From a virus: a DNA stretch of 29,398 nucleotides. The DNA is taken from positions 1 to 29,398 of the IMG/VR virus record IMGVR_UViG_3300035670_004613. The stretch is one strand, 5' to 3'. Under the pieces are notes generated by a model, which saw only the letters and a program-made list of their open reading frames with translations, did not search any database and was not told the DNA's origin. Below are positions 1-29,398 of the stretch, piece by piece. A program made the translations under genes and the position numbers. Each line of letters starts with the position of its first letter. The first letter of the stretch is position 1.

Positions 1-227
1 TGGGTTACAAGTACCCCGGCGCTGAGTACATCAATGACCAGGTTGCGCACACTGGCCGCTTTGGCAAGATTGTGGCGCTTGAGAACACGGTGATTGCTGC
101 GCTGACTGCGCTTGACTACACCGGCAACGCATTGACCAGCGTGACGCTCAATGCAAGCTGCGAACTTGAGGGTGTGTTTACCAGTATCGATTTGGCTTCG
201 GGCTCAGTCGTCGCCTACAAGCTCTGA
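1..227 (+). CDS. C-terminal fragment of a small head-region protein (partial)
   Basis: An open frame runs in from the left edge (first full codon at base 3) and stops at TGA 225-227, giving about 74 residues that end in FTSIDLASGSVVAYKL. The tail resembles short beta-rich proteins encoded near the capsid gene in cyanophages, where a sheet ending in an 'ASG.V.AY' strand is common; this is from memory of the family. It sits immediately before head-completion genes and its stop overlaps the next start (ATGA), so it belongs to the same structural operon. A head decoration or accessory capsid role is possible but unproven, and the N-terminus is outside the window. Confidence 0.6.
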   Translation, partial: GYKYPGAEYINDQVAHTGRFGKIVALENTVIAALTALDYTGNALTSVTLNASCELEGVFTSIDLASGSVVAYKL

Positions 228-586
228 TGGCACTTGCGCTGTCGCTGCAGAATGTTGCCAGTAAGGTGCTTGCCAAGCTTGGCGGCGAGGTTACGATTCG
301 TCGCATTGTATTGGGCAGCTACAACACAACTACTGGCGCGATTGCCGAGACAGCCACGGACATTGGCGTTAGGGGAGTGCTGGAAAATGTCAATATCCGC
401 GAAGTCAACGAACTGGTGCAGGCCAGCGATAAGAAGCTAATCGTCGCGGCCAAGGACTTAAACGGCACGGTGCCGACCACCGTTGATAAGGTGGTGATTA
501 ACAGCGTGGTGCATCAAATCATCCGCATCACCACGATTGAGCAAGACAATACGGCCATCACCTACGAGCTTATTCTGAGGGCATGA
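227..586 (+). CDS. Putative head-closure / head-tail joining protein
   Basis: This 119-residue protein has no transmembrane segment or catalytic motif. A short helical N-terminus is followed by alternating beta strands (VTIRRIVLGSYN, GVRGVLENV, KLIVAAKDL, HQIIRITTIEQ, ITYELILRA). Size, beta content and position, directly before a gp10-like protein and a tail terminator, fit the small head-completion or stopper proteins that seal the portal before tail joining. Its start overlaps the previous stop as ATGA and it overlaps the next gene by 4 nt, so it is probably translationally coupled to both. The assignment rests mainly on gene order; an adaptor protein is the main alternative. Confidence 0.6.
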   Translation: MALALSLQNVASKVLAKLGGEVTIRRIVLGSYNTTTGAIAETATDIGVRGVLENVNIREVNELVQASDKKLIVAAKDLNGTVPTTVDKVVINSVVHQIIRITTIEQDNTAITYELILRA

Positions 587-987
587 GCAACCTGCCCATC
601 CGCGATATTGGCAATTACATGGGCGACCAGCTTGAAAAGCTGTTGCGTGTGACGGTGCTGGAAACGGATAGCAGGCTGAAACAGCAAAGTCCCGTTGATA
701 CTGGCCGATTCAGGGCTAGCTGGCAGATTGGCGAGAATGCCGCGGCCAGCACGCCTGCACCTGAAGGACAATATGGCACCGCCATCACGCCGCCCAAAGG
801 CAGCAACTATCAAGCAGGACAAGAAAAACTGGGCAACTATTACAGTGTGCACAACAACCTGTCCTACGCTGAATCATTGGCGCAGGGCAGCAGCAAACAA
901 GCACCTGCCGGCTGGGTAGACCGTACAGCCCGTGAGATGCAGAACTTCGTCAACACCAACTGGGAACGCATTAAGAGGCAAGGCTGA
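583..987 (+). CDS. HK97 gp10-like neck / tail-completion protein
   Basis: This 134-residue protein carries the signature of the HK97-gp10 / minor-tail-Z group: an N-terminal helix (IGNYMGDQLEKLLRVTVLETDSRLKQQ) leading into SPVDTGRFRASW, where the 'sPvdTG.lr.s' motif is diagnostic. A downstream YAESLAQGSSKQAPAGWVDRTA segment matches the usual 'ya..lE.Gt....g.v..t' C-terminal region. In related phages these proteins sit at the head-tail joint or complete the tail tube. It overlaps its upstream neighbour by 4 nt (ATGA) and ends exactly where the tail terminator begins, in canonical siphovirus order. Confidence 0.82.
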   Translation: MSNLPIRDIGNYMGDQLEKLLRVTVLETDSRLKQQSPVDTGRFRASWQIGENAAASTPAPEGQYGTAITPPKGSNYQAGQEKLGNYYSVHNNLSYAESLAQGSSKQAPAGWVDRTAREMQNFVNTNWERIKRQG

Positions 988-1412
988 TGGCTGCTGCAAA
1001 CCTCAACACCATCCGCGCCACCATCGAGGGCAGGCTTGCAACAGAGCTTGCGCTGTCGCCTGCCATTCCGGTGGTGTTCCACAACCAGCCTTATGTGCCA
1101 ACACCTAACAGCTCATGGGTGCAGTGCCTTGTCAGCTTTGGCGCCAATGAATATCTGACCCAAGGCGGCACCACTGGCAGCAACAACAGCATTATCGGCG
1201 TTGTTGCCATCAACGTTTTCACGCCGCTTGGCGTTGGTCCTGGCGCTAACTTGACAATTGGTAAGCGCGTCAGAGATCTATACAATAGGGTCATAGTCAG
1301 CGGTGTTCATTTTGACCCGCCGATTGGACCCGAGGTTGTTGCATCGCCAGCGCCAGAGGGTTTCTTCCAAACACAGGTCAGATTGACCTTTGAAACCTTC
1401 GAGGACCTTTAA
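987..1412 (+). CDS. Tail terminator protein (DUF4128 / gpU-like)
   Basis: This 141-residue protein has the length and order of elements of the siphovirus tail terminator family: an N-terminal helix (NLNTIRATIEGRLATELAL), VVFHNQPYVP, a WVQCLVSFG strand, then GVVAINVFTPLGVGPGANLTIGKRVRDLYN and a closing beta hairpin. These hexameric proteins cap the finished tail tube and fix its length, then join the filled head. It follows the gp10-like gene with the stop and start sharing one base (TGATGG) and is followed 2 nt later by the first tail tube gene, matching the usual 'completion - terminator - tube' order. Confidence 0.78.
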   Translation: MAAANLNTIRATIEGRLATELALSPAIPVVFHNQPYVPTPNSSWVQCLVSFGANEYLTQGGTTGSNNSIIGVVAINVFTPLGVGPGANLTIGKRVRDLYNRVIVSGVHFDPPIGPEVVASPAPEGFFQTQVRLTFETFEDL

Positions 1413-1414
1413 TC

Positions 1415-1831
1415 ATGGCTTTTTACCGAGGGCAGCAAGGCAGCGTTAAGTTCGATGACGCTGGTTCCGCCGCTGCAGCAATCTCCAGCACCCGCTCGTG
1501 GTCGATGACCGTCGAGAAGGAGTCGCTCGACACCACTGCATTGGGCGATACCTACCGCGCCAACGTGGGCGGTTTGATTGCCGGTAGCGGCACCTGCGAG
1601 CTGATGTACACCGCCAGCAGTGCCGACGAGACCAACGTATTCATCGAGCACGTCAACACTGCCAATGATGCAGGCGCTGCTTTGTTTGAGCTGTATCTTG
1701 ACACCACTGGCACCAAAAAGATCAGCTTTGACGGCGTGATTACCTCGGCTGAATACTCGGCTACCGTTGGTGAGATCGAAGTGATCACCGTCAACTTCGT
1801 CACCAACGGCGCCATCACTCTGGACATCTGA
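1415..1831 (+). CDS. Major tail tube protein, copy 1
   Basis: This 138-residue beta-rich protein starts MAFYRGQQGSVKFDDAG and contains RSWSMTVEKESLD and SAEYSATVGEIEVITVNF. It has the length and domain plan of small siphovirus tail tube subunits that stack as hexameric rings around the tape measure. It lies between the tail terminator and the tail chaperone, where the major tail protein belongs. The next gene is a close paralogue with the same N-terminus (MAFYRGQQG), and the central TVEKES and C-terminal SATVGEIE blocks are also shared. Divergence is concentrated in the middle (residues about 68-110), which would lie in exposed loops. Which copy dominates in virions cannot be read from sequence. 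Confidence 0.8.
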   Translation: MAFYRGQQGSVKFDDAGSAAAAISSTRSWSMTVEKESLDTTALGDTYRANVGGLIAGSGTCELMYTASSADETNVFIEHVNTANDAGAALFELYLDTTGTKKISFDGVITSAEYSATVGEIEVITVNFVTNGAITLDI

Positions 1832-1833
1832 CC

Positions 1834-2253
1834 ATGGCTTTCTATCGCGGGCAGCAAGGCACAGTCTTTTTTGATAAGGCTGGCAGCGGTGGTCTTTCTG
1901 AGATCGCCGCGGTGCGGTCATGGTCGATGACCGTTGAAAAAGAGTCGTATGACGCCACCGCCCATGGTGACACCTACCGTGCCAACATTGGTGGTCTGAT
2001 CAGCGGCTCTGGCACCATCGAGGTGATGTATGACGCGCCCAGCGCTGGCGACAAGTTGGACCTGATCAAGGATGTCAACCAAGCCACCGACGAGGCCGAT
2101 GCAGCGGTTGAGCTGTACCTTGATGAGACCGGCGGCAAAAAGATCACCGGCACCATTGTGGTGACAAGCACCGAATACTCCGCTACTGTTGGCGAGATCG
2201 AAATTGTGACCATCAATTTCGTCTCTAGCGGTACTCTCACTCTGAGCATCTGA
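1834..2253 (+). CDS. Major tail tube protein, copy 2 (tandem paralogue)
   Basis: This 139-residue protein is clearly homologous to the preceding gene along its whole length. It shares MAFYRGQQG, RSWSMTVEKES, GDTYRAN.GGLI.GSGT, LYLDETGGKK and EYSATVGEIE. Similarity extends to the DNA: both genes contain TGGTCGATGACCGT at the equivalent position, so the duplication is recognisable at nucleotide level. It starts 2 nt after the first copy ends and shares its final base with the chaperone start (TGATG). A second tube isoform, a tube protein with a different surface, or a tail-tip adaptor ring are all possible. Both copies are intact and neither looks like a decaying pseudogene. Confidence 0.78.
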   Translation: MAFYRGQQGTVFFDKAGSGGLSEIAAVRSWSMTVEKESYDATAHGDTYRANIGGLISGSGTIEVMYDAPSAGDKLDLIKDVNQATDEADAAVELYLDETGGKKITGTIVVTSTEYSATVGEIEIVTINFVSSGTLTLSI

Positions 2254-2609
2254 TGCCAGCATCACAGCGCCCCGTTGATCTGCTCACCGGGGCTTTTGAC
2301 CTTAATCAACGCCGTAAGTTCAGCATCAAGAATGATGCAGGCGAATCGGTGCTTGATTTGTATTTCAAGCCAATCACCCGAGCCGACCGCAAGCGTGCAA
2401 CAACGCTGGCAGGTTCGGACGAGGCGCTTGAGATTAGCACGCAGATGCTGTGCCAAATGGCAGAGCTAGAGGATGGCAGCAAAGCATTTGCTGCCGCTGA
2501 TGCCGCAAAACTGCAACGCGAGCTGCCCGAGCGCGTGCTGAACGAGCTTGAGCTGTTCCTGTTTGGCCTTGGCGGCGACGAGAGTCTAGAAGAAGCAAAA
2601 AAAGACTGA
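2253..2609 (+). CDS. Tail assembly chaperone, short form (gpG-like)
   Basis: This 118-residue, mostly helical acidic protein occupies the lambda gpG position, directly between tube protein and tape measure. It opens with DLLTGAFDLNQRRKFSIKNDAGE and has a helical core (LEISTQMLCQMAELEDG), typical of the gpG/gp14 family that coats the tape measure and recruits tube subunits. It ends in EEAKKD at TGA 2607-2609, and the last codons form a run of seven A residues, the slippery site used to make the longer form listed separately. The short form should be the major product if frameshifting is only occasional, as in lambda and HK97. Confidence 0.82.
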   Translation: MPASQRPVDLLTGAFDLNQRRKFSIKNDAGESVLDLYFKPITRADRKRATTLAGSDEALEISTQMLCQMAELEDGSKAFAAADAAKLQRELPERVLNELELFLFGLGGDESLEEAKKD

Positions 2610-2779
2610 GCCAGGATAGCTGGCTGTTTTTTGAGTTCTTCCTGGCATCTGAGCTTGGCATGACGGTCAGCCGGTTGCGGACTGAGCTAACCGATGCAGA
2701 GTTTATGCACTTTGCGGCGTACTACGAGCTGAAAGGCGAACGCGAAAAAGAAGCTATGGATAAAGCACGACGCAAGTAA
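2253..2779 (+). CDS. Tail assembly chaperone, -1 frameshift product (gpGT-like)
   Basis: A -1 shift at 2597-2603 moves ribosomes into a frame open to TAA 2777-2779. This gives a 175-residue fusion: 117 residues of the short form, then 58 residues beginning RLSQDSWLFFEFFLASELGM and ending DKARRK. The extension has no ATG near its 5' end and is well-formed protein (SWLFFEFFLASELGMTVSRL, ELTDAEFMHFAAYYELK), so it is best explained as the T domain of a GT-type chaperone. In lambda and HK97 the fused form bridges tape measure and tube subunits and is needed in a fixed minor ratio. The tape measure starts 10 nt after the fused frame stops, exactly as expected. Confidence 0.85.
2597..2603 (+). promoter_or_regulatory. 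Programmed -1 ribosomal frameshift site (A AAA AAA)
   Basis: In the reading frame of the chaperone the bases read GCA AAA AAA GAC TGA, so the heptamer A AAA AAA lies in the correct X XXY YYZ register with the stop two codons further on. Slipping back one base gives AGA CTG AGC CAG and opens the 58-codon extension. A-runs of this form are well-known slippery sites for tail chaperone genes. I did not identify a convincing downstream pseudoknot by eye. Confidence 0.85.
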
Positions 2780-2788
2780 ACTGACGCC

Positions 2789-4906
2789 ATGGCAGTCTCC
2801 AACGTCGAGCTTAGGGTAGATGCGCGCAATGCCATCAGCGCATTGCAGCAGGTCAATCGTACCTCGGCGCAGACTGACGCATCATTTAATAAGCTTAAAG
2901 GCGCTGCTGATGGGCTCTCAAATGCCTTTGCTGGCTTAGCCGCAGGCGCGGCGGCATTCAATGCGCAGCGGATAGCCTCATCATTTATTGCCGCGGCCAA
3001 TGCTGCTGATGGTGCGCAGCGACGCATCAAGCTGGTCAGCCAAGGTTTTGATGATTATCGGAGCGTTCTGGAAGTAGCCAGAAGCGCTGCCACTAGGTTT
3101 GGGTTGTCGCAGACGCAGGCGGCTAGTGCGATTGCTGACATTTACACCAGACTGCGACCTGTTGGTTTTCAGCTAAATGAAATCAATGCCATTTATGAAG
3201 GCTTTAATACTGCGGTCAGGCTGAGTGGCGTTAGTGCTGAGGCGGCATCATCTGCATTTCTGCAGTTATCGCAAGGCTTGGGTAGCGGCACGCTGCAGGG
3301 CGATGAGTTGCGCTCCGTGCTGGAGCAGATGCCGGCCATTGCTCAGGCAATCGCCAAGGAGATGGATATCAATGTAGGCAGTATCAAAGAGTTCGGCTCG
3401 CAAGGCAAAATCACTTCTGACATCATTGTTCGCGCACTTGACCGCGTGCGCGCCGATGGTGCCGGCAAATTAGCAGAATCTCTTGATACGCCGCAGCAGC
3501 GTGTTATTGATCTGCAAAATGCTTTTCAAGAGTTTCAAGTTGAAGTCGGCAGCGCTGTTGCGCCTGCGGTTATCAGCTCCATTAAAGGAATCACTGAAGC
3601 AGTTAAAGAAGCCACGACATTTGTTAACGATCTCAAAACTGGTTTTGATGTTTTAGGCGCCGCGGCTGGTGGACTTGGCAATATCGAAACCGGGCTTGGT
3701 GGCATTAACAGCAAATTAAACCAGATTGGTGCCAACAAGGGCTTGGCGACATTGATTGATTTCTTGCTGCTGGGCGGTCCGTCCATTCTTGGAGCAATTG
3801 GCAGTATTGGCCAGCGGCGACGCGCTAGGGCTGGTTATGCAGCACCTGCTGGACCGGAGATGCCCATACGACTTTCGATGCAGGGACGCACATTTGGCGG
3901 CGGCGGAGGCAGCAGAGGTCGAGGCGACGGCAACAAAGCAGCCCGAGAAGCCGAGCGCGCTGCAGAAGCAGCAGCCAAGGAAGCCGAGCGTGTCGCGGAG
4001 GTTATCCGCAGCAGGACTGCTGAAGGTCAAATTATGCAGCTCAAATCAACGCTGCAAGATAAAATCAGCGCCGCTGAAATGGCAGGCGATAAGCAACTTG
4101 TTATTAGGCTGCAAGGTCAACAAAAAGAGCTGGATATTCAATACAAATATGCTCAGGCATTAGCACAGGAAAAAGACATTAGAGCACAGCAGGCAATTAT
4201 TTTTGAAGCGCAAACCGCTGCAATCGCTAATCAGCGTGACATTCAACGAGAGCTTACTGAGGCGCAAAACGAAAGCGCAATCAGGCAAATTGCTGCGCTG
4301 GAGAACATGATCGGCTTGCAGGTTGAACTGACTGAACAGCAGAAGCAACAAAAAGAAGTTGCCGATGGTATTGCTAACACAATCGGTCAAGGCATGACAT
4401 CTGCTTTTGACGCGCTGATTCGAGGCAGCGAGGACTTCAATACAAGCCTGCGACGCATTGCTTCTGGTGTGTTGATTGACATTGCCAACCAATTGCTGCA
4501 GGTGTTCGTCATTCAGAAAGCCATTAATGCCATCAGCGGATTGCTTGGCGGCGGCGGTGGCGGCATTGGCTTGCCGACCTCTTACGCAGGACAGCAAATC
4601 AATCCTTTGACTATTGCTGGGCTGCCATCATTCCGTGCCAATGGCGGCAGCGTTCGCGCTGGGCAGCCTTACGTTGTCGGTGAGCGTGGTCCTGAGCTAT
4701 TCATGCCAGGACGCAGCGGTGGCATTGCACCGACTGGCAGTTTTGGTGGTGGCGCTAATATCGTGGTCAATGTTGATGCGGGCGGCACCAACGTGCAGGG
4801 CGATCAGCCCAATGCAAATCAGCTTGGGCGCGTCATTGGCGCTGCTGTCCAAGCCGAAATCGTCAGGCAGCAGCGACCTGGCGGATTACTTGCTGGCACA
4901 CGCTAA
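2789..4906 (+). CDS. Tail tape measure protein
   Basis: At 705 residues this is the second-largest protein of the window and it directly follows the G/GT chaperone genes. Residues about 80-230 match the tape-measure N-terminal domain, including SQTQAASAIADIYTRLRPVGF and the conserved LSQGLGSGTLQGDELRSVLE / MPAIAQAIAKEM / GKITSDIIVRAL stretch. A glycine-rich hinge near residues 368-382 precedes long helical coiled-coil segments rich in A, E, Q and K (about 385-520). Hydrophobic stretches around 550-580 (ASGVLIDIANQLLQVFVIQKAINAISGLL) could act in membrane passage. It sets tail length and is ejected ahead of the DNA. If the usual rise of about 0.15 nm per residue holds, the tail would be near 100 nm, which is only an estimate. 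Its last base is shared with the next start. Confidence 0.93.
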   Translation: MAVSNVELRVDARNAISALQQVNRTSAQTDASFNKLKGAADGLSNAFAGLAAGAAAFNAQRIASSFIAAANAADGAQRRIKLVSQGFDDYRSVLEVARSAATRFGLSQTQAASAIADIYTRLRPVGFQLNEINAIYEGFNTAVRLSGVSAEAASSAFLQLSQGLGSGTLQGDELRSVLEQMPAIAQAIAKEMDINVGSIKEFGSQGKITSDIIVRALDRVRADGAGKLAESLDTPQQRVIDLQNAFQEFQVEVGSAVAPAVISSIKGITEAVKEATTFVNDLKTGFDVLGAAAGGLGNIETGLGGINSKLNQIGANKGLATLIDFLLLGGPSILGAIGSIGQRRRARAGYAAPAGPEMPIRLSMQGRTFGGGGGSRGRGDGNKAAREAERAAEAAAKEAERVAEVIRSRTAEGQIMQLKSTLQDKISAAEMAGDKQLVIRLQGQQKELDIQYKYAQALAQEKDIRAQQAIIFEAQTAAIANQRDIQRELTEAQNESAIRQIAALENMIGLQVELTEQQKQQKEVADGIANTIGQGMTSAFDALIRGSEDFNTSLRRIASGVLIDIANQLLQVFVIQKAINAISGLLGGGGGGIGLPTSYAGQQINPLTIAGLPSFRANGGSVRAGQPYVVGERGPELFMPGRSGGIAPTGSFGGGANIVVNVDAGGTNVQGDQPNANQLGRVIGAAVQAEIVRQQRPGGLLAGTR

Positions 4907-5250
4907 TGGCTACCTTTCCATCAATCACACCTACCTATGGCGCTGAAAAGCGCAGCCAGCCGCGTAAGCGTGTTGTGCAGTTTGGCGATGGTTACGAGCA
5001 GCGCTTGACGTATGGACTAAATCAAAATCCTAAGGAATGGTCTCTGACTTGGAATAACATCAGCGAAACAGATTCGGACACGATCGAGACTTTTCTTGAC
5101 GCACGCGCTGCTGATGCTGATTCTTTTGATTGGACACCGCCTGGTGAGGCAACGGCTTACAAATGGATTTGCGATAGCTGGAGCAAATCAATACCGTATA
5201 ACAATCGTGCCACAATTAATGCTGTATTTCGCCAAGTCTTTGAACCGTAA
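4906..5250 (+). CDS. Minor tail protein, lambda gpM-like
   Basis: This 114-residue protein belongs to the phage minor tail (gpM) family. It has the N-terminal PTYGAEKRSQPRKRVVQFGDGYEQR block, where 'FGDGYeqr' is the family hallmark, then EWSLTWNNISETDSDTIETFLDARA and a C-terminal FDWTPPG / YKWICDSWSKSI segment. In lambda gpM forms part of the distal tail hub beneath the tube. It starts on the last base of the tape measure gene (TAATGG) and ends on the first base of the gpL-like gene, so the cluster is probably coupled translationally. Confidence 0.9.
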   Translation: MATFPSITPTYGAEKRSQPRKRVVQFGDGYEQRLTYGLNQNPKEWSLTWNNISETDSDTIETFLDARAADADSFDWTPPGEATAYKWICDSWSKSIPYNNRATINAVFRQVFEP

Positions 5251-6143
5251 TGGCCTACGCAGCTTGGCAAGCCAGCACTGCTTATGTCGTCGGTGACATC
5301 GTTCGTGCAACGACGGTACAGGTCAGTGGCCTTGTCTTTCGTTGCACAGTCGCTGGCACTAGCGGCAGCACACAGCCAGCATGGCCGACTGATATTGGCA
5401 GCACCATCACAGATGGTGGCATCACTTGGGCAGCAATCAGCAGCGTTTACGAAGAGCTGAGCGTCCTTGGTCCTAATGCCATCATCGAACTGTTTGAGCT
5501 GCAGCTCGACACCACGCTGCATGGTGCCAATACAACGTATTACTTTCACAACGGCGTCAATGCTGCCGTCACTGGCAACATCGTGTTTAACAGCAATACA
5601 TATGTCAGGTTGCCGATTGAAGCGACCGGCTTTGATTACACCAGCAGCGGCAGCCTGCCACGGCCAACGCTAAGAGTGAGCAATCTTTTCGGTGACATCA
5701 CAACGATTTTGATTGCCGTTAATGCCACAACACCGGGCAACGATTTGGGTGGCGCTACGGTCCGCCGCATCCGCACGCTTAAGAAGTTCCTCGATGGCGA
5801 ACCTGCAGCAGACCCCAATGCTCGCTTCCCAACCGAGATTTGGTACATCGACCGCAAGTCAAACGAGAACCGCGATCTGGTTGAGTTCGAGCTGGCCAGT
5901 AAGTTCGACCTCGCTGGGGTGATGATCCCCAAACGGCAGGTGGTTGCCAATGTCTGCCAGTGGCGTTACCGCAGCACGGAATGCGGTTACACGGGCACTA
6001 ACTACTGGAACAGTCAAGATCAATCAGTCGGCACCTTGGCGCAGGATGTATGCGGCAAACGCATCAGTAGCTGCAAGCTGCGTTTTGGTGCCACGGCTGA
6101 ATTGCCATTTGGCGGCTTCCCCGGTGCGAGTTTGACGCAATGA
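5250..6143 (+). CDS. Minor tail protein, lambda gpL-like, with extra N-terminal module
   Basis: Residues about 70-297 form a gpL-type tail hub protein, with the ELFELQLDTTLHGANTTYYFHNG block and a C-terminal cysteine domain. Four cysteines at about 236, 245, 268 and 275 (VCQWRYRSTEC and VCGKRISSC) have spacings 9, 23 and 7, which match the iron-sulfur-ligating cysteines described for lambda gpL as I recall them. An iron-sulfur cluster is therefore likely. Residues 1-68 (AWQASTAYVVGDIVRA ... GSTQPAWPTDIGSTITDGGITWAA) are an addition that resembles chitin-binding-type CBM5/12 repeats found on phage tail proteins and may bind cell-surface glycans. The gene overlaps its downstream neighbour by 4 nt. 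Confidence 0.88.
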   Translation: MAYAAWQASTAYVVGDIVRATTVQVSGLVFRCTVAGTSGSTQPAWPTDIGSTITDGGITWAAISSVYEELSVLGPNAIIELFELQLDTTLHGANTTYYFHNGVNAAVTGNIVFNSNTYVRLPIEATGFDYTSSGSLPRPTLRVSNLFGDITTILIAVNATTPGNDLGGATVRRIRTLKKFLDGEPAADPNARFPTEIWYIDRKSNENRDLVEFELASKFDLAGVMIPKRQVVANVCQWRYRSTECGYTGTNYWNSQDQSVGTLAQDVCGKRISSCKLRFGATAELPFGGFPGASLTQ

Positions 6144-6853
6144 AACTGCCTGAATCGCTCAAGGCTGAAATCTTGGCTCATGCCAAGGCCGAAGATCCGC
6201 GTGAGGCTTGTGGCCTCATCACTGTGGTCAAAGGTCGCAAGCGGTACAAGCCTTGCAAAAACCTTGCCATTACGGCCGACGAGCATTTCGTGCTTGATCC
6301 TGCCGACTTTGCAGCAGCAGAAGACATGGGCGAGATCGTGGCAGTTGTGCATAGCCACCCAAGCACGCAGCCGGTGCCATCAGCCGCCGATCAGCTTGGA
6401 TGCAACAACACTGGCCTGCCATGGATCATCGTCAACCCTAAGACCGAAGCATGGGGCGGCTGCGAGCCGAACGACTTTGAGCTGCCATACGTCGGGCGTG
6501 AGTTTGTCTTTGGCATCTGCGATTGCTATTCGCTGGTGCGCGACTGGTACAAGCGCGAGATGGGGATTGTGCTGGATGACTTCGAGCGACGTGATCGGTT
6601 CTGGGAGCGCGGCGAGAGTTTGTATCTTGAAAACTACGCTTCGCAGAACTTCTGCCGTGTGCCGCTGGAAGAGATGCAATATGGCGACAGCATCTTGATG
6701 CACCTGAGTTCACCGCTGCCCAATCATGCGGCCATTTACTTGGGCGATCAGTTGATTTTGCACCATGTTCAAGGGCGATTGAGTAGCAGAGACGTGTACG
6801 GCGGTTACTATGTCAAGAGCACTGCCATGGTCCTGCGGCATGAAAGTCGTTAA
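6140..6853 (+). CDS. Tail hub peptidase, gpK-like (JAMM + NlpC/P60)
   Basis: This 237-residue protein has two enzymatic domains in lambda gpK order. The first is a JAMM/MPN metallopeptidase: an upstream acidic E22 (REACGLI) and zinc ligands H71, H73 and D84 in HSHPSTQPVPSAAD, matching H-x-H-x7-S-x2-D. The second is NlpC/P60-like, with the presumed nucleophile C129 in CDCYSLVRDWY and general base H196 in NHAAIYLG. Such proteins sit in the tail tip and are thought to cut peptidoglycan peptides during DNA entry or process tail parts. Both active sites look intact. It overlaps the gpL-like gene by 4 nt and the gpI-like gene by 14 nt. Confidence 0.9.
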   Translation: MKLPESLKAEILAHAKAEDPREACGLITVVKGRKRYKPCKNLAITADEHFVLDPADFAAAEDMGEIVAVVHSHPSTQPVPSAADQLGCNNTGLPWIIVNPKTEAWGGCEPNDFELPYVGREFVFGICDCYSLVRDWYKREMGIVLDDFERRDRFWERGESLYLENYASQNFCRVPLEEMQYGDSILMHLSSPLPNHAAIYLGDQLILHHVQGRLSSRDVYGGYYVKSTAMVLRHESR

Positions 6854-7508
6854 GGTCTACGGTGCGCTTCGCAAAAAGCTGGGGCGGTGCCGTTTTGAGT
6901 TTGAAGCTGACACGCCTGCACAGGCGATCAAGGCGCTGATCGTCAACTTTCCTGATCTGGAAAGGTGGCTGCTCGATTCTGAGCGTGATGGGATGTATTT
7001 TCGCGTCACGGTAGGCAAGGAGCGCATCACACAAGACGATGCCAGTTTGGCTGTGCTGCCATGGTCTGAGCGCGACGTGTTCAGCATTGCGCCGGTTGTA
7101 TCTGGTGCTGGTCAAGGCTTCGGTCAGGTACTGGCGGGTGTTGGTTTGGTGGCTTTGGCAATTTTGACTGCTGGCGCTGGTGCACCTGTTCTTGGCATTG
7201 CCGGTGCTGGTGGCGGCATCTTCGGCTCCGCTTTTACCCTTGGCATTACAGCCGCAAACGCCATTGGCGGTATCGGTATTGCCTTGGCACTAGGCGGCGT
7301 CGCCCAAATGCTTTCACCGCAACCTGATCTAGGCGCCGGTCTTGCATCATCAGCTCGTGGCCGCGAAGCAACACGCTTTGAGTCGTTTGCCTTTAGTGGC
7401 ATCGTCAACACCACCCAACAGGGCATGGCCGTGCCGATTGCCTATGGTCGAGTGTTTGTCGGTTCTGCTGTAATCAGCAGCGGCCTTGATACGGTGCAGA
7501 TGCAATGA
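6840..7508 (+). CDS. Tail assembly protein, lambda gpI-like
   Basis: This is about 222 residues from MKVVKVYGALRKKLGRCRFEF. I chose the internal ATG at 6840 because the family begins with this ubiquitin-like strand, and the upstream in-frame ATG at 6810 adds only ten unrelated residues. Residues 1-85 form the beta-grasp domain (VKVYGALRKKLG, FEADTPAQAIKALIVNFP, VLPWSERDVFSIAPVVSGA). The middle is a long glycine/alanine-rich hydrophobic stretch (about 88-160) with predicted membrane-active character, and the end is RESFAFSGIVNTTQQGMAVPIAYGR-like sequence shared with tail tip proteins. Lambda gpI is required for tail tip assembly. It overlaps the J-like gene as ATGA. Confidence 0.85.
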   Translation: MKVVKVYGALRKKLGRCRFEFEADTPAQAIKALIVNFPDLERWLLDSERDGMYFRVTVGKERITQDDASLAVLPWSERDVFSIAPVVSGAGQGFGQVLAGVGLVALAILTAGAGAPVLGIAGAGGGIFGSAFTLGITAANAIGGIGIALALGGVAQMLSPQPDLGAGLASSARGREATRFESFAFSGIVNTTQQGMAVPIAYGRVFVGSAVISSGLDTVQMQ

Positions 7509-10500
7509 CACGCATTCAAGGCGCTGGCGGTGGCGGCGGTGGTAGTGGTGGCAAGGGCGGTAGCGGAACAGCAGCCCGCGGCCAAACTTTTGTGCCACGC
7601 GAAGCTGACGATTCACTGCAATCTCGGCAGTTAGCAAGCGTCACAGATTTGCTTTGTGAAGGCGAAATTGCGGGCTTTGATACCCCAACGCCTGAAAACA
7701 GCGTTTACCTAGACGGCACGCCTCTGTATCAAGGGGACAGGTCAAACTTCACAGGTGCCAGATTCAACTGGTTGCCTGGCACGCAAGTCCAAGCATGGAA
7801 CGCTTTTGCATCATCGACTGGACCTGATGGCGGCACCATCGAATCCGAGCAGGCAGTCAATGCTGAAGTCGTTAATGCGACGCCTGTTGTCCGAACAATT
7901 ACGGACACAAATGTAAAACGCGCACGGGTAACGATTCAAATCCCAGCGCTGCAGATCATCCAAAACAATGGCAACATCGTTGGTCATGAGGTAGCAATCA
8001 CCATCCGTGTTCAATACAACGGCGGTGGTTACAACATCGTCTTTGATGAGACGATTCGCGGCAAGACAACAAATAGCTATTTGAAAGACTATGAGTTCAA
8101 CCTGACCGGTGCATTTCCTGTCGATATTCAGGTGCGCCGCGAAAGCGCAGATGAAACAAGTGCACGGCGTCAAAATCGCACATTTTGGTTTAGCTATACA
8201 GAGATCATCCTTGAAAAGTTCCGCTATCCCAATACTGCTTACGCTTTCCTGCAGCTTGATTCGCGCAACTTTGACAGCATCCCAAGCCGCAAGTATTTGA
8301 TCCGTGGCACAAAGGTACAACTGCCCAGTAATGCCATCGTTGACACCACAACCTACAAAGGCCGTGTCACCTATTCAGGCGTTTGGGATGGCACCTTTGG
8401 CGCTGCTACTTGGTGCTCTGATCCTGCTTGGTGCCTGTGGGATCTACTAACCAACACGCGCTACGGCGCAGGCATCCCAGCTAGCAGCCTTGATCGTTAC
8501 GACTTCTACGCGATCAGCCAATACTGCAACGCATTGGTAAGCAATGGCCGTGGCGGTCTCGAACCACGCTTTTCGTGCAACCTGCTGATCAATAACCGCG
8601 ATGAGGTTTATAACGTCATCCAAGAGTTTGTTGCTTTGTTCCGTGGCATTGCGTATTACGGCGCTGGTTCGCTTGTGGTGCTGCAAGACAAGCCCGCCGA
8701 TTCGCAATATCTGCTAACGCCTGCAAACGTTATCGATGGCCTGTTCAATTACAGCGGTTCATCGCAAAAGTCGCGCCATACAACAGCAACTGTCGCCTAC
8801 CAGAGCTACGAAAAGTTAGGCGAGGTTGTTTTTGAGTATGTCGAGTTGCCTGATGCGGTCGCCAAATACGGCATCATCAACAAAGACATCAAAGCCTTTG
8901 GCTGCTATTCACAAAGCCAAGCGCATCGCCTTGGCAAGTGGGCGTTGCTGGTCGAGCAAAATCTGACGGAGACCGTCACCTTCAGCGTTTCGATTGATTC
9001 GGGCATCATCCTGCGTCCCGGCATGGTCATCGACATTGCCGATCCGATGCGCGGCGGTAGTCGTAAAGGTGGTCGCATCAGCTCTGCAACGACGACAGCA
9101 ATCACAACCGACGACACCAGCCTGACTATTGGCGCAGGCGGCACGCTTTCGGTGCTGTTGCCAACTGGTTTGGTCGAGACCCGTAGCGTCAGCAGCGTCA
9201 GCTCTGGTGTGGTCACGGTCAGCTCTGCATTTAGCGAAGCGCCAAACCCTGAAAGCATCTGGGTGGCGCAAGAAACTGGCCTGCAAACTCAGCAGTTTCG
9301 TGTTGTCACTGTTGCTGAATCCGAAGATGGGGTTTATGGCATCACTGCACTGGCCTACAACGGCACGATCTACAACGCAATCGAGCAGAACCTCACGATT
9401 CAAACCCGTGATATCAGCAACCTGTCGGCCATCCCAGATCCACCAACAAGCATCAACGGCACTGAGCACCTTTACGTTGACGGGCAAAACGTTCGTACTG
9501 CGTTTGACCTGAGCTGGATTGCGCCACGGCAGCGCGTGCAGGGCTATGTGGTCAACTATCGCCTCGGCAACAACAACTGGGAGCAGATTCAGACCAACTC
9601 ACCCAGCACCCGTATCAACGGTCTTGATGCTGGCACACTGCAGATCTCTATTCAAGCCGTCAACAGCATTGGCCGCAGCAGCACGCCCGCAAGTGCCACG
9701 TTCACGCTGGTTGGCAAAACCGAGCCGCCTGGCAACGTCCAGAACCTGACATTCGAGCCAATCAATGCAAATAGTGCACGCCTGCGCTGGGATGCAACGG
9801 TTGACCTTGATGTGCGCGTCGGTGGCCGTGTCTACATCCGCCACACCAACCTGATTGATGGCTCTGGCACTTGGAGCAACAGCGTTGACCTGATCCCTGC
9901 GATTGCTGGTTACAACACTGAGGCGATTGTGCCATTGGTCGAAGGTGAGATTCTGGTCAAGTTTGAAGATGATGGCGGCAGGCAAAGCACAGCAGAAGCC
10001 AGCGTCATCGTTGACTTCCCCAATGCTCTGGGCAACCTGCTGGTTCAAAGCCGCCGCGAAGATGCGGATGTGCCGCCGTATCAAGGCAACAAAACCGATG
10101 TGTTCTACAGCGAAGAGTTCGACGCGCTGGTGATCGATGGCGATGCGCTGCTCGATGCGATTGCTGATTTTGACCTGATCAGCAGCATGGACTATCTCGG
10201 TGATATCCAAGCCGAGGGCACCTATGAGTTCGCCAACACGCTTGACCTTGAGGCGGTGTATTCGCTCGACCTGAGCCGCTTCTTTGTCACTGCTGGCTTC
10301 TTCCCCAATGACCTGATCGACAGCCGCACGGGCGAAGTTGACACATGGGCTGATTGGGATGGCGCCATCGTCAACCGTGTCAATGCCTCGCTGTACCTGC
10401 GCCGCACCAATGATGATCCTGCTGGCACGCCAACATGGTCAGGCTGGCAAGAGTTCGTCAATGGCACCTTCCTTGGCCGTGGCTTCCAGTTCAAGAGCGT

Positions 10501-10846
10501 CTTAACCAGCAGCGACCCAGCGCAGAACATCCTGATCGATCAGCTTGGCTATGAGGCCACCTTCCAAAGGCGTAGCGAGCAGTCGGCTGGTGTTGTAACC
10601 AGTGGCGCTGGCACCTATTCGGTCACGTTCGCCAATCGGTTCTTTACGGGCACATCCGTGCTGGGTGGCGTCAATAGCAGCTTGCCCAGCATTGGCATCG
10701 TGGCGCAGAACATGGCAACAGGTGACTACTTCAATGTCACCAACGTGACGGCGACAGGCTTTGATGTGACGTTCAGGAACAGCGGTGGTACGGCAGTGAG
10801 TCGGGATTTCCTATGGACTGCAGTTGGATTTGGCAGGGGCGCTTAA
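7505..10846 (+). CDS. Central tail tip / host specificity protein, lambda gpJ-like
   Basis: At 1113 residues this is the largest gene in the window. After a glycine-rich start, residues about 35-640 carry the conserved J-type tip architecture: ASVTDLLCEGEIAGF, SVYLDGTPL, the NTAYAFLQLDSRNFDSIPSRKYLIRGTKV block, and LRPGMVIDIADPMRGG. Residues about 640-740 and 741-845 form two fibronectin type III-like repeats (DPPTSINGTEHL..., EPPGNVQNLTF...). The C-terminal about 260 residues are a cyanophage-style region including YQGNKTDVFYSEEFDALVIDGD and a beta-rich end that may carry receptor contacts. It is probably the last protein of the tail hub operon. A 23-nt gap separates it from the side fibre. 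Confidence 0.9.
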   Translation: MTRIQGAGGGGGGSGGKGGSGTAARGQTFVPREADDSLQSRQLASVTDLLCEGEIAGFDTPTPENSVYLDGTPLYQGDRSNFTGARFNWLPGTQVQAWNAFASSTGPDGGTIESEQAVNAEVVNATPVVRTITDTNVKRARVTIQIPALQIIQNNGNIVGHEVAITIRVQYNGGGYNIVFDETIRGKTTNSYLKDYEFNLTGAFPVDIQVRRESADETSARRQNRTFWFSYTEIILEKFRYPNTAYAFLQLDSRNFDSIPSRKYLIRGTKVQLPSNAIVDTTTYKGRVTYSGVWDGTFGAATWCSDPAWCLWDLLTNTRYGAGIPASSLDRYDFYAISQYCNALVSNGRGGLEPRFSCNLLINNRDEVYNVIQEFVALFRGIAYYGAGSLVVLQDKPADSQYLLTPANVIDGLFNYSGSSQKSRHTTATVAYQSYEKLGEVVFEYVELPDAVAKYGIINKDIKAFGCYSQSQAHRLGKWALLVEQNLTETVTFSVSIDSGIILRPGMVIDIADPMRGGSRKGGRISSATTTAITTDDTSLTIGAGGTLSVLLPTGLVETRSVSSVSSGVVTVSSAFSEAPNPESIWVAQETGLQTQQFRVVTVAESEDGVYGITALAYNGTIYNAIEQNLTIQTRDISNLSAIPDPPTSINGTEHLYVDGQNVRTAFDLSWIAPRQRVQGYVVNYRLGNNNWEQIQTNSPSTRINGLDAGTLQISIQAVNSIGRSSTPASATFTLVGKTEPPGNVQNLTFEPINANSARLRWDATVDLDVRVGGRVYIRHTNLIDGSGTWSNSVDLIPAIAGYNTEAIVPLVEGEILVKFEDDGGRQSTAEASVIVDFPNALGNLLVQSRREDADVPPYQGNKTDVFYSEEFDALVIDGDALLDAIADFDLISSMDYLGDIQAEGTYEFANTLDLEAVYSLDLSRFFVTAGFFPNDLIDSRTGEVDTWADWDGAIVNRVNASLYLRRTNDDPAGTPTWSGWQEFVNGTFLGRGFQFKSVLTSSDPAQNILIDQLGYEATFQRRSEQSAGVVTSGAGTYSVTFANRFFTGTSVLGGVNSSLPSIGIVAQNMATGDYFNVTNVTATGFDVTFRNSGGTAVSRDFLWTAVGFGRGA

Positions 10847-10869
10847 AGTAGAAGCAAAATGGCCTAGCT

Positions 10870-12369
10870 ATGGCACAACACGATTACGTCATTGCCAACG
10901 GCACTGGTGCTGCTGTCCGCTCTGACCTGAACAACGCGCTGGCAGCAATCGTTTCGACCAACGCTGGCACAACTGAGCCGACCACCACCTACGCACACAT
11001 GCTGTGGGCGGATACGACGGCCAACCAGCTCAAGCTGCGCAATGCCGCAAACAACGCATGGATCGTGCTGCGTGACCTTGATGGCGATCTGGTGCTGGGT
11101 GATGGCAGTGCTGCAACGCCGAGCCTGCAGTTCAGCACATCGGGCACGGACACTGGTTTGTACAGCCCCGGCGCTGATCAGGTTGCGGTTAGTACGGGTG
11201 GCACTGAGCGTGTTGAGTGGGGTGCCAGCGAAGTTGTCTTTAACGACGGAGGTGAAAACTACGACTTCCGCATCGAAGGTGATACTAACTCGACCTTGTT
11301 TTTTGTTGATGCATCAGCAGATACTGTCGAGATCAATGGCGATGTAACAATCACCGACAAAATTATTCATAGCGGAGATACCAACACGGCAATTCGATTC
11401 CCTGCTGCAGATACGGTTTCTGTTGAGGTTGATGGCGGTGAGGCACTTCGCGTTGATAGCTCCAAGAGGCTGTTGGCTGGCACATCTACAAGCCGCAGCA
11501 CTGCCATCTCAGATCCACTCTTTCAAGTAGAGGGTACAACGTACGGCGGATCATCGATGCAGATGATTTGCAACAGTGCCGCTGATGCTTTTACTTGTGC
11601 TCACCTAGCGTTCGGCAGGAGCAAAACCACGGCAATAGGTGGCACTGGACAAGTCGCAAATGGAGATCGACTTGGCGCGATTTCTTGGAATGGTGCTCAA
11701 AACTCAACGCTTGCTAGTATTGCTGGCTTGATTGAGTGCTATGTAGACGGCGAGGTACAAACAGCCGGTGATACCACCGACATGCCGGGCAGGCTCGTCT
11801 TCAGCACAACCGCCGATGGAGCGAGTAGCCCGACGGAGCGGATGAGGATTACGAGTGATGGTCAAATGCTGGTAGGCGGTACTGCTGCTGCAGGAAACTC
11901 TAATAATGTAATCCAATTAGGCAAATATGGTGCAGCTATTGCATTTGGAAACTCAAGCACTTCAGGAAACGTAACAGCTGTTGAGTTTTATCGGGGAACC
12001 ACCAAGGTTGGAGAGATTTATACCACTGGAACATCATCTACAACATATTCCACGTCTTCCGACTATCGCCTAAAAGAAAACGTTGTTCCACTTCATAACG
12101 CGGTAAATAGAGTAAACAGCCTTAAACCTTGTCGTTTTAATTTTATTTCAGATCCTGATATTGTTATTGACGGCTTCTTGGCACATGAAGCACAGACTGT
12201 TGTACCTGAAGCAATTAAAGGCGTAAAAGATGAAGTAGACGCCGACGGCAACCCCATCTACCAAGGCATCGACCAGTCCAAGCTGGTGCCTCTGCTGACT
12301 GCTGCGCTGCAGGAAGCGTTGGCTGAGATCGAATCCCTCAAGGTTCGTGTTACCGCGCTAGAGGCATAA
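10870..12369 (+). CDS. Side tail fibre with C-terminal intramolecular chaperone (peptidase S74)
   Basis: This 499-residue protein begins MAQHDYVIANGTGAAVRSDL, a virion-attachment start I recognise from cyanophage fibres. The shaft (residues about 80-330) is beta-rich, with repeats of the type GTDTGLYSPG.DQVAVSTGG and ADTVEINGDVTI. Residues about 396-499 are the S74 domain: SSDYRLKENVVPL supplies the Ser-Lys pair expected to cleave the chaperone off after trimerisation, followed by GFLAHEAQTVVPEA and a terminal coiled coil (EALAEIESLKVRVTALEA). The DNA for residues about 340-455 is visibly richer in A/T than both flanks, suggesting an exchanged cassette. It begins 23 nt after the J-like gene. 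Confidence 0.88.
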   Translation: MAQHDYVIANGTGAAVRSDLNNALAAIVSTNAGTTEPTTTYAHMLWADTTANQLKLRNAANNAWIVLRDLDGDLVLGDGSAATPSLQFSTSGTDTGLYSPGADQVAVSTGGTERVEWGASEVVFNDGGENYDFRIEGDTNSTLFFVDASADTVEINGDVTITDKIIHSGDTNTAIRFPAADTVSVEVDGGEALRVDSSKRLLAGTSTSRSTAISDPLFQVEGTTYGGSSMQMICNSAADAFTCAHLAFGRSKTTAIGGTGQVANGDRLGAISWNGAQNSTLASIAGLIECYVDGEVQTAGDTTDMPGRLVFSTTADGASSPTERMRITSDGQMLVGGTAAAGNSNNVIQLGKYGAAIAFGNSSTSGNVTAVEFYRGTTKVGEIYTTGTSSTTYSTSSDYRLKENVVPLHNAVNRVNSLKPCRFNFISDPDIVIDGFLAHEAQTVVPEAIKGVKDEVDADGNPIYQGIDQSKLVPLLTAALQEALAEIESLKVRVTALEA

Positions 12370-12382
12370 GTCCTACTCACTA

Positions 12383-12883
12383 ATGGACATCATCCTTCAC
12401 CTAGGCGGGAACATCGCCAGAGCGCATACAGCCGCAAAGCTGGCGCAGGCATTTCCCAGCGCCAAAGTGGTGGTCTCGTCTGAGTTGGGTGATGTCCAAG
12501 CGATCTACAACAGCTACGGCATCACCGCTGATCGCGTCACCATCGACATGGAGGCATGGGACACCGTAACCAATTTCACCCACACCTACAAACTGTTGCA
12601 AGGAATGGGCTGCACACGCCTGTTCGTCGTAACAGACCAGTTCCACACCTACCGTTCAATGCTGATCGCGTTGTGCGTCTGGGGCGCTCGTGTGCCGATC
12701 TACATCTGCCCGCATGACTACAGCACAAGCACAGGCGACGAACGCATCGCTGCGTGGAACTTTATCCGCGCCTTGCTGTGGCGACTCACTGGAGTGCTGT
12801 TGTACGAGAAAAGCATCAAAGAAGCCCGCGCCCAGTACTTCACACCGTCAAATGGTCATAGTCTTATCGAGATCGGAATCTGA
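12383..12883 (+). CDS. DUF218 / YdcF-like protein
   Basis: This 166-residue protein has the fold markers of the DUF218 (YdcF/SanA) group: an N-terminal glycine loop LHLGGN, an AKVVVSSELG strand, a D..A-DTVTNFTHTY segment matching the family's 'a.nT.eN' motif, and LFVVTDQFHTYRSMLIA matching 'VTs.fHm.Ra'. Characterised members are linked to envelope processes or nucleotide binding, but the reaction is unknown. It lies between the fibre gene and the lysis cluster, so a late role in cell-envelope modification is possible. I have seen similar proteins in cyanophage genomes. No signal peptide is visible, so it is likely cytoplasmic. Confidence 0.7.
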   Translation: MDIILHLGGNIARAHTAAKLAQAFPSAKVVVSSELGDVQAIYNSYGITADRVTIDMEAWDTVTNFTHTYKLLQGMGCTRLFVVTDQFHTYRSMLIALCVWGARVPIYICPHDYSTSTGDERIAAWNFIRALLWRLTGVLLYEKSIKEARAQYFTPSNGHSLIEIGI

Positions 12884-12885
12884 CA

Positions 12886-13023
12886 ATGGCCGTTCGCAGC
12901 AAACAGGGCACCGCCCGCATTGAGCACCAGCCTGGTCCGCCTAAAACAACCAGCATCGGTTACGGCCAACACAGCCGTCCACGTCGTCGCGGGAAGAAGC
13001 CTCGCCGAGGCCAAGGTCGCTAA
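12886..13023 (+). CDS. Small basic protein (45 residues), cyanophage-type
   Basis: ATG 12886 opens a 45-codon frame ending at TAA 13021-13023. The product starts MAVRSKQGTARIEHQPG and ends RRRGKKPRRGQGR, and it is very rich in arginine, lysine, glycine and glutamine, with no predicted helix or membrane segment. I recognise this 'MAVRSK..TARIEH.PG...K....GQG' layout as a recurrent small protein of cyanophages. It starts 3 nt after the DUF218 gene stops. It may bind nucleic acid because of its charge, but no function is known to me. Its short length makes it easy to miss. Confidence 0.68.
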   Translation: MAVRSKQGTARIEHQPGPPKTTSIGYGQHSRPRRRGKKPRRGQGR

Positions 13024-13049
13024 ATTGGATACATGCCAGGTCGAAGCCG

Positions 13050-13298
13050 ATGCACCCTGATCACGAGCCGGATGGCTCCATCATTGGCAAGGTGCTGATG
13101 GCAGTTTCGGCGCCCATCATCGTGGGTGCCACTGGCCTGTTTCTGCAGCAGCAAGCGAACTTTGCACGCCTTGACGAACGGCTGAGTCAGATGGCAGCAG
13201 ATGTGCAGGAAATCAAAAGCGATACTCGCCAGCAATGGATGTCGCTAGATTCAAGAGTGCGGCAGCTTGAAATCGGTTACCGCAAAGCTGGCTTCTGA
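13050..13298 (+). CDS. Small membrane protein, candidate holin
   Basis: This 82-residue protein has one hydrophobic segment at about residues 12-33 (GKVLMAVSAPIIVGATGLFL). It is followed by a coiled-coil-like amphipathic region rich in Q, E and R (QQQANFARLDERLSQMAADVQEIKSDTRQ). A short acidic N-terminus, one membrane helix and a cytoplasmic coiled coil recall XhlA-type phage lysis accessory proteins. It lies three genes upstream of the endolysin, with another small hydrophobic protein between, so a holin or holin-regulator role fits. There is no strong family signature and a structural role cannot be excluded. Confidence 0.6.
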   Translation: MHPDHEPDGSIIGKVLMAVSAPIIVGATGLFLQQQANFARLDERLSQMAADVQEIKSDTRQQWMSLDSRVRQLEIGYRKAGF

Positions 13299-13304
13299 AT
13301 CATC

Positions 13305-13445
13305 ATGGACTTCCTTTCTCATCCTGCTTTCTGGATTGTTGTTGCGGCTGCTTCTGAGCTGATCGCTCTGAGCCCGCTGAAGAGCAACAGCGTTGTGCAG
13401 CTTGTCTTTCAAATCCTGAACCTGCTGAAAGCAAAAAAGCGCTGA
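13305..13445 (+). CDS. Small hydrophobic protein (46 residues), lysis cluster
   Basis: ATG 13305 opens a 46-codon frame, MDFLSHPAFWIVVAAASELI..., ending LKAKKR at TGA 13443-13445. Residues about 7-25 form a membrane-length hydrophobic helix, followed by a short amphipathic helix (SVVQLVFQILNLLK) and a basic end. It begins 6 nt after the candidate holin. The last codons read GCA AAA AAG CGC TGA, a slippery heptamer placed so that a -1 shift enters the downstream open frame (see separate entries). A holin, antiholin or membrane anchor role is plausible, but I know no characterised homologue. Confidence 0.6.
   Translation: MDFLSHPAFWIVVAAASELIALSPLKSNSVVQLVFQILNLLKAKKR
13433..13439 (+). promoter_or_regulatory. 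Candidate -1 frameshift site (A AAA AAG) in the lysis cluster
   Basis: The codons of the 46-residue gene read GCA AAA AAG CGC TGA, so A AAA AAG lies in the X XXY YYZ register two codons before the stop. A -1 shift continues as GCG CTG ATT CGC into a frame open to TGA 13700-13702. That frame has no ATG near its start. A AAA AAG is among the most efficient bacterial slippery heptamers. The site may be coincidental if the downstream gene simply uses a CTG or ATT start. Confidence 0.45.
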
Positions 13446-13702
13446 TTCGCTTTGGCAAGCCGCTTTGGGAGCGGCGTTTAGAGCAAGCCATCCGGCAATG
13501 GTGGTTTGAGCTGACGCTGCCTGCAAAGCTGGATCAAGCCGAGGCGGAGTGGCACGCAACACAGCCTCCGATGACACTTGAGCCGATCATTGTCGAGCAT
13601 CCGATTGATGATGAACTGCAAACTGGCGAAAGCCGCTTATTAGGCGGCGCAATGTCCATCCATGCACCGTGGCACCGTGGCGAAGACACCAGTCAGACTT
13701 GA
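13442..13702 (+). CDS. Hypothetical protein lacking a normal start (frameshift extension or CTG/ATT start)
   Basis: An open frame encodes about 86 residues starting LIRFGKPLWERRLEQAIRQW and continuing WWFELTLPAKLDQAEAEW, TQPPMTLEPIIVEHP, ending RGEDTSQT at TGA 13702. The composition is that of a real soluble protein, but no ATG, GTG or TTG lies at its 5' end. The first usable ATG is about 40 codons in, at MTLEP. Three explanations fit: translation by -1 frameshift at 13433-13439, giving a 132-residue membrane-anchored fusion; a rare CTG start at 13442 or ATT start at 13445 overlapping the upstream stop; or loss of an ATG that relatives may keep. It overlaps the endolysin start. Function is unknown. 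Confidence 0.5.
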   Translation: MIRFGKPLWERRLEQAIRQWWFELTLPAKLDQAEAEWHATQPPMTLEPIIVEHPIDDELQTGESRLLGGAMSIHAPWHRGEDTSQT

Positions 13703-14753
13703 GGCATTGTTTCGCTACTGGCGCGGGTTGCCGCATCAGGCCGCGGCCATCGTCGAGCTTGAGCAGGAACTGCTAAAGGCGGCGCCTGATTTGCTGAATA
13801 GAGATCAGCCATGGTTCAGCACTTGGAGCCAAGACGGCAAGCAGGCTGACCTAGGCGATGCGCTCAAGCTGATTCAGCAGTTCGAGGGCTGCCATCTTGA
13901 GGCGTACAAATGCCCAGCAGGCGTATGGACAATCGGTTGGGGAACTACCCGCTACACCGATGGCCGCAAGGTAAAGCAAGGCGACAAGATCAACCGCGTC
14001 GAGGCAGACATGCTTCTGCGGCAAGAGGTTGACCGTATCGCCGAGCGGCTGCGTATCACCGTGCCGCGGTGGCAAGAGCTGCAAGACCATCAGAAGTCTG
14101 CACTCATCAGCTTTGCCTACAACCTAGGCGCCAACTTTTACGGCACTGCTGGCTTTGAGACGATCACCGCCAAACTGCGCGATGGCAAGTGGGATGAGGT
14201 GCCTGCGGCATTGCTGCTGTATCGCAACCCTGGCAGCAGCTTTGAAGCTGGTCTAAAGCGCCGCCGTGAAGCAGAAGGCAAGCTATGGAGCAAAGGCCAC
14301 CTGCGGCCAGTCGAAACGCAGCAGCAACCGGCCAAACTATCACCCAGTAGCCCGTTCAGTGCACGCATCACCCCGCACATCCGCATTGGTGAGTTTGCGC
14401 TTGACCAAGAGGCGCGCAGGTTCGACCACCAGCATCAGATCGACACCGCCGCCGAGCTGGCAGCATTCCTTGAGCGTGTGCGCGGCGCGTTCGGCGGCAA
14501 GCCCATTGTCATTACAAGCGGCTACAGGCCACCAGCAATCAATCGTTCAGTTGGTGGTGCCAGCGCGTCGGAGCACTTGTACAACGCTCCCGGTATCGGA
14601 GCTGTGGACTTTTTTGTCCATGGCGCCGATATTTACAAGGTTCAAGACTGGTGCGTAAAGAACTGGCCGTATAGCACCGGTCTAGGCGCGCCCAAGGGCT
14701 TCGTGCATCTAGGAATACGCCAAGGCAGGCCGAGACTCACTTGGCCTTATTAG
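13662..14753 (+). CDS. Two-domain endolysin: GH24 muramidase + M15 peptidase
   Basis: This protein is up to 363 residues. A GTG at 13677 (VAKTPVRLEALFRYW) is an alternative start, and neither start has a clear ribosome site. Residues about 65-205 form a GH24 lysozyme with the catalytic E-8-C-5-T pattern (E75 in FEGCHLEAYKC, C84, T90 in VWTIGWGTT), the variant that carries Cys where T4 lysozyme has Asp. Residues about 240-363 form a peptidase M15-type carboxypeptidase: VITSGYRPPAINR, the metal-site SEHLYNAPGIGAVDF and the late FVHLGIR histidine. It should cut both glycan and peptide bonds of peptidoglycan at lysis. The fusion is notable because many phages carry only one activity. No signal peptide is visible, so it needs a holin. 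Confidence 0.85.
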   Translation: MHRGTVAKTPVRLEALFRYWRGLPHQAAAIVELEQELLKAAPDLLNRDQPWFSTWSQDGKQADLGDALKLIQQFEGCHLEAYKCPAGVWTIGWGTTRYTDGRKVKQGDKINRVEADMLLRQEVDRIAERLRITVPRWQELQDHQKSALISFAYNLGANFYGTAGFETITAKLRDGKWDEVPAALLLYRNPGSSFEAGLKRRREAEGKLWSKGHLRPVETQQQPAKLSPSSPFSARITPHIRIGEFALDQEARRFDHQHQIDTAAELAAFLERVRGAFGGKPIVITSGYRPPAINRSVGGASASEHLYNAPGIGAVDFFVHGADIYKVQDWCVKNWPYSTGLGAPKGFVHLGIRQGRPRLTWPY

Positions 14754-14781
14754 ACTCTTCGTGTAAGCCGCTACAAACGGC

Positions 14782-15636
14782 ATGGCGATCACCATTAAAA
14801 GGCTGACGCCTGAACTGTTAGAAGTTCGCATACCGTATCACAGCTTTAAGGACACCACAACCTTTTTGCTGGCATCCGACATCCATTTGGATAATCCCAA
14901 GTGTGACCGCAAGCTATTCCTGCAGCATCTTGACGAGTGCCGCGCCATCAATGGCAAGGCACTTTTTTTTGGCGATGTCATGTGCCTCATGCAGGGCAAG
15001 AAAGACCGCCGCGGCAGCAAAGGCGACATCAGGCCAGAGCATCTTGGCGGCAACTACTTTGACCTTGTGTTCCGCGAATCGGCTGACCTGCTGAAGCCTT
15101 ATGGCGACATGATCCTAATGATGGGTGACGGCAACCATGAAACCGCTGTCCTCAACAATCAAGAGATTGACCCGCTAGAAAACGTAGTCCGGCTGATGCG
15201 TAATGATGGCGCCATTACCGAACACATGGGCTATCAAGGCTTTGTGCGGTTTGTCTTCCATCAAGAAGAGCAAGGCTGCGTCAGGACGTGCACGCTGTTC
15301 TTCCATCACGGTGCATGGGGCGGCATCGTCACCAAAGGCACCATGGGCGGCGGACGCTATTCGCAGATTGCGCCTGATGCTGACATCGTGCTTAATGGCC
15401 ACAACCACGAGCGCAGCATGGTCGCACATCCGTGCTACCGCATCAATGCCAACGGCAAGGCATGGATTGAACAGCGCTGGCACCTGCAAACCGGCACCTA
15501 CAAGCAAGAGTTTGGCGCTACTGGCGGCTGGGCGATTGAGCGGATTGTGATGCCCAAGAGCCTTGGCGGGATATGGCTGACACTGCAACCACGCAAGCGC
15601 GGTGGTGTTGACATCGCCTGCAGCCCGACCGTATGA
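14782..15636 (+). CDS. Calcineurin-like metallophosphoesterase
   Basis: This 284-residue protein has the full metallophosphoesterase motif series: D33-x-H35 in ASDIHLD, GD at 64-65 (LFFGDVM), GNHE at 117-120 (MMGDGNHETA), H175/H176 (LFFHHGAWGG) and GHNHE at 206-210. Such enzymes bind two metal ions and hydrolyse phosphomono- or diesters; the substrate cannot be read from sequence. It follows the endolysin by 28 nt and overlaps the next small gene as ATGA. Phage relatives act as phosphatases, nucleases or DNA-repair factors, so host nucleic-acid turnover or signal removal are possibilities only. Confidence 0.8.
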   Translation: MAITIKRLTPELLEVRIPYHSFKDTTTFLLASDIHLDNPKCDRKLFLQHLDECRAINGKALFFGDVMCLMQGKKDRRGSKGDIRPEHLGGNYFDLVFRESADLLKPYGDMILMMGDGNHETAVLNNQEIDPLENVVRLMRNDGAITEHMGYQGFVRFVFHQEEQGCVRTCTLFFHHGAWGGIVTKGTMGGGRYSQIAPDADIVLNGHNHERSMVAHPCYRINANGKAWIEQRWHLQTGTYKQEFGATGGWAIERIVMPKSLGGIWLTLQPRKRGGVDIACSPTV

Positions 15637-15815
15637 GGCAGTACGTCCTTGAGATTGAGTACACCATCGTTGTTGAAAGCGACAACGAAGACCCGCAAGA
15701 GGTATCAGATGACTTTGTGGCGCGGCTCACTGAGTTAGCGCCATCAAATGACCACATCTTGGGCTTAGCGGTCCAAGTGCTACCCATCCCCGAACTGCGT
15801 GGACCACTTGATTGA
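15633..15815 (+). CDS. Hypothetical 60-residue acidic protein
   Basis: The start overlaps the phosphoesterase stop as ATGA and the gene runs 60 codons. The product MRQYVLEIEYTIVVESDNED... is acidic, with a leading beta strand, a helix (PQEVSDDFVARLTELA) and a second strand (HILGLAVQVLPIPE). This is compatible with a small ferredoxin-like fold. I recognise no family. Tight coupling to the phosphoesterase gene and to the following HNH gene (17-nt overlap) is the main support for it being real. Confidence 0.55.
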   Translation: MRQYVLEIEYTIVVESDNEDPQEVSDDFVARLTELAPSNDHILGLAVQVLPIPELRGPLD

Positions 15816-16098
15816 TGGCTCAAACCTCATTCCAAAGCGCAATGCAAAGCACCAGTTCAGAAAACAAATCTTCGAGGCATGGGACCATCAATGCGCCTAC
15901 TGCGGCGTTCCGGCTGACACGCTGGACCATGTAAGGCCAAGGCATAAGGGCGGCGCTACCGTTACCACTAACCTTGTGCCTGCTTGTAAAAACTGCAACC
16001 GCAAGAAAGGCAGCGAAGACTGGCGCGAATGGTTTAGCCGTCAAAATTCATGGACCGAAGTTCGCGCTCAAGCAATTCAGGATTGGTTGCTTGATTAA
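15799..16098 (+). CDS. HNH endonuclease, late region
   Basis: This 99-residue protein is a compact zinc-bound HNH nuclease. CAYC forms the first half of the metal site, LDHVRPRHKGGATVTTNLVPAC carries the catalytic His region and conserved NLVP, and CKNCNRKKG closes with the second CxxC and the final HNH residues. It ends the plus-strand late block and is followed by the convergent minus-strand genes. Small free-standing HNH proteins of this size can be homing endonucleases or packaging cofactors working with terminase. Being far from the presumed terminase gene at 29287, the mobile interpretation is slightly favoured. The start overlaps the upstream gene by 17 nt. Confidence 0.8.
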   Translation: MDHLIDGSNLIPKRNAKHQFRKQIFEAWDHQCAYCGVPADTLDHVRPRHKGGATVTTNLVPACKNCNRKKGSEDWREWFSRQNSWTEVRAQAIQDWLLD

Positions 16099-16216
16099 GC
16101 ATTTGATGATAAAAAATCAATGCCTGCCATGCTTGGCGATGGTCCTTACACATACCATTTAGGCACACTCGATAGGTGTCCCCCACTTTGTGAATCGTTG
16201 GCAGCGACATGGCCAA
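16034..16216 (-). CDS. Hypothetical 60-residue protein downstream of the sigma gene
   Basis: A minus-strand frame encodes MAMSLPTIHKVGDTYRV... followed by CLNGMCKDHRQAWQALIFYHQML, which reads as a genuine short alpha/beta protein. It overlaps the C-terminus of the sigma gene by 71 nt (start region) and the convergent HNH gene by 65 nt (3' end), more than typical here. I include it because composition and helix pattern look protein-like and because it extends the leftward operon. A start at M3 (16210) is equally possible. Function is unknown. Confidence 0.45.
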   Translation of the reverse strand: MAMSLPTIHKVGDTYRVCLNGMCKDHRQAWQALIFYHQMLNQATNPELLERELRSMNFDG

Positions 16217-17090
16217 GTGGGGTGTCGTCCAAGGGGTTGCTCATCAGCATACGCAGGCGGTTGATGCCACGACGTTCAAGGTTTTGCAGTTTGGTTTTGT
16301 TCATGCCTAACTGCTTTTCCAAAGCGCTCCAAGTTACAGGTACAGCAAGGCTTCTGGCCTGCATTACTTGTTGCGTTGTTGAGTCCAAATACTTTGCAAA
16401 GTATTTCATCATCTGAGCAATTTCTTGGCTCTTTGTTACATCATCTTCAAGGCAAGATGGGTCGGCAATCGTGTCACAAATTGATCCACTATCTGCGTCG
16501 TTAATTTTCTGATCAAGGCTGGTGACGCGGTAAGCGCGCTTCAACATCATCGACAGCTCTTTGGTGTCCATTGCTATTGCTTCTGCCAACTCACTAAGCG
16601 TCGGCTCACGGCCAAGCCTGTGTCCCATATCCTGCGCTGTACGGTTGATTTTGAACAGCAGTTCATGCAGCGACGATGGCAGGCGAATCATGGCATCCTG
16701 CATGATGAGCGCCCGCGTGATGCCTTGCCTGATCCACCAGTAGGCGTAGGTCGAGAACTTGTAGCCGCGGCTTGGGTCAAACAACTCAACAGCACGCGCA
16801 AGGCCGATATTGCCTTCCTGAATCAGGTCCATCAGCTCAAGCGTCTTGTTCTGCCGTCTGTCGTACTTACGCGCTACATGAACGACAAGCTGCAAATTGG
16901 ACTGGATAAACCGCTGCCGTGCGCGTTCGCCACTACGCAGTTCGCGCTTTTCATTTGGCGTCAAAGACCTTGTTAAATCCTTTAATTCTCTCCATTTCAC
17001 AACACGTCTGCCAAGTTGTATCTCTTGCTCCGCTGTTAACAGTGGATATTTAGCAATACTGTTGAGATAGTCTTTGATGCTGTCGGCCAT
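16146..17090 (-). CDS. RpoD-family sigma factor (phage-encoded, group 2-like)
   Basis: This 314-residue sigma-70-family protein has region 1.2 (DSIKDYLNSIAKYPLLTAEQEIQLGRRV, residues about 3-30), a strong region 2 (QLVVHVARKYDRR, DLIQEGNIGLARAVELFDPSRGYKFSTYAYWWIRQGITRAL), and region 3 (RLGREPTLSELAEAI). Region 1.1 is absent, as in cyanobacterial group 2 sigmas. Region 4 is divergent: VPVTWSALEKQLGMNKTKLQNLERRGINRLRML replaces the normal 'TL.EIg..lg.tRERIRQIE.kalrkLR', so -35 recognition is likely changed. It would direct host RNA polymerase to phage promoters, most likely late ones. It sits near the 3' end of the leftward early operon, suitable for timed appearance. Its start is 1 nt from a plus-strand gene. 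Confidence 0.92.
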   Translation of the reverse strand: MADSIKDYLNSIAKYPLLTAEQEIQLGRRVVKWRELKDLTRSLTPNEKRELRSGERARQRFIQSNLQLVVHVARKYDRRQNKTLELMDLIQEGNIGLARAVELFDPSRGYKFSTYAYWWIRQGITRALIMQDAMIRLPSSLHELLFKINRTAQDMGHRLGREPTLSELAEAIAMDTKELSMMLKRAYRVTSLDQKINDADSGSICDTIADPSCLEDDVTKSQEIAQMMKYFAKYLDSTTQQVMQARSLAVPVTWSALEKQLGMNKTKLQNLERRGINRLRMLMSNPLDDTPLGHVAANDSQSGGHLSSVPKWYV

Positions 17091-17091
17091 G

Positions 17092-17331
17092 ATGAATCCA
17101 CTGGTTCACACAATGGAAGCACAGTTCCATGGCGCTGCCAACGCTAGCATGTTGCGCCAGTTACATGCTGCAAAAGATTGGAACGCTTTACTTGAATATG
17201 CCCTGCTGTTAGCTGAGCAAGAAGCAAGCCAGCGTTCGCAAATCCAGTGGCTAGCGGCAGAAGCCATGCGTTCATGCAGCGTCGAGCCGTGGCACCTGGA
17301 TGCAGCCCGCGACCTTGCTGGCGGTGACTAG
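17092..17331 (+). CDS. Hypothetical helical protein on the plus strand inside the leftward block
   Basis: From ATG 17092 this encodes about 79 residues; ATG 17113 (MEAQFHGAANASML) is an alternative, and an earlier ATG at 17074 would overlap the sigma start. The product is strongly helical (AANASMLRQLHAAKDWNALLEYALLLAEQEASQR) with no membrane segment, and resembles small conserved cyanophage hypotheticals I have seen. It is the only plus-strand gene between 16098 and 24167, starts back-to-back with the sigma gene (1-nt gap) and overlaps the 3' end of the AP2-HNH gene by 60 nt. Function is unknown. Its promoter, if separate, would lie within the sigma gene. Confidence 0.55.
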   Translation: MNPLVHTMEAQFHGAANASMLRQLHAAKDWNALLEYALLLAEQEASQRSQIQWLAAEAMRSCSVEPWHLDAARDLAGGD

Positions 17332-17835
17332 GCCCGCACGGGCCTGCCTTTGGTAATGCGCTTTATGCCAAGCCTCTGACGCCTCTTCTTTGGAATCAAA
17401 AACGCCAACGGAAACAAATTTGCCGTCAATTGCCAAGCCAGCCTTCCATTTGCCTCGATAAGCATAAACGCCTGCATGCCCAGTTGTGTTGTTTTTGTTT
17501 ATTTTTGACCTGTTTAATTGATTCTGTCTTTTATCGACTAATCTTAAATTTTCAATTTTATTATCTTGCCTATTGCCATTGATGTGATCAACTTCCAATG
17601 GAAATGGATCCGCGCCGGTGCAAAGTGTCCAAACAACGCGATGAGCTTGCAGCTTCTTTTTGTTGCCAAGCCTGATGCGCCTATAACCAGTCGTGGGGCA
17701 AATGGCGCCAGCAACTTGCCCTTTTCGAGCGTTATACCATCTGTCTTTTACCCAAACAACTTGGCCAATCAAGGGATCGTAGGCAAGCCATTCCCGCAGT
17801 ATTTCAAGATTTGGCAAGGGAGCTGATTTGGTCAT
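17272..17835 (-). CDS. HNH homing endonuclease with AP2 DNA-binding domain
   Basis: This 187-residue protein has an HNH_3-type nuclease at about residues 60-110: QAHRVVWTLCTGADPFP, VDHINGNRQDNKIENLRLV, RQNQLNRSK. An AP2-like DNA-binding module follows at about 120-165 (HAGVYAYRGKWKAGLAIDGKFVSVGVFDSKEEASEAWHKA). This HNH-AP2 arrangement is typical of free-standing phage homing endonucleases. The central DNA (about 17470-17580) is conspicuously A/T-rich against its neighbours, a sign of recent transfer. It lies between dCTP deaminase (ATGA overlap) and the sigma gene and overlaps the plus-strand hypothetical by 60 nt. The C-terminal extension beyond the AP2 domain may be read-through into host sequence. 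Confidence 0.88.
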   Translation of the reverse strand: MTKSAPLPNLEILREWLAYDPLIGQVVWVKDRWYNARKGQVAGAICPTTGYRRIRLGNKKKLQAHRVVWTLCTGADPFPLEVDHINGNRQDNKIENLRLVDKRQNQLNRSKINKNNTTGHAGVYAYRGKWKAGLAIDGKFVSVGVFDSKEEASEAWHKAHYQRQARAGLVTASKVAGCIQVPRLDAA

Positions 17836-18356
17836 TTGCCCATCATTTTAGATTGTTGAACAAATTTGTCATTATTGTAATTTCCAATTTTACCGTAACT
17901 GCGTTCAGGTTTTTTGCTCATCCTAAAAAATACAAGTTGCCCAATCTTGAGCCCCGGATAAATCGGCAGCGGTTGCAGTTGCCGCTGGTTCTTTAGCTCA
18001 AGCGTTAGCGTGCTGCCATGCCAGCCGGGGTCCGCGTAACCGGCGTGCAGGTTTTCATAGCCCTCTCGTGCACGGCTTGACTTCAGGAAGAACAGACCAG
18101 CGATGTCTTCTGGCATGTTGAACGTCTCCATTGTCTGCGCCAACACGAATTGCCCTGGCACCAGCTCGTACGGATGTTCAGCGCTGTAACCCTTGATGGA
18201 CAGCGGAATCATCTGCGCCGACTGGACCGATTCCAGCATGATGAGGTCACCCAGCCGTAGGTCAAGGCTGGCCGGGTTAATCAGCTCTTCGTCGTAGTTC
18301 TGCACCAATGCCTCATTGCGGATGAGGTCTTGGATTTCGGTGTCACACAGAATCAT
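17832..18356 (-). CDS. dcd: dCTP deaminase (dUTPase superfamily)
   Basis: This is 174 residues from the ATG at 18356 (MILCDTEIQDLIRN). I preferred it over an upstream in-frame ATG at 18416 because the family starts at this 'sD.eI...i' segment. Markers include NPASLDLRLGD, SSRAREG and HAGYADPGWHGSTLTLELKN, matching the conserved 'agwiDPGf.G.itLEl.N' active-site region with its catalytic glutamate. It would deaminate dCTP to dUTP, feeding dTMP synthesis during phage replication. A bifunctional deaminase/dUTPase cannot be excluded. It overlaps the zinc-ribbon gene by 14 nt upstream and the homing endonuclease by 4 nt downstream. Confidence 0.85.
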   Translation of the reverse strand: MILCDTEIQDLIRNEALVQNYDEELINPASLDLRLGDLIMLESVQSAQMIPLSIKGYSAEHPYELVPGQFVLAQTMETFNMPEDIAGLFFLKSSRAREGYENLHAGYADPGWHGSTLTLELKNQRQLQPLPIYPGLKIGQLVFFRMSKKPERSYGKIGNYNNDKFVQQSKMMGK

Positions 18357-18678
18357 TGTTCGCCGCCAGTCCGGTGTACAGAGCGTGCATGGGATGGTCC
18401 TTGTCATGCCGACCATCAGCGGCGTACAACGCCTCTAGGTCGTCTTGACGCTGCTGTTGTTCGATTGGGTTGCAGTCGGGGTTCATGTGCGGCTTTTTGT
18501 TGATGTGAATGATGTCGTACTTGGAGACCGATTGCTCATGCGGCTGCCGTGTGTACCAGCGATGGCTGCAAGCAGCGCACCTACGTCGGCGGATGATGCC
18601 TTTGTCGGTGCTGTTGGTGACTATCACATAAGTGCGATAGCTGCCGCATTTAGGGCATTGAACTTGAACGGCGGGCAT
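18343..18678 (-). CDS. Small zinc-ribbon protein (NrdR-like N-terminal module)
   Basis: This 111-residue protein has four cysteines (C8, C11, C34, C37) in QCPKCGSYRTYVI ... RRRRCAACSHRWYT. This closely follows the NrdR zinc ribbon 'CP.Cg...T.Vid.R....irRRReC..Cg.RftT'. The NrdR ATP-cone domain is missing and the C-terminal half is a polar tail (NPIEQQQRQDDLEALYAADGR), so this is not a complete NrdR. It may bind DNA or single strands, or act as a transcription modulator like Ogr-type phage zinc fingers. The gene overlaps dCTP deaminase downstream by 14 nt and the RHH-like gene upstream by 29 nt. Confidence 0.65.
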   Translation of the reverse strand: MPAVQVQCPKCGSYRTYVIVTNSTDKGIIRRRRCAACSHRWYTRQPHEQSVSKYDIIHINKKPHMNPDCNPIEQQQRQDDLEALYAADGRHDKDHPMHALYTGLAANNDSV

Positions 18679-18916
18679 CTTCGAGAGTTTGCGCCATGAC
18701 AGCAGCGCTGCGCAGCATAGTGCTCAGCTTGACTGGTTGCATATCCTTCCAGCAGGCGTAGCGAATGGCCTGCCGAAAGCCCATTGAAATGTTACCGTCG
18801 CCAAGCGCACGGGCTGCCTCGATTTCCTCTCGGCTCATGCGGATATTGACGGTAAAATTGCGCCCTTTTCCTTTGGGGCGGCGGTCGTTTAACTTATCAG
18901 CCACTGCATATACCAA
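18650..18916 (-). CDS. Ribbon-helix-helix-like DNA-binding protein
   Basis: This 88-residue protein has a basic N-terminus (NDRRPKGKGRN), a beta strand FTVNIRMS, and two helices (REEIEAARALGDG, SMGFRQAIRYACWK) in the CopG/Arc ribbon-helix-helix order. The strand would insert in the DNA major groove as a dimer. The C-terminal helix (LSTMLRSAAVMAQTLEDARR) has no obvious domain. It overlaps DUF3310 by 28 nt and the zinc-ribbon gene by 29 nt, so all three are read from one message. A local transcription regulator is the simplest interpretation; target sites are not identified. Confidence 0.55.
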   Translation of the reverse strand: MVYAVADKLNDRRPKGKGRNFTVNIRMSREEIEAARALGDGNISMGFRQAIRYACWKDMQPVKLSTMLRSAAVMAQTLEDARRSSSMP

Positions 18917-19092
18917 TTGGCTTTGCGCAGTGATTCATTGCCGCCTTTATGACGTTCGCGCCAGATGTACTTAAGGACATTGCCCTTACAAAATCCACGG
19001 AACTCTTCTGGCGTTAAGGCGGCTTGTATAGCCTCAATGCATTCGATGCCGCCTTGTGTGTAATGCTGCGGGTGATTAACTAGGTCGGTCAT
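18889..19092 (-). CDS. DUF3310 protein
   Basis: This 67-residue protein matches DUF3310 throughout: the N-terminal VNHPQHYTQGGIECIEAI, then LTPEEFRGFCKGNVLKYIWR and a final KGGNESLRKANWYMQWL helix. The 'HP.HY..ggiE.id.i' and 'f..GNviKYi.R...K.g.edl.KA.wYl' motifs are essentially the whole family. These small proteins are very common in phage early regions, often next to nucleotide-metabolism or recombination genes, and are sometimes annotated as nucleotide-kinase-like. Their biochemical role is not established. It overlaps both neighbouring genes slightly, within the leftward operon. Confidence 0.87.
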   Translation of the reverse strand: MTDLVNHPQHYTQGGIECIEAIQAALTPEEFRGFCKGNVLKYIWRERHKGGNESLRKANWYMQWLIS

Positions 19093-19228
19093 CTTGCATT
19101 AGCTCCATCAAATTAAGGATGTGCGCTGCAAATGCCGTGTGCGTCATGACAGCATGGGTGCCCGGAGGCACCCCGTAACTGTCACGCCACCATTCTTCAA
19201 AAGCTACTTTGAGGGTGGCTTCGTCCAT
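19076..19228 (-). CDS. Hypothetical 50-residue protein
   Basis: A short frame on the minus strand runs from ATG 19228 to TAA at 19076-19078 and encodes MDEATLKVAFEEWWRDSYG, VPPGTHAVMTHTAFAAHILNL, ending QDDRPS. The start overlaps the SSB stop (TGATG) and the end overlaps DUF3310 by 17 nt, exactly filling the gap between them. 'EEWW...Y..P.gth....' followed by an alanine-rich helix recalls small conserved phage proteins with this spacing. No function can be assigned. Confidence 0.6.
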   Translation of the reverse strand: MDEATLKVAFEEWWRDSYGVPPGTHAVMTHTAFAAHILNLMELMQDDRPS

Positions 19229-19542
19229 CAGAAGACAGACTCCTCTTGCTGACGTGGCGGCAGTGAAAAGTCCTGCACATCCAGCTCAAGCGACTGGCCT
19301 TGCGTGCCGTCTTTCTTTTCATAGGTGCGCAGCTTTCCGCGACCCGAGACGGTAACTTTTGAACCTTTGGTGAAATACTTCATCACCGTTTCAGAGCGCT
19401 TGCCCCACACTTGGCAGTTAATCCAAGTGGTCTCATCTTTGCCGGTAGTTGTAGCAATCGTGAAGTTAGCAACTTGTGAGCTGCCAACATCTTTCAATTC
19501 AGGGTCACGGCCAAGGTTGCCGTGTGCAGTAATGACAAGCAT
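19228..19542 (-). CDS. ssb: Single-stranded DNA-binding protein
   Basis: This 104-residue OB-fold protein has the SSB core: ITAHGNLGRDPELKDVGSSQVANFTIATTT, then TTWINCQVWGKRSETVMKYFTKGSKVTVSGRGKLRTYEKKDGTQGQSLELDVQDFSL. The long disordered linker of bacterial SSB is missing. The protein ends a few residues after the OB fold with PPRQQEESVF, which still places acidic residues before a terminal phenylalanine and might imitate the DDDIPF interaction tip. It would coat single strands for the RecT/Bet annealase and exonuclease encoded immediately upstream on the same strand. It is separated by 2 nt from the HTH gene. Confidence 0.9.
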   Translation of the reverse strand: MLVITAHGNLGRDPELKDVGSSQVANFTIATTTGKDETTWINCQVWGKRSETVMKYFTKGSKVTVSGRGKLRTYEKKDGTQGQSLELDVQDFSLPPRQQEESVF

Positions 19543-19544
19543 GA

Positions 19545-19766
19545 TCAGGGATTTAAAGGTGTGATTGAATTGGCTTCTTCAAAGGCCAGAACATCCGCAA
19601 GGGCATATCTGACCCGTGATTCACCAAGCGGTAAACCGAAGCGTGGAACCGTGTAATGCGGTGGTCCTTGCTTGCGGAGCCGCTGCGCTTTGATGGTACT
19701 AGGTTTTAGCCCCCAGCGCACGGCTAATTGTTCAGTTGTTAGAAACAATTTCGTCCTCCTTTTCAA
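19545..19766 (-). CDS. Small helix-turn-helix protein (AlpA/excisionase-like)
   Basis: This 73-residue protein contains a winged HTH of the MerR/HTH_17 type: [33 protein letters not shown] followed by [15 protein letters not shown]. The 'lt.eqlA..wg.s..ti...R..g.gP....' and 'vrY...dv..fe' motifs match AlpA or excisionase-like proteins. No integrase is visible in the window, so a transcriptional role is more likely than excision. It lies between RecT (35-nt overlap) and SSB (2-nt gap). Confidence 0.75.
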
Positions 19767-20490
19767 GCATCAACTGCAACAACTTGTCGTGTTGCTCTTG
19801 CGTGATTTCGCCAGCCTCTAAGCGTGCGGTCATGCGCGGTTGCAGCTCTTCAAGATCTTTCAGGCTTTTGGCTTTGGCGATTGCCGCAGCGCCAGCAGTG
19901 AAGGTCTTACTTGTGTCCTTTGCCTTAACCTCAGGCAGTGCAGGCGCAGGCTCGACGGCAGTGACGGTCACAGGCTCGGCTTGGTCCATCTCGTCAGTGG
20001 TGTAGACACCGGACATGTCAGCGGGGAATGCTTTGCGAAGTGCTAGCGCTTCGGAGCATTTGGCAATCATGGTGGCGGGCATCTTTGACCAAAGCCCTTG
20101 GCCTGCGTTGTAATCGGCAAATCGTGCGACGCCGACGAACGGATGCTGGCTGCCCTTGCGGTGAACGATGGTCTTGGCCGCGGCAGGTGGCTTAGCGCTA
20201 AGCCATACGTCTTGCCATTGACCATCTTCACCGCACCAATGCGTTTCGCTGCCGTCTAGCTGGCCAGTGCGCTCGGCAATAGCACGCAAGCCGTCGATGC
20301 CGGCCTGAATGGTCATCTTGCCGCCGCGCTTGATGGCATAAATCTGCTTGCTGAACGGGTCAAGGCCAGTGCGTTGACAGGCATAGGCAAACAGCCTTAG
20401 CTCGTCGTTGCTGCAGCCCGGAGCAATGGTGCTGCTGATGAGCTGCTGCTGGTCAGGTGTCCAAGTAGTGATGCTTACGGTGGTCGTCAT
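19732..20490 (-). CDS. bet: RecT/Redbeta-type single-strand annealing protein
   Basis: This 252-residue protein has the annealase core. It includes [51 protein letters not shown], corresponding to the 'a...gLdPf.kqiyai...gk...v.idG.r.ia' block of Redbeta/RecT proteins, then [33 protein letters not shown] with the conserved 'W...P..mi.K.a.a.alR.afp' motif. The C-terminal 80 residues are an alanine/glutamate-rich linker and helix that may bind SSB. With the adjacent RecE-like nuclease and SSB it forms a complete phage recombination module. It follows the exonuclease gene directly with no gap. Confidence 0.9.
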
Positions 20491-21276
20491 TTAGAAGGTT
20501 TCGGTTTGGATTGGATTTGATGCCCATTTGGGCAGGCTGAGGGTTTGCACCGTGTCGCTGTAGCCAGGCCACACGTTTGCGGCTTGGCATCCGGCAATCA
20601 CGTCAAGTGCATTGTCCCTCGTGGTTCGCCCTAATGCAAGGGCATCGTCGTCGAGTTCATACACCGCAACAGCGTGCGGGTAGGTCTTCTCGACTGCGAC
20701 GAACACAAAGCGCTCAGCGCCGTGCAGGCCGGCTAGATAATGCGCCGCCTGAACGTGGTAAGCGAAAGTTGCCACGCTGCGGGCAAATGCTTGCGGGCTG
20801 GCGTCGGTAGTGGTCTTGATGTCAACCACTGTTGAGCCGAAGTACCAGTCAGGACGGCACTTGCAACGCATTCCTGTCGGCAGGTCATCCCACCAGAAAG
20901 ACTGCTCTGCCTTGCCATCCGCCAACAGCGCTGATGCAACCGGATGGTTGCGCACTGCAGCAGCCATGCTGCGTGCAAGTGCCATGTCGCTGCTGGTTAC
21001 AGCTTCAATGCCTTCGGCCTCCATGGCCGCGGCCTGCTCCTTGCCGGCCTTGGTGTTACGCGCACCGCAAACGCCATAACGCTGCAGTAGCCCATCCGGT
21101 TCAAGGATGGCGCAATGGGCAAGGCTGCCCAGCTTCATCGCCGCCGTTGGCTCGACCGGCTTGCGGTCAGGGTCAACGTACCGGCTCCAGTAGTGGTAAG
21201 GCGACTGCATTACCGCTTTGAGATGGCTGGCGCTTATTGCTGGGTCGGCGTGGTACTGCTCATTGGTGATGGTCAT
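20491..21276 (-). CDS. RecE-like / YqaJ-type exonuclease (PD-(D/E)XK)
   Basis: This 261-residue protein starts MTITNEQYHADPAISASHLKAVMQSPYHYW, the typical opening of phage RecE-C/DUF3799 nucleases ('S.S.lk.l..sP.hy'). The catalytic part includes GMRCKCRPDWYF, then VVDIKTTTDASPQAF, carrying the D-x-K metal site, and YHVQAAHYLAG with the final Tyr/Gln motif. Such enzymes resect double-strand ends 5' to 3' and hand the strand to the annealase. It sits immediately upstream of RecT and overlaps the preceding small gene by 4 nt. Confidence 0.85.
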   Translation of the reverse strand: MTITNEQYHADPAISASHLKAVMQSPYHYWSRYVDPDRKPVEPTAAMKLGSLAHCAILEPDGLLQRYGVCGARNTKAGKEQAAAMEAEGIEAVTSSDMALARSMAAAVRNHPVASALLADGKAEQSFWWDDLPTGMRCKCRPDWYFGSTVVDIKTTTDASPQAFARSVATFAYHVQAAHYLAGLHGAERFVFVAVEKTYPHAVAVYELDDDALALGRTTRDNALDVIAGCQAANVWPGYSDTVQTLSLPKWASNPIQTETF

Positions 21277-21473
21277 GGCGCCACACCTTCGCGCAGTTGA
21301 CGATGAAGACGCGATGACGGTCCGTAGGTGGCATAGACCTCGGGAAATGCCAGCAGCAGCCGCTCACGGTTGATGGGGTCAGCCTTGAGGCCAGTTTCAG
21401 CCAAGGACTTGAAAAAGCTGCCGGCGTACTGCGATGCAGTGATAAAGGTCCAATAGCGGTCTTGATCAGTCAT
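21273..21473 (-). CDS. Hypothetical 66-residue protein
   Basis: The product MTDQDRYWTFITASQYAGSFF... continues with LAETGLKADPINRERLLLAFPEVYATYGP and SRLHRQLREG, a compact helical protein without known motifs. The segment 'in.erLl.aFpe.~..YGp' is a pattern I have seen in small phage early proteins, but I cannot name a family. It overlaps the exonuclease gene as ATGA, which supports its reality. An upstream hairpin at 21496-21517 lies 23 nt from its start. Confidence 0.55.
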   Translation of the reverse strand: MTDQDRYWTFITASQYAGSFFKSLAETGLKADPINRERLLLAFPEVYATYGPSSRLHRQLREGVAP

Positions 21474-21495
21474 AAAATGATGTTGGTAAGGATGA

Positions 21496-21517
21496 GGGGG
21501 CTTGCGCCCCCTTTTTT
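21496..21517 (+). terminator. Rho-independent terminator-like hairpin, plus-strand orientation
   Basis: GGGGGC (21496-21501), loop TTGC, GCCCCC (21506-21511) and then six T residues (21512-21517) form a textbook intrinsic terminator for plus-strand transcription. On the minus strand the hairpin would be preceded by A residues and followed by TCATCC, so it should be weak for the operon that crosses it. No plus-strand gene ends nearby, making the orientation odd. Confidence 0.65.
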
Positions 21518-21557
21518 GTTGCCGAGATTGGGCGCGGCTCTCGGCTGGCCGCGTGGG

Positions 21558-21788
21558 TCATGCTGCAGTAAAGCCGCGCTCAAGCAGGCTCATGTAGAAC
21601 TCTTTGGCGTGCTTGACGGTGTAGGTTCCGTCGCCGCGACCCATGGTGCCGCCCCAGCCTTCTGAGGCGAGATGGAGCATGGTCACGTCAACCCACTTTT
21701 TGCCAGACTCTGAGGTCCGCTGTTGGAATGTGCAGCGGGCTGCGGGCAGTTGCTGGGTTTCGGGGCGCTCAAGCGTGTAGACGGTCAT
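21558..21788 (-). CDS. Hypothetical 76-residue protein, first gene of the recombination operon
   Basis: From ATG 21788 the product is MTVYTLERPETQQLPAARCTF..., with TSESGKKWVDVTMLHLASEGWGG and a C-terminal helix KHAKEFYMSLLERGF. An in-frame ATG at 21815 is less likely because it would start inside the promoter described at 21816-21843 and leave no leader. No known domain is recognised; a small beta-sheet DNA-associated protein is possible. Its position as first gene after the promoter suggests high early expression. Confidence 0.6.
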   Translation of the reverse strand: MTVYTLERPETQQLPAARCTFQQRTSESGKKWVDVTMLHLASEGWGGTMGRGDGTYTVKHAKEFYMSLLERGFTAA

Positions 21789-21815
21789 GGGTGGAATCCG
21801 GTTGATTGTCCCCAC

Positions 21816-21843
21816 ATCCTACACCATGGTTGGCCGTGGTCAA
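21816..21843 (-). promoter_or_regulatory. Sigma-70-like promoter for the leftward recombination operon
   Basis: Read on the minus strand, TTGACC (21838-21843) is followed after 16 nt by TAGGAT (21816-21821), close to the -35/-10 consensus. The start of transcription would fall near 21809, about 20 nt before ATG 21788. It lies between the VRR-NUC gene and the downstream set of recombination genes. The -35 box shares bases with the VRR-NUC stop codon. Confidence 0.65.
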
Positions 21844-21845
21844 CC
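21828..21845. promoter_or_regulatory. Imperfect palindrome overlapping the -35 box (candidate operator)
   Basis: GGTTGGCCGTGGTCAACC is an 18-bp imperfect inverted repeat in which 14 of 18 positions match its reverse complement. It covers the -35 hexamer of the promoter at 21816-21843, so a dimeric repressor bound there would block RNA polymerase. It could also be chance, since the VRR-NUC stop codon constrains part of it. Confidence 0.4.
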
Positions 21846-22187
21846 CTGCTCAGTCACAATGCGTAACGCATCCTCGACGCTGCGTGCAATGCCGGCGATG
21901 CCGCCTGCGGCCTGCACCGCTTCAAGCCACTGTTTCTGCTCTGGCTGCACCCTGCCGGTTGGCGTCTTGACCTCGATGCTGGTGAACACCGCTACCTGCT
22001 GGCCGACCATCTCTGGTGTGATGGTGATGGTGCGCCAGCCGATCAGGTCAGCGCTGCCCTTACACAGGCCAAACTGCACCGGGCGGCCATTGGCGTCACG
22101 CAGCGTGCCGGTGTTATTGCGGAAGACTCGGCAGTCGCCTTTGCTGATGGCAAGCCGGATTTCCTGCTGGATGCGTTGCTCGCTCAC
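21840..22187 (-). CDS. VRR-NUC domain nuclease
   Basis: This 115-residue protein is a stand-alone VRR-NUC fold. The active-site series is RNNTGTL / GLCKGSADLIGWRTITI (with the metal-binding D), TSIEVKTPTGRVQPEQKQWLEAVQAAGG (E-x-K plus the Q and W helix) and GIARSVEDA. Phage VRR-NUC proteins are thought to be Holliday-junction or flap-type nucleases working in replication and recombination. It overlaps the helicase by 4 nt, suggesting a joint action, and its stop codon shares bases with the -35 box of the next promoter. Confidence 0.88.
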   Translation of the reverse strand: MSEQRIQQEIRLAISKGDCRVFRNNTGTLRDANGRPVQFGLCKGSADLIGWRTITITPEMVGQQVAVFTSIEVKTPTGRVQPEQKQWLEAVQAAGGIAGIARSVEDALRIVTEQG

Positions 22188-23554
22188 ACCATGCCATGTC
22201 GCTTCGCCAACCTAGCTTGGTAAACCCGCTCTGCCCATCCCCGTGGCTTCTTATAGCCCCTGCGCCGACCTAGGTCGATCAGATCTTGCAGGGACTGCGC
22301 ACTACCCTGCTCACGTTTGCGCTCGCGGGTAGTCAGCTCTTGCAGCTCCCCCTCAACCACCTTCAGCTCCCTGGTCTCCTGCGGTGCAAACACATGCCCG
22401 CAGTCGCGGCAGACTTGCGCAGCGCTTGGGCTGGTACTGAAGCACACTGGGCACACCTTGACCGATGGCGCTTGGTCGCGGTCGCGTTTGCGGGCGCCGT
22501 CTAGGGTCCAATCGCGTTCTTCTAGGTGGTGGCCAAGGCGCAGCGTGTTGCCAACATGGTCGAGCACTACAGCAGTCTTGTTGCCGCTGGGGCGCAGGCA
22601 GCGACCGATCATCTGCAAGTGCAAGCTCACCGACTGCGTTGGCCGTAGCAAGATACAACCGCCGACGCTGGGCACATCAACGCCTTCGCCAATCAAGCTG
22701 CAACTGGTCAGCACCTTGAGCCTGCCAGATCCCAGTGCCCGCAACAGATCTCGCCTGCAATCATTGCTCATCGTGCCGTCAATACTGGCCGCGGCAATGC
22801 CTTGACTCATAAATAAGCGCGCCACAGCCTCAGCATGTGCCACGCTGCAGCAGAACGCAATGGCGGTCTGACCTGACAGGTGCTTGCGGTAGTGGCTTAC
22901 GCAGTCGCCCATGATGGTGCCGACGCGCTCTTCTGCCTGCTTGGTGTCAAAGTCACCCATGCGTTTACGCAGTCCAGTGCTGTCAAACCCAGGCGGTGCC
23001 AGCACACGGGCATTGGCTAGGTAGCCGTTATTGGTCAGCCACGCAGCGCTGGGACCCTGCACCATGGTCTCGTAGTGGTCGCCAAGGCCGCGACCGTCGC
23101 CTCGGCATGGGGTCGCAGTCACGCCCAAGACATGCGCTGTTTGGAAATGGCGAATGACAGTTGCCCAGGTGTTGCTATTGGTGTGGTGCGCCTCGTCAAC
23201 CACCAAGAGCTGGAAGAACTCCGGCGGCAACTTGTGCAGCCTGCGAGCAAGAGTCTGGACACTGGCAACCTGCACCGCATGACTCAGATCCATGCTGCGG
23301 TTCGCTTGGATGCGGCCATGCGTCACGCCCATGCCGGTGAGTGCACGGCTGGCTTGATCCAATAGCTCAGCGCGATGGACAAGGATGCAGACGCGGTTGC
23401 CCTTTTTGGCGGCACTCTGGGCGATGTAGCTGAAGCACACCGTTTTGCCGCCGCCGGTTGGCAGTACCGCCAGCACCTTGCGCTTGCCAAGCTGGTATTG
23501 CAGGCGGATGTCGGTGATTAGCTGTTGCTGGTAGGGGCGGAGTGTTACTGCCAT
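22184..23554 (-). CDS. Superfamily 2 DEAD/DEAH helicase with zinc ribbon
   Basis: This is 456 residues from ATG 23554 (MAVTLRPYQQQLI), chosen because helicase motif Q/I begins there; an upstream ATG at 23587 adds an unrelated 11 residues. Motifs in order: Walker A LPTGGGKT, motif II VVDEAHH, motif III GVTATPCR, motif V SCSLIGEGVDVPSV and motif VI LQMIGRCLRPSGNK. Residues about 375-400 form a zinc ribbon (CPVCFSTS, CRDCGHVF), followed by a basic C-terminal arm. This is the UvsW/RadD-like helicase layout, acting on branched DNA in repair or replication. It overlaps VRR-NUC (4 nt) and the HNH gene (10 nt). Confidence 0.9.
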   Translation of the reverse strand: MAVTLRPYQQQLITDIRLQYQLGKRKVLAVLPTGGGKTVCFSYIAQSAAKKGNRVCILVHRAELLDQASRALTGMGVTHGRIQANRSMDLSHAVQVASVQTLARRLHKLPPEFFQLLVVDEAHHTNSNTWATVIRHFQTAHVLGVTATPCRGDGRGLGDHYETMVQGPSAAWLTNNGYLANARVLAPPGFDSTGLRKRMGDFDTKQAEERVGTIMGDCVSHYRKHLSGQTAIAFCCSVAHAEAVARLFMSQGIAAASIDGTMSNDCRRDLLRALGSGRLKVLTSCSLIGEGVDVPSVGGCILLRPTQSVSLHLQMIGRCLRPSGNKTAVVLDHVGNTLRLGHHLEERDWTLDGARKRDRDQAPSVKVCPVCFSTSPSAAQVCRDCGHVFAPQETRELKVVEGELQELTTRERKREQGSAQSLQDLIDLGRRRGYKKPRGWAERVYQARLAKRHGMV

Positions 23555-24096
23555 TGGTCGCTCTTGCCAGCGTTGCAGTCGCGGCACAGCACCTGCAGAT
23601 TGTCAGGTTCGTTGGTGCCGCCTTTGGACACGGGATGGATGTGGTCTATCTCAAGCGTGGCGCCATCTTTAGCTGTTACGCCGCACATCTGACAGCGATA
23701 ATCATCGCGCTTCAGAATCTCAAAACGCAACCTGGGTTTGATAGATTGACGCTTGAGTTGTATCCATTTTGGAATTTCTGTTTGATTGTCTTTACACCAC
23801 TCAATTATTTCTGGGTCATGAATACCAGGCATGATTATACATTTCCATTCGCTCCATAATGGATTCCCAGCATGATCCATAAATGACAATAAGCCGTTGA
23901 ATGGGCAGCATGAACATTCAACGTAAAAAGCTACAGTGCTATCACAGTCTTGCATGTCGGACCATCGAGCAGTTCGATGTCTTTTCAGGCTTGTTTCGCC
24001 GCAATTTGGGCAAATTAAATAGCCTGAAATAGGGTCAATTTGAGGCGTAGAGCGATGGCCAAAGTCTTTGCGCCAATGGCTGGAACTGCAAAGCAT
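23545..24096 (-). CDS. HNH endonuclease with N-terminal cysteine-rich module
   Basis: I place the start at ATG 24096 (MLCSSSHWRKDFGHRS), giving 183 residues. The longer frame from 24300 would run across the promoter region and the plus-strand RHH gene, and its added sequence is not protein-like. Residues about 20-65 hold a cysteine-rich metal site (CPNCGETSLKR, ECSCCPFNG). The C-terminal part is an HNH domain: RFEILKRDDYRCQMCG, ATLEIDHIHPVSKGGTNEPDNLQVLCRDCNAGK. Both CxxC pairs and the catalytic His are present. It lies at the head of the leftward early operon. The DNA is A/T-richer (about 23700-24060) than its neighbours, consistent with a mobile homing gene. Confidence 0.83.
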   Translation of the reverse strand: MLCSSSHWRKDFGHRSTPQIDPISGYLICPNCGETSLKRHRTARWSDMQDCDSTVAFYVECSCCPFNGLLSFMDHAGNPLWSEWKCIIMPGIHDPEIIEWCKDNQTEIPKWIQLKRQSIKPRLRFEILKRDDYRCQMCGVTAKDGATLEIDHIHPVSKGGTNEPDNLQVLCRDCNAGKSDQWQ

Positions 24097-24116
24097 TGGA
24101 GTATGAATCAAGTACC

Positions 24117-24144
24117 TTGACACCCTAGCACGACCCGCTAGACT
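24117..24144 (+). promoter_or_regulatory. Rightward early promoter
   Basis: TTGACA (24117-24122), a 16-nt spacer and TAGACT (24139-24144) form a strong sigma-70-type promoter. Transcription would begin near 24151 and leave a leader of about 16 nt before the GTG start at 24167. It drives the ribbon-helix-helix and primase-helicase genes. Confidence 0.72.
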
Positions 24145-24150
24145 GCGCAA
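24122..24150 (-). promoter_or_regulatory. Leftward promoter overlapping the rightward one
   Basis: On the minus strand TTGCGC (24145-24150) is followed after 17 nt by TAGGGT (24122-24127). Transcription would start near 24115, about 19 nt before ATG 24096 of the HNH gene. The sequence is weaker than its rightward counterpart and occupies nearly the same bases, so both could not be used at once. Confidence 0.45.
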
Positions 24151-24161
24151 GTATCCGCTAG
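24125..24161. repeat. CTAG repeats in the early control region
   Basis: CTAGC (24125-24129) and GCTAG (24137-24141) form an inverted repeat separated by 7 nt, and a further GCTAG lies at 24157-24161. The direct copies CCGCTAG at 24135-24141 and 24155-24161 are spaced 20 bp, about two helical turns. The inverted pair sits on the -10 hexamers of the two opposing promoters. This is a plausible operator for the ribbon-helix-helix protein encoded directly downstream. Confidence 0.5.
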
Positions 24162-24166
24162 GAACC

Positions 24167-24340
24167 GTGGCCTTATCACATCCGTTGGCAGTCCAGCTCA
24201 CGCCAGAACAGATGGCATGGCTTGACGACCGGCGCGTCGCCGGTTTATCTCGCAGCGCTGTGCTGCGCCTTGTGGTCGAGCAGGCTATGCGCCTTGACAA
24301 GCAAGGTTTGTTGCCCGCAACCGGACGTCGAGAGTCATGA
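24167..24340 (+). CDS. Small ribbon-helix-helix protein, GTG start
   Basis: From GTG 24167 to TGA 24340 the product is 57 residues: VALSHPLAVQLTPEQMAWLD, DRRVAGLSRSAVLRLVVEQAMR and a short tail GRRES. It shows the ribbon-helix-helix order: strand (PLAVQLT), helix (PEQMAWLDDRR), G-LSRS turn, helix (AVLRLVVEQAM). An AGGAA lies 2 nt before the GTG, so the ribosome site is close and weak. It is the first gene of the rightward early unit, overlaps primase-helicase as ATGA, and lies next to the CTAG repeats, suggesting autoregulation. A homologous arrangement in cyanophage genomes is likely but recalled rather than checked. Confidence 0.72.
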   Translation: MALSHPLAVQLTPEQMAWLDDRRVAGLSRSAVLRLVVEQAMRLDKQGLLPATGRRES

Positions 24341-26379
24341 GTAGTGACCTATTGGCGCAGCTCATGAAGCTGCCACGTGACTGGTCTTATGTGCCAGTTG
24401 ATGGCGAAAAACGGCCATACATCAAGGATTGGCAAGATGGCCACATCACTCGCGCCCAGCTTGGCAATGAGCTGAAGTCTGGCCGCGCAAAGGCAATTGG
24501 CGTCTGCTGCGGCACCCTTAGCGGTGGCCTTCTGTTCGTTGACCATGACGGCAAGTCCGCATCTGGACTATTTGATGACTGGGGTATCCCAGTTAGCTCA
24601 TTGCCGCCGTCATGGACGGTGACCAGTGGCCGCGACGGGCGGTTTCAAATTATTTATCAAGTGCCCAAGCAATACTGGGCAGACATCCGCACCCGGAAGT
24701 ACAAGACAGGCGTCATTGACACCGAAGGCAAGCCAGAGCAGATTGAATTGCGCTGGGATGGCTGCCAGTCCGTCATTGCCGGGGCGCACCCGCTGACGTC
24801 TGGTTATAGCTGGGTACCGGGTCGGTCACCGGCAGATTTAGATATTGCCGAAGCACCGGCGGACTTGTTAGCGCGCATGCTACGTCAACCCGTGCAGGCG
24901 CCCCTGCCGCTGGTGAGTGCTGCCAGCAATGACGACACAGCCCGTGCGCGATCATATTTAGAAGCGCTGCAACCTAGCCGCGCTGACGACTACGACGAGT
25001 GGCTTGAAGTGGGCATGGCGCTGCACAGCGTCGATGATGCCCTGCTAGCCGACTGGATTACATGGTCAGCGCAGTCATCTAAGTTCAAGCCCGGAGATTG
25101 CGAACACAAATGGCGTGGCTTTAAAGCAGGCGGCGGCATCACTCTTGGCACCCTTGGCCAGCTAGCCAAGAAAGATGGCTGGCGAGGTCGGCACCAATCC
25201 GAACCCGTGCGCCGCGAGCGCCCTGCCAGCAAGCAGCCGCCATCAGCAGTTAACCCGCAATTGCAGCCGATGAATGCTGCAGAGTTGCTCAACCTGCTGC
25301 GCCATGGCGAAAGCAGCTACCGCTACAACACATTCACTCAGCGCATCGAAGTAGACGGTGCACCCATTGAGGGCGCCGAACGCTTTTATCTGGCCTTGGC
25401 CGAGATGGGATACAAGGTGTCCAAAGAAGTGGCACTGGATTGCATCGTGCAGGTAGCCAACGAGTCACCCTACGACCCGGTTGTTGAGTACCTAGACCGT
25501 GTGGCGGCAACCGTGGAACCTACCTACATCGAAGCGCTGGCCACCGGCTATTTGCGACCCGATGACCAGCCCGGCACTATCTACGACGAGATGCTCAAGC
25601 GCACTCTCATCGGTGCAGTAGCACGTGCCTACAACCCTGGCTGCAAGCACGACACCGCCTGCGTCATCATGGGCGACCAAGGTGCCTACAAGTCATCGTT
25701 CTGGGCATGTCTCGGGCATGACTTTTTCAGCGACGCTCTAGGCGACATCAGCTCTAAAGATGACCTGATGGTGTTGCACCGCTCGTGGATTATGGAATGG
25801 GCAGAGCTTGACCATGTGACAAATCGCAAGCACGCAGGTCAGGTCAAGGCGTTTTTATCGCAAGCAGTTGACATGTTTCGCGTGCCTTATGGAAAGGCGA
25901 CCGAAGCGTTCCCGAGGCGCGGAATCATCGTCGGTACAACTAACCGCACAACCGGCTTTTTGGTTGACGAAACTGGTAACCGCCGCTTTTGGGTTATCCC
26001 AACGACGAAAACTCAAGCCGACCAAATTGATACCGCCGCGTTATTACTGGAACGCGATGCAATCTGGTCTGCCGCTGTTGCTGCATACCGCGCAGGTGAG
26101 ACCAGCAGGCTGCCTGCTGAATACGAAAAGCAGTTAAGCAGCGAGAACGAATCCTATGTCGTCGATAATCCTTGGCAGGCTGAAATTGAGGCTTGGTTGC
26201 GTAAACATGGTGAGATTGATTTGACCACCGAGAAATTACTAACTGAGGCCATCAAGAAGCCTGTAGAACGCCAGACCAAGGCAGACCAGATGCAGGTTGC
26301 GGACGTGCTCAAGCGACTTGGGTACAGGCGCTACCGCAGCGGCAAAGGGTTAAGCAGGGCATATGTCTATCGGAAGTAG
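24337..26379 (+). CDS. Replicative primase-helicase (prim-pol + VirE-like ATPase)
   Basis: This 680-residue protein has two functional parts. Residues about 1-190 form a bifunctional primase/polymerase-like domain with D69-x-D71 (LLFVDHDGK), SGRDGRFQIIYQVP and IELRWDGCQSVIAGAHPLTSG. Residues about 205-285 resemble a PriCT domain (DDYDEWLEVGMALHS ... CEHKWRGFK). Residues about 400-600 form a virulence-associated-E helicase: Walker A GDQGAYKS (K452), SWIMEWAELDHV and the terminal GTTNRTTGFLVDETGNRRFWVIP. It would unwind and prime DNA at the phage origin. Its stop lies 1 nt before the first copy of the 10-bp repeat array, a natural place for an origin. Confidence 0.92.
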   Translation: MSSDLLAQLMKLPRDWSYVPVDGEKRPYIKDWQDGHITRAQLGNELKSGRAKAIGVCCGTLSGGLLFVDHDGKSASGLFDDWGIPVSSLPPSWTVTSGRDGRFQIIYQVPKQYWADIRTRKYKTGVIDTEGKPEQIELRWDGCQSVIAGAHPLTSGYSWVPGRSPADLDIAEAPADLLARMLRQPVQAPLPLVSAASNDDTARARSYLEALQPSRADDYDEWLEVGMALHSVDDALLADWITWSAQSSKFKPGDCEHKWRGFKAGGGITLGTLGQLAKKDGWRGRHQSEPVRRERPASKQPPSAVNPQLQPMNAAELLNLLRHGESSYRYNTFTQRIEVDGAPIEGAERFYLALAEMGYKVSKEVALDCIVQVANESPYDPVVEYLDRVAATVEPTYIEALATGYLRPDDQPGTIYDEMLKRTLIGAVARAYNPGCKHDTACVIMGDQGAYKSSFWACLGHDFFSDALGDISSKDDLMVLHRSWIMEWAELDHVTNRKHAGQVKAFLSQAVDMFRVPYGKATEAFPRRGIIVGTTNRTTGFLVDETGNRRFWVIPTTKTQADQIDTAALLLERDAIWSAAVAAYRAGETSRLPAEYEKQLSSENESYVVDNPWQAEIEAWLRKHGEIDLTTEKLLTEAIKKPVERQTKADQMQVADVLKRLGYRRYRSGKGLSRAYVYRK

Positions 26380-26637
26380 GTACCCCACCTAGGTGAGACG
26401 GGTACCCCACCTCGCAATCGCTAAGATCCGTTGCGCTGCAGGCGATGTCAGCGAGGTACCCCACCTGAACCGCGTCCTACCTCGGTCTCAAACTTCCCTA
26501 CGTTTCCCTACGCGTCTCTCTATTCCTTTATTTGTTTTGATATAGGTGGGGTTAGGTAGGGTACGTGGGGAACAGCCGCTCTGTGACTGGCTTTTGGCAG
26601 TACCCCACCTCGTCCCACCTTGCAAATAGGTGGGGTA
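26379..26637. repeat. 10-bp repeat array (candidate replication origin or operator cluster)
   Basis: TACCCCACCT occurs exactly at 26381-26390, 26403-26412, 26457-26466 and 26601-26610, and its exact inverse AGGTGGGGTA at 26628-26637. The near copies AGGTGGGGTT (26544-26553) and AGGTAGGGTA (26554-26563) are tandem and inverted. The first three direct copies share the longer GGTACCCCACCT. TTCCCTACG occurs twice (26494-26502, 26504-26512) and an A/T-rich stretch lies at about 26515-26544. CCCACCT / AGGTGGG (26614-26620, 26628-26634) can fold with a 7-nt loop. No gene lies in 26380-26656. Iterons beside an A/T-rich segment and next to the primase-helicase are typical of an origin; binding sites of the adjacent RHH protein are the alternative. 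Confidence 0.7.
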
Positions 26638-26649
26638 TTGCCCTATGGT
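26620..26649 (+). promoter_or_regulatory. Possible promoter for the second RHH gene
   Basis: TTGCAA (26620-26625), an 18-nt spacer and TATGGT (26644-26649) make a weak sigma-70-like promoter whose spacer contains the inverted repeat copy at 26628-26637. Transcription would start near 26656, at the ATG at 26657, so the message would be almost leaderless. That casts some doubt on the call. Confidence 0.35.
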
Positions 26650-26656
26650 GCTCCGC

Positions 26657-26953
26657 ATGAAGGAAGTCAAAGTCCGCTTCAGCACTGAAGATCTGGCCTT
26701 TCTGGACCAGCAGGCAGCCATGGCAGGCGTCAGCCGCAGTGAACTCATCCGCAGCAGGGCGCTTGTTGCAAACTGTGACCGTGCACTCAGCGTGACCGCG
26801 TATCACCGTCTAGTGTCGGACGCCCTTACCAATGTGCGTGGTGATATGCCACGCCGCATGGTTGAGCATCTCGTCGCGTTCGTCATCACATGGATCGCAT
26901 CAAAATCTCCGTCAAGCAACAGCCCGTCATCAACCGACTACATGACTGCATGA
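26657..26953 (+). CDS. Ribbon-helix-helix regulator next to the repeat array
   Basis: This is 98 residues from ATG 26657. An in-frame ATG at 26630 would start inside a repeat copy and adds non-conserved residues, so I reject it. MKEVKVRFSTEDLAFLDQQAAMAGVSRSELIRSRAL is a textbook ribbon-helix-helix region (strand KVRFS, helix EDLAFLDQQAA, G-VSRSE, helix LIRSRA). The second half (YHRLVSDALTNVRGDMPRRMVEHLVAFVITW) is helical and the final 20 residues are serine-rich and overlap the next gene by 64 nt. The next feature upstream is the 10-bp repeat array, so repeat binding, autoregulation or origin control are sensible hypotheses. Confidence 0.7.
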   Translation: MKEVKVRFSTEDLAFLDQQAAMAGVSRSELIRSRALVANCDRALSVTAYHRLVSDALTNVRGDMPRRMVEHLVAFVITWIASKSPSSNSPSSTDYMTA

Positions 26954-27090
26954 TTCAGGCGCTTGCATACGCAGCCGCCATTCGTGACAATGCACAAGAT
27001 GACCAGCAACCGATACCGGCTGAGCTGGTCCAATCGTTCGCCGCTGATTACCAGCGGTTGATTTCCATCCTTACCGAAGCTGCCCAATGA
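26890..27090 (+). CDS. Hypothetical 66-residue protein upstream of the clamp
   Basis: The product MDRIKISVKQQPVINRLHDC... is mainly helical (MIQALAYAAAIRDNAQ, PAELVQSFAADYQRLISILTEAA). It shares 4 nt with the clamp gene (ATGA) and overlaps the RHH gene by 64 nt. No domain or motif is recognised. The tight coupling to the clamp gene supports translation. A small replication-accessory protein is possible but not supported by sequence. Confidence 0.6.
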   Translation: MDRIKISVKQQPVINRLHDCMIQALAYAAAIRDNAQDDQQPIPAELVQSFAADYQRLISILTEAAQ

Positions 27091-28124
27091 AACTCATCAC
27101 AACGCAAGCTGACCTCAGCTATGCCTTGCGCACCGTCGCGCCAGCGATTAGCACCAGCAACAGCCATCCGATTTTGAGTTGTTGCCTTCTCGATGGCGGC
27201 GATGGTGTCATGACCGTGACCGGCTACAACTTGGAGCTGGGCATCACCGTCCGTGTACCTGCTGCCATTGATACCGCTGGCACGGTTGCACTGCCGTATC
27301 GCCTGCTGGCTGGCCTCATTGGCCGCATGGACGACGGGGAGCCTGTAACGCTGTCAGACGGCTCTGTGAGCGCCTCTAGCGGCTCTTACACCCTTGCCGC
27401 GTGTGATGCAGCCGATTACCCATCGCTGCCCGTTGTGGAGGCTCCTAGCGCCGAGTTAGACCTGACCGCTGGCGTACGCGCCTGCATGGTGGCGGCAAGC
27501 GCTGATGCTAGTAAGCAAATCCTTCAGGGCATACACATGGCCGATGGCGTCATGGAAGCCACCGATGGCCATAGACTCATGCGCGTGCCGGTAGGCCTCC
27601 CCAAGGGCATCGACCTCGTGCTACCGGCCACCACAATGAAGCTGCTGCAAGACCGCAGCGTCACCGTGGCAGCAGCAAGCGGTCAAGCCGTCATCGACGC
27701 TGGTGATGGCATCACCATCTACAGCCGCATCCTTGATGGCAAGTACCCCGACGTGGCCAAGCTCATACCTGCAGAGTTTGAACACGCCATCACGCTCGAC
27801 CGGCACCGCTTTGCCCGTGCACTGGAGCGTGTAGCGCTTATCGCAGACGCTCACAACAGCATCATTAAGCTCACAGCCGGCAAGAACCTCGTCATCACCG
27901 CCGAGGCCGATGCCAACAACGGCACCGAAACAATCGCCTACACCGGCACCGCCAAAGGCGCATGGGGCTTCAACGTGCACTACTTGCTAGATGGCCTAAA
28001 AGCCATGCGTAGCAGCGACAACATCACGCTGTCGGCTAACGCATCAACAGCGCCTGTAGTATTGCAGCCAGCAGAGGAATCTGGTATGACCTATCTGGTC
28101 ATGCCGGTGCAAATCAGAGAATGA
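27087..28124 (+). CDS. dnaN: DNA polymerase III beta sliding clamp (DnaN-like)
   Basis: This 345-residue protein has the beta-clamp pattern. The first domain begins MKLITTQADLSYALRTVAPAIS with HPILSCCLLDGGDGVMTVTGYNLELGI. The second domain holds GIHMADGVMEATDGHRLMRV and the diagnostic GKYPDVAKLIP. The protein ends TYLVMPVQIR, the canonical beta-clamp tail. Three repeated domains of about 115 residues are expected and the length fits. It would form a ring tethering DNA polymerase and other factors. No DNA polymerase is visible in this window, so it probably serves the host polymerase or competes with the host clamp. It overlaps the methyltransferase gene by 4 nt. Confidence 0.93.
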   Translation: MKLITTQADLSYALRTVAPAISTSNSHPILSCCLLDGGDGVMTVTGYNLELGITVRVPAAIDTAGTVALPYRLLAGLIGRMDDGEPVTLSDGSVSASSGSYTLAACDAADYPSLPVVEAPSAELDLTAGVRACMVAASADASKQILQGIHMADGVMEATDGHRLMRVPVGLPKGIDLVLPATTMKLLQDRSVTVAAASGQAVIDAGDGITIYSRILDGKYPDVAKLIPAEFEHAITLDRHRFARALERVALIADAHNSIIKLTAGKNLVITAEADANNGTETIAYTGTAKGAWGFNVHYLLDGLKAMRSSDNITLSANASTAPVVLQPAEESGMTYLVMPVQIRE

Positions 28125-29287
28125 CATCCATTAAGGACCTCAAGTCCGACCATAAAAACGCCCGCAAGCGTACAGACCGCTCCGCCAAACTCATTGCTGA
28201 ATCGCTGCAGCGTTACGGCGCCGCACGCAGCATTGTCATCGACGAAGAGAACCGTATTCTTGCGGGTAATGGCACCATCGAAGGCGCTAAAGCGGCAGGC
28301 ATCAAAAATGTCCGCGTTATCGAAACCGATGGCAGCGAAATCATCGCGGTCAAGCGCACCGGCCTATCAGAAGACGAGAAGGTAGGTCTTGCCCTAGCTG
28401 ACAACCGTACCAGCGACCTGTCCGATTGGGACAAGGACATGCTGCAGCAGCTCAGTGAAGAGCATGACGTTGCCCCATGGTTCGACGCTGACGACCTAGC
28501 CGCCATCATTGGTGAAGTCGAGCAGCTACCAGCAGAAGGCTTGACCGACGCAAATGACGTACCCGAGGCACCGGCAGAGCCAATCACCAAGCCTGGCGAC
28601 CTCTGGATTCTTGGCAACCACCGCTTGCTGTGTGGGGATAGCACTGACGTGCTAGCCGTTGAGCGGTTGATGGATGGGCAGAAGGCGGACATGGTGTTCA
28701 CGGATCCGCCGTACAACATTGGCTACCAGGACATGGCAGCCAAGTTTGAAAAGATTGCTAACGACAAAATGAGCGACTCAGAGTTCCTCCAGTTCCTCAA
28801 AGACACTATTCAGCCTTCAGAAGTCATGTACGTTTGCTGCTCTTGGCAGTTTGCTCATCTCTTCAAGCAGGCGATGACTGAATTGGGCGTACCTCCTAAA
28901 TCAATGATCGTTTGGGACAAAATAAACCCAGCTCAGAATCTTGATCTCTACTACAAGCAGCACGAGATCATTTTTTATTACGGTCCTTTTGGCGGGCAGG
29001 CCACCGTTCGAGGTGATGTCTGGCAGTTAAAGCGTCAACGCAACACGCTCCACCCAACAATGAAGCCTGTTGAGTTGATTGAAATGGCTCTCGAAGATCA
29101 ACCCAAGCGAAAAATCGTTTTTGACAGCTTCGGTGGTTCAGGTTCCACCCTCATCGCCTGTGAACGCCAGCACCGCCACGCACGCCTCATGGAACTTGAC
29201 CCCGCTTATTGCGATGTAATTGTTCAACGGTGGCAGGATTTCACTGGTAAACTCGCTACCCTTGAACAAACACCCGAGGCGTTCTAA
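28121..29287 (+). CDS. ParB-domain / N6-N4 DNA methyltransferase fusion
   Basis: This 388-residue protein starts with a ParB/sulfiredoxin-like domain (residues about 1-120): DHKNARKRTDRSAKLIAESLQRYG, the IVIDEENRILAGNGTIEGAKAAGI motif, and VGLALADNRTSDLSDWD. The methyltransferase follows: WILGNHRLLCGDSTD, the catalytic DPPYNIGY (D195-Y198) and finally FDSFGGSGSTLIACE (F337-G341). DPPY before FxGxG is the beta-class order, with the recognition domain between. It probably methylates adenine-N6 or cytosine-N4 in phage DNA against host restriction. The segment around 28740-29140 differs in base composition from its flanks. No partner restriction enzyme is seen. Its stop shares a base with the next start. 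Confidence 0.92.
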   Translation: MTSIKDLKSDHKNARKRTDRSAKLIAESLQRYGAARSIVIDEENRILAGNGTIEGAKAAGIKNVRVIETDGSEIIAVKRTGLSEDEKVGLALADNRTSDLSDWDKDMLQQLSEEHDVAPWFDADDLAAIIGEVEQLPAEGLTDANDVPEAPAEPITKPGDLWILGNHRLLCGDSTDVLAVERLMDGQKADMVFTDPPYNIGYQDMAAKFEKIANDKMSDSEFLQFLKDTIQPSEVMYVCCSWQFAHLFKQAMTELGVPPKSMIVWDKINPAQNLDLYYKQHEIIFYYGPFGGQATVRGDVWQLKRQRNTLHPTMKPVELIEMALEDQPKRKIVFDSFGGSGSTLIACERQHRHARLMELDPAYCDVIVQRWQDFTGKLATLEQTPEAF

Positions 29288-29398
29288 TGGCCGCCCGAGA
29301 TTCTTATAAAGGGCAAGCAATCGAAAGGGCAAAGCGCTTTGCTCGCATCATCGCCAACGGTGGTCGGCGCTCGGACTGCTTGCGCTATGCCGAAGAAA
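29287..29398 (+). CDS. Start of a possible terminase small subunit (partial)
   Basis: The gene runs off the right edge after 37 codons: MAARDSYKGQAIERAKRFARIIANGGRRSDCLRYAEE. The basic helical start with an 'ARIIANGGRRSDCLRYA' segment looks like the N-terminal helix-turn-helix region of small terminases. Position supports it: it follows the methyltransferase with a one-base overlap, and the opposite end of the window begins in head genes, so a terminase-portal-capsid block would fit the missing part of the map. The evidence is limited to this short piece. Confidence 0.42.
   Translation, partial: MAARDSYKGQAIERAKRFARIIANGGRRSDCLRYAEE

Follow-up and report, generated by a model that had tools for sequence, protein, structure and literature searches.

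A conserved slippery heptamer at the end of a holin-like cyanophage gene as a predicted site of programmed -1 ribosomal frameshifting

The window analysed here, a virus record of 29,398 bases, very probably contains a programmed -1 ribosomal frameshift site at positions 13433-13439, at the 3' end of a gene for a small holin-like membrane protein (H) in a lysis cassette; this grade applies to the frameshift alone. Comparison with relatives indicates that the slip site and the -1-frame segment behind it (Q) are kept and lost together, and that Q is read as a continuation of H. A programmed frameshift in the H gene is apparently undescribed. The conserved slip signal offers a testable route to two lysis proteins from one gene, of which the longer form would be about three times longer. 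A conserved shift in the gene next to that of the endolysin in widespread aquatic phages would mean that existing annotations lack a protein domain or start it wrongly, as in gp22 of S-CBS3, the internally started ORF of S-EIVl, and KBS-S-2A, in which Q is unannotated. If H is a holin, the ratio of two lysis proteins would be set by ribosome slippage, giving a handle on the timing of cyanophage lysis.

The H gene ends with GCA AAA AAG CGC TGA, in which A AAA AAG stands in the register for tandem -1 slippage (Table 1). From 13358, the -1 frame runs open to its stop codon (13700-13702) and contains no ATG, GTG or TTG upstream of the ATG at 13571; it starts with GCG at 13439, reads ALIRFGKPLW... 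past the heptamer, and would give an H-Q fusion of 132 residues (45 + 87). On the + strand of the whole window, AAAAAAG is found at two sites only, 2598 and 13433. The original prediction had described this H ending, the slippery register, an 87-codon frame lacking ATG, GTG or TTG at its 5' end and a 132-residue fusion, all of which were confirmed on the sequence, and it had placed them in a lysis cluster, in agreement with the identification of the next ORF as an endolysin gene.

Table 1. Features of the H-Q junction and its neighbours in the window
Feature	Position	Strand	Basis
82-aa protein, single N-terminal membrane segment, immediately 5' of H	13050..13298	+	sequence analysis
H, 46-aa holin-like membrane protein (0-frame product)	13305..13445	+	PHROGs match phrog_22542; sequence analysis
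Slippery heptamer A AAA AAG, -1 register	13433..13439	+	sequence and relatives; E. coli efficiency of the motif, PMC4066793
0-frame stop TGA, one codon past the heptamer	13443..13445	+	sequence
Q, 87-codon -1-frame extension incl. stop, without own start codon	13439..13702	+	sequence and relatives
Endolysin (Phage_lysozyme + Peptidase_M15_3), start region overlapping the end of Q	13662..14753	+	domain searches

Profile searches gave at least 435 relatives for H and at least 528 for Q, the best 80 of each being kept; a further 80 were obtained with podovirus H as the query, and Q alone as the query matched 76 viral loci. The junction table takes in only the loci with H found by tblastn, Q loci at contig ends without H being left out, and the loci carrying both H and Q (186) and those carrying H alone (23) are counted as distinct junctions after removal of identical ones. 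Wherever Q was present in the relatives examined, it followed H in the -1 frame. Among the total of 186 loci with H and Q, a heptamer of the X XXY YYZ type was identified in 184 (A AAA AAG in 171, C CCA AAG in nine, G GGA AAG in two and A AAA AAC in two), and imperfect motifs in two (G AAA AAG in L027 and A AAG AAG in L085). The heptamer was absent from 22 of the 23 H loci without Q, and the association of heptamer and Q gave a Fisher p of 2e-26 with the loci treated as independent and kinship ignored. In the single exception (L116, junction near 2620), A AAA AAG is kept but Q is gone, and a shift would add just 13 residues before the endolysin; this locus looks like a recent loss of Q. Conservation of the heptamer, on which the original prediction had made the frameshift depend, was thus borne out, some of the relatives carrying other efficient heptamers.

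The heptamer was exchanged almost solely for other slippery heptamers, with several changes on the H tree. The tree, which is built from few columns and has rough support, requires two changes for C CCA AAG and one each for the two rarest heptamers, and shows several losses of the heptamer. A AAA AAG, C CCA AAG and G GGA AAG are the most efficient -1 motifs measured in Escherichia coli with a stimulator present (Sharma et al., PMC4066793). The same layout of H, heptamer and -1 frame was found in the isolates S-CBS1, S-CBS3, KBS-S-2A, S-EIVl, S-B28, WH11-B and 7B11-B.

At the place of the heptamer, the Lys-Lys pair is written AAA AAG in 114 of 115 relatives, as opposed to 63 of 150 such pairs from the other ORFs at these loci, and the codon before it has A as its third base in 114 of 115, though nine amino acids are encoded there; the codon choice at the heptamer is therefore beyond chance. 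In the background, GCA accounts for 29% of Ala codons and GGA for 12.5% of Gly codons. The Lys codon two codons upstream is free (AAA 54, AAG 49), in contrast to the fixed AAA AAG, and synonymous variation, normal across most of H, is suppressed at the heptamer. Immediately past the heptamer, the 0-frame codon shows no constraint (L, R, G, V, S, P, I, A or D), whereas the first -1 codon encodes Ala or Gly in 118 of 128 loci with a free third base. As the constraint in the codon right past the heptamer is that of the -1 frame and not of the 0 frame, reading should run through the heptamer. The second -1 codon is Leu in 127 of 128 (CTG 84, CTA 31, TTA 6, TTG 6); this succession of Ala/Gly and Leu with free synonymous choice places the beginning of the -1 constraint at the heptamer rather than at a start codon. 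Neither ATG nor GTG was found in place of the shift among the junctions compared, and an ATG replacing the CTG, an outcome that the original prediction had counted against itself, is likewise not among them. The dN/dS ratio was 0.061 for Q, with an excess of third-position changes, and 0.069 for H; as judged from these codon comparisons, Q is under purifying selection.

The original prediction had set against the frameshift a start at the CTG (13442) or ATT (13445). In this reading, Q would be a separate protein, made by ribosomes that terminate at the overlapping H stop and reinitiate. The CTG of the window does overlap the TGA, AAAGGA is located about 8 bases upstream of the CTG in many relatives, and phage lysis genes with starts coupled to termination are known (MS2, cited in PMC5009743). 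The NTG, however, is an automatic product of the 0-frame TGA, which in the -1 frame yields the Leu codon seen as CTG in the window; its first base is C or T, never A or G, and where the stop is TAG or TAA, as in 38 of 128 loci, there is hence no NTG. In 36 of 129 loci no NTG is present within the first ten -1 codons. Furthermore, the codon preceding the CTG is already constrained to Ala/Gly in the -1 frame, and reinitiation leaves unexplained both the fixation of A AAA AAG and its exchange for C CCA AAG or G GGA AAG. Such a start is thus disfavoured and considered very unlikely; a non-AUG or reinitiation start of Q was rejected, since the same Leu is written CTA, TTA, TTG or CTG in relatives and never ATG or GTG. 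Joining of the frames by transcriptional instead of ribosomal slippage would be favoured by the run of six A in most relatives, but efficient transcriptional slippage usually requires a longer run, and the C CCA AAG and G GGA AAG forms are three-base runs, yet keep the -1 arrangement unchanged, so that this explanation is highly improbable. Hardly any credence is given to the idea that the frame was split by faulty assembly or sequencing or by gene decay: homopolymers are error-prone, but the same split recurs in cultured isolates and at 186 distinct junctions out of many samples, and the dN/dS of Q (0.06) is not that of a decayed frame. An assembly error was rejected, the split being common to isolates and C CCA AAG and G GGA AAG versions being present.

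A further proposal accepts the frameshift but sees its main purpose in translational coupling, with ribosomes being brought to the endolysin start, instead of in making an H-Q regulator. An overlap of Q with the start region of the endolysin is present in the window and in S-CBS3, and in L121, L122, L125 and S-SRP01, which are devoid of Q, H itself overlaps the endolysin start. On the other hand, an open frame alone would suffice for coupling, whereas Q is conserved as a protein under strong purifying selection with an end motif common to diverse loci; in podoviruses such as S-B28, moreover, the next gene is that of the terminase small subunit and not of the endolysin. As the main purpose of the shift, coupling is therefore unlikely, although it is compatible with H-Q as the best explanation, and both can hold.

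In the programmed frameshift as proposed here, most ribosomes would stop at the TGA, leading to the 46-residue H, and a fraction would slip one base back on A AAA AAG, the A-site tRNA-Lys changing its pairing from AAG to AAA. The slipped ribosomes would append Q and produce the 132-residue H-Q, which would share the membrane segment of H and carry a polar C-terminal domain, probably in the cytoplasm. As the shifted ribosomes would pass the endolysin start, the shift might also couple endolysin translation to H. We infer that slippage in the host is frequent enough to be useful. A tRNA-Lys pattern allowing either anticodon matched 13 of the 16 genomes from the cyanobacterial genus of a related contig, and the anticodon was UUU in each of the 13 (ARAGORN confirmed five); the pattern could miss a divergent CUU tRNA, and the genus may not be that of the window phage's host. 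As the sole tRNA-Lys seen in the sampled genus, tRNA-Lys(UUU) was counted in favour of the frameshift, because it is able to re-pair from AAG to AAA.

With respect to stimulators, RNAalifold on the main-clade alignments gave no downstream RNA structure common to the clades, the Rfam scan of 13200-13800 gave no match, and no Shine-Dalgarno-like motif was evident by eye in the 30 bases upstream of the window heptamer. A stem GCCGCT/AGCGGC is possible about 20 bases 3' of the window heptamer, but is unconserved in the clade alignment. Relative to codon-resampled controls, the downstream RNA had greater stability in two clades (mean z of -2.5 for one and -3.0 for the other) and slightly greater stability in the clade of the window (-1.0), but no excess in podoviruses (+0.3).

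The arrangement extends to other groups of cyanophages. In the T7-like cyanopodoviruses S-B28, WH11-B and 7B11-B, H ends with CCA AAA AAG TAA and is followed by a -1 extension unlike Q, of 53 to 63 residues (48 to 63 when metagenomic relatives are included), which ends in a GWSISLTSPW-like motif. H of S-B28 lies between the tail fibre genes and that of the terminase small subunit, which is where T7 has its holin gene 17.5. S-EIVl carries an unannotated H with the heptamer G GGA AAG, and its Q is annotated only from an internal start; no joined, frameshifted CDS was annotated at H-Q in the records inspected. S-CBP1, S-CBP3, S-CBP4, S-SRP01 and P60 have a relative of H with a longer 0-frame tail, without heptamer and without Q, and in S-CBP3 and S-SRP01 a lysozyme or glycoside hydrolase gene is directly 3' of it. 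The podovirus extension matched the cyanomyovirus family phrog_6464 with E 7e-8 over 30 columns in profile comparison and with E 7e-4 in the PHROGs search; a relation of the siphovirus Q to phrog_6464 was dropped, as profile comparison gave no significant match.

Several loci related to these proteins were noted besides. The cyanomyoviruses S-SSM4, S-SSM7, P-SSM4 and P-RSM1 (L334-L337) carry a stand-alone T4-like cluster 410 protein of phrog_6464, which has the end motif in common with the podovirus -1 extension and is encoded near uvsY in three of the four. An 82-kb viral contig (L076, 2989-3306) encodes a Q-like protein with its own ATG and no adjoining H gene, possibly a free-standing relative of the -1 domain. 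In the Microviridae genome MH572431.1 from Ciona (L248, 989-1129), an unannotated 46-codon H-like ORF (E 3e-3) without heptamer or Q could be a small lysis protein or a chance match. One metagenome-assembled genome labelled Hyphomonadaceae (L160) may be a mis-binned cyanophage, because it bears the cyanophage H-Q cassette.

In the window, the tail fibre genes precede H and the endolysin gene follows it, and in the phages examined H either adjoins the endolysin or takes the T7 17.5 position. The protein is small, with a hydrophobic first half and a positively charged end as judged from hydropathy and charge, and two helices are predicted. It matched no Pfam family at E up to 1, and its PHROGs matches are all of unknown function; since no described holin family was matched, H is termed holin-like and not filed as a holin. 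It is nevertheless the best holin candidate because it adjoins lysozyme genes in several phage groups, and its gene position argues that it is rather probably a holin. The 82-residue protein just upstream is probably a neighbour in the lysis cassette that is dispensable for the frameshift. The rest of it after the membrane segment is coiled-coil-like, equivalents are present upstream of H in L077, L078, L243, L245 and L247, and it is possibly an accessory lysis protein or inner-membrane spanin.

Q was predicted to form one long helix followed by a poorly defined tail (pLDDT 68.5, pTM 0.30, too weak for fold searches). Three rows from named phage records were left out of the structure work. Its conserved end motif is DDELQTGESRLLGGAMSIHAPW, and the window protein gave no informative match to PHROGs, Pfam or PDB sequences. 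Because the KAKKR end of H precedes the fusion point, the positive-inside rule suggests that Q is cytoplasmic. The scheme that we favour as most likely is a majority of short holin with H-Q as a minority partner that tunes lysis. The regulatory part itself, H-Q acting as an antiholin-like or triggering subunit, is proposed tentatively, mainly from gene position. Siphoviruses, T7-like podoviruses and S-EIVl might also all use programmed -1 frameshifting with an exchangeable -1 domain to obtain from a single gene both a holin and a regulatory isoform with a long tail, a generalization that is plausible but short of probable; if it is true, the exchangeable domain is Q in siphoviruses and a different extension of 48-63 residues in podoviruses.

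No report of a frameshifted holin gene was found in the open-licence literature on frameshifting with holins, endolysins, lysis genes or cyanophages, as covered by titles, abstracts and a few full texts, and the publication describing the related cyanosiphovirus S-LBS1 is silent on both holin and frameshift. The original prediction had called such a shift unusual beside a holin region; this stands as to the lack of precedent in that literature, but the case is not isolated, spanning siphoviruses, T7-like podoviruses and S-EIVl.

Programmed -1 frameshifts of tailed phages are best known from the tail chaperones, and the window carries one of these as well: the ORF 2253-2609 ends with GCA AAA AAA GAC TGA, with A AAA AAA at 2597-2603, and continues in the -1 frame (2253-2780) directly before the tape measure gene, in the classic arrangement. 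H-Q is similar to this G/GT frameshift (Xu, Hendrix and Duda 2004, cited in PMC3556154 and PMC3483164) with respect to the -1 heptamer at the end of a short ORF and the use of one start for two proteins, a short one and one extended at the C-terminus. It is different in that G/GT precedes the tape measure gene and serves tail assembly, whereas H is a membrane protein gene of the lysis cassette that is not positioned before the tape measure gene; the protein families are unrelated in the searches made. The transposases of the IS1 and IS3 families and dnaX have the same type of heptamer with AAG in the A site (PMC4066793), but their stimulators are defined (hairpin, pseudoknot, upstream SD), whereas no conserved one was found for H-Q, and the class of product differs. 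In MS2, reading-frame events likewise control a phage lysis gene (Kastelein 1982, Berkhout 1987, cited in PMC10885494 and PMC5009743), but MS2 is an RNA phage in which termination-reinitiation leads to a separate L protein, and there is no fusion as in H-Q. The gene for T7 holin gp17.5 is located between those for the tail fibre and the terminase small subunit, as is H of S-B28 and, similarly, of WH11-B. No sequence relation of H to gp17.5 emerged from the searches made, and T7 17.5 is not known to be frameshifted. Dual-start holins such as lambda S105/S107 and phage 21 S68/S71 resemble H/H-Q in that two isoforms are made from one holin gene at a set ratio, but alternative starts give their isoforms a difference of two or three N-terminal residues, whereas H and H-Q would differ by an 87-residue C-terminal domain through the shift. 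If the proposed scheme is true, -1 frameshifting is to be added to dual starts and separate antiholin genes as a means of setting the holin/antiholin ratio.
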